Shown piece by piece: positions 1 through 54,900 of a stretch of 54,900 nt of DNA (its first letter is position 1; the number at the start of each line of letters is the position of its first letter). The notes under the pieces are model-generated. The model was not told the origin of the DNA. It saw nothing but the letters and a program-made list of their open reading frames with translations, and made no database searches. This DNA is from a virus. The translations under genes were made by a program, and so were the position numbers. The DNA is taken from positions 1 through 54,900 of the IMG/VR virus record IMGVR_UViG_3300028897_000401; one strand, written 5' to 3'.

Positions 1-654
1 CCCGGCTCCAACGTGGGCACGCCGTCTGGCGCGGGCCTCTACTTGGGAGCCGATTGTCTTGGTTATTACTCCGGCTCAGCCTGGGACGTCTATATAGACA
101 ACTCCGGTAACTTCATGTTCAAGGGCGATGCGAATAATTACCTTTCGTGGAACGGAAGCAATCTGACCTTGAGCGTTGATACGGCAAATGCCTTTGTGGT
201 TAAATCCGGTGGAGGTATTAAAATTGAACAGGGTGGCGATATAATTATGGAAGGTAACTCTAGTACGCCATCAAGAGTATATTTTGACACCGGAGGCACT
301 TATGATGTTGTAATGGCTGCAACGGAGCAGGGCAGCGGTGCTTTATGTTTTTACCCCACTACTGGCAATTACGGGCACTTTATTGTTGGTTTGGACGAAG
401 GGTTTTATAGTCAATTATTTTACAGTGTTCAGGTATATAGCCGTGATGAAATATCTTTGTCAACTTATTATGACAATAATAATAAGACCTTATATTATGC
501 TAACTCCGGTGATGGTAATAATATAATTGAGTTAACAAGCCATTCCACAACCGGGTTTGCAGACCTTACGCTCCATGCCTATGAAACTGCTGCCAACAGC
601 TATATAATGTTCAGGCGCAATGTATATGAGAATGGTTCCCGTGTCTATAAATAA
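1..654 (+). CDS. Tail-fibre-like protein, 5' end outside window
   Basis: Open from the first base, so the N terminus is missing. The visible 217 residues are rich in Gly, Ser, Asn, Thr and Tyr, with short repeated beta-strand-like segments and almost no Lys or Arg, as in phage receptor-binding fibres. It lies just upstream of the lysis genes, a usual place for a fibre. It stops at TAA 652-654, while reading resumes in another frame at once (next entry), so the protein may be frameshifted. Fibre is inferred from composition and position; no named domain is recognised. Confidence 0.55.
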   Translation, partial: PGSNVGTPSGAGLYLGADCLGYYSGSAWDVYIDNSGNFMFKGDANNYLSWNGSNLTLSVDTANAFVVKSGGGIKIEQGGDIIMEGNSSTPSRVYFDTGGTYDVVMAATEQGSGALCFYPTTGNYGHFIVGLDEGFYSQLFYSVQVYSRDEISLSTYYDNNNKTLYYANSGDGNNIIELTSHSTTGFADLTLHAYETAANSYIMFRRNVYENGSRVYK

Positions 655-928
655 TATGGCCTATTTGGAAACATTCGATCTCCCGGCTACTTCCTATGGC
701 GGTATATTTTTCGGTACAGCATATAGCAGCGGGGGTCACTATTGCAGGGCAATATGCCACGTTCACGCAGATGGGTCACTGCAACTTGATGGCGATTATA
801 TGCAAAATTGGACGTATACTGATTCGGGTAGTTATATGGCTATATACGATAATGGTTCCAATGCTCAACTAAAAAATCGCAACTCAAGCTACACAATGGA
901 TGTTTTTGGAGTTTTTCTATACTACTAA
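653..928 (+). CDS. Tail-fibre C-terminal continuation in the +1 frame
   Basis: This frame carries about 90 residues with the same Gly/Ser/Tyr/Asn-rich character as the preceding fibre (segments such as LPATSYGG and DGSLQLDGDYM). It could start at ATG 656, but no Shine-Dalgarno sequence precedes it. Joining the frames at TAT-AAA-TAA-T by one skipped base gives a continuous fibre. Options are a programmed +1 shift at a stop codon, a natural mutation, a one-base sequence error, or a separately translated small protein. Confidence 0.45.
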   Translation, partial: NMAYLETFDLPATSYGGIFFGTAYSSGGHYCRAICHVHADGSLQLDGDYMQNWTYTDSGSYMAIYDNGSNAQLKNRNSSYTMDVFGVFLYY

Positions 929-941
929 CGGGAGGGGAGCA

Positions 942-1388
942 ATGAGCTTCAAAATCAAGAACCACAAATTAGACACTGTTTTAAAGTCCAAGGGGTTTAC
1001 CAGGATCACCACAGAATCTTTACCGGCGCGGTTTAGTTATCCACTGGCCTTACTGACGAAACAACTCAGAGAGGCTATGGACGTAATCGGCGACGAACAG
1101 CGCAAACTTGCTGAGAAGTATTGCGACCGCGACGACAAAGAAAAGCTAAAGCGGCGACAGGACGGCGGGTATTTTTTCACCGAGCGCCTGGACGAGTTTC
1201 AACCGGCGTTTGAAGAGTTGATGAACCAGGAAACCCCTATTAGCGGCAACAAGATAAAGGTAGACCTGGATGCGCTGAACAGCGAACTGGAAAAGCCGCT
1301 TACCGCCATGGAGATAGTCGAGCTGTCTTTGATTATCGACTTTGATTTTAACGGAGAAGGAACCCCGAAAAAGAAAAAGGGGAAATAA
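942..1388 (+). CDS. Conserved-type phage protein of unknown function
   Basis: 148 residues, ATG 942 behind GGGAGGGGAG. Charged and helical, with a Lys-rich tail (KKKKGK) and no signal peptide or metal motif. It lies between the fibre and the endolysin and its stop overlaps the next start (TAATG). Some phage families keep a small DUF1617-like protein at this place; that resemblance is only an impression. Function not recognised. Confidence 0.75.
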   Translation: MSFKIKNHKLDTVLKSKGFTRITTESLPARFSYPLALLTKQLREAMDVIGDEQRKLAEKYCDRDDKEKLKRRQDGGYFFTERLDEFQPAFEELMNQETPISGNKIKVDLDALNSELEKPLTAMEIVELSLIIDFDFNGEGTPKKKKGK

Positions 1389-1819
1389 TGTACGTTCCCA
1401 AACATTTTGTGCTGGAAGAGTTGTTGCCGCGACAAATCTATTTTGACCTCATGCGCGAGGATAAACTGGATTACGCCTGGGGAATATTTGACGACCGAAT
1501 ATTGTGGACGGCAGACGCGCTCAGGATACGGTACGGCAAAATGATCGTCAATACCTGGAAGTGGGGCGGCTTGAGCCAGTTTAGAGGCTGGCGACCATTC
1601 GACTGCAAGGTGGGAGCCGATTGGAGTCAGCACAAATTCGGCAGAGCTTTAGATTTGGTTCCGGCAGAGGTAAGTGTGGAAAAAATTCGCTCCGACATAA
1701 AGGCCGAGCCCTTCTTGGAGCACTTTATGTATATCACATGCATAGAGGATAACGTAAGCTGGCTACACTTTGATTGCCGAAACTGGGATAAAATCAAAGA
1801 CGGTCTTTTAATAGTTTAA
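1388..1819 (+). CDS. M15-like peptidoglycan peptidase (endolysin)
   Basis: 143 residues. The fold signature of M15 D-Ala-D-Ala peptidases is visible: a conserved region from about residue 55, then SQHKFGRALDL with His82 and Asp89, and WLHFD with His127, together the likely zinc ligands. Family members cleave peptide cross-links in peptidoglycan. There is no signal peptide, so a holin should release it. The gene overlaps the preceding stop and is followed by a lipoprotein and small membrane proteins, consistent with a lysis cassette. Confidence 0.8.
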   Translation: MYVPKHFVLEELLPRQIYFDLMREDKLDYAWGIFDDRILWTADALRIRYGKMIVNTWKWGGLSQFRGWRPFDCKVGADWSQHKFGRALDLVPAEVSVEKIRSDIKAEPFLEHFMYITCIEDNVSWLHFDCRNWDKIKDGLLIV

Positions 1820-1850
1820 CAAGTGTGCGCATACATACAAGGAGAGCGTG

Positions 1851-2240
1851 ATGCGATTGGGTAAGGTAAAAATGGGATGCAAGGTTGTTTTGGTCGTACT
1901 GATTTTGTGCGGAATGGTCGGCTGCGTTACCCCTGGCGGCATGAAAATACCCACTACGCTAGAGGAAAGTATTGTTGCCTACGTTGCGGCCCGCATGGAG
2001 TTTAACGACACGATGAAAGACTATCTGGTTTACAAGCAGATGATGACCCCGGAAAAACAGGCTGATTTGTCTGCGAAAGTAAAACCGGTAGCCAAAACAG
2101 TAGACGATGCCTTGGATGCCTGGGGTGAGGCCATAGATGCCGGGCAATTAGGGCTACCGGAACGCGAAACGTGGGCTTCCCACATGAAAACTTTCGTCAA
2201 CTTGCTTATGACGCTGAACGTCATCGAAGTGAAGGAGTAA
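1851..2240 (+). CDS. Small lipoprotein, spanin-like candidate
   Basis: 129 residues from ATG 1851, with AAGGAG 7 bases upstream (an in-frame GTG at 1848 is also possible). A short basic N terminus, a hydrophobic stretch and a VGC lipobox near residues 23-25 mark a lipoprotein. The mature part is helical and acidic. Position in the lysis cluster suggests an outer-membrane spanin or lysis accessory, but no family is recognised. A TGTGCGCA motif lies between it and the endolysin. Confidence 0.7.
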   Translation: MRLGKVKMGCKVVLVVLILCGMVGCVTPGGMKIPTTLEESIVAYVAARMEFNDTMKDYLVYKQMMTPEKQADLSAKVKPVAKTVDDALDAWGEAIDAGQLGLPERETWASHMKTFVNLLMTLNVIEVKE

Positions 2241-2243
2241 ACA

Positions 2244-2411
2244 GTGGCCCCTATAGTTATAACACCGGAACATTTGATGTTGTTTGGCATTCTTATGGGG
2301 CGTTTGGCTTCCAAGACCTGGGAAAAGGTTTCTCAAATGTCGGTCGAAGAAGCCATGTCCAAGAAAGCCGAACTGGAAAAAGAAACAGACGAACTGCTAG
2401 AACAACTCTAG
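2244..2411 (+). CDS. Small lysis-region protein, GTG start
   Basis: 55 residues from GTG 2244, with GAAGGAG at 2231-2237. The N-terminal half has a hydrophobic run (HLMLFGILMGRLA), then a charged coiled-coil-like tail (EAMSKKAELEKETDELLEQL). It lies between the lipoprotein and the next membrane protein, 9 bases before that start. It may be a membrane-associated lysis accessory; function not recognised. Confidence 0.65.
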   Translation: MAPIVITPEHLMLFGILMGRLASKTWEKVSQMSVEEAMSKKAELEKETDELLEQL

Positions 2412-2420
2412 GAGGATAAG

Positions 2421-2744
2421 ATGGATTGGCTTATTAATTTTCTAGCGAATCCGCTCGCGCTGGACCCGACGCTGGTTCCCTTTGTGACCAAGTTGATTGC
2501 GGGGAATGTTATTACAGCCAGCGTGGTGTGGGGCATTTTGAAGTACTGTGCGGTAAAGAGCACGTGGGCCGTGGATGACAAGGTAATCCAGTTTTTGACG
2601 GGCATGTTTAAGGCGGCGAAGGATTCGATTCCCCAAAAGGGCAACCAAGAACCTACAGAGCCGATACAGGAGCCCGTAATAGAATATTGCGATCACTGCG
2701 GGGCTTTACTGGAGAGTCACGATGACAGCCCGGCAAAAGAATAA
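2421..2744 (+). CDS. Membrane protein with zinc-knuckle tail, holin candidate
   Basis: 107 residues behind AGGAGG. Residues about 20-42 form one hydrophobic span; the C terminus has a CDHCG motif inside a Pro/Glu-rich tail. Its place after endolysin and lipoprotein fits a holin or lysis regulator. A CxxC at the cytoplasmic end is unusual for a holin and could instead bind a partner. It overlaps the next gene by 23 bases. Confidence 0.65.
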   Translation: MDWLINFLANPLALDPTLVPFVTKLIAGNVITASVVWGILKYCAVKSTWAVDDKVIQFLTGMFKAAKDSIPQKGNQEPTEPIQEPVIEYCDHCGALLESHDDSPAKE

Positions 2745-3015
2745 CGGCAACGGCTGGAAGTTTGTCACGGCAATATTGATTATACTAGGCTTAATGGGAA
2801 CGATGATTGCCATAAATGCGGGAGCCATCTCAAACCTGAAAGAGTCGCTGCCAAAAGACTACGTTCAGAAAGAACGATTAAAGACGGAAGTGGAATACTT
2901 GCGGTGCGAATTAGGTAAGGTTTCAACGGAGCTGAGCAAGATACAGGCTAAGCTGGATACCCTAATCATGCGCGAAGTGTCTGCAATGTCACATGACCGC
3001 GACCGTCCCAACTAA
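2722..3015 (+). CDS. Membrane-anchored coiled-coil protein, haemolysin XhlA-like
   Basis: 97 residues. A basic N terminus, one membrane span (about 13-36) and a heptad-like helical region (about 45-85) resemble the XhlA or inner-spanin architecture of phage lysis operons. It is the last gene before a terminator. The assignment rests on topology and context, not on a diagnostic motif. Confidence 0.65.
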   Translation: MTARQKNNGNGWKFVTAILIILGLMGTMIAINAGAISNLKESLPKDYVQKERLKTEVEYLRCELGKVSTELSKIQAKLDTLIMREVSAMSHDRDRPN

Positions 3016-3150
3016 CCAGATAGGTTTTCTGCCCACAACGCAATTCCTGTATTTTGAATGAGTGAATCGGTGCGACAAAAAACCGGTTCCGCCTCAAAAA
3101 TTTAATCACCCGGACAGACTGATCCAACTCCAGGCTGGTGGAGACTTCCA

Positions 3151-3193
3151 AGCCGTCTATGTGGTGCGTTATGGACTGCATAGACGGCTTTTT
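3151..3193 (+). terminator. Rho-independent terminator of the lysis operon
   Basis: A perfect 11-bp stem, AGCCGTCTATG (3151-3161) with CATAGACGGCT (3179-3189), ends in a T run. It closes the transcript carrying tail-fibre and lysis genes. The rest of 3016-3237 shows no convincing gene. Confidence 0.85.
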
Positions 3194-3237
3194 ATCATAT
3201 ATCCACCCAAAGTGTAAACACAAAAAAGGAGCGGTGA

Positions 3238-4563
3238 ATGGGCTTAATCAAATTCACTGACGACGAGCTACTAGAGCACCTTTCGGAGTTGATTGCCAAG
3301 TACGGCAGTACGTTGACCAGACGACATTTTGAGGGGTTACCAGAGAGAGAGTATGGCTGGTCTACCTACAAACAAAGATTCGGGTCGTGGAATCAAGCAA
3401 AAGAGCTTGCCTTGATATACGAAGCCAAATCGAAAAAAGCCAAGCCAAAAAAGGGAGACATAGTAAAGAAGAAATTCGACAGGGAATCCGGCACGGTCAC
3501 CACGGTTTCGGGGCGTATCAAAACCCTAGAGGAAGCCCTGACAAAGGGCGAAGTTGATATAAACCAATGGGAAGTCGAACGGTACGTTATCAATTCGTGG
3601 GAAGTGGGAGCGAAGCTCCCCAGCGGTACGGTAGTTGTCGAGCCGCTGTGGCAAGTAAAGGTGTGGTTAAAGCGACGCGTACCAGACGTGACCGATCTTG
3701 CTATCCGCAATCTCATAAAAGACATACCGAAGTGGAAACCCGTAAAACCCCGGAAGCGTTTGCCGGAGAGCGATTTTGCCCTGGAGATGGCTTTGTTTGA
3801 CGCCCATTTCGGCAAGTTGGCCTGGAAAAAGGAAGTTGAACAGGGCGACTACGATCTTGACATAGCCGAACAGTTTTACATGGAATCCGCCGAACAAAAC
3901 CTTACACACGCCGGAAATTATCCGATCAGCAAGATTTTTTACATACTCGGACAAGACTTAATGCACGTCGAGAATTACCAGGGGCAAACCCCTATCGGCG
4001 GACACAAATTAGACGTGGATTCCCGATTGCCGAAAGTTTACACCGTAGCCAAACGTGCGGTGCTGCGAAGCATAGAAATGTGCCTAGAGGTTGCCCCGGT
4101 GGAAGTTTTGTGGATTCCAGGCAATCACGATATGCACGCGAGTTTTTACCTGTCTGAAGTGGTCAAAGAACGGTTCCGCGACGATAAATTTGTCACGGTA
4201 GACAATTCGCCACCCTGGCGCAAGGCGAGGCTTTGGGGAAACCTACTTGTGGCCTATACGCACGATGCGAGTCGCAGAACTGTAAGTATAGTAAATATGC
4301 TGCCGCAATTCTGGCCTGAGTTGTGGGGCAAGTCGAAATTCCGAGAGTGGCACGTCGGCCACAAACACAAGAAAGAAGAGTTGAAATTCCATCCTACACT
4401 CACCGTGGGCGGGGTTATTATTCGACAAATCCCGACGTTAAGCACGATAGACGCGTGGCATTATCAAGAGGGATTTGTAGACGCCGTTCCAGCCGGTGAG
4501 AGTTTTATTTGGACTAAGGATCACGGTATCTGCGGACAGTACACAGCCTACGTGGGCGAATAG
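3238..4563 (+). CDS. Metallophosphoesterase with N-terminal HNH-associated repeat
   Basis: 441 residues. Residues 6-58 resemble the helical repeat found beside HNH homing endonucleases, probably DNA binding. Residues about 180-430 form a calcineurin-like phosphoesterase core: DAH (188-190), GQD (238-240), GNHD (295-298), His342 and GHKH (374-377), the expected di-metal ligands. Related phage proteins are thought to be Mre11/SbcD-like nucleases or DNA phosphatases. The gene opens a new operon after a terminator; the start has AAAAAGGAG upstream. Substrate unknown. Confidence 0.85.
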   Translation: MGLIKFTDDELLEHLSELIAKYGSTLTRRHFEGLPEREYGWSTYKQRFGSWNQAKELALIYEAKSKKAKPKKGDIVKKKFDRESGTVTTVSGRIKTLEEALTKGEVDINQWEVERYVINSWEVGAKLPSGTVVVEPLWQVKVWLKRRVPDVTDLAIRNLIKDIPKWKPVKPRKRLPESDFALEMALFDAHFGKLAWKKEVEQGDYDLDIAEQFYMESAEQNLTHAGNYPISKIFYILGQDLMHVENYQGQTPIGGHKLDVDSRLPKVYTVAKRAVLRSIEMCLEVAPVEVLWIPGNHDMHASFYLSEVVKERFRDDKFVTVDNSPPWRKARLWGNLLVAYTHDASRRTVSIVNMLPQFWPELWGKSKFREWHVGHKHKKEELKFHPTLTVGGVIIRQIPTLSTIDAWHYQEGFVDAVPAGESFIWTKDHGICGQYTAYVGE

Positions 4564-4571
4564 GGGGAGCG

Positions 4572-4955
4572 ATGCGAGTTTATTTGTCTGGCGGAATGAG
4601 AACCAACTGGCAAGAAAAAGTAAAACGGGCATGCCCCGACCTACGGTTTGCTGATCCCATGCTGAATGGCGGCAAGATCATGGCAGAATATGGAACCTGG
4701 GATATGCACGCTGTAAAAAAATGCGACATAGTGTTTACCTATATGGAAAGAACAAATCCGTGTGGAGCCGGGCTCGCCGCTGAAACGGGCTATGCCAGAG
4801 GTTTGGGAAAAACCATTATTCTGGTTTTAGAAAAAGATAACGAACATGTGCCCGACCGCTATTTATTATGGCTGGCCAAGATGGCCGACATAACCTTTGA
4901 CAACCTGGATGACGGCATAGCTTATCTGCAAAAATATCAAGGCATGTTCGTATGA
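4572..4955 (+). CDS. Nucleoside 2-deoxyribosyltransferase-like protein
   Basis: 127 residues with the family layout: MRVYLSGGM at the N terminus, an Asp-rich middle (KKCDIVF), and AETGYARGLGK with probable catalytic Glu71. Family members transfer or hydrolyse deoxyribosyl groups between bases. In phages such proteins may salvage or modify nucleotides or act on nucleotide signals. It overlaps the next gene by 4 bases. A second member lies at 27302. Confidence 0.75.
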   Translation: MRVYLSGGMRTNWQEKVKRACPDLRFADPMLNGGKIMAEYGTWDMHAVKKCDIVFTYMERTNPCGAGLAAETGYARGLGKTIILVLEKDNEHVPDRYLLWLAKMADITFDNLDDGIAYLQKYQGMFV

Positions 4956-5284
4956 CACATGAACAGGCATCACGCTACCTACACAGAATATACCGGGTGC
5001 TTGGCAGCAACGAAGTCGCTATAGTATTCAAGCGAATGAAGCGGTTTTCTGGCATGTGTGAGGGCGACCGTATCCTAATTGATCCTACCAGCGAAATCCT
5101 ACCTGTATTGATACATGAGTTCCTGCATTACTTCTATCCAGACGAAGAGAACCACCCTACCATTGACGCGCTAGAAAATGAGATAGTGAGCCAGCTAACA
5201 GTTAAACAGTGGAGAAACCTGTTAATTCGGCTAGCCTATGCACTCCGCCGGTGTGATAAGTGTGGATCGCAGCTTCCATTATAG
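4952..5284 (+). CDS. Small zincin-type metalloprotease
   Basis: 110 residues with HEFLH at 55-59, a standard HExxH zinc motif, followed by PDEENH, which may provide the third ligand. A CDKCG near the C terminus may be a second, structural site. No signal peptide, so probably cytoplasmic. Target unknown; anti-host or virion-processing roles are both possible. Last gene before a long AT-rich control region. Confidence 0.7.
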   Translation: MTHEQASRYLHRIYRVLGSNEVAIVFKRMKRFSGMCEGDRILIDPTSEILPVLIHEFLHYFYPDEENHPTIDALENEIVSQLTVKQWRNLLIRLAYALRRCDKCGSQLPL

Positions 5285-5426
5285 GTTGCTCTTGTAGACT
5301 GCGCGCCAGCAATTTTTTATACGATATTTTTTAGTTATTTTAACGCATATATGAGTTAGAAGGTTTTGCAACATTTTTCGCAACACTTTGTTGCAATATT
5401 GTTGAACATTTTTAAGTTGCTAAAAT

Positions 5427-5435
5427 TGTTATAAT
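5427..5435 (+). promoter_or_regulatory. Extended -10 sigma70-like promoter
   Basis: TGTTATAAT is an exact TATAAT with the extended TGn. No good -35 lies at 17 bp, but the upstream DNA is AT-rich. It would give a rightward transcript just before the sigma54-like element. Confidence 0.45.
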
Positions 5436-5450
5436 TTCAAGTTCTTCCAT

Positions 5451-5466
5451 TGGCACGCTTTTTGCT
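5451..5466 (+). promoter_or_regulatory. Near-consensus sigma54 (-24/-12) promoter
   Basis: TGGCACG at 5451-5457, four bases, then TTGCT at 5462-5466. This matches the RpoN consensus TGGCACG-N4-TTGCW, with the essential GG and GC separated by exactly 10 bases. Transcription would start near 5477 and run rightward. TGTTGCA/TGCAACA repeats 50-90 bases upstream could bind an enhancer protein. No sigma54 activator gene is visible in the window, so a host activator would be needed. Confidence 0.65.
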
Positions 5467-5603
5467 AGGTGCAACATTTTTGATGCAACAAAATGTTGCA
5501 AATTCTGTGTTGCAGCGCGCTATAGCGTACAACATCTGTAGCATTTCTGCTAACATCTCAAAATCATTACATAACATTTTTGTTATTTTTTTTCCATTGT
5601 GGT

Positions 5604-5909
5604 ATGTATGCGCACACTTCTTGCACTACCTATTATCAAACATTAACCCACACAGAAAAGGACGAGGCCAGGGATAAAGGGAAGCAACGGTACTTAACCT
5701 GGCATAAAATAAGGAAGAGGCAAACTTCAAAACGCGAACTCTTCGGGCGAGTACAGGGAGGCAAAGCATCACAAAGTCCTTCCAGCGAAAGCGAGAGCCG
5801 GGACGGCAAGGAAAGCCCACCACCACCTCAAAACTCCAGCCAGCCAAATCCTTCAGCAGCCTGGGAAGCTGGTAAAGACCCCCAGCCTTTTACGGTTAGG
5901 CTTATTTGA
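5604..5909 (+). CDS. Doubtful ORF, Ser/Pro/Glu-rich
   Basis: An open frame of about 101 residues from ATG 5604, with a Lys/Arg-rich middle and a tail rich in Ser, Glu and Pro. There is no Shine-Dalgarno sequence, and the stretch could equally be the 5' part of a purine-rich RNA with local hairpins such as CTCTTCGGGCGAG. Weakly supported. Confidence 0.25.
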   Translation: MYAHTSCTTYYQTLTHTEKDEARDKGKQRYLTWHKIRKRQTSKRELFGRVQGGKASQSPSSESESRDGKESPPPPQNSSQPNPSAAWEAGKDPQPFTVRLI

Positions 5910-5919
5910 ACCGAGTCCG

Positions 5920-6072
5920 ATGATAACCACACCGGGAAAGACGATCCAACTCCAGCCAGGAGAAGGAGCCTTTCATAAGGTAGTCGATCCCACTCATCGG
6001 GAAGGGATAGGACATCAAGTCGCCCCAGACGAGGTTATTTTCAGTTCGACCCGAAATGCAACGGAACTGTAG
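5920..6072 (+). CDS. Possible small protein with IQLQPGEGAF motif
   Basis: ATG 5920 opens a 50-residue frame with a protein-like sequence (TIQLQPGEGAFHKVVD, then GIGHQVAPDEV). The upstream ribosome site is weak. A similar peptide (IQLQAGGDFQAV) is encoded around 3124-3158, at the edge of the lysis terminator. It may be a real tiny gene or a remnant. Confidence 0.35.
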   Translation: MITTPGKTIQLQPGEGAFHKVVDPTHREGIGHQVAPDEVIFSSTRNATEL

Positions 6073-6364
6073 CCGCGAGGCTCAAAATCTTTTGGACGTT
6101 TGAGGGGGAGCATGATTCCTTTCAAATACATGATGGCGTTCCTATTTGGGTGCAGGGACAATTAGGAAAGACTATGACTGGAAACGGCCATTGTTCGTAC
6201 TAGGGCTTATGGACACAGTAGGCGGTGGAACCGCTGAGAAACAGAGAGTCCCAACCTTAGCTGGTTGGCAGACCCTAGCTGAACGCGATTGCACTTGAAA
6301 AAGGAGATCATGTATTTGACAGGGATCGTGTTCTTTCCTGAACCGTTCAAAAAAGGAGAAAAGC
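6073..6364 (+). other. Stretch without a convincing gene
   Basis: GAGGGGGAG at 6102-6110 precedes ATG 6112, which opens only 17 codons. Another frame stays open across about 6080-6200 without a start codon. Local inverted repeats occur, such as GCGGTGGAACCGC near 6221. It may be leader RNA or a decayed gene upstream of 6365. Confidence 0.3.
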
Positions 6365-6595
6365 ATGAAAGCGAAGAAATGCTGCCATTGCAGCAAAGAG
6401 ATAGTAGGAGAACCCTTCAAGGAGTTTACGAGGGAGACTTATTACCATAACTATCATCGCACCCACGTCAAGAAAACGTACTGGCACGAGCATTGTTGGT
6501 ATGAAGTGGAGAAAATCAATGAGCAAGTGAGAGAGGATTCCCTGAAAGAGCTTAGAGAGTTGGCGAAAAAACTTGGCGTCGAGATCACGGTTTAA
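6365..6595 (+). CDS. Small zinc-binding-type protein
   Basis: 76 residues, ATG behind AAAGGAG. CCHCS near the N terminus and HEHCW around residues 41-45 suggest one Cys/His metal site; the C-terminal third is a charged helix. First gene of a run of three small genes. Function not recognised. Confidence 0.65.
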   Translation: MKAKKCCHCSKEIVGEPFKEFTRETYYHNYHRTHVKKTYWHEHCWYEVEKINEQVREDSLKELRELAKKLGVEITV

Positions 6596-6605
6596 GGAGA
6601 AAAGC

Positions 6606-6803
6606 ATGAAAACAGTCAGAGTAGAGTTTGATTTTACAGAAAGAATAGTCTCAGCGAATACTCACCTTACAGACAAGCTGGAAGACGGTGACATTCTTTA
6701 CGATACCGTAACCGGAAATGGTCGCAAGATCATAATGATCGCCGAAGACGAAAACGGGAACCTCAAAATTTACACCGAGCCAGCGACAGTAATTAAGCTG
6801 TAG
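6606..6803 (+). CDS. Small hypothetical protein
   Basis: 65 residues from ATG 6606, with AAGGAG 6 bases upstream; longer starts in the frame lack a ribosome site. A compact beta-rich acidic protein (ILYDTVTGNG, IIMIAEDENG). The ribosome-site and start block matches that of the gene before it. Function not recognised. Confidence 0.65.
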   Translation: MKTVRVEFDFTERIVSANTHLTDKLEDGDILYDTVTGNGRKIIMIAEDENGNLKIYTEPATVIKL

Positions 6804-6816
6804 AAAGGAGCAGATC

Positions 6817-7014
6817 ATGTTTAGGATCGAAAGTATATGGAACAAAAACTGGGAGATTACGATCGACCAGGAGAATTTAATAGTTGAGGCTGCTCAGACG
6901 GTTCCTGGCCGCGTTTGCGCGGTTCGGACGTTCAAGGCCAAAACTATCCGGCAAGCATGGTTTGCATACTTCAACCCACGAAAGGTTGAGGGCTTGCTGA
7001 AAGAAGGCTACTAG
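6817..7014 (+). CDS. Small hypothetical protein
   Basis: 65 residues, ATG behind GAAAGGAG. Mixed alpha/beta sequence with AAQTVPGRVCAVRTF and an aromatic C-terminal half. No domain recognised. Last gene of the three-gene run before a structured intergenic stretch. Confidence 0.6.
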   Translation: MFRIESIWNKNWEITIDQENLIVEAAQTVPGRVCAVRTFKAKTIRQAWFAYFNPRKVEGLLKEGY

Positions 7015-7225
7015 ACGCTTTTCCGAAAGGCTGGAGCAAATGTTCCAGCCCAAGGTGAAGGTTTAGCGGGCAATGTCACTCCCAATGGTTGCGATAGTAC
7101 CAACGGCGGTGGTTGCCTGGGGGAGTCAACTTAGGGGGAATCGTGGCAGAGTAGGTGGACGAGCTTAATAGCCGTCGCAACTGAAGGCGTCAAGGTTCAA
7201 CCGCAAGAGCAAGAAGGGGGAGAAA
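7015..7225 (+). other. Intergenic region with strong hairpin
   Basis: No supported gene. A hairpin, GGCTGGA with TCCAGCC, spans about 7029-7050 and encloses ATGTTCCAGCC; a near-identical hairpin recurs at about 7600-7628. G-rich segments follow. It is a candidate leader for the gene at 7226. Confidence 0.4.
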
Positions 7226-7579
7226 ATGAAGGTAACAATGATGGACGTGCTGATTCGGCCCCACTTGCTGAAGTTGGGGGCGGAGATGTACACAACTAAT
7301 CGGATTCGCAGAGTCGCCGAAGAGGTTGGAATCAAACCTAAACCGCAGCCGGAAAAACCCAAGACGGTTTGGGAGTTGCTGGAAGAGCAACGAGTTAGAA
7401 ACGAGCAAGGGAATTGGTATCCGGCCAGCAATGGTACGGAGACACCTTTTCGCACACGGACCGGACGGCGGTTGCTTTACTGCTACCAGCCGACCACCGG
7501 ACGGCACGCTTACTTGGATTTGGATACGGACTTGATCCTGTCCAACGAAGAGGCAGAGAAGGCGCTGGCTCTCTATTAA
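7226..7579 (+). CDS. Hypothetical phage protein
   Basis: 117 residues, ATG behind AGAAGGGGGAG. A helical N terminus, a Pro/Lys linker (KPKPQPEKPK), then a basic aromatic region. No recognised domain. Its stop is followed at once by a perfect TGTGCGCACA palindrome. Confidence 0.65.
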   Translation: MKVTMMDVLIRPHLLKLGAEMYTTNRIRRVAEEVGIKPKPQPEKPKTVWELLEEQRVRNEQGNWYPASNGTETPFRTRTGRRLLYCYQPTTGRHAYLDLDTDLILSNEEAEKALALY

Positions 7580-7853
7580 GTGTGCGCACAAAAACCAAGG
7601 CTGGAGCAGTTGAAGATGTTCCAGCCCACATTGGAGCCGATCAGCATACGGAAAGTAGGCCAAGAGGACGTAATCGCCATGAGCCACCCGATTTCACATA
7701 GTCGTTAACCGTCCGAATGGACGCCTAAAGCTATCACTGATCTTGGGTCTGACCGGGAAACCCGCGAGGCAAACAGGGAACGGCAAAACTGCTGGATATG
7801 CGTGGACTTGGGAACGGCTAGGACGCAGTTGATCGGTTGCAATGTGTAACTTT
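7580..7853 (+). other. Intergenic region, second copy of the GGCTGGAGCA hairpin
   Basis: Begins with TGTGCGCACA (7581-7590), then the GGCTGGAGCA / TGTTCCAGCC hairpin (about 7600-7628) related to that near 7029. A small stem CGTCC-GAAT-GGACG follows near 7709. A 30-codon frame from ATG 7616 and an open stretch beyond its TAA exist but lack a ribosome site. More likely untranslated leader RNA. Confidence 0.4.
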
Positions 7854-7945
7854 TCTCCAGACAAACCGTGTAAGTCGGCAATAAAGAGTGATTCTGACCC
7901 TAGACCGTGAGAGTCGGTTAAAGAAGATAGCGACTTGTCTGGAGA
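7854..7945 (+). promoter_or_regulatory. Structured 5' leader closed by an 11-bp stem
   Basis: TCTCCAGACAA (7854-7864) pairs perfectly with TTGTCTGGAGA (7935-7945). Inside lie two direct repeats, ACCGTGTAAGTCGG (7865-7878) and ACCGTGAGAGTCGG (7904-7917), each able to form a small CCG/CGG hairpin. The closing stem ends 12 bases before the G-rich ribosome site of the gene at 7968. This looks like a cis-regulatory RNA or protein-binding leader; no riboswitch class is recognised. Confidence 0.5.
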
Positions 7946-7967
7946 ATTTAACATGAGGGGGGATAAA

Positions 7968-8378
7968 ATGAAACGTATAAGAAACGAGAAAGTGGTATGC
8001 CTGTTAATGGCATACGCGATTTTCTTGGTGACTATGGCGATTGCTCGGCCAGAGGGTAACCCTAGGCTTGTTGGTTGTTGGAATGCTGCTGAGTGGGAAG
8101 AGTCTGTTAGGCAGACAACTTATACTCACAACGTCGCAACCGAGCATGCGCACAAAGCCTATGAATTTCTTCGGTACGAATGGCTGACAACGCTAGAAGT
8201 TGCCAAGAGATTGGAAGAGGTTGGCTCTCAGGACCAGCCTATTTACGAACACACACTTGAAACCCTGGAGCAACTCCAGAGCCATGGGCTGACCTTATTT
8301 TTTGAGAGCCGTGATTACGAGGATTACAACTACGAGGCCCATATTGAGGCCGAGAAAATGAAAGTGAGGGAGATATGA
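7968..8378 (+). CDS. Membrane-anchored or exported helical protein
   Basis: 136 residues. ATG 7968 is chosen because GAGGGGGGAT precedes it; earlier in-frame starts lie in the leader. A basic N terminus and a hydrophobic run (residues 10-26, ending AIARPEG) give a membrane anchor or signal peptide. The rest is acidic and helical. It overlaps the next start by 4 bases. Function not recognised. Confidence 0.65.
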   Translation: MKRIRNEKVVCLLMAYAIFLVTMAIARPEGNPRLVGCWNAAEWEESVRQTTYTHNVATEHAHKAYEFLRYEWLTTLEVAKRLEEVGSQDQPIYEHTLETLEQLQSHGLTLFFESRDYEDYNYEAHIEAEKMKVREI

Positions 8379-8542
8379 ATTGGATCGCCTATTGTACTAC
8401 TTGTGGCAAGGTTTTAGAAAACTGTCCCAATGGGCATTTTGTTGAAGGTGCTGCCAGGGTGCATATAAAAAACCCTGAGCATACCTATGAACACCAGGTG
8501 ATAGTCGGCTATCTTTACAACGTAGAAAAGGAGAAAGCATAA
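8375..8542 (+). CDS. Small Cys/His protein
   Basis: 55 residues from ATG 8375, overlapping the preceding stop (ATGA) and the next start (TAATG). CTTCGK then CPNGHF in the first half could bind one zinc. Overlaps on both sides support translational coupling in this operon. Function not recognised. Confidence 0.6.
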   Translation: MNWIAYCTTCGKVLENCPNGHFVEGAARVHIKNPEHTYEHQVIVGYLYNVEKEKA

Positions 8543-8787
8543 TGGCTTACGATTCATCAAAAGACGTAGAGTTAGGCAGTTGGAGCCTTGACGGCAAGCA
8601 CAATACCTTAGAGGTTGCCGTCATGCAGTACAACGGGGGCGAGGCAAAGGTGTCGCTGCAACGGTTTTTCGTAAAGAAAAACGGAGACAGGCAGTGGACG
8701 AAACTTGGCAGGCTAACCATGGACGAGTACCTGTGGTTGATCGAGCTGAAACCTGAAATTCAGAAGGCGATCAGGGAGTCTGTATGA
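8542..8787 (+). CDS. PC4-like nucleic-acid-binding protein (tentative)
   Basis: 81 residues. The pattern AKVSLQRFF, charged turn, TKLGRLTMDEY, then a Leu-rich helix resembles PC4/p15 coactivator-type single-stranded DNA-binding domains. In phages such proteins bind ssDNA or act in transcription. The resemblance is by eye only. It overlaps its neighbours by 1 and 4 bases. Confidence 0.5.
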   Translation: MAYDSSKDVELGSWSLDGKHNTLEVAVMQYNGGEAKVSLQRFFVKKNGDRQWTKLGRLTMDEYLWLIELKPEIQKAIRESV

Positions 8788-8972
8788 AAAAAGTTAAATG
8801 CCCGCATTGCGGAAAGTCGGCAATGCAAAGAAAGCTCAGGGATGGTTCCGTAGAGTTTTTGCATGGCAAGGTTGACACGCAAGGTTTTATTCCAGTGTTT
8901 TTGGTGGACAAGACCTGCGTAACCAAAACGAGCAAGGGACCAGAGAGGTTGTCTCGGTATTTCCCAATGTAA
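8784..8972 (+). CDS. Zinc-ribbon protein
   Basis: 62 residues beginning with CPHCG; a second Cys pair is not evident. ATG overlaps the preceding stop by 4 bases. Ends just before a strong hairpin. One of many small Cys-containing proteins in this phage; function not recognised. Confidence 0.6.
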   Translation: MKKVKCPHCGKSAMQRKLRDGSVEFLHGKVDTQGFIPVFLVDKTCVTKTSKGPERLSRYFPM

Positions 8973-8983
8973 ACCCTGCCACG

Positions 8984-9008
8984 ATGGGCCGGAGCTTATC
9001 CGGCCCAT
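8984..9008 (+). terminator. 10-bp perfect hairpin, possible terminator or leader
   Basis: ATGGGCCGGA (8984-8993) pairs with TCCGGCCCAT (8999-9008) around a 5-base loop. A T-rich tract follows only after about 10 bases, so termination may be weak. It also lies upstream of the next gene's G-rich ribosome site and could act as a leader element. Confidence 0.5.
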
Positions 9009-9050
9009 GTGAGAGTGTTTACTTTTTACCTTAATAAAAAGGGGGATAAA

Positions 9051-9263
9051 ATGAACGAATCACAACTGAGAGGAATGAGGGAAATGGCTAGAATCATGCA
9101 GAAGCCTAGCAAGTCAAAAACAAAGGAACTTATCACCGACTTGCTTAGCGAGATTTCAATTTCTGTCACTGATCTCGCCACCGATCCGGCATATTTGGAT
9201 TTGCTGGAAGCAACCCTGGTCAAAATCAACCGTGTTAAGTACTACGTGGACACGAGGCTGTAG
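9051..9263 (+). CDS. Small helical protein
   Basis: 70 residues from ATG 9051, behind AAAAAGGGGGATAAA, the same ribosome block as the genes at 7968 and 9957. Helical and charged (MREMARIMQK, ELITDLLSEI). Preceded by the 8984 hairpin. Function not recognised. Confidence 0.6.
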   Translation: MNESQLRGMREMARIMQKPSKSKTKELITDLLSEISISVTDLATDPAYLDLLEATLVKINRVKYYVDTRL

Positions 9264-9271
9264 GGGGAGCA

Positions 9272-9529
9272 ATGAACACAAACATCAAGCCGCTCTTTCC
9301 TGGCGAAGTGGAAGAGTGGGAAGGCAAGGTGTGGCACCACCACGAGAAATACCAAGCCTGTCCGGACTGCGATGTTGATCTGAATGATGACAGGTATTGT
9401 TCGGCGTGTGGGACCACATGGGACGATGAATTGATGTATCCGGCTACACCGCTCAAGTGCAAGTGTGGTGGAAAAAGATTTCATACAGCACATTGTACGA
9501 GTGTGCTCACAGATACAAGAAAGGAGTAG
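9272..9529 (+). CDS. Double zinc-ribbon protein
   Basis: 85 residues with CPDCD and CSACG about 15 residues apart, a classic zinc ribbon, and a second cluster (CKCGG and C further on) near the C terminus. Probably binds nucleic acid or protein. A TGTGCTCACA near-palindrome lies in its 3' end. Specific role not recognised. Confidence 0.65.
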   Translation: MNTNIKPLFPGEVEEWEGKVWHHHEKYQACPDCDVDLNDDRYCSACGTTWDDELMYPATPLKCKCGGKRFHTAHCTSVLTDTRKE

Positions 9530-9531
9530 TA

Positions 9532-9741
9532 ATGGACGAGAGAGAAAAGGCTTTGGCTTTGTTCAGTAGTATGCGGGGGCAGTACATTATTTCCCAGGCG
9601 TTGTTTCTGGCCCATCGGGAGCTGAAAGACGCAGAGCCTTCAAATGCAGCGGACATGAAGTTGCTGCACGATGAATTGTTTCCGATTTTCAACGACTACC
9701 TGTTTTCGGCCATGACGGCTGCGCACAAACAGAAAGGTTAA
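9532..9741 (+). CDS. Small helical hypothetical protein
   Basis: 69 residues; ATG 9532 follows AAAGGAG. Amphipathic helices throughout (REKALALFSSM, MKLLHDELF). No motif recognised. TGCGCACA occurs in its last codons. Confidence 0.6.
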   Translation: MDEREKALALFSSMRGQYIISQALFLAHRELKDAEPSNAADMKLLHDELFPIFNDYLFSAMTAAHKQKG

Positions 9742-9808
9742 GGCTCTGAAGGGGGATTTGACCTGAAAATGGTCGAATCCTCGCCTTGAGGGGTTAACCA
9801 GAAAAAAA

Positions 9809-9910
9809 ATGGATCACGTATAGCGCGCATAAACCGACTTTTTGGCCCACCGAATACAAATACACCTAACCGAAAGAAATCTCGCAGCACAGGGGCGATT
9901 TGTGATCCAT
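9809..9910 (+). promoter_or_regulatory. Structured leader with long-range stem
   Basis: ATGGATCAC (9809-9817) pairs with GTGATCCAT (9902-9910) across about 84 bases. Inside, AAATCTCGC can pair with GCGATTT. No gene is supported in 9742-9956. The block ends about 35 bases before a G-rich ribosome site, like the 7854 leader, and is a candidate cis-acting RNA. Confidence 0.4.
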
Positions 9911-9956
9911 GCTTTATCAATCATTTCATGTGCTTAGGCAGAAAGGGGGGATAAAA

Positions 9957-10097
9957 ATGAGTGTAAAGACAAGATTGCAACATTATCTCCACCCTATGCA
10001 CCTGTGGGATTTTTTCGGTGGTAGGTGGACGAAACTGTGGCGGGCTTACGAGTATCGGGTATGGCAACGATACTTTCGGCCCAGGTTAAGGAGTTGA
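9957..10097 (+). CDS. Small basic aromatic protein
   Basis: 46 residues from ATG 9957, behind GAAAGGGGGGAT. Unusually rich in Trp, Tyr, Arg and His. No domain recognised. Preceded by a structured leader and followed within 2 bases by the next gene. Confidence 0.5.
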   Translation: MSVKTRLQHYLHPMHLWDFFGGRWTKLWRAYEYRVWQRYFRPRLRS

Positions 10098-10099
10098 CC

Positions 10100-10318
10100 A
10101 TGGAACATGTAACTTTTGAATGCACGCCCGAAAGCCTTGTGGCGTGTGGATATATGGGGGTCGCCTACATGATCGCATTGGCTGGCATCTTTAGCTTTAA
10201 ATACAATCTTGGCGAAAGGTTGTATGGGTATATGTTCTGCCGTGAATGGGCTACAGAGGTCAAACATGCGATATGTGCGGTGACCGCCATATTGACATTT
10301 TATTATGTGTTGGTCTAG
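10100..10318 (+). CDS. Two-span membrane protein
   Basis: 72 residues from ATG 10100, with AAGGAG upstream. Hydrophobic segments at about 15-33 and 55-72 suggest two membrane spans with a short positively charged loop. It could be a superinfection or envelope protein; no family recognised. Last gene before an operator-bearing promoter. Confidence 0.6.
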   Translation: MEHVTFECTPESLVACGYMGVAYMIALAGIFSFKYNLGERLYGYMFCREWATEVKHAICAVTAILTFYYVLV

Positions 10319-10337
10319 CTTTTTTGTTATTTTCGTA

Positions 10338-10366
10338 TTGACATTTGCTAACAAATTTGCTAGAAT
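10338..10366 (+). promoter_or_regulatory. Strong sigma70 promoter with embedded operator
   Basis: TTGACA (10338-10343), exactly 17 bases, then TAGAAT (10361-10366). It drives the DUF1257/DUF2997/AAA operon. The spacer contains a 16-bp palindrome shared with the Cro-like promoter at 19869. Confidence 0.8.
10348..10363. promoter_or_regulatory. Probable CI-type repressor operator
   Basis: CTAACAAATTTGCTAG is a 16-bp near-perfect dyad (CTARCAAATTTGYTAG) overlapping the spacer and -10. The same sequence, with one base changed, occurs at 19879-19894 between the repressor and Cro-like genes. Binding here would block transcription. Confidence 0.65.
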
Positions 10367-10403
10367 AAGCATTTCAAATCATACCAAGAAAGGGGGAAGA
10401 ATA

Positions 10404-10826
10404 GTGAGCCATGTTACACCTATAGAAATCGAAATCAAGGACTTGGAAGCGGTGAAAGCCATGTGTACCCGCATGGGCTGGCGGTTTATGGAAAGCCAGC
10501 ATTCCTATAAATGGTACGGACGCTTCATGCGTGACTATCCGTTGCCGGAGGGTTTTACCGAGGCTGACCTTGGCAAGTGCGACCATGCGATTCGCATTCC
10601 TGGGGCAAGTTACGAGATCGGCCTGGTTAAGCGCGGGAATCAATATATCCCGTTGTTTGACTTTTGGTCTTCAGGCGGATTGGAAAAGGCACTTGGCGGG
10701 TCAAAGGCTCCGCTGTTTAAGCAGATGTACGGAGTCGAAGCCGCCAAACGCATAGCAAAAAAGAAAGGCTTCAAGGTTGTCGAGAAGCGAGAGAAAGGAG
10801 CGATCAAGTTATGGCTAAAGAAATAG
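10404..10826 (+). CDS. DUF1257 (Ycf35-like) protein
   Basis: 140 residues from GTG 10404, chosen for the AAAGGGGGAAG upstream and because MSHVTPIEIEIKDLEAVK matches the usual family N terminus. The C-terminal part (AAKRIAKKKGFKVVEKRE, GAIKLWL) is also typical. DUF1257 genes often accompany DUF2997 and a Ycf46-like AAA ATPase in cyanobacteria and phages; all three are together here. Biochemical role unknown. First gene after the operator-bearing promoter. Confidence 0.75.
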   Translation: MSHVTPIEIEIKDLEAVKAMCTRMGWRFMESQHSYKWYGRFMRDYPLPEGFTEADLGKCDHAIRIPGASYEIGLVKRGNQYIPLFDFWSSGGLEKALGGSKAPLFKQMYGVEAAKRIAKKKGFKVVEKREKGAIKLWLKK

Positions 10827-11011
10827 AGTTGACCTTTTTCGACGACGGCAATTCTCAAGTTGAAGCCCACGGCTATAGTGGTAAGGGCTGCAAGGCCGCG
10901 ACGGAAGAGATCGAAAAGTTGCTTGGCAAGTCCGGTTTTATGAAGAAGAAAAAGGAATATTTCAAAGGTCTAGTCAAGGGTGCGCAAACACGCTTAACAG
11001 CAAGGGGGTAG
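10811..11011 (+). CDS. DUF2997 protein
   Basis: 66 residues with the short family pattern: beta strand IELTFFDDG, then VEAHGYSGKGCKAATEEIEKLLG. It overlaps the DUF1257 gene by 16 bases, implying coupled translation. Probably works with the DUF1257 protein and the AAA ATPase downstream; activity unknown. Confidence 0.75.
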   Translation: MAKEIELTFFDDGNSQVEAHGYSGKGCKAATEEIEKLLGKSGFMKKKKEYFKGLVKGAQTRLTARG

Positions 11012-11013
11012 AA

Positions 11014-11229
11014 ATGAGCGACGAATGTATTCACAGACATGACTGTTCGATAATAGCAACCAGAGGCACTTGCGATGCTGAAGGTTGCGAGCGGTTCAGC
11101 CCTAAACTGCATGGCAACAACGACAAACCGCAGAACGTAACCCGGTCGCGAATGAAAGACTTGGTTACGATTTTTGAGGAAGTTACCTTGGAGGAAGCCG
11201 ATGAATTTGGAGCTTATCTTTACCGATGA
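11014..11229 (+). CDS. Small Cys-containing protein
   Basis: 71 residues behind AGGGGGTAG. Cys and His in CIHRHDC and CDAEGC could hold one metal. A helical C-terminal part ends in an embedded ribosome site for the next gene (GGAGGAAG). Function not recognised. Confidence 0.55.
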   Translation: MSDECIHRHDCSIIATRGTCDAEGCERFSPKLHGNNDKPQNVTRSRMKDLVTIFEEVTLEEADEFGAYLYR

Positions 11230-11329
11230 CGGTCGATCCATTTTTAATTGGTGGACCGAGGAAGTTGTGGAGATCGTGGACGAATTGGGTAGCGGGGATG
11301 AATCGGTTGAAAATCCATGGTGCGGCTAG
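11201..11329 (+). CDS. Tiny acidic protein
   Basis: 42 residues from ATG 11201, overlapping the end of the previous gene by 29 bases with GGAGGAAG at a good distance. Sequence is acidic with WW and VVEIVDELG. A GTGCGCACA motif follows its stop directly. Function not recognised. Confidence 0.45.
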   Translation: MNLELIFTDDGRSIFNWWTEEVVEIVDELGSGDESVENPWCG

Positions 11330-11351
11330 CGTGCGCACAAACACTTATCGA

Positions 11352-11405
11352 AGCTCACAGATCAAAAGGAGGTAGGCAACCATCTTATAGGACAATCTGT
11401 GGGCT
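11352..11405 (+). promoter_or_regulatory. Hairpin leader enclosing a ribosome-site-like loop
   Basis: AGCTCACAGAT (11352-11362) pairs with ATCTGTGGGCT (11395-11405), 11 bp with one G-T pair, then TTTAG. The loop has AAAGGAGGTAGG. It lies just upstream of another AAAGGAGGTGA that serves the next gene, so it may modulate translation or terminate. Confidence 0.45.
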
Positions 11406-11438
11406 TTAGTAATTGTTTGTGTAAAGGAGGTGAAATAA

Positions 11439-11579
11439 TTGCTGGAGAAGTTGGAAAAGAAACTTCGTAGGTTGGAGAAAAAGTACGACAAAGCTAAGGG
11501 GCCGATTGAGCGGGCCAGGATAGCCAAGTCCGCCGAATCGGTAATTAGAAAGATGGACAAAATAAGGGGGAAAGTATGA
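11439..11579 (+). CDS. Small coiled-coil protein, TTG start
   Basis: 46 residues from TTG 11439, which sits at a proper distance from a perfect AAAGGAGGTGA. Sequence is almost entirely Lys/Glu/Leu/Arg helix (LEKLEKKLRRLEKKY). Its TGA overlaps the AAA ATPase ATG, so it may be a partner or adaptor of that ATPase. Function inferred from position only. Confidence 0.6.
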   Translation: MLEKLEKKLRRLEKKYDKAKGPIERARIAKSAESVIRKMDKIRGKV

Positions 11580-13132
11580 GCGAAATCAAGGGGGAGATCG
11601 GCAACTTGCTACGTGCGAGGGCTGGCGCCCTTTGGCTCCAGACAAACGAAGAGTTTAGAGCCAAACGTACCGTGGCGGAGGTTGCCGCAGAACTGAAATT
11701 CAACCTCAAGGTTTGGAGCGCCGCAAGGGGGCTTTATACCTACGGCACGAATGAGGTTGACGAGGACACGGTAGAAGTACCGCGATCCGTCTTTCATGGC
11801 ATGAAAGAGGACAAGGCGCGGACGATTTACCTTTTGCTGGATTTTGGTATCTGGCTAAACCTGGATCGTTCGGAAGACGCACCGGTACTTCAAAGAATGC
11901 TAAGAGAGGAACTGGAACGTATTTCCGAATTGCCGAGAGAGGTGGCGAAAGCGATTGTGATTATAGATCGCAGCGCAAGTCCCGACATTCCCGGTGTGGT
12001 TCCGGTTGATTTTCCTCTGCCAACAAAAACGGAGCTGTCTTCGATAGTTGATGACATGCTCCAAACATTGCCGGAGGCGATTGCCGACGATGTGACCAAA
12101 AACGGCAAGAAGGACGATATAGTCCAGGCACTTGCCGGTCTTGAGGCGGAATCGGCGTCTGTGGCAATAGCACGATCTATTGTTGCCGAGAAAACGATAG
12201 ACCCGAAATTGTTGGTACAGAGCAAGCGTCAGCTTATCGGGCGAGAGGGGGTTGTATCCTGGTTTGAGCCGGAACCGATGGGTCTGGACGGTTTGGGTGG
12301 TTTGGAGAATCTGGTGGAGTGGTTTCAAAGACTTACCAGGGCGTTGTCTCCGGCTGCTGAAAAGTACGGCAGACCTAAACCGAAAGGCGCGTTGTTTGTC
12401 GGCCCCGGTGGTACTGGCAAATCTTACAGTTGTCAGTGTGGGGCTACGGCGGCAAACATTCCAATGCTGGAAACGGGAAACTTGGAAGGTTCGTTGGTAG
12501 GTGAAACCGCAGACCGCGTTAAGAAAGCCTTCAGGCAGGCACGGGCGGTAACCCCTTGCATGCTGCGCATTGACGAAATCGAGAAAATGTTGGGCGGAGC
12601 GGGAACCGATCTAAGTGGTTCAACACAGAAGATGCTCGGTACTCTTTTGACGGAAATGCAGGAAGACAAAAGCGGGGTGTTTGTGGTTGCGACCTGTAAT
12701 GATCCCACTGCATTGAGCGGGCCACTGCTCAGGCGGTTTGACAAAATCTTCTGGCTCGACATTCCGCATCTGGACGAATGCGTCCAGATATTTGAAGTGA
12801 TGAAAAAGAAGTACAAGCCGTTGAAAAACATCGCTCCGGACAAACTGGCAAAACCGGCGTCGGAACGAAAACTGACCGGGGCTGAAATCGAAAAGGCGTG
12901 CATAGAGGCTATGGATATTGCCTTCAATGATGGCGAGAGGCCAGTTGAGGACGACGATATTCTCGCAACTATTCCTGAGATTCAGCCGGTAGCCGAGGCT
13001 GATGCCCACAATATTAAGGTATGGAGAGAGTGGGCTAAGAAGGTTGGAGCCAAAAATGCTAGCAAGGTGCGTAAAGTACGGTGGGCCGGAGACAAAGAGG
13101 CAAAAGGCCGTAGGCAAGTGGAAATTGATTAA
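11576..13132 (+). CDS. Ycf46-like AAA+ ATPase
   Basis: 518 residues. The N-terminal 230 residues are a family-specific region; the AAA core has Walker A GPGGTGKS (276-283), Walker B LRIDEIEK (about 330-337), sensor 1 ATCND and the arginine pair in LLRRFDKIFW. Length and domain order match Ycf46-type ATPases encoded near DUF1257 and DUF2997. Such ATPases remodel proteins or nucleic-acid complexes using ATP; the target is unknown. The operon promoter carries the putative CI operator, so expression is probably lytic only. Confidence 0.85.
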   Translation: MSEIKGEIGNLLRARAGALWLQTNEEFRAKRTVAEVAAELKFNLKVWSAARGLYTYGTNEVDEDTVEVPRSVFHGMKEDKARTIYLLLDFGIWLNLDRSEDAPVLQRMLREELERISELPREVAKAIVIIDRSASPDIPGVVPVDFPLPTKTELSSIVDDMLQTLPEAIADDVTKNGKKDDIVQALAGLEAESASVAIARSIVAEKTIDPKLLVQSKRQLIGREGVVSWFEPEPMGLDGLGGLENLVEWFQRLTRALSPAAEKYGRPKPKGALFVGPGGTGKSYSCQCGATAANIPMLETGNLEGSLVGETADRVKKAFRQARAVTPCMLRIDEIEKMLGGAGTDLSGSTQKMLGTLLTEMQEDKSGVFVVATCNDPTALSGPLLRRFDKIFWLDIPHLDECVQIFEVMKKKYKPLKNIAPDKLAKPASERKLTGAEIEKACIEAMDIAFNDGERPVEDDDILATIPEIQPVAEADAHNIKVWREWAKKVGAKNASKVRKVRWAGDKEAKGRRQVEID

Positions 13133-13319
13133 AACGACTGTGCTCACAATCGCCTTTATTTTGAGTGCCGCAGAGACAGTTTATTGCCCGTGCTGGCAGA
13201 CGATGGCGAATTTCAACACGGGTAGCTGGTATCTTAAAATTAAGGTGATTGAGCACCGTCACGGAACAGAAACACGGGAGATTTGGTATTGGAAAGAAAG
13301 TTCCCACTTAGGAAGGTGA
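13125..13319 (+). CDS. Small exported protein, TTG start (tentative)
   Basis: 64 residues from TTG 13125, overlapping the ATPase gene end by 8 bases. The N terminus (MIKTTVLTIAFILSAAETVY) looks like a signal peptide or membrane anchor, followed by CPCW and a beta-rich part. The ribosome site is weak. A TGTGCTCACA near-palindrome lies in the signal region. Confidence 0.5.
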   Translation: MIKTTVLTIAFILSAAETVYCPCWQTMANFNTGSWYLKIKVIEHRHGTETREIWYWKESSHLGR

Positions 13320-13480
13320 AAGGAATCCCATTTGTTAGGCGAGTATTTCTGTATGGGCAGATTGAAAGTTTAGCAATCTTAGTAGCTGGGCCTACAAAAG
13401 TGGTTCGGGTCCACGGTGGGAGTTTAAAGCTTTACCACTTAGCTCTGGCCAAAACGTACCAGACAACCAGGGGAAGGTAA
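13316..13480 (+). CDS. Small basic protein, GTG start (tentative)
   Basis: 54 residues from GTG 13316, overlapping the previous stop (GTGA). Basic and hydrophobic (VRRVFLYGQI, KVVRVHGGSLKLYHL). AGGAAG lies immediately before the start, closer than usual. Possibly coupled to the preceding small gene. Function not recognised. Confidence 0.4.
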   Translation: MKGIPFVRRVFLYGQIESLAILVAGPTKVVRVHGGSLKLYHLALAKTYQTTRGR

Positions 13481-13523
13481 GCCAGAGCTAGGGAGCAAGG
13501 CTTTAACGAAAGGAGGTGTTAAA

Positions 13524-13769
13524 TTGAAAGGATTTGAACGAGTAAATCTGGATTTGTTCGATAAGCCGAAACCCAAACTTGCCCTGCGTGTGATTACTCC
13601 CACCGAAATTGACGACTCGGACTTGGAAATCAAGATACCCGATTACTCCAAGGCAAGATCGACAAGGGAGCGACACCTTATGGCAATGGCTTTTGTGTAT
13701 CAGAACCGCGTGTTTTTAGACATACTAGAAGAGGAAAGGGGGATTAAGTATGAGACAACTCAAACCTAG
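13524..13769 (+). CDS. Hypothetical protein, TTG start
   Basis: 81 residues from TTG 13524 behind a perfect AAAGGAGGTG. Acidic N-terminal half (PTEIDDSDLEIKIPDYSK), helical C-terminal half. Overlaps the next gene by 20 bases. No domain recognised. Confidence 0.6.
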   Translation: MKGFERVNLDLFDKPKPKLALRVITPTEIDDSDLEIKIPDYSKARSTRERHLMAMAFVYQNRVFLDILEEERGIKYETTQT

Positions 13770-14490
13770 CTTTATCATCGTCGGCGACGTTGCTGTGCGC
13801 GGGGGCGTGCAGTACACGGTCAACAATCCCGACGAATGGGAAGAGGGCAGCGAGCACCACAAGAGGTGGGAAACGCATCGCACGATTTTCGATCCGGAAG
13901 AGTATAATTCGGGTCGTGCTACAAAGGCTCGCTTGCAGCGCCAACTCAATGAAGTATGCACACGGTCGGCAATCGGCCTTATCTGTCCTTACGAGTTTGA
14001 GGACAGATACCGAGAGATCGTAGAGTCAATCAAATCCGAGATTAAGGATTGGAATGATATAGCCAAGACCTGTAAGCTATCGTTCTATCCGGTCGAGTTT
14101 GAGATTGAGGGCGCAAACCAAAAGGTAGCCGAGGCGTTAATGCGGCAGTTGATTGAATTAATGGAAGACTTGCGGGAAGCTTTGAACAAGGGCGACTTCA
14201 AAGAGGTTCGCAACCTACTTCGCAACAAAAAAGGATTTTCGGAAATCCTGCCGGACGACCTGGGTCAGGATTTACGCGAAGCCCTGGAGTCGGCACGAGA
14301 ACAGGCAAAGGAACTCGCGAAGCAGGCCCGCGAGAATGCCGACCAATTTGAATTGGTACAACGGGCCGTGGATACGAGCAAGGTGTCTCTGGCGAGGCTG
14401 GCTTTTGTCGAGTATGCGGACGAAGTGACTGAGGTGATCGAAACGCCAAAGGTAAGCAATCGGCTGGCTGCGGTAGGAGCGGAGGTATAA
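13750..14490 (+). CDS. Coiled-coil phage protein of unknown function
   Basis: 246 residues. An N-terminal beta-rich region of about 90 residues is followed by long helices (residues about 95-230) rich in Glu, Ala, Arg and Leu, for example SAREQAKELAKQARENA. It ends 8 bases before the tRNA gene. Probably forms an oligomeric coiled coil; no family assignment is offered. Confidence 0.75.
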   Translation: MRQLKPSFIIVGDVAVRGGVQYTVNNPDEWEEGSEHHKRWETHRTIFDPEEYNSGRATKARLQRQLNEVCTRSAIGLICPYEFEDRYREIVESIKSEIKDWNDIAKTCKLSFYPVEFEIEGANQKVAEALMRQLIELMEDLREALNKGDFKEVRNLLRNKKGFSEILPDDLGQDLREALESAREQAKELAKQARENADQFELVQRAVDTSKVSLARLAFVEYADEVTEVIETPKVSNRLAAVGAEV

Positions 14491-14498
14491 TTTTTTGG

Positions 14499-14573
14499 GT
14501 GTCGGTAGCTCAGTGGTTAGAGCATGTGGCTGTGGCCCATAAGACAACGGTTCGACTCCGTTCCGACACCCCA
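14499..14573 (+). tRNA. tRNA-His (GTG)
   Basis: A full cloverleaf: acceptor GTGTCGG/CCGACAC, D-arm GCTC...GAGC, anticodon stem TGTGG/CCATA with loop CTGTGGC (anticodon GTG), T-arm AACGG-TTCGACT-CCGTT, discriminator C and encoded CCA. A G at 14498 opposite C73 gives the G-1:C73 pair that defines tRNA-His. A functional phage-encoded tRNA; it may support translation or could mark an ancestral attachment site. Confidence 0.93.
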
Positions 14574-14592
14574 GCAAACAATAGGGGGAGCT

Positions 14593-14856
14593 ATGAAAAA
14601 GACAATAATCATCTCCGCCGTTTTTCTTGTCGCGTGTGCATCCACGCCGAGCCAAGAGAAAACTTACGATGTGTGGGAGAGTCCCGGCAAGGAAGACCGG
14701 GGCACTCTCCCGGCATATCGGGTGAAGGAAATGCCTAACGGCGAAGTGCGCGTGTATGAATACGGCGATCCGTTTGAGTACAAGTACCGCGTAACTCCAA
14801 ACGGTAGGATTTACAAAAAGGGCGATCCATTTGAAAGGAAGGGGGAGAAGAGGTGA
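14593..14856 (+). CDS. Small lipoprotein
   Basis: 87 residues from ATG 14593, behind AGGGGGAG. Short KK start, hydrophobic stretch and lipobox VAC with Cys at about residue 15. The mature part is beta-rich and acidic/aromatic, with two GDPFE segments. It could alter the cell envelope in lysogens or lytic cells, such as superinfection exclusion; role not recognised. Confidence 0.65.
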   Translation: MKKTIIISAVFLVACASTPSQEKTYDVWESPGKEDRGTLPAYRVKEMPNGEVRVYEYGDPFEYKYRVTPNGRIYKKGDPFERKGEKR

Positions 14857-15137
14857 AATGTAAATACACGACGGCAATTCACGCCAAAAGACTAAAGCAG
14901 ATGTTGAAAAGGAAAGACCCGTGCGCCTGCTGTCCGGCGGCACCGTATTTTGACGAAAACAAACCTAGTCGCATAATGTGGAGCGATAAACCCAATCCCT
15001 GCCGAATATGCCTAGATTTTGTCGGGCTTACCCACGAGACAGGCTCACGTTGCCCGTGTTTTATTTTGGACGAAAGGGCAATCATCGAAACCCTCAAAGC
15101 ATTGGAACGGTGGGAGAAATCAAATGAACGAAGTTAA
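14853..15137 (+). CDS. Cys-rich zinc-binding protein
   Basis: 94 residues from GTG 14853, overlapping the previous stop (GTGA). CACCPAAP, CRICLD and CPCF give at least two possible metal sites. Overlaps the next gene by 14 bases. Similar Cys-rich proteins recur in phage accessory regions; function unknown. Confidence 0.65.
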   Translation: MKCKYTTAIHAKRLKQMLKRKDPCACCPAAPYFDENKPSRIMWSDKPNPCRICLDFVGLTHETGSRCPCFILDERAIIETLKALERWEKSNERS

Positions 15138-15330
15138 AGCCTGGGACGGCGAGATGTGGAAAGTGGGCGAAAAGGTCGGCTACAAAGATATAAACCTTAT
15201 GGAGTACGAGGGTGTAATTGTCGGATTTATTTCTGCGAATATGTGCAACGTGAAATGGACTAGACCGACCTTTCTTTTGGGCATCAATCCTTCACTGGAG
15301 TATATTCCGAATTTGCGGAGGTTGAAATGA
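15124..15330 (+). CDS. Small beta-rich hypothetical protein
   Basis: 68 residues from ATG 15124, with GGGAGAAA upstream. SH3-like alternating strands (WKVGEKVGY, YEGVIVGF, MCNVKW) suggest a small beta barrel. Overlaps the SLOG gene by 4 bases. Function not recognised. Confidence 0.55.
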   Translation: MNEVKAWDGEMWKVGEKVGYKDINLMEYEGVIVGFISANMCNVKWTRPTFLLGINPSLEYIPNLRRLK

Positions 15331-15713
15331 AAGTAGGCTTTACCGGTACTCGCAAAGGTATGACCATGAGACAACAACGCACTGTAGAGCGAGCACTGCA
15401 CTTTTTGGGTGTGACCGAATTGCACCATGGCGATTGTTGGGGGGCTGACGAGGAAGCAGATTGGCTTGCCAGGACAAACAACATCAAGAGGGTGATTCAT
15501 CCACCAAAAGACCCCAAGAATCGAGCCTTCTGCGACGCCGAAGTAGTGTTAGACGAAAAAGATTATCTTGAACGCAACCACGATATAGTAGACGCTGGGC
15601 GCATTTTGATAGCGGCTCCAGGTTCTCTGCACGAGATCACCAGAAGTGGCACCTGGGCAACAATTCGCTACGCCGAAAGGAAGGGCGTTCCGGTAATTTT
15701 AGTGAGGCCATAA
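15327..15713 (+). CDS. SLOG-family Rossmann protein
   Basis: 128 residues. MKVGFTGTRKGM, HGDCWGADEEA and the late RSGTWATIRYA-GVPV pattern match the SLOG superfamily (DprA/LOG/YspA-like), which binds nucleotides or nucleotide-derived signals. Phage members are common and poorly characterised. Conserved Gly and Asp residues for ligand binding appear intact. Could act on NAD-derived or cyclic nucleotides or in DNA metabolism; speculative. Confidence 0.7.
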   Translation: MKVGFTGTRKGMTMRQQRTVERALHFLGVTELHHGDCWGADEEADWLARTNNIKRVIHPPKDPKNRAFCDAEVVLDEKDYLERNHDIVDAGRILIAAPGSLHEITRSGTWATIRYAERKGVPVILVRP

Positions 15714-15948
15714 TTATCTGAGCGTCCATTTGTTTGGGCCAGGTAGAGAAAGCAAACCGGAGATATTCCAAGCGAATTGAAGGAAGATTAGAATCCTTCA
15801 CTCTAGCCGCCCGAAATGGTGGCTACAGTAATCGGTTCTAATTGCCGATAATCAATGTAAACAGGGGATGAAATATGGCAATTTTAGCAAGCACTAATGC
15901 ACACGAACGGTCCACCGTATGTGTGCAATAGTGCCAAGGGGGAAACGC
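15714..15948 (+). other. Hairpin-rich intergenic region
   Basis: Several local stems occur in series: GAAGGA-TCCTTC, GCCGCC-GGTGGC, ATCGG-CCGAT and GTTTG-CAAAC. Candidate small RNA or leader. An 18-codon frame from ATG 15875 has only a weak ribosome site. No other gene seen. Confidence 0.35.
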
Positions 15949-16146
15949 ATGGAATTTAGAGAACACATCAGAACAATGCTCAAGGACGAAATGGATATGC
16001 TGCAAGAGCCTGGGGCCGGGTATGAAGATGTGGATAAAGTTGAAATGTGGGAGATAGTTGAAAGGCATATTCTTTCCGATTTGGGTGAGGCCGTCAATGA
16101 GGAAATCTTGCAACTTCAAAATTTTCTAAATGAGGGGGAGGAATGA
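15949..16146 (+). CDS. Small acidic helical protein
   Basis: 65 residues from ATG 15949 behind AAGGGGGAA. Strongly acidic helices (MLKDEMDMLQE, EAVNEEILQLQNFL). Overlaps the next gene by 4 bases. Function not recognised. Confidence 0.6.
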   Translation: MEFREHIRTMLKDEMDMLQEPGAGYEDVDKVEMWEIVERHILSDLGEAVNEEILQLQNFLNEGEE

Positions 16147-16580
16147 TCTCATACGATCTCTGGCAAAACGAACTCAACCGCTGGAGCTACATGGGCACGG
16201 GTAAGCTGCGGACGCGGTTGAATCGTATAACCAAGCCAGACAAATTAGCAGCGTTTATGAAGATGGCGCGGGAGCGCGGGGAGCGCAACTTGCTTGCCGC
16301 TGCGCATGTGCGTTCAGAAAAATTAGGTTTAGATTACCTCAAGTCACTTTATCCGATTAAATACAAACCAATACCAACACAAGAAATGCGAAACCCTCAA
16401 ACGAACTTACAGCAACCGAAAAAGGCAAGACCGAATAGACCGCCGCCACAGAGTACGCCATCGGAGATGCGCGCTAAGGGCTACGAATACAATGTGGCCG
16501 AAAAGCGCTGGCAAAAAAAGAAAGACAAGTGTGTCATTGGTTCCAAGATGACAACCGCGAGAGTGGTGGAGGTGGATTGA
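16143..16580 (+). CDS. Basic hypothetical protein
   Basis: 145 residues. A helical N-terminal half, then a Pro/Lys/Arg/Gln-rich linker (KKARPNRPPPQSTP) and a short basic C-terminal module (KGYEYNVAEKRWQKKKD). Probably binds nucleic acid. Its last codons (VEVD) contain GGAGGTGG, the ribosome site of the next gene. Confidence 0.65.
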   Translation: MISYDLWQNELNRWSYMGTGKLRTRLNRITKPDKLAAFMKMARERGERNLLAAAHVRSEKLGLDYLKSLYPIKYKPIPTQEMRNPQTNLQQPKKARPNRPPPQSTPSEMRAKGYEYNVAEKRWQKKKDKCVIGSKMTTARVVEVD

Positions 16581-16846
16581 TGAAGGTAAAAAAGGAATAC
16601 CTAGAATTGTGCTATACGCGCCCAACCAAGCCGCATCCAGGCGGAGGTGTGACGAACGAACCGTATACGATCGTGTACGATTATGACATGGAGAAATTGT
16701 GCGGCGATACATATACTGGAGCGCATTTTCTTTCGGTACTGAATTTTGCATGGAAAAACGGATTCCCCTGGTCGATCAGTAGGTGGCACGAAGTTAACAC
16801 ACTAAGGTCGCCGTCAATAGCCAGGAGAATTGTGGAGGTGGATTGA
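16580..16846 (+). CDS. Hypothetical protein
   Basis: 88 residues from ATG 16580, overlapping the preceding stop. Aromatic-rich and mixed alpha/beta. It ends in IVEVD with the same GTGGAGGTGGATTGATG junction as the gene before it, which serves the next start. No family recognised. Confidence 0.6.
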   Translation: MKVKKEYLELCYTRPTKPHPGGGVTNEPYTIVYDYDMEKLCGDTYTGAHFLSVLNFAWKNGFPWSISRWHEVNTLRSPSIARRIVEVD

Positions 16847-17016
16847 TGCTGATGCCGTGGGGGAAATTTAAGGGCAAAGACATAGAGGAAATCCCGTCGG
16901 GCTACCTGAAGTGGCTGGCCGAGAACTGCGAGGACGACGATATAGCCACAGCCGCCGACGAGGAATATCGGTGGCGAACCGATTGGAACAAACACTTTTG
17001 GGAGCAGGCATTATGA
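16846..17016 (+). CDS. DUF3820-like protein
   Basis: 56 residues from ATG 16846. MPWGKFKGKDIEEIPSGYLKWL is the signature of the DUF3820 group, often attached to or near exonucleases. Only this core is present. The start overlaps the preceding stop (TGATG), with the ribosome site inside the upstream gene. Function unknown. Confidence 0.7.
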   Translation: MLMPWGKFKGKDIEEIPSGYLKWLAENCEDDDIATAADEEYRWRTDWNKHFWEQAL

Positions 17017-17144
17017 ACGTGCGCAAACACGCCAAAGTAATAGACCTTGCAGCGTACCGCCGGAAGAAAATTCTAGAGCGGGAGTTGAAGAAACTTAGGG
17101 CCGAAGGATGGATCATCTGTCGGCAAGAAGAGGGGGAGAAATGA
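17013..17144 (+). CDS. Small basic helical protein
   Basis: 43 residues from ATG 17013, overlapping the previous stop by 4 bases. Lys/Arg/Leu-rich helix (KVIDLAAYRRKKILERELKKL). A GTGCGCAAACACGC motif lies in its first codons. Function not recognised. Confidence 0.5.
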   Translation: MNVRKHAKVIDLAAYRRKKILERELKKLRAEGWIICRQEEGEK

Positions 17145-17332
17145 GAACTTACTATGTAGCCTATACCGAAAGGGTGATGTTCACCTATCGGGTGAGGGCG
17201 CGAGATTTTGAGGAAGCCAAGCACCTTGTCATAATGGACGGCTGCGGCGAGGAAGTATTTCATGATTCTGACGGCATAGTTGAGGGTTCCATCGAGGATT
17301 TGACCCACATATATGAGGAGGTTGCGGAATGA
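17141..17332 (+). CDS. Small beta-rich hypothetical protein
   Basis: 63 residues from ATG 17141 behind AGGGGGAG. TYYVAYTERVMFTYRVRARDFEEA resembles small phage proteins with a strand-helix layout; C-terminal acidic helix. Overlaps both neighbours by 4 bases. Function unknown. Confidence 0.6.
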   Translation: MRTYYVAYTERVMFTYRVRARDFEEAKHLVIMDGCGEEVFHDSDGIVEGSIEDLTHIYEEVAE

Positions 17333-17595
17333 AACATACACCAGGACCGTGGAAAGCCCACCAAGACCCATACGCTAAAATATGGTTAGTAGATATGGGG
17401 AACGAAAAATGGCGACAGTTTTACAAACAACAAACAATATTTACAGAAGGCAATGCCAAACTAATCGCAGCAGCACCGGAATTGTTGGAAGTCATACAAG
17501 ATTTTTTGGCAGCGAAAAATAAAGATGAAATGCACCACGCAATGGTACGTATGGAAGAAGCAATCGCCAAGGCAACACAAGGGGGGGAGAAATGA
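17329..17595 (+). CDS. Conserved small phage protein (TPGPWK type)
   Basis: 88 residues. KHTPGPWK at the start and NAKLIAAAPELLEVIQ in the middle are the hallmarks of a very common small phage protein of unknown function. The C terminus is helical. Overlaps the next gene by 4 bases, behind GGGGGGAG. Confidence 0.75.
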   Translation: MKHTPGPWKAHQDPYAKIWLVDMGNEKWRQFYKQQTIFTEGNAKLIAAAPELLEVIQDFLAAKNKDEMHHAMVRMEEAIAKATQGGEK

Positions 17596-17909
17596 ACAAG
17601 TACCTTGAAATGATGTACGAGAGAGCAGAAAGTAAAATGCTGGTCGGTATTTGCCCCTTCTGCGATGCCGACTCTGAAATGGAAAGTTGGGTTGTCGCTA
17701 ATTTTCAGGCTTGCAAGCCAGTAAATTATCCTTGCGCATGGGCTACTTGTATATTTTGTCCGCACGCCGAGTATGCGAATCTGCCCTTTATGATGGACGG
17801 GGATGGCGAAGTAACTATGGATGATACCGAAGAGGGTTGCACTATGGCCGGTAGGCGTGCGTGGCGCAAATACCGAGACTTTTTCAATGAAGAATCGGAA
17901 ACACCGTAA
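17592..17909 (+). CDS. Restriction-alleviation-like Cys protein
   Basis: 105 residues. CPFCDADSEME near the N terminus and a later CIFCPHAEYA pair resemble the Lar-like zinc-ribbon proteins of phages, some linked to restriction alleviation; the resemblance is limited. Its 3' end overlaps the convergent integrase gene by 26 bases, so little free DNA lies beside the integrase. Confidence 0.6.
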   Translation: MNKYLEMMYERAESKMLVGICPFCDADSEMESWVVANFQACKPVNYPCAWATCIFCPHAEYANLPFMMDGDGEVTMDDTEEGCTMAGRRAWRKYRDFFNEESETP

Positions 17910-19311
17910 TTTCACCCGTTCGCACGTCAATTTCCACCCGGTCTATGAGAATGGAGAGAATCCTTTTCATGGTAACCCGGTCGAAATTGGCGTTGCGGAT
18001 AGAGGTTACCTTGTCGGCGACTACTTCATGGTTGTAAATTTCCGCTTCCGCCTTTCTCAACTGTACGCCGGTGGCGTCCAGGCGTTGCGACAATTCACGC
18101 TTGGACTCTTCAAGTTCAAGGACTTTTTTCTTAATAAGATGCCTGTCCTTGGAATTGAAGAGGTCGAGAAGATTGTCTTGCTTAACTGAGAGGTCGTCTA
18201 TTTTGGATTCTAGAATTTCGTATTGCTCTACGAGTCGGCTCTTTCTGTGTTGGACGTGCTTTGATATGGCGGTGGCATTTATGTCGTGCGACCGGAAAAA
18301 TTCCAGGACGGCCTCTTCTAGCGGCTCGCGTTTGATGGATTTCCGGATGCATGTATCACAGTGGTCGTGGGAGCGTGTATGGAATTGACAACGGTATCGC
18401 GCAGTATCCCGGTCTTTGCGGTACTGACCCGCCCAGGAACTTCCGCAGGGTTTGGCGACGACAAGTCCGGACAAGAGAAACCTGTCATCGTCGTAAACCC
18501 TGGTGGCTGCGGTACGACCTTTGATGACGGTTTGCGTGCGTTCCCACACCTGGCGGTCGATTATGCCGATGTGATCCGACGGGAGTACCTCACCGCCATG
18601 CCTTTGAAAGCTGCGGTTTTCCCTGGCAGGATCGGCGATGTAATGGACGGATTTCAACATGCGCAAAATTTGCTGGTGGTTCCAGAGTTTCCCGCCGGTA
18701 GTTTTGATGCCTTGAGCATTGAGCCAATCTGCTATCTTGCGAGCGCCTTGATAGTTGAGGGCTCGGTTGTATATCTCTTTGACAATTTCCGCGTCTTTGT
18801 TGGGCTTGAGCCGTTTGTGCTCACGGTCGAGTTCAAAACCGAAAGAAACCCAGCCGCCCGTCCAGCGCTGCTTTTTGGCGAGCTTGTTCATGGCATCAGT
18901 AACCCGGAGCGAAATAACGTCGGATTCGTATTCGGCAAAAGAAACGAGCATAGTGCGGAACAGGCGTCCCATGGCGGTTTGTGTATCGACATTCTCTGTT
19001 ACCGATACTATGCCGACGCCGTTCTTTTCAAACTCTTCACTCAGAGACAAAAAATCTCTGACACGACGGGAAAAACGATCGAGCCGGTAGACGCATACTT
19101 TGTCTATACTGTTTTCGGAAACTACCCTTCGCAGGGCGTTGAGGCCGGGGCGAGACAGCGACCGCCCCGTTTTGCCTATATCAACAAAGGTGTTGGTAAG
19201 CTCCCATCCCTGGGATTTGATGTAATTCTCGGTGGCGTCCCTTTGTACTTCAGGGCTTACAGAAATATCGCCGCGTTCCTCGGATTGTCGGACGTAAACT
19301 GCGGTTTTCAT
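17884..19311 (-). CDS. int: Large serine integrase
   Basis: 475 residues on the minus strand. Resolvase domain with catalytic Ser10 in YVRQSEERGD and the YRLDRFSRR arginine motif; then a recombinase domain (about 160-270), a zinc-ribbon region (about 290-330, with C-GSSWAG and HDHCDTC) and a coiled coil (about 365-430). This is the complete architecture of phage serine integrases, which recombine attP with attB and need a directionality factor for excision. Its ATG directly follows the repressor stop, so the two are co-transcribed. Confidence 0.93.
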   Translation of the reverse strand: MKTAVYVRQSEERGDISVSPEVQRDATENYIKSQGWELTNTFVDIGKTGRSLSRPGLNALRRVVSENSIDKVCVYRLDRFSRRVRDFLSLSEEFEKNGVGIVSVTENVDTQTAMGRLFRTMLVSFAEYESDVISLRVTDAMNKLAKKQRWTGGWVSFGFELDREHKRLKPNKDAEIVKEIYNRALNYQGARKIADWLNAQGIKTTGGKLWNHQQILRMLKSVHYIADPARENRSFQRHGGEVLPSDHIGIIDRQVWERTQTVIKGRTAATRVYDDDRFLLSGLVVAKPCGSSWAGQYRKDRDTARYRCQFHTRSHDHCDTCIRKSIKREPLEEAVLEFFRSHDINATAISKHVQHRKSRLVEQYEILESKIDDLSVKQDNLLDLFNSKDRHLIKKKVLELEESKRELSQRLDATGVQLRKAEAEIYNHEVVADKVTSIRNANFDRVTMKRILSILIDRVEIDVRTGEITVFPILH

Positions 19312-19833
19312 TTAGCCAGCCAGATTGATGGGAGCGGAGAAGTGAGGGTCGTCGTCATCCTCGCTGTCCAGTTTTACGTAGTCGCTGCCACTTCCGTAAT
19401 AGTCGTTGTGTATAGCTTTACGTTTATGTTTCCACAGATAAGTATCGTAGGCTTCGATGGCGATACGATAAAAGGCCATGCGCATAGCCTTGAGGCTTCT
19501 GCCGATAGTTGTGTTTACGAATCTTTCGTCGGTGGCCAAACAAAGGAATTTCGTAACAGTCCTGGGTTCGTCGTGATAAATCTTTGCCAGTTTGCACGCC
19601 AACTCTTGCGGAATACCGCAAAATTGCCGCTCGCTAATTCCGAAAATGTAATCCAGCGACCAGCCTTTTTCTATGGCTACCTTTATGATTTTTTCCCATG
19701 GCAGACCGTCTTGAGCGATATAGCGCGAAATACTGTTAGCATGCGGAATGTCGAGTATCTGTGCAAGTTCCTCGTAGGTGTCAACATTTGCAAGGACTTT
19801 AATTTTTTCGAAAACGGCTTTGGCGGATTTCAT
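19312..19833 (-). CDS. CI-type repressor
   Basis: 173 residues, minus strand, behind GAGGGG. The N-terminal 65 residues (FEKIKVLANVDTYEELAQIL, then PWEKIIKVAIEKGWSLDYIFG) match the phage CI helix-turn-helix family. The remaining part is helical and acidic with no S24 Ser/Lys protease dyad, so RecA-stimulated self-cleavage is not expected. It is divergent from a Cro-like gene across a 97-base region with a 16-bp palindrome, and directly upstream of the integrase in one operon. Probably maintains lysogeny. Confidence 0.8.
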   Translation of the reverse strand: MKSAKAVFEKIKVLANVDTYEELAQILDIPHANSISRYIAQDGLPWEKIIKVAIEKGWSLDYIFGISERQFCGIPQELACKLAKIYHDEPRTVTKFLCLATDERFVNTTIGRSLKAMRMAFYRIAIEAYDTYLWKHKRKAIHNDYYGSGSDYVKLDSEDDDDPHFSAPINLAG

Positions 19834-19868
19834 TGGCTACCCCTCATAGCACGAATGATAATTATCTA

Positions 19869-19897
19869 TTGACTAAAGTTAACAAATTTGCTAGAAT
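19869..19897 (+). promoter_or_regulatory. Early rightward promoter with operator
   Basis: TTGACT (19869-19874), 17 bases, TAGAAT (19892-19897), reading into the Cro-like gene. The spacer shares its 16-bp palindrome with the 10338 promoter. The minus-strand repressor promoter probably overlaps it (AT-rich, TTGTTA on that strand), giving the usual switch layout. Confidence 0.75.
19879..19894. promoter_or_regulatory. Probable operator in the lysogeny switch
   Basis: TTAACAAATTTGCTAG differs by one base from the palindrome at 10348-10363. Its position over the early promoter and between divergent regulators makes it the likely binding site of the CI-type repressor, the Cro-like protein, or both. 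Confidence 0.65.
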
Positions 19898-19930
19898 ATT
19901 TACACCCTAAAAATACAGAGGTTCAATAGA

Positions 19931-20182
19931 ATGGTTACCTTTACAGACCTAGTGGAAAGAATCAAATCTCTTATGCGCCTGGAAACCGATTCGGAAGTGG
20001 CCGAATGGCTCGGCATATCCGTTGCTGACCTGTATAACCGGCGAAGACGAAACATACTCCCCCTCAAAAGACTTGTTCAGGTTTCAGAGAAGCACAACAT
20101 TGACGTTCGTGCCCTACTGTACGGTCGGGGTCCGACTGTGCGCAATAATAACCATAGCAAAATTGTTGGAAAAAAGCAATAG
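19931..20182 (+). CDS. Cro-like helix-turn-helix protein
   Basis: 83 residues. LVERIKSLMRLETDSEVAEWLGISVADLYNR and VSEKHNIDVRALLYG give the same CI-type helix-turn-helix as the divergent repressor, without a C-terminal domain. Its promoter carries the shared operator. By context a Cro-type antirepressor that opens the lytic early operon. Confidence 0.75.
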   Translation: MVTFTDLVERIKSLMRLETDSEVAEWLGISVADLYNRRRRNILPLKRLVQVSEKHNIDVRALLYGRGPTVRNNNHSKIVGKKQ

Positions 20183-20212
20183 GGTATTTCCCCCATTTTT
20201 AAGGAAAAAACT

Positions 20213-20401
20213 ATGAAGGCATGTATTTGTGGTGGCAGGATGGCGCTTGGCATAAAAATAGTGCCGAAACCGTATCGTTTTAATCTATATTGTGATTGTG
20301 GGCGGATAGAAAGTTACGATCCGAAAGAGGCGAAGAAACATCTCGACAAAGCCATCACCGATGCGTTTTTGTCTGTGGTTGGCGAACAGGAGGCCGCATA
20401 G
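20213..20401 (+). CDS. Small zinc-ribbon protein
   Basis: 62 residues, ATG behind TTAAGGAAA. CICGG and CDCGR form one probable zinc site; a short helix follows. Its last codons carry AGGAGG for the next gene, whose GTG overlaps this stop. Function not recognised. Confidence 0.65.
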   Translation: MKACICGGRMALGIKIVPKPYRFNLYCDCGRIESYDPKEAKKHLDKAITDAFLSVVGEQEAA

Positions 20402-21639
20402 TGTTAGCAGAATTGATCCCCAAGGTGGCGGAATTTGAAAGGGAGCCCACGTCGAAATGGCGAGAGAGGCCGAGCAATGCTTCGTTGGGCCAGAGATGTT
20501 TACGGATGGACGTGTTTCATGCGCTTGGATTCAACCGCCGTCCCTTGCCCGGCAGGGCGCTTTTGGTCTTCGACGATTCAAGTTGGCATGAGGAACTTAC
20601 TGCCGAATGGATCGCACGTACAGCCTTTACGCTGCACTCCAGGCAGATGCCCCTGGATATAATCACAATGGATTGGGTGAAAGACCGGAAAAAGTACGAG
20701 TGTTCCATGTGTGGCCAGCAAGTGTGCGCAAACACGCTTCATGGGCACTCGGATGGTTGTTTGCTTGATCCGAGCCGTGTCGAGCGAAACTACGAACATA
20801 AAGCGATCAACCATTTTAGTTTCCAAGCCTTATGGGGCGGCGAAGAGTTGCCGTTAGGATACTTGGCCCAGGATCATCTTTACACCCTGGGGCTCAGCCG
20901 GTTGATCGAAAACGTCAACGAGTCTTTATTATTGGTAAAAAATAAGAATACGGCTCAGTATATAGATTTCCACATATTGCACGATTTCAAAAGAGACAAA
21001 CTTAGGGTGCTGGAAGCGACACACAGCACCGGCGAAAAAAAGACAATAGATCACACCGAAGAGAACGTGCTCGCGAGAATCTGTGAGCATTGGTATAGGG
21101 TGAGACAATGCGTCGAGAATCGGTTTTTGCCCGTCAGGTCTTACGGCCTGGATGATTGGCAATGCTCATATTGTGGGTGGCACGCACCGTGTTGGGAGAA
21201 TTACACACAAGAAATCAAAGAGCGCCAAGACGTAATCCTGCCGGAATCCCATTTCCTGCCGAAACTAGAAAGATACCTGGAACTCAGAGAGTACGGCAAA
21301 GAGTTTAACAACCTCAAAAAAGAATTGAAGCAAGACCTGGAAACTTACGGGCTGCGGGGCGGCGACGTGTATCTGCTCGACAAGATGCGAGGTAAGGTCG
21401 GCGGCATCAGCGTTATGCTCAAGGTTTTTAAGACTACACGGGTGAACATGGAAAAACTCCCGGTAGAACTTGTCGAGGCCGCTAAGGAAACAAAGGAAAC
21501 CGTCGCCATAGACGTGCGGGTCATTAAACCCACCGACGTTGAAAAGCGGCGAGAGGAAAAACTCAAACAATACTTGGAAGTCACCGACGAGGCCAGATTG
21601 GAGGCGGGGCTTACGGGGAAAAGGATTGTAGAGCTATGA
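20401..21639 (+). CDS. Cas4/RecB-like PD-(D/E)XK nuclease
   Basis: 412 residues from GTG 20401, chosen for the AGGAGG 8 bases upstream. Nuclease core: GHSDG with Asp118, EHK at 132-134, and Gln157 in the YLAQ motif. Cys33 with Cys255, Cys258 and Cys264 probably bind an iron-sulphur cluster, as in Cas4/AddB-type exonucleases; CSMC near 101-104 may bind zinc. The C-terminal 130 residues are helical. Likely a recombination or replication exonuclease in the early operon. Not a CRISPR protein by context, since no array is present. Confidence 0.8.
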   Translation: MLAELIPKVAEFEREPTSKWRERPSNASLGQRCLRMDVFHALGFNRRPLPGRALLVFDDSSWHEELTAEWIARTAFTLHSRQMPLDIITMDWVKDRKKYECSMCGQQVCANTLHGHSDGCLLDPSRVERNYEHKAINHFSFQALWGGEELPLGYLAQDHLYTLGLSRLIENVNESLLLVKNKNTAQYIDFHILHDFKRDKLRVLEATHSTGEKKTIDHTEENVLARICEHWYRVRQCVENRFLPVRSYGLDDWQCSYCGWHAPCWENYTQEIKERQDVILPESHFLPKLERYLELREYGKEFNNLKKELKQDLETYGLRGGDVYLLDKMRGKVGGISVMLKVFKTTRVNMEKLPVELVEAAKETKETVAIDVRVIKPTDVEKRREEKLKQYLEVTDEARLEAGLTGKRIVEL

Positions 21640-21932
21640 CCAAGACAAGTTTAAAGGGTACAGCGCTAGAGGGGTTTATGGAATTTGTCGCCGAAAAGCT
21701 GGGCGCAGACACCATGATGCTAGTAGCCTGCAAGGCGGAAGGGTTAAAGGAAAAAGACGAGTACACATCTATAGGTGTGGTTATCGGCAATACGCAGGCT
21801 CTGGCTACGGCTGTAGCCAACGCATTGGCAGGGAATCCACCTCTGGATTTGTTTGTAATGCAAGCGCTTGGAAAGGGAATCTTGCAGAAGTTGGGTTTAG
21901 ACAACCCGATGAAAGGGGGAGAGAATGAGTGA
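21636..21932 (+). CDS. Hypothetical early protein
   Basis: 98 residues, overlapping the nuclease gene by 4 bases and the next by 8. Helical, with an Ala/Gly-rich centre (ALATAVANALAGNP). It may be a partner of the nuclease or the gp3-like protein. No domain recognised. Confidence 0.6.
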   Translation: MTKTSLKGTALEGFMEFVAEKLGADTMMLVACKAEGLKEKDEYTSIGVVIGNTQALATAVANALAGNPPLDLFVMQALGKGILQKLGLDNPMKGGENE

Positions 21933-30390: not shown

Positions 30391-30965
30391 TCGATCCGTT
30401 CCCAAAATGCAAAACGTGCAGCATGTCGGGCTGGTGTCGCAAGGTGCGAGCGGGTTTAGTTTACTATTTTAACGGCGGAAGACTTCTCAAGGCGAACCAG
30501 ATGGTTTTGCTGAGCAAGTGTCCCGCGTGTGTGCTCAACCCTAACCACTTCAAGGTCTTAAAGCGGTGCCCTGTTTGTTATGGTGAGGGTGAAGTTGCTA
30601 GCGTGAAAATACCTGGAACCTATCAAAACGGAGAAGATGCGCTGCTTGATTATATCCTGTGGTACGAGTCGTTGTCGGAACGAATGCGGACAGCCGTCGG
30701 CAAGTGGCTTTTGCATGTAGATATGGGCATACCCGTACCAGCTCAACGGTGGATGCGCGGCTGGCCGAAAGTTGTTCCAGAGGATTCAACCATTCGGGTG
30801 TGCTACCTGGATAACACGGCAAAAATAGTCGAATACTATTGTCGCACGGTAAGTAAGCGACGCCCAACGCGGAGAGCCGTCAAGTATTTTGAAAGGTGCT
30901 TAGGGGGCGGGTTGCGGTGGATGGCCCTGGAATGTAGGCGAAAAATGTATGAAGGAAACACGTAA
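30387..30965 (+). CDS. Cys-rich hypothetical protein
   Basis: 192 residues. CKTCSMSGWC and CPACVLNPNH, then CPVCYGEGE resemble DnaJ-type Cys repeats in the first 70 residues. The remainder is helical and basic with aromatic resid ues. Overlaps neighbours at both ends. Function not recognised. Confidence 0.6.
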   Translation: MIDPFPKCKTCSMSGWCRKVRAGLVYYFNGGRLLKANQMVLLSKCPACVLNPNHFKVLKRCPVCYGEGEVASVKIPGTYQNGEDALLDYILWYESLSERMRTAVGKWLLHVDMGIPVPAQRWMRGWPKVVPEDSTIRVCYLDNTAKIVEYYCRTVSKRRPTRRAVKYFERCLGGGLRWMALECRRKMYEGNT

Positions 30966-31512
30966 ATTGAAAAAAGAGCTAGGTGCTATGAGTCCAGACG
31001 GATTACCACCAGACAATATTGCGGAGGCGACCAAAGATGAAGATGAAATGGTCAGCTTCGCACAAGACGAAGTCTATCTAATATTGCCGGGCAATAAAAT
31101 GGTTAAGGCACGCATGGCGCAACTGGATTACCGCTGTGACCGCGTGGACACTTCGATGTTTGGCGGGCCGACGAAGTGGCTGCGCTTTGGGATTGAGGTA
31201 GACATACGCCTAGTAACGGATGGCAAAATTTTTCCGGCAGAGGACATATCCGGCGCATTGGCCAGGCAGTACCGTGAGCTTATACGCAAACTTCGCGAGT
31301 TGTTTGAAGTACCAGAAGGGCAGTATTTTTTGCCGGTTATGGAAGGCCGGGCCAAAGAGTTGAAGGAATTGCGCGAGACAGCCAAAGCCTATCGCGCCTT
31401 GCGCGACAGATACGCTGTTTTAGAGGAAAAGTTAGGACAGTGGGAAAATCTTCGACAAGTAGTCACCGGCGGGCGGTCGGTGGTGAAGAGAGTATTAGAG
31501 GTTGACGAATGA
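30949..31512 (+). CDS. Hypothetical protein with coiled-coil end
   Basis: 187 residues. The middle (DEVYLILPGNKMVKARMAQL, WLRFGIEVDIRLV) is beta-rich and the second half is Arg/Glu/Leu coiled coil. It ends in RVLEVDE, where ATG of the next small gene overlaps the stop. No family recognised. Confidence 0.6.
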   Translation: MKETRKLKKELGAMSPDGLPPDNIAEATKDEDEMVSFAQDEVYLILPGNKMVKARMAQLDYRCDRVDTSMFGGPTKWLRFGIEVDIRLVTDGKIFPAEDISGALARQYRELIRKLRELFEVPEGQYFLPVMEGRAKELKELRETAKAYRALRDRYAVLEEKLGQWENLRQVVTGGRSVVKRVLEVDE

Positions 31513-31631
31513 AGTTTGAAGCAAAACTAGGGATATTCGGAGAGTACGGCTGGAAGGAAATAAGTTTTCTGACATGGCTTAAACTCAAAATCCACGGCAA
31601 CTACGTGACGAGGGTAAGATGGCGATCATAG
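31509..31631 (+). CDS. Tiny basic protein
   Basis: 40 residues from ATG 31509, overlapping the previous stop (ATGA) and the next start by 13 bases. Aromatic and basic (WKEISFLTWLKLKIHG). Coupling to its neighbours is the only support. Confidence 0.4.
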   Translation: MKFEAKLGIFGEYGWKEISFLTWLKLKIHGNYVTRVRWRS

Positions 31632-31816
31632 GCAGCAAGCACGGCAAAAATAATCAGTACGTCGATCCCGAAGAAAAGGGCCAGGGTTTTACCGTTGTCT
31701 GCAACGACTGCGGCGCGGGCGACGTTTACATAAGGGCCGACCCAGCACTTGATTACGAACCTATAGGCGTGCTGGTTTGGTGTACGAAATGTAACCAGAG
31801 ATGCAGGATGGGATAA
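31619..31816 (+). CDS. Zinc-ribbon protein
   Basis: 65 residues. CNDCG and CTKCN, about 28 residues apart, form one zinc ribbon. TAA overlaps the next ATG (TAATG). Function not recognised. Confidence 0.6.
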   Translation: MAIIGSKHGKNNQYVDPEEKGQGFTVVCNDCGAGDVYIRADPALDYEPIGVLVWCTKCNQRCRMG

Positions 31817-31995
31817 TGGAAGACGGTCTAATGAGTTTACAGGACGTGCTAAGGTTTTGCAGGATAGGGAAAGAGAAGTTTTACGAATTGAACAGCAAGG
31901 TGGCCCTGAAAAGAGTACCCGGCATGAGGTTGTGGCGCACCCGGAGAGAGTGGGTTGAAGAGTGGCTTGAGGCGCTGGTAAACAACACGTCATAG
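31816..31995 (+). CDS. Excisionase-like helix-turn-helix protein
   Basis: 59 residues from ATG 31816, behind AGGATGGG. SLQDVLRFCRIGKEKFYELN and RLWRTRREWVEEWL give the winged-helix pattern of MerR/Xis-type small DNA binders. The frame stays open beyond the TAG at 31993 for 34 more sense codons. It may regulate the genes ahead or assist excision. Confidence 0.6.
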   Translation: MEDGLMSLQDVLRFCRIGKEKFYELNSKVALKRVPGMRLWRTRREWVEEWLEALVNNTS

Positions 31996-32110
31996 GCCGC
32001 AAATTTGCCCGCACCCGATGAAAAACGTAATTCCGACAAGAAACGCACAAAGATCGGACGTAAATCGTATGTCCAGCTTATCGAAAATGCGAGTTTATAG
32101 CGTGGGCGAG

Positions 32111-32140
32111 TTGACAGATTTGCTAATATTGTGTTATTAT
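32111..32140 (+). promoter_or_regulatory. Sigma70 promoter in the early region
   Basis: TTGACA (32111-32116), 18 bases, TATTAT (32135-32140). The spacer contains ATTTGCTAAT, part of the operator palindrome found at the two regulated promoters. A terminator-like hairpin follows after about 35 bases, so a short transcript is possible. Confidence 0.6.
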
Positions 32141-32170
32141 CCTCAAAATGACTGTTTTATATCCTGTGAT

Positions 32171-32201
32171 AGCCGATTGCCGCTTGCGGTGTCGGCTTTT
32201 T
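32171..32201 (+). terminator. Terminator or attenuator just after a promoter
   Basis: AGCCGA (32171-32176) pairs with TCGGCT (32192-32197), with inner CCGC/GCGG, followed by five T residues. With the promoter at 32111 it would give an RNA of about 50-60 bases unless read through to the gene at 32215. Confidence 0.6.
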
Positions 32202-32214
32202 GTTTGGGGTGCAG

Positions 32215-32523
32215 ATGGATTGGGTAGAGCTTTACGAAGAGTTTTATCCAGAAGAAAGTGAGTTTTACGAGCCTGGCTCTTTTTCGGGTGGCTACCAAAC
32301 AACAAGGCATAGAAAGTGGCCTCCGCCCGATGCCGTTTCCGGAAAACGATTAGAAAACATTGCAGCGGTTAGGCGAATAGTGTGCATGCTGGTGGACACA
32401 GAGTTTGAATATTTGCTATACGGCAAGTTTTTTGACAGGTGGCGACAGTACGTAGAAGAGAAAATCTGGCTAGTAAAGCGAGGTGATTCGGAGTGGCCGC
32501 AGTACCAAAAAAGAAAAGAATAA
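32215..32523 (+). CDS. Hypothetical acidic/aromatic protein
   Basis: 102 residues from ATG 32215, with GGGGTG upstream. Acidic N terminus (YEEFYPEESEFYEP), then a basic helical half ending WPQYQKRKE. A regulatory role in phage late transcription is conceivable from its place after an attenuator, but no motif confirms it. Confidence 0.6.
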   Translation: MDWVELYEEFYPEESEFYEPGSFSGGYQTTRHRKWPPPDAVSGKRLENIAAVRRIVCMLVDTEFEYLLYGKFFDRWRQYVEEKIWLVKRGDSEWPQYQKRKE

Positions 32524-32771
32524 AGAATCCTGAATACTTGCAATTTGTGCGAGAGCATGGCTGTGCTATTTGTGGTCAGTACGCAAACCCGCACCACCTA
32601 ATCACTCGCGGCGCTGGCGGCTCCGATTATATGGCTATCCCATTATGCGATCCTCACCACATAGAGATTCACCGTATCGGATGGATGGCATTTCAAGAAA
32701 AACACAAAATCGATCTTTGGCGAGTGTGCGCAAAGATACTCCAGGATTGGGTGGTCAAGCATGTCCACTAG
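32493..32771 (+). CDS. HNH-like nuclease-fold protein
   Basis: 92 residues from GTG 32493. CAICGQ, PHHLITRGAGGSDY, PLCDPHHIEIHRIG is the core of a phage HNH-type family related to DUF968/NinG-like recombination proteins. The His pair and the conserved Cys are present. May cut or resolve DNA during recombination. Overlaps the next gene by 11 bases. Confidence 0.7.
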   Translation: MAAVPKKKRIKNPEYLQFVREHGCAICGQYANPHHLITRGAGGSDYMAIPLCDPHHIEIHRIGWMAFQEKHKIDLWRVCAKILQDWVVKHVH

Positions 32772-32988
32772 CACTGTACGTGAGTGGTACATAGAAATGC
32801 GTTGCGAGAATTGCACGTTCGTAAAGAAGGGTTGGGCGCGGGATAGCGAGGCAAATATCAAAAAAGAGGTTAAAGATTGGCTTTGTCCGAAATGCGGTGT
32901 CGATTCACTGATGGTTTATTTGAAGAATTTAGGGCGAGCCGACCTAACCAAGCCTCGCGTGCCGGTCAAGGGGGCCGTGTGGACCTAA
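32761..32988 (+). CDS. Zinc-ribbon protein
   Basis: 75 residues. CENCTF and CPKCG form one zinc ribbon; the C terminus is basic. It overlaps the next start by 10 bases. Function not recognised. Confidence 0.6.
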   Translation: MSTSTVREWYIEMRCENCTFVKKGWARDSEANIKKEVKDWLCPKCGVDSLMVYLKNLGRADLTKPRVPVKGAVWT

Positions 32989-33341
32989 GTAGATTGTTTG
33001 CAGCGTTGCTTTTGTTGGTGGCTGGGTGTGCGCATTGGGATAAGTCAGACAAGGCGCTCGGTGCTACTTTTGTGGCTGGTCAGGCACTCAATTATTCCCA
33101 AACGATGTATGTATGCACCGAAGACGATTGGCGCGAGATCAATCCCGTTATGAATGCTGTTTACGGCCAAGGCGGTCGAGCCGGTGTTGTTGCCTGGAAG
33201 GCTGGTACTACGGCGCTGATTTTAGCGGTGGCGGATATGCTGGATGCAGACAGGCGCAAAATGTTGTTGAGTATAAGCAATGCGGTAGTTTGGAGCTTCG
33301 TTGCACACGACGCCTTTGTCGGGGTGGGTTTTAGTTGGTAG
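32979..33341 (+). CDS. Lipoprotein with small membrane domain
   Basis: 120 residues from GTG 32979, behind AAGGGGG. Leu-rich signal with lipobox LVAGC (Cys at about residue 17), then a conserved-looking region with two hydrophobic helices around 70-115. Similar short phage lipoproteins occur beside membrane genes. Could be an exclusion factor; not recognised. Confidence 0.65.
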   Translation: MDLSRLFAALLLLVAGCAHWDKSDKALGATFVAGQALNYSQTMYVCTEDDWREINPVMNAVYGQGGRAGVVAWKAGTTALILAVADMLDADRRKMLLSISNAVVWSFVAHDAFVGVGFSW

Positions 33342-33349
33342 GGGGAATA

Positions 33350-33664
33350 ATGGCTAAGTATTGGTGGCTAATCGCTATTTGCGGTTGCCTAATGATTACT
33401 TTCCGAAACGCAATGTTTCGGGCTTGCACCATGACAAGTTGGCTATGGGTTGTTGGCGGCATCATATCAATCGTTTGCATGGTCGCATTTTGGTTCTCTT
33501 TTGAGCACGCACCTTCGTTCTTTCAGATGTGGTTTTTCGGAGCTGGGATTCTATCGGTTACCGGATTTGTGGCGAATGCTCTACTGTTTTCCAAACCTAT
33601 CAGCCCGCTGCATTACGTCGGCATGGTTCTGGCGATAGGCGGCAGCTATTTACTTATGAGGTAG
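33350..33664 (+). CDS. Multi-span membrane protein
   Basis: 104 residues from ATG 33350, behind AGGGGGAA. Four hydrophobic segments spread evenly, the last in a GGSYLLMR end reminiscent of small multidrug or EamA-type transporters. With the lipoprotein before it and the single-span protein after it, it forms a three-gene envelope cluster. Function unknown. Confidence 0.65.
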   Translation: MAKYWWLIAICGCLMITFRNAMFRACTMTSWLWVVGGIISIVCMVAFWFSFEHAPSFFQMWFFGAGILSVTGFVANALLFSKPISPLHYVGMVLAIGGSYLLMR

Positions 33665-33666
33665 TG

Positions 33667-33849
33667 ATGGGTTTTTGGCATTTTGTAGAAAGGGCGAGTT
33701 TAATCCTTCTGGTCTTTATCTGCATCGGTGGGTTTTTGTGTGTGCTTAAACATATCTTTTACGCCATTGAGCAGTTTAGAGATACCGGTCCCGGTGAACT
33801 GGATTACGATCCAGATTACGATCCAGACCTGGACGATTGGGAGCCATAA
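33667..33849 (+). CDS. Single-span membrane protein with acidic tail
   Basis: 60 residues from ATG 33667. One membrane span (about 10-32) and a strongly acidic tail with repeated YDPD units. Starts 2 bases after the preceding stop. Function not recognised. Confidence 0.6.
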   Translation: MGFWHFVERASLILLVFICIGGFLCVLKHIFYAIEQFRDTGPGELDYDPDYDPDLDDWEP

Positions 33850-34085
33850 TGAACGAAGACAACCTTGAGGAAATCGAGGAATTATTTGAAAAGCGTGAGG
33901 ACGAACGATACGCGGGTGGCTATGCGTACTTCTGTAAAAAGTGCAACCAAGAGTGCAACGTCGCCGAGATAAGGCTTTTGTGCGAGCATGGCAAAAAGGT
34001 CATAACACCGAAGTACATCATTTGTAGGTATGGCTGCGGATGCAGTTGGCATCTGCGGATTGGTAAAAAGAAGTCCATTCATTAA
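33849..34085 (+). CDS. Cys-rich protein
   Basis: 78 residues from ATG 33849 (TAATG with the previous stop). Acidic helical start, then CKKCNQEC, CEHG and CRYGCGC, enough for one or two zinc sites. Function not recognised. Confidence 0.6.
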   Translation: MNEDNLEEIEELFEKREDERYAGGYAYFCKKCNQECNVAEIRLLCEHGKKVITPKYIICRYGCGCSWHLRIGKKKSIH

Positions 34086-34097
34086 GGGGGAGTAACG

Positions 34098-34322
34098 ATG
34101 GAACCAAAACGAATCTACTGTAACAGTTGTGATGGCGGCCCGTCGGTATTTGCCGTGTATTGGGAACATGGCGCTCTGGTGCTGGTTTGCGAACAGTGCC
34201 ATGAGGTCTACGACATGAAAGTGTCTTTCGGCGTTCCGAGTTTTTCTTTGTGTCACAGCGGAGCCGATTCACAGACCAAGCAATGCGAGGGCTGCGAGGG
34301 CGGTCACTGCAAGGGGGAATGA
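34098..34322 (+). CDS. Cys-rich zinc-binding protein
   Basis: 74 residues behind AAGGGGGAG. CNSCD, CEQCH and CEGCEGGHC indicate several metal ligands. TGA overlaps the next ATG. Adjacent to another Cys-rich gene; possibly related by duplication, though sequence similarity is weak. Confidence 0.6.
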   Translation: MEPKRIYCNSCDGGPSVFAVYWEHGALVLVCEQCHEVYDMKVSFGVPSFSLCHSGADSQTKQCEGCEGGHCKGE

Positions 34323-34684
34323 TGGAATTATCCAAAAGCTACAGGGATGCCCGTCAACAAAAGAACGAAAACACGATAACGCAGATCAAGCGCTCGTTTC
34401 AGTTTCTTGACGGGAACAAAAAATCAATGCTGATCCAGATTGTCGATGCCGTGTCGCCGGATGATACCGGCGTGCCAATCTTTTGGGTTGTGGCCTTTGC
34501 CAAGGACGTACAGCCCGATCCGAAATCGGACAAGATGGCAGCTTATGTTGATTTCGCGCTGGGATCGATTATGGAAGGCGCGGCGGAGAGTCTCAAGGTT
34601 GCCCTAATGGAAGCAGTCAAGGAATGGGTAGCCAAAAACTACGATCAACCCAAGAACGACTTTACAGCAACGGGGGTACTATGA
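34322..34684 (+). CDS. Hypothetical protein
   Basis: 120 residues from ATG 34322. Alpha/beta sequence with SMLIQIVDAVSPDDTGVPIFWVVAFAK in the middle and a helical end. Overlaps the next gene by 4 bases. No recognised family. Confidence 0.6.
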   Translation: MELSKSYRDARQQKNENTITQIKRSFQFLDGNKKSMLIQIVDAVSPDDTGVPIFWVVAFAKDVQPDPKSDKMAAYVDFALGSIMEGAAESLKVALMEAVKEWVAKNYDQPKNDFTATGVL

Positions 34685-34944
34685 GCCATTTGTCTGATAA
34701 AGATTTTGAGGACTTGAAGAAAACGGTTCGTACCACTGGATTTGGGATAGCCCTGGATTTGCGGGAGCGACAGGGCTGGCGGAAACGCGAAATGTGCTAT
34801 TCGCCTTATCCCAACTTACAAGAGAGGGGGGATGGAGATGGCCTTGCAAGAATATGCGGTTGCCCACACTGCATGGCCGAACGTAAGGAAACCCATGAAC
34901 GAAAAAGACAAAACAAGCAATTCTACGCTTTCAGAAAATTCTAA
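34681..34944 (+). CDS. Small hypothetical protein with CxxC
   Basis: 87 residues from ATG 34681 behind GGGGGTA. Helical N terminus, CGCPHC near residue 60 and a basic tail. Overlaps the next gene by about 50 bases or more depending on that start. Function unknown. Confidence 0.5.
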   Translation: MSHLSDKDFEDLKKTVRTTGFGIALDLRERQGWRKREMCYSPYPNLQERGDGDGLARICGCPHCMAERKETHERKRQNKQFYAFRKF

Positions 34945-35263
34945 AGTTGTCTTGGGGGAAACGCGAGAAGGATTCTTTGAGAGCTTAAAGCGATTGGTAA
35001 CGAACTGGCGGATAGCATACGAGCGAAGGCTGACCGGAACAGGAGATGATTATCTAGTGCGGGAATTTGACGAAGAACTGGATACACACTTTCGAGATGG
35101 CCGCTTTGAGGCGGCATACAAAGAGGGCTTGATAAGTCAAAAAGAGTACCAGGATACTTTAGGGCATTGTGCTGACGAGTGGGTGAAACTGAAAGAGGCC
35201 GCAGAGAAATTGGCAGAGGAAGTCGATTACCTCAAAAGACTTACGGGACAGGAGGTTGACTGA
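34895..35263 (+). CDS. Coiled-coil hypothetical protein
   Basis: 122 residues from ATG 34895 (AAGGA upstream). A stronger ribosome site (GAGAGGGGGG) precedes in-frame ATG 34838, which would add 19 residues but lengthen the overlap with the previous gene. Helical throughout (GFFESLKRLVTNWRIAYE, LKEAAEKLAEEVDYLKRL). Function not recognised. Confidence 0.55.
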   Translation: MNEKDKTSNSTLSENSKVVLGETREGFFESLKRLVTNWRIAYERRLTGTGDDYLVREFDEELDTHFRDGRFEAAYKEGLISQKEYQDTLGHCADEWVKLKEAAEKLAEEVDYLKRLTGQEVD

Positions 35264-35499
35264 TGGATGACAGACCGAAACCTCTCGGCGGCAACGCCAT
35301 AAAAAACGAAGGTTTTCACGTACTCGGAGCTAAAGGTATTTATGTGTTGCGTTGTCATTGGTGTTTCTGTGTGCTTTTGGACGAATGCGAGGTGAGATCG
35401 GCTCTGGTCTGTAGTAATTGCAATCGAATTGTGGCCCCTATGGAATCGAAAGAGATGTTGGAGCGATGTTACGGAACGACAGAAAAGGCAACGCATTAG
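35263..35499 (+). CDS. Zinc-ribbon protein before the repeat array
   Basis: 78 residues behind CAGGAGG. CHWCFC and CSNCN form one zinc ribbon. Its stop codon TAG is the first base of the 36-bp repeat array, which starts TAGCCG. Function not recognised. Confidence 0.65.
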   Translation: MDDRPKPLGGNAIKNEGFHVLGAKGIYVLRCHWCFCVLLDECEVRSALVCSNCNRIVAPMESKEMLERCYGTTEKATH

Positions 35500-36482
35500 C
35501 CGCTCAGTGGAAGACAACCGGACTATTTGAGCGTGCCCTGGGCTATAAGGCCACCACACAATTCTAGCGTGCCGCTCGTGATAAGACAACCAAAGAGCAT
35601 TGAGCGTGCCGCCCATGGTTAGTCAACCTGCGGAAACCAGCGAGTCGCGTCAAGCGAGACAACCACATCACATGAACGTGTCAGTCGAGGATAGACACCC
35701 GGAAAGGTTAGAGCGAGCCGGTACGGAGAAGAAAACCAAATTGCAGTAGCGTGCCAATTATGTCGATACACCCGGCTGAGTTCAGCGTCCCGAAAATCCC
35801 GAGTCGCCCATTGTGGGGAAGGGAGCCGAGAGAACCAAGACAACCGGTGCTAGGCAGCGTGTCGCGAGAAAAGAGAAAACCAATAAAACGAAACGAACCA
35901 TAAACGTTGAGGCTACCCATAAGAACGAGTGAGCCACCGTCACAAAGACACACAGAGGACTATAAGCGAGTCGCGCGGCGAGAGACAACCCCAATGAGCA
36001 AAGCGTACCGCCTCATCCTAGAAAACCGTATTAAGCAAGTGGGCCAACATCTTTTAGACAGCCGTGCAAAAACAGCGAGCCGCCTCAACCTAGAAAACCG
36101 GTACAGGAAAGCGTGCCACCTAACTTGATACACTCACACATGACGAGCGTGCCCTTAAGAGATAGACAACCTCTTTGAATAAGCGTGCCGCAACGACGAA
36201 GTAGGAACCCAAAGAGATTTAGCGTGCCTCAATAACGAAGACAACCGTTAGGACAGAGCGTGCCTCACCGTCTAAGACAACCACAATTAAAGAGCGGGCC
36301 ATGGCTTCTAAGTCAACCGATGCTGCGGAGCGAACCACTGCTTTCAAGGCACCCTATAAAGTTAAGTGAGCCATAGACGCGGAGTAACCCATTAGGTCCA
36401 AGCGGGCCATGGACACAAAGTCACCCGTGCCCAAAATAGCGAGCCACCGTCATGGAGACAACCAAAAATATCAGAGCGCATC
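35497..36482. repeat. Degenerate 36-bp tandem array (about 27 units)
   Basis: The unit is AGCGTGCC, 10 variable bases, AGACAACC, 10 variable bases: 36 bp, or two 18-bp halves of the form AG-N4-CC-N10. About 27 units run without a gap, nearly all 36 or 37 bp long; examples of clean units begin near 36145, 36220, 36256 and 36292. The spacers are unrelated. It starts at the stop codon of the zinc-ribbon gene and ends at the ATG of the next gene. On the minus strand the halves read G-T-L-xxx and G-C-L-xxx, but stops and 1-base shifts break every frame. It is not a CRISPR array, a tRNA array or a known repeat class. Confidence 0.85.
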
Positions 36483-36713
36483 ATGCTGCAAGTGTGTAAG
36501 GATTGCAATTTTATCTATGATCCGGCATTGGGCGACGATTGCCCGCGCTGTTTTGCAAGGGACATGCAGAAATTTCCAATACAGTGGAGACACCTGAATG
36601 CGGTCACGCACGGGAGGAAAAAGGAAAAAAGGCAAAAACGAAATTCCGATTCCGACACTAAGGATTTGCTTCACGAAATCAGACGAATTGTTCGTATTTC
36701 AATGTCCGGCTGA
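36483..36713 (+). CDS. Rubredoxin-like CxxC protein (tentative)
   Basis: 76 residues from ATG 36483, at the very end of the array, without a ribosome site. CKDCNFIYDPALGDDCPRC is a convincing four-Cys metal site in the first 25 residues; the rest is basic. The last 116 bases overlap the next gene. Confidence 0.5.
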   Translation: MLQVCKDCNFIYDPALGDDCPRCFARDMQKFPIQWRHLNAVTHGRKKEKRQKRNSDSDTKDLLHEIRRIVRISMSG

Positions 36714-36837
36714 GATCAGACGGCTTATGTGGAAAGCATTGAAGCCGTGGGGCGACATGAGGGTCGAGACATGGGAGTTGGATTTAACGCCCGAAGAGGC
36801 GAGGAACTGGAAGAAATTACACGTAGTCTTTGAATAG
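36598..36837 (+). CDS. Hypothetical protein overlapping its neighbour
   Basis: 79 residues from ATG 36598, with GGAGA upstream. The C-terminal 50 residues (FQCPAEIRRLMWKALKPWG, then LDLTPEEARNWKKLH) look like a real alpha/beta domain. The N-terminal part is basic and overlaps the previous frame; a frameshift fusion of the two ORFs is an alternative. Confidence 0.5.
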   Translation: MRSRTGGKRKKGKNEIPIPTLRICFTKSDELFVFQCPAEIRRLMWKALKPWGDMRVETWELDLTPEEARNWKKLHVVFE

Positions 36838-36848
36838 GAGAAAACAAA

Positions 36849-37256
36849 ATGCGAGGATTAACAAGAATCATATTGGCACTTTTGCTGGTGCTGTGTATTG
36901 GCGTCGGGGTTGCTAACGCACAAACCCCGAAAAAGATTTACTTGACGTTTGCCTGGGAGCAAGCAATATCCGACGATTTCTACGGCTGGAAGATGTGGTA
37001 CGGCACGACCAGCGGCGGGCCCTACAATCAGCTAGGCTCGGACATTGTATACGATGGCGTGCAAAAACCAGAATATACGTGCGACAAAGTAATCACAGCA
37101 CCGAGCGGATCAGAGACAACCTTTTACTTTGTGGTCAACGCCTGGGATAAGAGTGGCAATTTCAGTGCCGACTCAAACGAGGTTTCCTATAAAGCGGATT
37201 TTTTGCCCCCGAACGTCCCTGTGCTATTACATGTCACTGTTCAGTCAGGCGGCTAA
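36849..37256 (+). CDS. Secreted fibronectin type III-like protein, copy 1
   Basis: 135 residues. Signal peptide (MRGLTRIILALLLVLC) with a likely cut after ANA. The mature part is a single Ig/Fn3-like beta sandwich: LTFAWEQAI, GWKMWYGTTSGGPY, TTFYFVVNAWDKSGNFS. A paralogue follows at 37323. Exported from the cell, so it may coat virions, act at the host surface, or serve as an adhesin. Starts behind AGGAG. Confidence 0.75.
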   Translation: MRGLTRIILALLLVLCIGVGVANAQTPKKIYLTFAWEQAISDDFYGWKMWYGTTSGGPYNQLGSDIVYDGVQKPEYTCDKVITAPSGSETTFYFVVNAWDKSGNFSADSNEVSYKADFLPPNVPVLLHVTVQSGG

Positions 37257-37322
37257 AAGGAAGTAAGTCCGCAGTAGCCATAAGGCTGCGAATTACCGTT
37301 TGGTACTGCAAGAAGGATTGGC

Positions 37323-37736
37323 GTGGAAAAAATAGTAAAAATAATGCTGGCAATTTTGCTGCCCCTATGTCTGGTGGCAGTAGTTGCTCAGGCACAACTT
37401 ATAAGAATCCATTACGTCAACTTGACACTCACATGGGAGCAAGCTATCTCGCCAGATTTCTACGGCTGGAAAGTGTGGTACAGCACGACCAGCGGCGGGC
37501 CTTATGAACAATTAGGCGATGCCATCATATATGACGGCGAGATGCAGCCGGATTACTCTTGCGAACAGGTAGTAGTTGCACCCGGAGGGTCAGAAACTAC
37601 CTTTTATTTTATGGTGAACGCCTGGGATAAAAGTGGCAATTTCAGCAACGACTCTAACGAGGTGTCTTACAAGGCAGACTTTCTGCCACCGGATGCACCC
37701 GTGCTTTTACGTGTCACTGTTCAGTTAGGAGGCTAA
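37323..37736 (+). CDS. Secreted fibronectin type III-like protein, copy 2
   Basis: 137 residues from GTG 37323 (AAGGA upstream). Same layout and many identical segments as copy 1: signal peptide cut after AQA, DFYGWK, TTSGGPY, NAWDKSGNFS, then DFLPPDAPVLL. Divergence in loops (for example VWYSTTS against MWYGTTS) suggests an old tandem duplication under selection. Role as for copy 1. Confidence 0.75.
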   Translation: MEKIVKIMLAILLPLCLVAVVAQAQLIRIHYVNLTLTWEQAISPDFYGWKVWYSTTSGGPYEQLGDAIIYDGEMQPDYSCEQVVVAPGGSETTFYFMVNAWDKSGNFSNDSNEVSYKADFLPPDAPVLLRVTVQLGG

Positions 37737-37825
37737 GTGTAATGGGGTAAATTTACTACTTGGCAAGTGTGGTTTAATGGTCGGGCAGAAACAGTATAAG
37801 ATGTTGAAATTGTTACATTTTTCTC

Positions 37826-37855
37826 TTGACAACCATTTTTCTCTCGTGCTAAAAT
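37826..37855 (+). promoter_or_regulatory. Sigma70-like promoter
   Basis: TTGACA (37826-37831), 18 bases, TAAAAT (37850-37855). Drives the RarA/MgsA-like gene at 37891. The operator palindrome is absent, so it is probably not controlled by the CI-type repressor and could be active in the lysogen. Confidence 0.6.
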
Positions 37856-37890
37856 AAGTCAATAAAAAACACATGCTTAAGGGGGAACAG

Positions 37891-38490
37891 ATGACTCAGA
37901 AAGAAATGTTTGGTGGAGGGGGAAAGAAGGAGGATAATTTCATCCCACGAACGAAGGGTGGCTACGAATTAAGGGACGCGGCGTCGGCTCTCATTAAAGA
38001 AATCCGGCGCGGAAACGAAGAAGAGGCTTTCTTCTGGTGTTGGGAATTGAGCAAATCGTTTCCCAACTATATCTGGAAGCGATTGCTAATCTGTGCGGTT
38101 GAAGACGTCGGGTTGGCCGATCCAAACGTCATAGTCCAACTCAATGCGTTGGCGAACGCATGGCATCTTTGCAGGACGTGGCAAAAGAAGGGAACCATCG
38201 AAGAGGACTTCATGGCTCAGGCGGTTCTTGTTTTGTGTCGTGCCCCCAAATCCAGAGAGGTGGATGATTTCAAGAATCATTGTATGGAACAGTTCTACAA
38301 AGATCGGGACAAGGGGGTTAGAAAAAGCGTGCCTCAATATGCCCTGGACGGCCACACGAGCGAGGGCAAAAAGAAAGGTTTTAGTGACGTTGATTGGTGG
38401 CACGACGTTCATCAGCCGGAGCAGGGCGGAACCAACAAATACAGCCAGGGATGCCTGGAGTTTTGCAAAAGGCTGGACAATAAAAAATAG
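37891..38490 (+). CDS. RarA/MgsA C-terminal-like protein
   Basis: 199 residues from ATG 37891, behind AAGGGGGAA. GGYELRDAASALIKEIRRGNEEEAFFW, LLICAVEDVGLADP and VPQYALDGHTSEGKKKG match the C-terminal tetramerisation region of RarA/MgsA AAA ATPases; the ATPase core is absent. May interfere with or replace the host RarA at stalled forks, or bind SSB. Followed by one array-like unit and a strong terminator. Confidence 0.75.
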   Translation: MTQKEMFGGGGKKEDNFIPRTKGGYELRDAASALIKEIRRGNEEEAFFWCWELSKSFPNYIWKRLLICAVEDVGLADPNVIVQLNALANAWHLCRTWQKKGTIEEDFMAQAVLVLCRAPKSREVDDFKNHCMEQFYKDRDKGVRKSVPQYALDGHTSEGKKKGFSDVDWWHDVHQPEQGGTNKYSQGCLEFCKRLDNKK

Positions 38491-38524
38491 CCGGTAGCAC
38501 CAAGACAACCTTTTAGAAAAAGCG

Positions 38525-38552
38525 AAACCCATCTTCGGATGGGTTTTTTATT
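38525..38552 (+). terminator. Strong rho-independent terminator
   Basis: AAACCCATC (38525-38533) pairs with GATGGGTTT (38538-38546) across a TTCG tetraloop, followed by a T run. It insulates the RarA/MgsA-like gene from the sugar cassette. Confidence 0.93.
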
Positions 38553-38561
38553 GGAGGGAAC

Positions 38562-39524
38562 ATGAGAGTGCTGGTTACTGGCGGAGCCGGGTTTATCGGG
38601 TCGGCTGTATGCCGAGAATTAAAGAAGAGAGGCTACGAGGTTTGGGTAGTTGATAATCTCGTTGCCGGTTCCCTGGAGAATATCGAAGGGTATTACGATG
38701 AATTTTGCCATGCTGGGATCGGAAGCAGCGAAATACTCAAGGGTGTACTTTCTCATGTTGACTATGTGTTGAATCTGGCAGCGCACCCTTATATTCCTTA
38801 TTGCTACGACAGACCGCTGGATTTTTTCCAGACCAACGCGAGTGATTCGCTCACCCTGTTTCTTGGCTGCATTCAGGCCGGAGTGAAACGAGTGATCCAC
38901 TACTCGTCGTCTGAGGTGTACGGTACGAGGCTAGTCCCGATAAGTGAAACGACCCCGGTGAATCCCCAAAGCACCTATGCGGTGAGCAAGCTGGCAAGCG
39001 ATCGATTGGCGAAGACGCTTCACAGGGAACAGGATTTTCCGGTGATTATACTCCGGCAGTTTAACTGTTACGGGCCGCGAGAAACGCATCCTTACGTTAT
39101 TCCGGAGATAATGAGGCAGTTGAAGTTGATTCTCAATGGTAAGCAAAAAAGCCTGAAGCTCGGAAACGTAAAAGCCGAAAGAGATTTTAGCTACGTGGAA
39201 GATGCAGCGCGGGTGGCTTGCGAGCTACTTGAACAACAAGGCGACAGCTTGGTGGGTCAAGAGGTTAACAATGGGTTTGGGTATCCATATAGTATTGAGT
39301 ATATTGCAAAGCAATGCTCGCTGATTGCAGGGGTGGATTTTCTGAAGATAGCCATTGAGAGCGAAAGGCTTAGACCGTGGGACGTCAACTGTCTGTGGTG
39401 TGATGACCGGAAATTAAGAAAAGCCCTCGGCGACAAACGGCAGAAGACGGGCCTAGTAGACGGCCTGACGGAAACCTGGGAATGGTATACCGAAGCGGGA
39501 AGATGGAGTTGGGAGAATGCGTAA
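38562..39524 (+). CDS. NAD-dependent sugar epimerase/dehydratase
   Basis: 320 residues. Rossmann motif GGAGFIG (7-13), catalytic Tyr139-xxx-Lys143 in STYAVSK, and Ser115-117: a complete extended short-chain dehydrogenase of the UDP-glucose 4-epimerase or GDP-mannose 4,6-dehydratase type. It makes or converts a nucleotide sugar. First gene of the cassette, behind GGAGGG. Substrate not deducible. Confidence 0.85.
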   Translation: MRVLVTGGAGFIGSAVCRELKKRGYEVWVVDNLVAGSLENIEGYYDEFCHAGIGSSEILKGVLSHVDYVLNLAAHPYIPYCYDRPLDFFQTNASDSLTLFLGCIQAGVKRVIHYSSSEVYGTRLVPISETTPVNPQSTYAVSKLASDRLAKTLHREQDFPVIILRQFNCYGPRETHPYVIPEIMRQLKLILNGKQKSLKLGNVKAERDFSYVEDAARVACELLEQQGDSLVGQEVNNGFGYPYSIEYIAKQCSLIAGVDFLKIAIESERLRPWDVNCLWCDDRKLRKALGDKRQKTGLVDGLTETWEWYTEAGRWSWENA

Positions 39525-40866
39525 AAAGATTTTGATTTTAAATAATTACGAGTATTTGAACTTTCTCAACGCCGATTCAAGCTATACGCTAACAAAGAGC
39601 TTTATTAACGAAGCCCTGGCTGCCGATGAACACCTTAGCATTAAATGGGTATTGCCGTCTAATAGCACCTTGTCCTGGGAGCCCGATCTCGACCATGAAC
39701 GGCTAGAGATTATCAAATGTCCTTACCTGAAAAGTAGGGATGCCAACGAAATAGTGCCACAATGGTTTGACGCCGTGAATCCTTTTTTCGGTCGACATTG
39801 CGATTATCATTTAGTGATATGTAACAATGCTGGACTAGCACTTAGAATGACAGAGCTTTTGCAGTTTATCCATAATCCGATCCCAGTAATTATATGGGAG
39901 TTTTACACAAAAACTTTAGGTAGGGGGGCTTGGTCGCAGCAAAATGTGGCAAATGTGCAGATGCACGCTTTAGCTCATGCACTTGCAGAGGTGACATGGT
40001 ATCAGAGTGAATGGGAAATGAAAAATGCTGTGAGGATGGCGCAAAAATTTCTGTCACCTAAATTGCAAGACCGAGTGATAGAGACAGGAAGGGCAGTTAC
40101 CATAGCGTGTAACACGAAAGCGTTAGATGCGATTAAGACGACTAAACCCAAAAAGCCCACCCTGTATTTTGGAGGCAGATTTACCAAATTAAAGGCTGGA
40201 GAGGTTGCTGTTCAAGTCTACGATTACCTGTATAAGCTGGGTTTTAATATAGATATAGAAATTACTGTGCCACACAAAAAGGTGCGGCGGTTGGAAACTG
40301 TGGAACTTGGTAAAGATGAACTGAGGATTCATAAAGGATTGCTGCAAAGTGAGGCGTGGGAAGTTATGAAAAGCTGTACTCATTCGATATATCCCGGCGC
40401 CCAGATAAATTCGTTACCTGGAGCTTTTTTTGAGCAAGTTTATTCTGGCTTGGTTGTTTTTGCGCAAAAGAAGAATAGCGAAATGGTATTACCATCGAAT
40501 TATCCTTACTTGTTTACGACTATTGACGAGGCGGTGTTGGGGCTGAAAAAATGCCTGGAATCTAACGAAAAAGCCGATCCGTGCTGGGCAAAAATGGCAG
40601 AGGACAAATTTGGAGTGTGCGTAAACACGCAATCGATGCTCAAAGATATTGATATGGCGAGTAAAAAATCTATGCCTAGAAAGAGCGGCAAGTATGCCAA
40701 GGAATTGAAGGAGCGCGGTTTCGATTCCTGGGCTATTTGCTATGAGTGGCTACTGCGGAATAAGCCGATAGTCAAAGCGACTAAAAGATATGTGCTTACT
40801 CAAGGGACGAGGGTCAACTTAAATGAGGTCTTCAGGGAATGGTCCCAGTTAACGACATTATCCTAA
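39517..40866 (+). CDS. Glycosyltransferase-like protein
   Basis: 449 residues, overlapping the epimerase by 8 bases. N-terminal Rossmann-like half (KKILILNNYEYLNFL) and a second half with TLYFGGRFTKLKAGEVA and SIYPGAQINSLPGAFFEQVYSG, the GT-B pattern of family 4-like enzymes. The conserved Glu of EQVYSG is present. Would transfer the sugar made by the neighbouring enzymes. Confidence 0.65.
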   Translation: MRKKILILNNYEYLNFLNADSSYTLTKSFINEALAADEHLSIKWVLPSNSTLSWEPDLDHERLEIIKCPYLKSRDANEIVPQWFDAVNPFFGRHCDYHLVICNNAGLALRMTELLQFIHNPIPVIIWEFYTKTLGRGAWSQQNVANVQMHALAHALAEVTWYQSEWEMKNAVRMAQKFLSPKLQDRVIETGRAVTIACNTKALDAIKTTKPKKPTLYFGGRFTKLKAGEVAVQVYDYLYKLGFNIDIEITVPHKKVRRLETVELGKDELRIHKGLLQSEAWEVMKSCTHSIYPGAQINSLPGAFFEQVYSGLVVFAQKKNSEMVLPSNYPYLFTTIDEAVLGLKKCLESNEKADPCWAKMAEDKFGVCVNTQSMLKDIDMASKKSMPRKSGKYAKELKERGFDSWAICYEWLLRNKPIVKATKRYVLTQGTRVNLNEVFREWSQLTTLS

Positions 40867-41951
40867 AGGAAAAAGAGCGAGAGTATGTCCTCGACTGCCT
40901 GGATCGGCACTGGATAGGTGTTGGCGGTGAAATGGTTCAGGCGTTTGAAAGTAAGTTTCCGAGCGCACTCAAGTATAGGCTCGCAGTAAACAGCGGTACG
41001 GCTGCATTGCAACTGGCGTTGTTGGGGTTGGGGGTAGGCGAGAATGACTATGTAGTTATCCCAGCGTACTCTTGCGGAGCAACGATAGCGACTGTAAAGC
41101 AAGTCGGCGCTGTTCCGCTGATTTGCGACATAGAAAAAGATACGTTGGGGATGAACTGGCTTTGGCTGAAATACGCCATAAAGAAATACGGCTCCAGAAT
41201 CAAGGCTGTGCAGCTTGTGCATGTGTACGGACAACCAGCAAAAGGGACGCTGGAGATTGTCAAGGCGTGTCGGGAAAATGACATTAAATTAATAATGGAC
41301 AGCTCGGAAGCTCACGGGGCGATGATTGGCACGCAGTTGTTGGATGGCTGGGCTGATGTTTCGGCGTACAGTTGTCGGGCGGAAAAGATGATCGGCGTTG
41401 GTGAAGGCGGGATCGTTTGCAGCAATGACAAAGACGTGATTGAGCGGTGTAAATTTTGGGCGTCGAGATGTAAGCCAAACCCGAAGGTGCCCTATTGGTA
41501 TACGGAATCCGGGTTTAATTACTTAATGACGGAAATTCCGGCTGCAATCGGCCTTGCACAAATCGAACGACTTTTCCAGAAGATTGCACACAGAAAGAAG
41601 ATTCGGGAGCGCTACAAGCAAGAACTGAAAGAGCTGTTTTGGTTTCCAGAAGTTGACGAAATTGGGTCGGCAAAGGTTCGTTCCGCTTACTGGCTTCATG
41701 CAGGATTGGCAAACAGAGATGCAGTAAAACTTGCAATGTCAGATATGGCTGCACATTTAAGAGATAGGGGTTTTGGCACAAGGCCAGCTTTTTATCCTCT
41801 GCACTGGCTGCCGATAGAACATAAGACTGTTGGCGGGATGAATGTTGCGCCAGGGGTGTTCAGCGATCTTCTAATTTTTCCGTCTGGTGAAACCATGACA
41901 GAGGAAATTGTTTATGACGTTGCGATGGCGGTTAAGGAGTTGCTTTTATGA
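40839..41951 (+). CDS. DegT/StrS-type sugar aminotransferase
   Basis: 370 residues. NSGTAALQLAL, VIPAYSCGATIATV, MDSSEAHGA, then AEKMIGVGEGG with probable PLP-binding Lys183. The family converts keto-sugars to amino-sugars on nucleotide carriers. Usual EDAA is DSSEAH here, a small deviation. Overlaps neighbours by 28 and 4 bases. Confidence 0.85.
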   Translation: MVPVNDIILKEKEREYVLDCLDRHWIGVGGEMVQAFESKFPSALKYRLAVNSGTAALQLALLGLGVGENDYVVIPAYSCGATIATVKQVGAVPLICDIEKDTLGMNWLWLKYAIKKYGSRIKAVQLVHVYGQPAKGTLEIVKACRENDIKLIMDSSEAHGAMIGTQLLDGWADVSAYSCRAEKMIGVGEGGIVCSNDKDVIERCKFWASRCKPNPKVPYWYTESGFNYLMTEIPAAIGLAQIERLFQKIAHRKKIRERYKQELKELFWFPEVDEIGSAKVRSAYWLHAGLANRDAVKLAMSDMAAHLRDRGFGTRPAFYPLHWLPIEHKTVGGMNVAPGVFSDLLIFPSGETMTEEIVYDVAMAVKELLL

Positions 41952-42334
41952 TTGGCGCTAAGGAAGTTAGTATGTCACTGAATGTGTCTACTGTCAAAGA
42001 CGGGCGTGGTGGTATTTTTACCTTCTTACCCAAAGAGCCAATAGTTGAAATAAATCTAGTGGTAATCAAAGCCGGTCATTTTAGGGGTGAGCATTACCAT
42101 AAGGAGTTTGTCGAATATTTCTTGATAGTGTCGGGTTTGGGACTCTATGTGACAAAGGACGAAAAGGGTAATCGTGTTCAGAAAGTGGTTTCCGGTGGCG
42201 AGATGTTTCGTGTCGAGAAGGGAACACCCCATGTCGTCTATGCTATTGAAAATATGAGGTGTATCTCTGCATTGTCGAAAAAATGGGATGATTGTGACGA
42301 ACCGATTACTTACACAGGGGAGGAAGATATTTGA
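41948..42334 (+). CDS. Cupin sugar isomerase/epimerase-like protein
   Basis: 128 residues. KDGRGGIFTFLPKEPIVEINLV, then GHFRGEHYHKEFVEYFLIVSG with His44, His49 and His51. Resembles FdtA/WxcM-type sugar 3,4-ketoisomerases. Works naturally with the aminotransferase to make a 3-amino sugar. Overlaps both neighbours by 4 bases. Confidence 0.75.
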   Translation: MIGAKEVSMSLNVSTVKDGRGGIFTFLPKEPIVEINLVVIKAGHFRGEHYHKEFVEYFLIVSGLGLYVTKDEKGNRVQKVVSGGEMFRVEKGTPHVVYAIENMRCISALSKKWDDCDEPITYTGEEDI

Positions 42335-43161
42335 TACGAATAGAGGCTGTGGGTAAGTCGAAAGTGTTTGAGACACGGTTTAAGCCTGCCGCCTTAGAAT
42401 CGAAAGAATTTGTAATCTGTGGGGCAGACTCGCAAGCGGTTTATATTTCAACGCCACCCAGCACGCATGCCGCTTTTGTTATGAAAGCCCTAAAGAGTGG
42501 TAAGCACGTATTGTGTGAAAAGCCCGCTTTTTTGGACGAGGCTTCGGCCAGGGCGGCAGTAAGGCTTGCAGATGAACGCGAGCTAGTTTTAATTGAAAGT
42601 TGGCCGTACACCTTTCACGACCAATGGCGATGGCTTAAGGAGAAAATCCAGAACAAGTTTTTTTATTGTGACGTAGCGTTTGGGGTGCCGATTATTCCAG
42701 TTGGGTGGAGAGAGGTGCCGCGAGAACTTGGAGCGATTGGAGATTTTGCTGTATATGCAATTTCGGTTGCCCTGGAAATGGGCGACCTGCCTGTCGAGAC
42801 TGTTGTCGTCGAAGGCCAATCTCGTAATGGAGTACCCTTTTATCTGGCTGGGACAATTACCACGGCGAAGCAATCCATCGTTTCTTTTCGGGTTGGTTAT
42901 GGTTTGCAGTTTGTTAGTCGATTGCTTGTTTGGGGAACCGATTTTGAAATCGAACTAGAGAAGGCTTTTAATCCAAGAGCAGAAGAAGTTGTTAGGGTGA
43001 GAGAAAGCGTGAATTACTTAACGACGTACCGGAGCTTCCAAAATGACCATTGGTGTCGAATGCTCTCAAAGTTTAGGCGGATGGTGGTAGAGCGTCAAAC
43101 CAAAGACAACTACAAGGTGATTGAACAGGCTAAAGTGTTAGAAAAATTGAAAAAAAAATGA
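42331..43161 (+). CDS. Gfo/Idh/MocA-type oxidoreductase, N-terminally truncated
   Basis: 276 residues from TTG 42331. AVYISTPPSTHAAFVMKALKSGKHVLCEKP (about 36-65) is the family core, and the rest fits the catalytic domain. The first Rossmann strand and its GxGxxG dinucleotide loop are missing, since only about 36 residues precede the core. It may be inactive, partner-dependent or use another cofactor mode. Confidence 0.7.
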   Translation: MIRIEAVGKSKVFETRFKPAALESKEFVICGADSQAVYISTPPSTHAAFVMKALKSGKHVLCEKPAFLDEASARAAVRLADERELVLIESWPYTFHDQWRWLKEKIQNKFFYCDVAFGVPIIPVGWREVPRELGAIGDFAVYAISVALEMGDLPVETVVVEGQSRNGVPFYLAGTITTAKQSIVSFRVGYGLQFVSRLLVWGTDFEIELEKAFNPRAEEVVRVRESVNYLTTYRSFQNDHWCRMLSKFRRMVVERQTKDNYKVIEQAKVLEKLKKK

Positions 43162-43448
43162 AAAAAATCTAGTTTACTTTTACTAAACTTTTAGTTTAAC
43201 GAGTGTATAGGGGCGATTTTAAAGCCCTTTTTTTGTTTTTTGGGTGGCTTATTGATAAGGATCGACAACAAGCGAGACAAAACGAGTTTTTAGAGAGGCA
43301 TTTTGGCTAAACGCCCTATTCATAAGTATCTACAGGATGACGTATAGCCACGCTATTGAGCGAAAAAGAATCGACCCTTACCTTACTATTCGGGCTTTTT
43401 AGGGCTTTATTGCTAAGTAGTCGCAATAACAAGGAAAAACGAAGATTT
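43162..43448 (+). other. Intergenic region between sugar cassette and late genes
   Basis: AT-rich, no gene supported. Repeated TTTACTTTTACTAAAC and TTTAGTTTAAC segments near 43172-43200 form inverted repeats; a terminator follows at 43210. Further T-rich GGGCTTTTTAGGGC sequence lies near 43390. Holds the boundary between cassette and late operon. Confidence 0.6.
43210..43236 (+). terminator. Terminator of the sugar cassette
   Basis: GGGC (43211-43214) pairs with GCCC (43224-43227) across an A/T-rich loop, followed by a long T run. Short stem, but in the right place after the last cassette gene. Confidence 0.65.
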
Positions 43449-43464
43449 AGGCATACTTTTTGCT
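43449..43464 (+). promoter_or_regulatory. Sigma54-like element before the late genes
   Basis: AGGCATA-CTTT-TTGCT has GG (43450-43451) and GC (43462-43463) exactly 10 bases apart, and shares CTTTTTGCTA with the stronger element at 5451. The -24 half is imperfect (AGGCATA against TGGCACG). Transcription would start near 43475 and cover ParB-like, terminase and portal genes. Confidence 0.45.
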
Positions 43465-43611
43465 ATGCGCAGTGGCCCCTACAAAATAGAGGAAGAAATC
43501 GAGTTTAGAGATTGCGCCAAATGCGGCGAAAAATACGGTCGAGTTATATGGAGCGCAGAAAAACTTTGCTACAGGTGTTGGGATGAAACCAGAAGAGAAA
43601 GTCAGTCCTGA
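43465..43611 (+). CDS. Small zinc-ribbon protein
   Basis: 48 residues from ATG 43465. CAKCGEKYG and CYRCW form one zinc ribbon. The start lies directly behind the sigma54-like -12 box, and no ribosome site is visible, so either the start or the promoter is wrong. Overlaps the ParB-like gene by 29 bases. Confidence 0.45.
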   Translation: MRSGPYKIEEEIEFRDCAKCGEKYGRVIWSAEKLCYRCWDETRRESQS

Positions 43612-44317
43612 AACATGGATTGAGTTGGAGAAGATTCACCCGAACGAATGGAACCCAAACGAGCAAGACGAGGTTACGTTCAATCAGTTGGTGAAAACGA
43701 TTTCGGAGGAAGGGTTTGACCAGCCGATCGTTGTTCACCAGAGGGGCGAGGACGATTACGTCATTATCAAGGGTGAGCACAGGTGGAGAGTTGCGCGGGT
43801 ACTTGGTTACGACAAGGTGCCCTGTAAAATCCGACATGATTGGGACGAGGCCGAGCAGAAACTTCAAACCGTGAGAGACAACATGCTGCGGGGCGAAGTG
43901 AACCGAGCCAAGTTTACCAAATTGGTCAACGAGATTCAGAAAAAGTACGGACTTGACCATGAGGCCCAGGCGGGATTGATGGGCTTTAAAGATATGGAGG
44001 AATTTTACAAAAACTACCTCATAGAGAAGGAGCGACGCAGCAAGGAACTCTTGGACGACCTGGCGGCAGTGAAGGACGAGCTGCGAACCCTGGACAACCT
44101 GTCAACCGTGATACGGGAGATTTTTACCAACCACCGCGAAGAGGTTGAGCTGAACTTTGCATATTTCATGTTCGGCAGGAAAAAGGTGTTAATGGTTGAG
44201 ATGGACAAAGACCTCAAAGACCAAATCGAACGCGTGGTTGATTTTAGCAAAGGAAGGAAGGTGAACATCAACCTCGTCCTGTCGAGAGTCATAGCAGACG
44301 GGATGAAGGGGATGTGA
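43583..44317 (+). CDS. ParB/Srx-fold protein
   Basis: 244 residues. Residues about 11-85 hold a ParB-type nucleotide-binding fold with GEHRWRVA at 64-71 (the G-E/G-H-R-R-like box). The central part is a helical domain and the C terminus a basic region (KGRKVNINLVLSR). Many tailed phages place such a protein next to the small terminase. Related proteins are CTPases or nucleases. Candidate partner for a dispersed DNA site such as TGTGCGCA, but no centromere cluster is seen. Confidence 0.8.
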   Translation: MKPEEKVSPETWIELEKIHPNEWNPNEQDEVTFNQLVKTISEEGFDQPIVVHQRGEDDYVIIKGEHRWRVARVLGYDKVPCKIRHDWDEAEQKLQTVRDNMLRGEVNRAKFTKLVNEIQKKYGLDHEAQAGLMGFKDMEEFYKNYLIEKERRSKELLDDLAAVKDELRTLDNLSTVIREIFTNHREEVELNFAYFMFGRKKVLMVEMDKDLKDQIERVVDFSKGRKVNINLVLSRVIADGMKGM

Positions 44318-44318
44318 C

Positions 44319-44789
44319 ATGAGCGACGACAATAAATCCAAAAAACAAACCTGGAGAACCACAAGAGAGGAAAGAGAGGAACGAAGACAGAAGGTATTTG
44401 AGCTGAGAACACGGCGGCTTTCCCTGAGAGCTATTGCCAACGTACTTGGTGTGAGTGTCGGTACGGTGCGCGATGACCTTGAAAAAATCAAGGCGCTGCA
44501 CAGAAAGGCTATTGAAAAATACGATGTATGTGCAGAATTGGGAAAAGCTATTGAACAGCTAGACATTGTAGCCTCTGAAGCACTAGGAGATGCTGCGGCT
44601 GCGGAAACCGGTTCTCAGGCAAAAGTGAGTGCGCTAAACACCGCACTTCGTGCCTACGACCAAAAGCATAGACTGCTTGTTGACGTGGATTTACTGAAGA
44701 ATCCGGATATAGCCGAAAGAGACAAGCCTATGAAGATCGACATTACCATCCGGCATCCAGACGAGACAGATGAAGAGTGGGAGAGCTAG
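44319..44789 (+). CDS. Terminase small subunit
   Basis: 156 residues. Basic N terminus, helix-turn-helix RRLSLRAIANVLGVSVGTVRDDLE (about 32-55), a helical oligomerisation region and a beta tail. Position directly before the large terminase and this layout match DNA-recognition subunits that bind pac or cos DNA. Starts 1 base after the ParB-like stop. Confidence 0.75.
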   Translation: MSDDNKSKKQTWRTTREEREERRQKVFELRTRRLSLRAIANVLGVSVGTVRDDLEKIKALHRKAIEKYDVCAELGKAIEQLDIVASEALGDAAAAETGSQAKVSALNTALRAYDQKHRLLVDVDLLKNPDIAERDKPMKIDITIRHPDETDEEWES

Positions 44790-44803
44790 GCGGCTGATGA
44801 ACA

Positions 44804-46240
44804 ATGGCAAACGACACAATGAAGCTGTTCGACGACTACTGGCCGCATCCCCATCAGTACCGTGTGCATACGTGTGGAAAGCGATTCGTCTACGTCATGG
44901 CCGGAAGGCGTGGCGGTAAAACCAAGTGTGGGGCACGAGAATTTCTCAGGCGCATTTTTAAGAAATACCGCAAGATAGCGCATCTGCCGTACAAAGCCAA
45001 ATACGAGATCGCCGGTGGTGCGCCGCGAATAAAACCACGCTTACATTACTGGGCAGTCGCTCCGGATTACAGTCTATCAAAGGTGCAACAAAGGGAGCTT
45101 TTTGACGTCTTGCCCCCTGAGCAGATAGCCAAGTGGAAAGCCTCAGACAAAGAGTTGTGGTTAAAGGGCGACATTCTGATTGAGTTTAAAAGTGCGCAGA
45201 ATCCTGACTCGCTGGTCGCGGTTGGCTTGAATGGAATGTGGGTTGACGAGGTGGCGCGGCTGAGGCCGACGGCATGGAGCGGCAATCTAAGGCCGTGCCT
45301 TTCCGATACGGGTGGCTGGGCCATATTTACAACAACACCACTTGGAAAGAACTGGAGCTACGAAGAGATTTATCGGCTGGGAAACCCGAAAGATGCGTTA
45401 TACGAGCCGGAGTATGCCAATATCACCTGGAGAACAGTCGACAATATACGGGTTCCACTTCTTGCTGATGAAGTTGAAAAAGCCAAAAAGACGATGCCGC
45501 TCAAATATTTCATGCGTGAGTATGAGGCGTCGCTAGAGATATTTGCCGGGCAAGTTTATGACAACTGGGAGCCTTACGTTCATAAGGTAGGCGAAAACAA
45601 CAAGCATGGCATCGTGCGGCCACCTAGGCGGTTTGATAGGTTGATTTGCGGTGTCGATTGGGGATACGCAAACCCCGGCTGTCTTATTTTGTTTGGCGTC
45701 AAAGACACGAAACTGAGGGATATAGGTGGAAACAGAATCCCGAAGTTTTGGGCGCTGAGAGAGATTTACAAAAAACGGCTTCCGGTGGTCAGTCCCGATC
45801 CCGACGCTGATAGTTGGGTGAAGGAAGCAAAAAATCTTAACGCCTATTGCATGAGAAAGTACGGAAAAGCCGTAGAGGCTTTCTATTGCGACCCCAGCGA
45901 GCCAGCATACATAGACTATTTTCTTGAAGCGGACTTACCGGCGCAACCCGCGAACAATGCCGTCGGGCCGGGCATACAAACCGTATCGACGCTGATGGAG
46001 CCATACAGTGCCACGGGTACACCGTGGCTTTTTTATGTTGAGGATTCAAACGACGACTATTACGGTTGCGAGAACCTCATAGAACAGAAGGGCTCGTACA
46101 GGTTTAAGGAAGACAAGGAAGAGCCGGTTAAAGAAAACGACCACGCCGTCGATGCAGAGAGATATGCTCTGCATACCTATGTGGAAGAGTATGGCATCGA
46201 AATCAGAGTCATTGATATTCCGCGCAAGCAAGCGGCCTGA
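44804..46240 (+). CDS. Terminase large subunit
   Basis: 478 residues. Walker A AGRRGGKT (33-40), Walker B MWVDEV (145-150), then the C-terminal RNase H-like nuclease with GVDWGYANP (Asp near 285), FYCDP (about 362) and NDHAVDAERYAL (about 445). ATP-driven DNA packaging motor and nuclease, complete. First-rank marker that this is a tailed phage. Confidence 0.93.
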   Translation: MANDTMKLFDDYWPHPHQYRVHTCGKRFVYVMAGRRGGKTKCGAREFLRRIFKKYRKIAHLPYKAKYEIAGGAPRIKPRLHYWAVAPDYSLSKVQQRELFDVLPPEQIAKWKASDKELWLKGDILIEFKSAQNPDSLVAVGLNGMWVDEVARLRPTAWSGNLRPCLSDTGGWAIFTTTPLGKNWSYEEIYRLGNPKDALYEPEYANITWRTVDNIRVPLLADEVEKAKKTMPLKYFMREYEASLEIFAGQVYDNWEPYVHKVGENNKHGIVRPPRRFDRLICGVDWGYANPGCLILFGVKDTKLRDIGGNRIPKFWALREIYKKRLPVVSPDPDADSWVKEAKNLNAYCMRKYGKAVEAFYCDPSEPAYIDYFLEADLPAQPANNAVGPGIQTVSTLMEPYSATGTPWLFYVEDSNDDYYGCENLIEQKGSYRFKEDKEEPVKENDHAVDAERYALHTYVEEYGIEIRVIDIPRKQAA

Positions 46241-46451
46241 AAACTGGGTACTGCGAATACCGTGTGAAAAATGCGGATTGTACGCATACGTACAGGGCGA
46301 GAGGTATATCTGTAAGCCCCAGTACAAACTGTGTGACCAATCATGGACGCTAAGCTGTAAATGCGGCGGCGAACTAGGAAAGGTGCGATCACCAAGTCAA
46401 CCGAGAATTTTGTGGGTATGTGAGGGGAAAACATGTGGTGGCAAGAAATAA
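46191..46451 (+). CDS. Zinc-ribbon protein in the packaging region
   Basis: 86 residues from ATG 46191 (TATGTGGAAGAGT upstream), overlapping the terminase gene end by 50 bases. CEKCGLYAYV, CDQSW, CKCGGEL and CEGKTCGG give a double zinc ribbon. The exact start is uncertain. Function not recognised. Confidence 0.5.
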   Translation: MASKSESLIFRASKRPENWVLRIPCEKCGLYAYVQGERYICKPQYKLCDQSWTLSCKCGGELGKVRSPSQPRILWVCEGKTCGGKK

Positions 46452-46549
46452 TCGTATTTGTGACAAAAGTAGCTGTCATAGTCGCAGCTATTGAAATTTT
46501 AATGTGGCGATTTTTTGGAGAGCCAAAAGCTGACTCCGAGAAGGAATAA
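46433..46549 (+). CDS. Small single-span membrane protein
   Basis: 38 residues from ATG 46433, behind GAGGGG. Hydrophobic residues 6-28 form a membrane span, then an acidic tail (GEPKADSEKE). Ends 3 bases before the portal start. A membrane peptide inside a head operon is unusual; perhaps lysis timing or DNA injection. Confidence 0.5.
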   Translation: MWWQEIIVFVTKVAVIVAAIEILMWRFFGEPKADSEKE

Positions 46550-46552
46550 AAC

Positions 46553-49468
46553 ATGGGTCATTTTCATAAAGTGTTGAATCTGATTGAACGCAAGAGTTGG
46601 GACCGGGTGTTTCTGCGCAGCAGAGAGTTGGAAATGTTGGGCAAAGACGTGCGGAATCCATACAAAGAAAGTGATATTTATCACTCTTGCATCAAATATA
46701 CGGCGAGGGCTTTGTCGCAACTTCCCTGGAGAATTATAGAGGTACGGGGTCAAGGCGAGAATGTAGAGGAAATCAATATAGAAGACGAAAATCACGAGGC
46801 CCGAAAGCTGTTTCGACAACCGAACGAAACCATGAGCCGCTATGATTTTTGGGAAGCCCTCTACACGTACTATCTCGACCAGGGAGAGAGTTTTGTGGTG
46901 CCGTGGCCCCCATTGACTATGGCGAAAGGGAGGTGGCCAGAAGAGTTGTTTGTTATCCATCCGCAATACATGGAGCACGTACTTCATCCGCAGACAAAGC
47001 GGCTAATTGGATGGAACTACAAGCCCGGCGGAAGAGAGGTTATTAGGTTAGACGTAAAAGAGGTTTTGCACTGGCGAAATTTCAATCCATACGATCCCTA
47101 TCGCGGGTTGAGGCCGATTGACATTATTCGCATAGCTGTTGACTCCGACCACAAGGCGGCGAAGTATAACGAGACATTCTTTGAACATGGAGCCATAGTT
47201 TCCGGAGTTATAGAAACCAAGAACAAATTCACCAAAGAACAGGAAGAGAGGTTTAAGGCCCAACTGGAGCAGCGCCACATGGGCTATTTGCGCTCTCATA
47301 AATGGCTGATTCTCGACAAGGGAGCCGAGTACAAAGAGGCCGGTCTAACACAGAGGGACATGGAGTGGATTGAGGGAAGAAGGATTTCTGCCGAAAGAAT
47401 TATGCAGATGTTTGGCATGAAAAAAGCCGTTCTGTCGGTAACCGACGACCTTAATTACGCCATAGCCAAGGAGCAGAAAAAATCGTGGTGGACCGACACT
47501 TTGTCGCCGCTGGCCCGGATGGTACAGGATCAATTCCGGCTGAAGTTTTGGTCTGCGATGCCACAGGAAAACCTGAAAGCGTATTTTGACCTTACGGTGG
47601 TTGACGAGTTGCAGGAGGATTTCAACGAAAAGGTCGAGGCAGGATACAAGCTGTGGCAAATGGGCTTTACGGCAAACGAGGTCAACGAAAGGATGGCGCT
47701 GGGATTCGAAGAGAAAACCTGGCGCGACGCGTGGTGGGCTCCGTCCACCGTAATGCCGATTGGTGAAACCGCACAGGAAATACCACAGATGCTCCCGCCG
47801 CCGCCTGAACCCGAACCAGAAGAAGAGGAAGAAGAGGAAGAAGAGGAAGAAGAGGAAAAGATCACACGCAAGCACGCTGGTTTAATCGAATCCAAGAAAA
47901 AATGGCTGTGGTGGAGTGATTCGCTAAAAGAAAAGGTGTGGCTCAAGTTTGTTGCGAAAACAGAACCGCTGGAGAAAAAGTTTGAAAAGAAAACCCAGCG
48001 ACTGTTTTTTGAGATGCGCAAGAAAGCACTAGCCGCACTCAAGGAGCCAGAAAAACATGCCAAGGGGATCGACGAACTAAGCAACCTCACATGGGAAGAG
48101 GAAAAGAAAAATGTAACTCAGTATTCGATGCCGCTTTATAGTGAGGCCATGGAAACGGGTTTTGCGTTTATGGGCGAGCTTATAGGGGTAGACGACTTGA
48201 GCTGGGAGATAACCTATCCGCAAGCTATGGAATTTGTGGCACAGAAGTCTTTAAAGATCAAGGGCATAGTGGATACGGTTGACAAGCAAATAAAAGGTGT
48301 TGTGCGGGACTCCATCGAAAACGGCTGGAGCATAGACAAGACGGCTGATGAATTGAAAACTCTTTTCAACTTTGCCAACAAACGTGCAAACGTGATCGCC
48401 CGAACCGAGGTTATTGGTGCGGTTAATGCCGGTGAGCACATAGCGATGAAAGAAGCCGGAATCGAGTATCGAATGTGGCTTACCGCACGCGATGAAAGGG
48501 TGCGAGATAGCCACCGGGCAGCCGATGGTCAAATAAAACAAATAGACGAGCGGTTTAATGTTGGCGGATATAAGCTGATGTACCCCGGTGATCCGGGTGG
48601 TCCGGCCAGCGAGATTATCCAATGCAGATGTATTCCGCTTCCGGTGGAAAAGCCTGTGGATGAGGAAGAGGTCGAGAGTACCGTTATTCCTAATACTCCT
48701 GCGCAGTATGCGATCTCTACTAAAAAACGGCAAAAAGAAAAAATGACTTTGAGAGCGGAAAAACGTGGCATGACCCTAAATGAATACAGGACTGCTTGCG
48801 ATAGACACATCAAAGACCTTGTTAATAACTCGTCAGTATGGATGCGACGCTCGGAAATGAGTATTCATAAAATACTTGAAGATGGACGATTCAAAACGCA
48901 GTTTGAAGTTAAGAGGTCTGGTGGTTTACTCGATAATGGCATTAGGGAGACATTTGAGAAAGATGTGCTTGGAATACCTAGAAATATAGATGTTAAAAAA
49001 CGTCCTGTGTACGGATACTTATCAGCCGATCCGAATGGTATGGTACTTGAAGAAGTTAAAAGACATTTACGAATAACGCAATATGGCGAAGTTGCTATTA
49101 AATTCAAGGATTCCGTGAAAAGTAGAGCCAGCTTTGTTATGGGTGACACGCTTGCCGAAACTGGATGTGGGAACAACGCTGTTTTTCGACCGATGCCAGT
49201 AAGAAAACCTGGATTTGAAGCAGGGTATTATGAGGGAAAATTTGAGCCGCTGGAATATGTAAGCATTGATAAAGTTAAAAGTAAAGCTGGTATTGTCCAG
49301 AATGCGCATAATTATTGGGAAACCCAGATATTTAACGGTCTTACTCCGGATGATATAGAGGAAATCGTTTTCCATTGGAAGCCAGGACCGCAACTCCAAG
49401 AGAAACTGAATAGGCTTGGTATTAAATGGCGTCATCTTGAAAAAGAGATTTATGGGAGAACGCAATGA
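46553..49468 (+). CDS. Portal-MuF fusion with C-terminal effector-like domain
   Basis: 971 residues in three parts. Residues 1 to about 410: HK97-family portal (GRRISAERIMQMFGM region typical). About 423-436: poly-Glu linker. About 600-700: SPP1 gp7/MuF head-morphogenesis domain (VIARTEVIGAVNAGE, TARDERVRDSHRAADG, GGPASEIIQCRC). About 717-971: an AT-richer extension resembling DUF3626-type proteins (KKRPVYGYLS, ITQYGEVAIKF, ASFVMGDTL, NYWETQIFNG), which may be an ADP-ribosyltransferase-like toxin. MuF proteins of temperate phages are known carriers of polymorphic toxins; fusion to the portal itself is uncommon. The effector role is inferred. Confidence 0.8.
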   Translation: MGHFHKVLNLIERKSWDRVFLRSRELEMLGKDVRNPYKESDIYHSCIKYTARALSQLPWRIIEVRGQGENVEEINIEDENHEARKLFRQPNETMSRYDFWEALYTYYLDQGESFVVPWPPLTMAKGRWPEELFVIHPQYMEHVLHPQTKRLIGWNYKPGGREVIRLDVKEVLHWRNFNPYDPYRGLRPIDIIRIAVDSDHKAAKYNETFFEHGAIVSGVIETKNKFTKEQEERFKAQLEQRHMGYLRSHKWLILDKGAEYKEAGLTQRDMEWIEGRRISAERIMQMFGMKKAVLSVTDDLNYAIAKEQKKSWWTDTLSPLARMVQDQFRLKFWSAMPQENLKAYFDLTVVDELQEDFNEKVEAGYKLWQMGFTANEVNERMALGFEEKTWRDAWWAPSTVMPIGETAQEIPQMLPPPPEPEPEEEEEEEEEEEEEKITRKHAGLIESKKKWLWWSDSLKEKVWLKFVAKTEPLEKKFEKKTQRLFFEMRKKALAALKEPEKHAKGIDELSNLTWEEEKKNVTQYSMPLYSEAMETGFAFMGELIGVDDLSWEITYPQAMEFVAQKSLKIKGIVDTVDKQIKGVVRDSIENGWSIDKTADELKTLFNFANKRANVIARTEVIGAVNAGEHIAMKEAGIEYRMWLTARDERVRDSHRAADGQIKQIDERFNVGGYKLMYPGDPGGPASEIIQCRCIPLPVEKPVDEEEVESTVIPNTPAQYAISTKKRQKEKMTLRAEKRGMTLNEYRTACDRHIKDLVNNSSVWMRRSEMSIHKILEDGRFKTQFEVKRSGGLLDNGIRETFEKDVLGIPRNIDVKKRPVYGYLSADPNGMVLEEVKRHLRITQYGEVAIKFKDSVKSRASFVMGDTLAETGCGNNAVFRPMPVRKPGFEAGYYEGKFEPLEYVSIDKVKSKAGIVQNAHNYWETQIFNGLTPDDIEEIVFHWKPGPQLQEKLNRLGIKWRHLEKEIYGRTQ

Positions 49469-49911
49469 AGATTATTGCAAGAGTAGCCGGAACACAGATG
49501 TACCTCGTGTCTTTAAGTGGTCAGTTGACGAAGAATACTGAAGGATTCATTGCCGATATAAACCGTGGCATGCGATACCAGATTGAAAATCTGCAAAGTC
49601 TTCTCGCCAGAGGTTACTGGGAGCCGGAAGATCACGATGACGATAAGCTGAAAGAACTCATGGCACTTGAGGAATTTCAACCAGATGAGGAAGAAGAGTC
49701 GAGATCGGGTGAAGGTGATTTTGTCGAAGCCATACGGCAACTCGGCGACCGGCTGGAGCAGTCTTTGGTAAACCGGCCACAACTGATCCACGTCGAAATG
49801 CCAAGACCGCGAAAGCAAGTCAAGCGGGTGATACGGGATGAATCGGGGCAAATTCTGGCAATAGAAGAGGGGGAAATAGACAATGAGGATAATGGTCAGT
49901 TGTCCGAGTAA
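49465..49911 (+). CDS. Protein following the portal-effector fusion
   Basis: 148 residues, ATG overlapping the preceding stop by 4 bases. The N-terminal 60 residues are mixed (MKIIARVAGTQMYLVSL), the middle is acidic, and the C-terminal 60 contain VKRVIRDESGQILAIEE, a motif common at the end of phage structural-region proteins. It could be a structural helper, or, given its place after a toxin-like domain, an immunity protein. Undetermined. Confidence 0.6.
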   Translation: MKIIARVAGTQMYLVSLSGQLTKNTEGFIADINRGMRYQIENLQSLLARGYWEPEDHDDDKLKELMALEEFQPDEEEESRSGEGDFVEAIRQLGDRLEQSLVNRPQLIHVEMPRPRKQVKRVIRDESGQILAIEEGEIDNEDNGQLSE

Positions 49912-50533
49912 CAGGTATCCGGATTGGGATATGATGGCAACGTTGCACCAGGCAATCTTCGTCGCCCTGCATCAAGGGTATATGGTGGATTTCCGGGTGC
50001 CGAATTTTGGTACGTCGAACATGGCGTTTGCCAGACAAAAGGAACTCGCCAGATTTCTCAAGACCGGAGCAGATTTCCTGTTTATGGTGGATGATGACGT
50101 AAGCGTGCCTAAACACACGCTTACCAGATTGGCCTCACATGACAAAGACATAGTAGGGGGGGTGGTAAGAAAAAAGCAAAAGATGTGTCAGGTGTGCGCA
50201 GATGTTGTTGGTAGCTTGGATGACAACCTGAGAAAGAAAAGGATGGTAAGGGCAAACAGTGTTGGAACTGGCTGCACGATGGTAAAAAGAGCCCTGGTTG
50301 AACGGATGATAGGGCACTTTCCGGAACTAGAGTACGATCTCAACGGCGAAACTCACTATGGGTTGTTTATGCCGATGATTGTCGACAGGCGGATAATTCT
50401 CTGCGATTACGCATTTTGCGAGCGGGCGAAAACGGTCGGGGCGGAGATATGGCTCGACCATGAGATTCTCTGTACTCATTGGGGCCGGATAGGATTTGGG
50501 TTCGGTCAAGGGGGTGAAGATGCAAGACCTTAG
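49883..50533 (+). CDS. Glycosyltransferase (GT-A type) in the head operon
   Basis: 216 residues. FLFMVDDDVSVPKHTL with Asp70-72, IVGGVVRKK, GTGCTMVKRALVE and EIWLDHEILCTHWG are the metal and sugar-nucleotide sites of phage GT-A glycosyltransferases. Sitting among head genes, it may glycosylate a virion protein, possibly with the sugar made by the 38.5-43 kb cassette. Confidence 0.75.
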   Translation: MRIMVSCPSNRYPDWDMMATLHQAIFVALHQGYMVDFRVPNFGTSNMAFARQKELARFLKTGADFLFMVDDDVSVPKHTLTRLASHDKDIVGGVVRKKQKMCQVCADVVGSLDDNLRKKRMVRANSVGTGCTMVKRALVERMIGHFPELEYDLNGETHYGLFMPMIVDRRIILCDYAFCERAKTVGAEIWLDHEILCTHWGRIGFGFGQGGEDARP

Positions 50534-51302
50534 TTTTTACGAAGAGTTGGAAAAGTGGGATTTCTGCGCAAAGATTTCACCGATGCTCAATAGCGGGGCC
50601 ATGTTTTTCGACCCGAAAACCAGACTGCTTACCATGACCACGGTAATCAACCCCGACACGCAGTGGATATACGTGCGGGATAATTCGGAAGAGCAGATGC
50701 GGTGTAGGTTGTGGCTTCAGATATGGCATCAATTTTTCAAGATCATCCCGGCTCACTGCATGCAGTGTTATAAGGTGGTTGTCAAGCTGGACACAGTGGA
50801 AGACCTTTTTAAAATGCAGGAAATCCAGGAGCGGATGGGACGCAGGGCAAAGTGTGGGTACGAAACGCGAGAGTATGTCGAGGGGTTGTATAGCGGGTAT
50901 TTTTACTGTCGCGGCTTGGAAGAGGGAAAACAGGTTCACGAAAAAGTATGCCACTGGCTTGATACGTTTGCGGACTTTACGACGCCGTGCGTATCCAAGA
51001 AGCCTTTGGGCGAAAGCGCTACGGCAATTCTCAAAAGAGCCTGCACCGAGATGGAGCGCGATCACGGCCCGTCGAGCAAATGGGTATTGTCGGACGATGA
51101 CAGGAAATGGTATCGGATCGTTATGGAAAGCACCGATCCGCTTATGACACTAGAGGCAAGTCAACCAAGTGTGGTTAAAAACCACGTCAAGATGCGCTGG
51201 TTAAAATTTGCATCACAACATAAAGACAAAACGGCTAGGATTTTCAACAACAACAAACCATTGCACGTTGTTGTTGAGACTTACCATGACCAGGAGGATT
51301 AA
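50520..51302 (+). CDS. Hypothetical protein in the structural region
   Basis: 260 residues from ATG 50520, behind AGGGGGTG, overlapping the glycosyltransferase by 14 bases. Aromatic and Cys-containing alpha/beta sequence (WDFCAKISPML, CRLWLQIWHQFFKIIPAHC). Ends 3 bases before the next structural gene. Function not recognised. Confidence 0.65.
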   Translation: MQDLSFYEELEKWDFCAKISPMLNSGAMFFDPKTRLLTMTTVINPDTQWIYVRDNSEEQMRCRLWLQIWHQFFKIIPAHCMQCYKVVVKLDTVEDLFKMQEIQERMGRRAKCGYETREYVEGLYSGYFYCRGLEEGKQVHEKVCHWLDTFADFTTPCVSKKPLGESATAILKRACTEMERDHGPSSKWVLSDDDRKWYRIVMESTDPLMTLEASQPSVVKNHVKMRWLKFASQHKDKTARIFNNNKPLHVVVETYHDQED

Positions 51303-51305
51303 ACG

Positions 51306-51701
51306 ATGACTCTTTTAGTACCAGATGTTGGTGAAGCAGAAATGCTCACCCGGATTTTGAAGGACGTGGAAAACAGCGTCCTGAAGCTCTACACGAACGA
51401 TCATAGTCCGGCTGAAGCCGATACGGTTTCAGCTTACTCGGAGGCAAGTGGCAACGGTTATGCCGAAAAGGTCTTAACCAAAAGTTCATGGTCGGTTGCC
51501 ACGTCGGCTGGGACAACTGAGGGCGATTATGCTCAGCAGACCTGGACGTTCACCGGAGCCTTGGGAAACGTGTATGGGTATTACATTACTAATGCCGCAG
51601 AAACTACCCTTCTGTGGGCGGAACGGTTTACGGACGGCCCATACAATATACAAAACAACGGCGACCAGATCAAAGTCACTCCTAAAATTCAGTTGGCTTA
51701 A
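51306..51701 (+). CDS. Virion-associated beta-rich protein
   Basis: 131 residues, ATG behind AGGAGG. MTLLVPDVGEAEMLTRILK, KLYTNDHSPAEADT, YYITNAAETTLLWAERF, VTPKIQL follow a conserved phage pattern found in structural gene blocks. Probably a decoration or head-tail protein. Followed by a TGTGCGCACA motif and a terminator. Confidence 0.75.
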   Translation: MTLLVPDVGEAEMLTRILKDVENSVLKLYTNDHSPAEADTVSAYSEASGNGYAEKVLTKSSWSVATSAGTTEGDYAQQTWTFTGALGNVYGYYITNAAETTLLWAERFTDGPYNIQNNGDQIKVTPKIQLA

Positions 51702-51723
51702 TCGGGTGTGCGCACAAATGCAG

Positions 51724-51755
51724 GCCGCACTCTTCGGGGTGCGGCTTGTATTTTG
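51724..51755 (+). terminator. Terminator-like hairpin
   Basis: GCCGCAC (51724-51730) pairs with GTGCGGC (51739-51745) around a TCTTCGGG loop, followed by TTGTATTTT. Lies 10 bases after the TGTGCGCACA motif. Separates the virion gene from the next. Confidence 0.75.
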
Positions 51756-51763
51756 GAGATGCT

Positions 51764-52108
51764 ATGAAAGTGGTATTGGACTTGCCGAATTGGGTAAAGG
51801 AACGGCACATAAAAATCTTTGCCGGAATCGAATTGGTGGCCATGAAGTACGCACACGAAAATTTCTGGAAGGTAAAGGATCAGCGGTGCAACATGTGCGG
51901 TGAGTGCTGTCGTGGCTTTAAGGGCGGACAAGATCATTATTTTCCGGTTGTGGATGGCCACTGCATCCACCTTGTTCCGGAGCCAGGAACAAAGGACAAG
52001 TTCCGCTGCAACATAGCTCTGAAAAGGCCATTTCCCTGTATGTGGGACCCAAGAGGTAAAAAGGCGGAGAAGTGTTCGATAACTTACGTGGAGCAATCCG
52101 GTAAATGA
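51764..52108 (+). CDS. YkgJ-type CxxCxxCC protein
   Basis: 114 residues from ATG 51764, behind TGGAG. CNMCGECCRG (Cys42, 45, 48, 49), then HCIHL and FRCNIALKRPFPCMW are the conserved metal ligands of the YkgJ zinc/iron-chelating family. Unusual in a virion gene block; may assist metal loading or modification of structural proteins. Overlaps the RCC1 gene by 4 bases. Confidence 0.75.
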   Translation: MKVVLDLPNWVKERHIKIFAGIELVAMKYAHENFWKVKDQRCNMCGECCRGFKGGQDHYFPVVDGHCIHLVPEPGTKDKFRCNIALKRPFPCMWDPRGKKAEKCSITYVEQSGK

Positions 52109-54900
52109 AGATCGTTTGTTGTAAATGCAGCCACAAGTACGACGCCCGGTTTTATGAATGCGACAAGGTAAGTACGCCTATTGTCGAATGCCCTAATTGC
52201 GGGCTGAAACACGCGGTGGAATTTACTCCTTTCGCGAGCGAAACCGAAGACCTGAAAGAGGTCGAAGAGGTAAACCTGGGCGGCGGGCCGTACTATGCGG
52301 TTATGGGCGGCAGTCGCATTTTGAGTATCGACGGCACAACGGATCATTCGGGTTCCGATGGCGGCGATGTATCGGATTGGAGCCACGGCGATAATTTTAT
52401 TGTGGCGGTTTTAATTCATTCGGGCGGCAAAGAAACAGAGGCTTCAACGTACAAACTAAGGTGGCGCGATGCCTCTGACGAGGGAGCTTTTGCCGATCTT
52501 GCCGATACGGGTGAAATGAATTACACGGCCAGCCAAGCAAGCTGGAGCCACGGTGACGAAGTAACGTCCGCACAGAGAAAATGCACCACGGAGGGCGACA
52601 CTTGGCAGAATGGCGAAAGGGTTAAAGGACAGGTTTTAAGTGATTCGATCGATTTGCCGGATGATTACGAAACGGAAATTTGGTTCGGGATAAACCCGGC
52701 TACAGCCGACGATTTGCACGATTACGAATTTGAATTGTATTCAACGGCTCAGGGTGCTTCCTTGGGTACGTGCGGGCCAGACACGTTAACCCTGACCATG
52801 ATCGAAGCGGCCCCGGAAACGGGATACGCCTGGGGTGAAGAAAGTCCCGGTACTGGCTACAAAGCAGTATCCTGGCAGAACATGTATCCAAACCCCTCGG
52901 TAGTGGACGGCCCGGACTACGGCAAACTGGAAGTACCTGACCAATTCAGACATAGCCCGGTGAAATTGGTTGGTGGAGACAAAACGTACTCTGTCAATTT
53001 AAACAAATACGGCAGCGGATCGGGAAGTGTGGAAGCATGGGTGAGGGGGGCGGATGCAAGCTGGACGGACGTTGATACCTTGGAGGTTGCGTGCGGTAAG
53101 TATCACGCGCTCGCCATTAAAACCGACGGTACGTTGTGGGCGTGGGGTCGCAATTCTTACGGCCAACTCGGTCTGGGCGACACAACTTCCCGGTCTTCTC
53201 CGGTGCAAGTGGGATCGTTAACGAATTGGAGTCAAACATCGGACGGGTACGGTCACGCCTTAGCCATTAAAACCGATGGCACTCTGTGGGCATGGGGCCG
53301 CAACAATTACGGCCAACTCGGTTTAGGTGACACGACCGGACGGTCGTCGCCGGTACAGGTTGGATTGTTGGCGAATTGGAGTCTAATATCTAGCGGGTAC
53401 GACCACTCTCTCGCCGTAAAAACCGACGGCACGTTATGGGCCTGGGGTGCCAATACCTATGGCGAACTTGGCTTAGGCGACACAGCCCCTCGGTCTTCCC
53501 CGGTACAAGTCGGAGCACTGACAAATTGGAATCGAATTGGTGTTGGTTATTACCACTCCCTCGCCATTAAAGCCGATGGCACTCTGTGGGCATGGGGCCG
53601 GAATGACACAATGGGGCAACTCGGCCTTGGTGATACAACCAGCCGGTCATCGCCGGTACAAGTGGGAGCACTAACAAATTGGAATCGTGTTAGGTGTGGC
53701 GACTACCATACCCTCGCCATTAAAACCGACGGTACGCTTTGGGTGTGGGGCCGCAACGACAAAGGCCAACTCGGCCAGGGCGACATAACTCCCCGATCTT
53801 CTCCGGCACAGGTTGGAGCACTGACGAATTGGAGTCAGACTCCGAACACCACTGACCATACCATCGCCATTAAAACCGACGGTACGTTGTGGGCGTGGGG
53901 TTACAATGCAAGCGGCCAGCTTGGCTTGGGTGATACAACCAGCCGGTCATCGCCGGTACAAGTGGGATCGCTGGCGAATTGGAGTAAGGTTGAGTGCGGC
54001 GACTACTTCACCTTCGCCATCAAAACTGACGGCACTCTATGGGCGTGTGGCGAGAATATGTATGGCCAGCTCGGCAAGGGCGATATAATTTACCGTTCTT
54101 CTCCGGTACAGGTGTCCGGGATAAAGACGTGGGCGAATCTTCTCCGGTACTACGCTAATGTTGCGATTTGCAAAGGTGACGGCACGTTGTGGATATGGGG
54201 CCGCAACGACTACGGCCAACTCGGTCTGGGCGACATAACTCCCCGGTCTTCTCCGGTGCAAGTGGGATCGTTGGTAACGTGGCATAAAGCTGGCTCCGGC
54301 ATTTATCACTCTGTTGCTATAAAAATCGATCGTACATTGTGGGTGTGGGGTGCCAACGCATACGGCCAACTCGGTTTAGGTGACATAACTCCCCGATCTT
54401 TTCCGGCACAAGTGGGAGCAATGACGAATTGGAGTCAAGTCGCCTGCGGCGGTACTCACACCGTTGCCGTAAAAACCGATGGTACTCTATGGGCCTGGGG
54501 TGCCAATACCTATGGCCAGCTCGGTTTAGGTGACATAACTCACCGATCTTCGCCAGCACAAGTGGGAGCACTGACAAATTGGAGTCAAGTCGCCTGCGGC
54601 GGTACTCACACCGTTGCCGTAAAAACCGATGGGACACTGTGGGCGTGGGGCCGTAACAACTACGGCCAACTCGGCCAGGGGGATATAACCGATCGGTCTT
54701 CGCCAGCACAAGTGGGAGCACTGACAAATTGGAGTCAAGTCGGTTGCGGCGCTGGTCACACCCTCGCCATTAAAACCGACGGTACATTGTGGGTGTGCGG
54801 TAGTAACGACTTTGGTGAACTCGGTCAAGGCAACAGCGGCGCTGGGACCCACCGTTCGTCGCCGGTACAGGTTGGATCACTGACGAATTGGAGTCAAACA
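52105..54900 (+). CDS. RCC1-repeat virion protein, 3' end outside window
   Basis: At least 932 residues from ATG 52105, open to the end of the window. Residues 1-35 hold a zinc ribbon (CCKCSH, CPNCG). Residues about 70-320 are beta-rich. From about 325, some 12 RCC1-type repeats of about 50 residues follow, each with HxLAIKTDGTLWAWG and YGQLGLGD. Such repeats form beta propellers. In a phage structural block this is probably a tail or receptor-binding protein; enzyme or regulator roles of cellular RCC1 are not implied. Confidence 0.8.
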   Translation, partial: MKIVCCKCSHKYDARFYECDKVSTPIVECPNCGLKHAVEFTPFASETEDLKEVEEVNLGGGPYYAVMGGSRILSIDGTTDHSGSDGGDVSDWSHGDNFIVAVLIHSGGKETEASTYKLRWRDASDEGAFADLADTGEMNYTASQASWSHGDEVTSAQRKCTTEGDTWQNGERVKGQVLSDSIDLPDDYETEIWFGINPATADDLHDYEFELYSTAQGASLGTCGPDTLTLTMIEAAPETGYAWGEESPGTGYKAVSWQNMYPNPSVVDGPDYGKLEVPDQFRHSPVKLVGGDKTYSVNLNKYGSGSGSVEAWVRGADASWTDVDTLEVACGKYHALAIKTDGTLWAWGRNSYGQLGLGDTTSRSSPVQVGSLTNWSQTSDGYGHALAIKTDGTLWAWGRNNYGQLGLGDTTGRSSPVQVGLLANWSLISSGYDHSLAVKTDGTLWAWGANTYGELGLGDTAPRSSPVQVGALTNWNRIGVGYYHSLAIKADGTLWAWGRNDTMGQLGLGDTTSRSSPVQVGALTNWNRVRCGDYHTLAIKTDGTLWVWGRNDKGQLGQGDITPRSSPAQVGALTNWSQTPNTTDHTIAIKTDGTLWAWGYNASGQLGLGDTTSRSSPVQVGSLANWSKVECGDYFTFAIKTDGTLWACGENMYGQLGKGDIIYRSSPVQVSGIKTWANLLRYYANVAICKGDGTLWIWGRNDYGQLGLGDITPRSSPVQVGSLVTWHKAGSGIYHSVAIKIDRTLWVWGANAYGQLGLGDITPRSFPAQVGAMTNWSQVACGGTHTVAVKTDGTLWAWGANTYGQLGLGDITHRSSPAQVGALTNWSQVACGGTHTVAVKTDGTLWAWGRNNYGQLGQGDITDRSSPAQVGALTNWSQVGCGAGHTLAIKTDGTLWVCGSNDFGELGQGNSGAGTHRSSPVQVGSLTNWSQT
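53080..54900 (+). repeat. Tandem RCC1-coding repeats, about 150-156 bp each
   Basis: About 12 units with conserved AAAACCGACGGTACG and GGCCAACTCGG segments. The units near 54420 and 54576 are almost identical over more than 100 bases, so the array has expanded recently. Copy number may vary between related phages. Confidence 0.85.

What the first reader, a model, noticed from the sequence alone, without database searches (positions are those of the whole stretch)
5451..5466. Near-perfect sigma54 promoter in a phage control region
TGGCACG-CTTT-TTGCT fits the RpoN consensus with correct GG-N10-GC spacing. Upstream lie inverted TGTTGCA repeats suited to an enhancer-binding protein. Sigma54 control of phage genes is rarely documented and would link phage expression to host nitrogen, stress or envelope signals.
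Basis: partly seen in the sequence, partly recalled or inferred. Interest (0 to 1): 0.7.

Follow-up and report, generated by a model that had tools for sequence, protein, structure and literature searches.

The report
Sigma54-type promoter in phage repeat array
A phage carries a textbook docking sequence for the bacterial transcription factor sigma54 in a long stretch without genes, squeezed between repeats that look like replication or operator sites; it is too good to be an easy accident, but nothing yet shows that it is used or that it reports host nitrogen or stress.

Summary
The element is real: TTGGCACGCTTTTTGCT at 5450-5466 (+) is the best sigma54 match in the window, outscores 41 of 42 bound E. 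coli sites, and is reached in 0 of 100 shuffles and 0 times in 1.62 Mb of other phage DNA. It lies in a ~1,080-nt non-coding stretch (5285-6364). The TGTTGCA repeats lie on both sides of the element, and similar arrays in other phages sit beside primase-helicase genes without sigma54 elements, so they look more like initiator or operator sites than enhancers. No coding gene starts for 888 nt after the predicted start, the record has no activator of the Sigma54_activat family, and a TGTTATAAT extended -10 lies just upstream. In favour: the same 16-mer is over-represented between genes in viral contigs, often at promoter distance, and Vibrio T5-like phages keep -24/-12 boxes beside DnaA boxes while the spacer drifts. 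I rate a genuine sigma54-type element as most likely (0.45), an unused match in an origin/control region next (0.33). Host and close relatives are unknown.

The parts
5451..5466 (+). sigma54-type -24/-12 element TGGCACG-CTTT-TTGCT; predicted start about 5477
5427..5435 (+). extended -10 of sigma70 type, TGTTATAAT; the only TGNTATAAT of the window; predicted start about 5442
5364..5406 (.). left repeat block: TGCAACA 5367, CGCAACA 5379, TGTTGCA 5389, TGTTGAA 5400; dyad GCAACA-CTT-TGTTGC 5380-5394
5470..5543 (.). right repeat block: TGCAACA 5470 and 5484, TGTTGCA 5494 and 5508, degenerate copies 5528 and 5537; dyad TGCAACA-AAA-TGTTGCA 5484-5500
5555..5597 (.). AT-rich stretch, possible unwinding element or weak terminator (ATAACATTTTTGTTAT followed by T run)
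5285..6364 (+). non-coding region between gene 4952-5284 and gene 6365-6595; no codon signal in any frame tested
6080..6364 (+). strongly folding stretch (-104.1 kcal/mol, z -5.39, 0 of 200 shuffles), no Rfam match; possible structured end of a leader RNA
6365..6595 (+). first credible coding gene downstream (76 aa), no Pfam or PHROG match

Best explanation
5451-5466 is a genuine sigma54-type promoter element set inside a phage repeat array that serves as a replication origin or control site. Host RNA polymerase carrying sigma54 would bind it as a closed complex and, when a host activator acts, transcribe rightward from about 5477 through the right-hand TGCAACA block into a long RNA without genes that ends in a strongly folded 285-nt segment before gene 6365. 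Shown: sequence match, position in non-coding DNA, repeat array, folded segment by prediction. Inferred: binding by sigma54, activation, the transcript and its purpose (RNA regulator, leader, or transcription across an origin).
For: Score 20.98 bits, above 41 of 42 bound E. coli sites, 0 of 100 shuffles, 0 sites as good in 1.62 Mb of other phage loci. Expected 0.0016 per window. Of 75 IMG/VR stretches with the identical 16-mer, 32 are between genes against 1,101 of 8,645 (12.7%) composition-matched control 16-mers, and 15 of the 32 have a same-strand ORF start 3-74 nt after the predicted start; after removing similar flanks, 23 of 57 are intergenic. Four of ten ORFs so placed that I scanned are viral Hsp20 genes. 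In Vibrio T5-like phages an element of 18.7-20.8 bits stands 8-10 nt before DnaA-box sequences in 8 of the 14 Demerecviridae regions fetched, with TGGCA and TTGC invariant in an 8-sequence alignment and the six columns between them not, so the layout repeats-TATAA-element-initiator boxes exists elsewhere.
Against: No gene within 888 nt; no activator in the record (PF00158; RpoN's PF04552 was not searched in the window). An extended -10 at 5427-5435 can explain transcription without sigma54. No close relative holds the region, so conservation is untested. Only one strong site in 54.9 kb, unlike the site-rich phages. E. coli ChIP-seq shows that most bound sigma54 sites appear transcriptionally inactive (PMC4591121, sections 6 and 11 read). 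The element was noticed first and tested afterwards.
Confidence: 0.45

Rival explanations
1. An unused, accidental match inside an iteron-type replication origin or multi-operator region; transcription, if any, starts from the extended -10 at 5427-5435.
For: Sigma54-matrix hits in 1 of 34 cluster windows. TGNTATAAT occurs once in the window, here.
Against: Expected number of such a match is 0.0016 per window and 0.00002 in this gap. The window's own helicase (24946-26358) and initiator-like gene (23120-23983) are about 18 kb away, unlike the other arrays.
Confidence: 0.33
2. The element is a phage motif read by a protein other than sigma54, such as an operator or origin-binding protein, whose site happens to coincide with the -24/-12 consensus.
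For: In some phages the motif comes in close pairs: within 20 nt 6 convergent, 5 divergent and 9 tandem among 197 sites of the 16-mer loci, and 3 convergent pairs in T5-like regions; 0 of 20 site-bearing records encode RpoN's DNA-binding domain and none an activator over cut-off.
Against: Most sites are single, the window's is single, and the pattern reproduces the sigma54 consensus and GG-N10-GC spacing; position 28-38 nt before Hsp20 genes fits a promoter.
Confidence: 0.13
3. The full model of the first reader: a sigma54 promoter with TGTTGCA inverted repeats as enhancer for a host activator, linking the phage to nitrogen, stress or envelope state.
For: The dyad GCAACA-N3-TGTTGC at 5380-5394 lies about 83-97 nt before the predicted start, and TGCAACA-N3-TGTTGCA resembles the NtrC palindrome TGCACCA-N3-TGGTGCA (recalled, no call).
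Against: Repeats also overlap and follow the start; clusters elsewhere lack sigma54 elements; host and activator unknown. My direct scan for the combined architecture was mistyped and tests nothing.
Confidence: 0.09

Closest known systems
sigma54 (RpoN) promoters of E. coli, e.g. hypA, rpoH, glmY sites in PMC4591121 Table 1
   Same: -24 TGGCACG, -12 TTGCW, GG-N10-GC; score above 41 of 42 of them
   Different: 41 of 42 lie within 254 nt of a gene or sRNA start; here 888 nt to the next gene; binding and activator untested
-24/-12-like elements of Vibrio T5-like phages (Demerecviridae: pVp-1, VPT02, Ceto, JSF10, Luma, Pylo, KIT04, River4)
   Same: near-consensus element in a long non-coding region, TATAA-type sequence just upstream in most, repeats upstream and initiator-type boxes just downstream
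   Different: boxes are DnaA type (TTATCCACA) and upstream repeats TTYGCACC, not TGCAACA; unrelated phage; function there is also untested
Iteron-type phage and plasmid origins (lambda O iterons, P1 RepA iterons; recalled, P1 also in PMC7157519 section 7)
   Same: clustered short repeats in AT-rich non-coding DNA
   Different: no initiator gene next to the array; repeats in both orientations with irregular spacing
RNA-based prophage origins of mycobacteriophages (PMC7157519, abstract and section 7 read)
   Same: origin-like non-coding stretch without repA beside it, with structured RNA potential
   Different: those phages replace integrase by parABS; this one has a serine integrase and CI-type repressor

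Membership tests
sigma54-dependent promoter | TGG(C/T)A...TGC with GG-N10-GC spacing | tested here: met
sigma54-dependent promoter | transcription by RNA polymerase-sigma54 from about 12 nt after the -12 box | not testable with these tools
   no transcript data
sigma54-dependent promoter | need for an AAA+ activator bound to upstream sites | tested here: inconclusive
   no PF00158 protein in the record, host unknown; dyad at 5380-5394 could be a site
sigma54-dependent promoter | gene or RNA start close downstream (usual, not strictly defining) | tested here: not met
   no credible coding start before 6365; a small RNA is not excluded
sigma54-dependent promoter | host encodes RpoN | not testable with these tools
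   host not identified; only one distant genome hit, a Phycisphaerales MAG at 27% identity
iteron-type replication origin | cluster of short initiator-binding repeats | tested here: met
   6 of 10 exact copies of the window in 148 nt, 14 copies with up to one mismatch in 5300-5640 against 0.95 per 300 nt on average; that an initiator binds them is not shown
iteron-type replication origin | AT-rich unwinding region beside the repeats | tested here: inconclusive
   80-87% AT stretches near 5315, 5405 and 5555; function unknown
iteron-type replication origin | initiator or helicase gene nearby | tested here: not met
   nearest replication genes found at 23120-26358
iteron-type replication origin | replication starts there | not testable with these tools
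   no replication data; GC skew only dips at 5001-6000
sigma70 extended -10 promoter | TGNTATAAT | tested here: met
   5427-5435; the scanner that requires a -35 hexamer does not list it

The most novel reading that the evidence does not exclude
Unrelated phages (this one and the Vibrio T5-like phages) place a sigma54-type -24/-12 element directly against the initiator boxes of an origin-like region, so that a poised, activator-dependent RNA polymerase gates replication or makes its RNA, tying phage replication to a host sigma54 activator.
Probability: 0.13. Interest if true: 0.8.

Novelty: new variant of a known kind. Interest (0 to 1): 0.5.

Why it matters
If used, this would be a phage promoter that host RNA polymerase can occupy but not open without a host activator, placed at an origin-like array. 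The wider signal is more useful than the single site: near-consensus sigma54 elements are over-represented between genes in some viral contigs and conserved in cultured Vibrio T5-like phages, whose hosts can be studied with rpoN mutants, so the idea that phages recruit sigma54 can be tested at once.

Tried and rejected
Close relatives for a conservation test: blastn of 4500-6600 against 50,697 phage records gave none; the 110-aa neighbour gave no relative; exonuclease relatives (3 loci; 33 loci by profile, 1 genome hit) do not share the region. Portal (22 loci) and AAA+ ATPase (2 loci) relatives are distant.

Known RNA family in 5200-6500: none at gathering score; two sub-threshold microRNA-family hits were taken as chance. 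A coding reading of 5604-5909 was considered (open frame of about 100 codons) and rejected on codon statistics.

TGTTGCA repeats as operators of the phage's CI-type repressor (19312-19833): rejected, the cI-cro gap holds no copy and has its own sigma70-type promoter TTGACT-17-TAGAAT.

A second sigma54 promoter at 43448-43464 (15.3 bits): doubtful, a 48-codon frame starts at 43466 inside the would-be promoter (frame read by eye). The site at 6481 lies inside gene 6365-6595.

TGCAACA as a known published motif: a text search gave only chance strings (listing); the Desulfovibrio activator paper PMC4641369 has no such string in its text.

Caulobacter phage RW, whose primase is 42% identical to that of L152, has no TGCAACA cluster in the 12 kb fetched, so arrays do not simply follow the primase.

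Full report
The window is a 54.9-kb virus record. It is a tailed phage: large terminase 44804-46240, portal with head-morphogenesis domain 46553-49468, DnaB-type helicase 24946-26358, exonuclease 3238-4563. It is probably temperate: serine integrase 17884-19311(-), CI-type repressor 19312-19833(-) and a Gp3-like recombination directionality factor 21925-23169.

Observation. Loose matches are no more frequent than in shuffles (13 against 8.96), so what counts is the exactness. With a matrix built from the 42 intergenic sense sites of E. coli sigma54 ChIP-seq (PMC4591121 Table 1, read), 5450-5466 scores 20.98 bits; the training median is 16.24; the next site of the window 15.78. None of 100 whole-window shuffles, none of 2,000 local shuffles and no position in 1.62 Mb of other phage loci reaches it (the loci fetched because of the 16-mer were left out). 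Under base composition 0.0016 are expected per window. This is a post hoc test of a motif that was noticed first.

Surroundings. 5285-6364 has no codon signal in any tested frame, whereas most flanking genes do (4952-5284 only weakly). Six of the ten exact TGTTGCA/TGCAACA copies of the window fall in 5367-5514, two before and four after the element; with one mismatch allowed there are 14 in 5300-5640. Two dyads with 3-base spacers lie at 5380-5394 and 5484-5500. A TGTTATAAT extended -10, the only one in the window, lies at 5427-5435. The stretch 6080-6364 folds far better than shuffles (z -5.39, 0 of 200), while 5477-5760 does not (z -0.77). The next credible gene starts at 6365.

What the repeats are. 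Thirty-four distinct clusters hold six or more copies. Among 51 neighbouring proteins Pfam finds AAA_25 in 9, PriCT_2 in 5, DUF3987 in 2, Prim-Pol in 2, DnaB_C in 1 and Sf6-type small terminase in 6; among 37 distant proteins of the same loci it finds none of the five replication families and the terminase once. So such arrays tend to sit by replication genes. One of 34 cluster windows has a sigma54-matrix hit of 14.6 bits or more, against 2 of 267 control windows, and that hit consists of the repeat itself. In this phage the helicase and initiator-like genes are about 18 kb away, so the origin reading is by analogy only.

Is sigma54 plausible in phages? The identical 16-mer is in 75 IMG/VR stretches. 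Thirty-two lie between genes (43%), against 1,101 of 8,645 control 16-mers (12.7%); 15 of the 32 have a same-strand ORF start 3-74 nt after the predicted start. Without similar flanks it is 23 of 57; among loci with at most one further site, 13 of 36. Of ten such ORFs scanned, four are Hsp20 genes and six have no family. The 75 loci carry 188 further matrix hits in 678 kb (15.2 per 54.9 kb; 91 intergenic) against 43 in 1.59 Mb of other loci (13 intergenic); some of the 75 are related or the same contig, so these are not independent counts. In 20 chosen records TTGGCAYRNNNNTTGCW has 54 matches, 17 of them the 16-mer that brought the records in, and the same pattern read backwards has none. None of the 20 encodes an RpoN DNA-binding domain and none an activator over cut-off. 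In some of these phages the motif comes in pairs, which could mean an operator rather than a promoter, but pairs are a minority. The window's phage has one strong site only and is not of this site-rich kind.

Cultured parallels. A 30-base query from an Hsp20 promoter led to Vibrio T5-like phages. Of 14 Demerecviridae-type regions fetched, 11 have a hit of 16.9 bits or more outside long genes (in River4 an annotated small ORF overlaps it): pVp-1, VPT02, Ceto, JSF10, River4, Luma, Pylo, KIT04, PG07, vspsw1 and the Pectobacterium phage My1; IME260 has one only inside the A1 gene, and Klebsiella vB_KpnLmqsRe28-2 and Escherichia DT571/2 have none. In eight the element stands 8-10 nt before DnaA-box sequences (TTWTNCACA), in PG07 and vspsw1 35 nt, in My1 none within 300 nt. 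In an alignment of eight, TGGCA and TTGC are invariant and the six columns between are not. These eight are one lineage, not eight independent events, and flanking columns are also well conserved. The layout, repeats, TATAA-type sequence, element, boxes, is like that of the window, although the boxes differ.

Literature. Bound sigma54 sites in E. coli mostly appear transcriptionally inactive, 52% lying more than 500 bp from a gene start (PMC4591121, section 11), so a bound site need not be a promoter. T5 genes are said to be read by sigma70 polymerase (PMC7472727, abstract in a listing). rpoN loss in Salmonella gives resistance to FelixO1 and Aji_GE that the authors trace to glutamine and RpoS, not to phage promoters (PMC8744999, passages). 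A Pectobacterium phage Q19 protein was proposed as sigma54-like on weak evidence (PMC7693777, passages). My searches (listings only, open-licence papers only) showed no report of a mapped sigma54 promoter in a phage, which is not proof that none exists.

Judgement. Decisive tests need the host, a transcript map and closer relatives, none of which I had.

Noticed in passing
6080-6364 and 7580-7950: Two non-coding stretches fold much better than shuffles (z -5.39, 0 of 200; z -4.72, 0 of 100) and match no Rfam family; a 46-nt inverted repeat closes the first. Possibly new structured phage RNAs.
   Followed up: partly
whole window, e.g. 1823, 7580, 20722, 32724, 51706 (+) and 5617 (-): TGTGCGCA is the most over-represented 8-mer (17 against 1.5 expected); GTGTGCGCA is 9 times on + and once on -; AGTGTGCGCATACATAC with up to 3 mismatches 7 times against 0.04. 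Possibly the phage's own promoter, operator or processing site.
   Followed up: partly
3107-3133 and 5930-5955: Two non-coding stretches share GATCCAACTCCAG and flanks at 89% over 27 nt, each near a small hairpin.
   Followed up: no
7015-7225 and 7580-7650: The hairpin GGCTGGAGC...GTTCCAGCC occurs twice in neighbouring non-coding gaps.
   Followed up: no
L260 (G016), L261 (G008), L262 (G003): IMG/VR phages with many -24/-12-like elements, in G008 partly as tandem pairs 26 nt apart followed by a recurring palindrome ATCAACGACTT.
   Followed up: partly
L011, L012, L015, L069: Viral Hsp20 genes preceded at 28-38 nt by the identical sigma54-type 16-mer.
   Followed up: partly
L263-L276: Vibrio T5-like phages with conserved -24/-12-like element against DnaA boxes in a long non-coding region.
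   Followed up: yes
L139-L257: TGCAACA/TGTTGCA arrays beside primase-helicase genes in many viral contigs, possible shared initiator-box type.
   Followed up: partly
28925-29806: Transposase of IS110 type inside the phage.
   Followed up: no
53110-54793: 150-bp tandem repeat, 11 copies, read as RCC1-like by eye.
   Followed up: no
14499-14573: tRNA-His gene, the only tRNA found.
   Followed up: no
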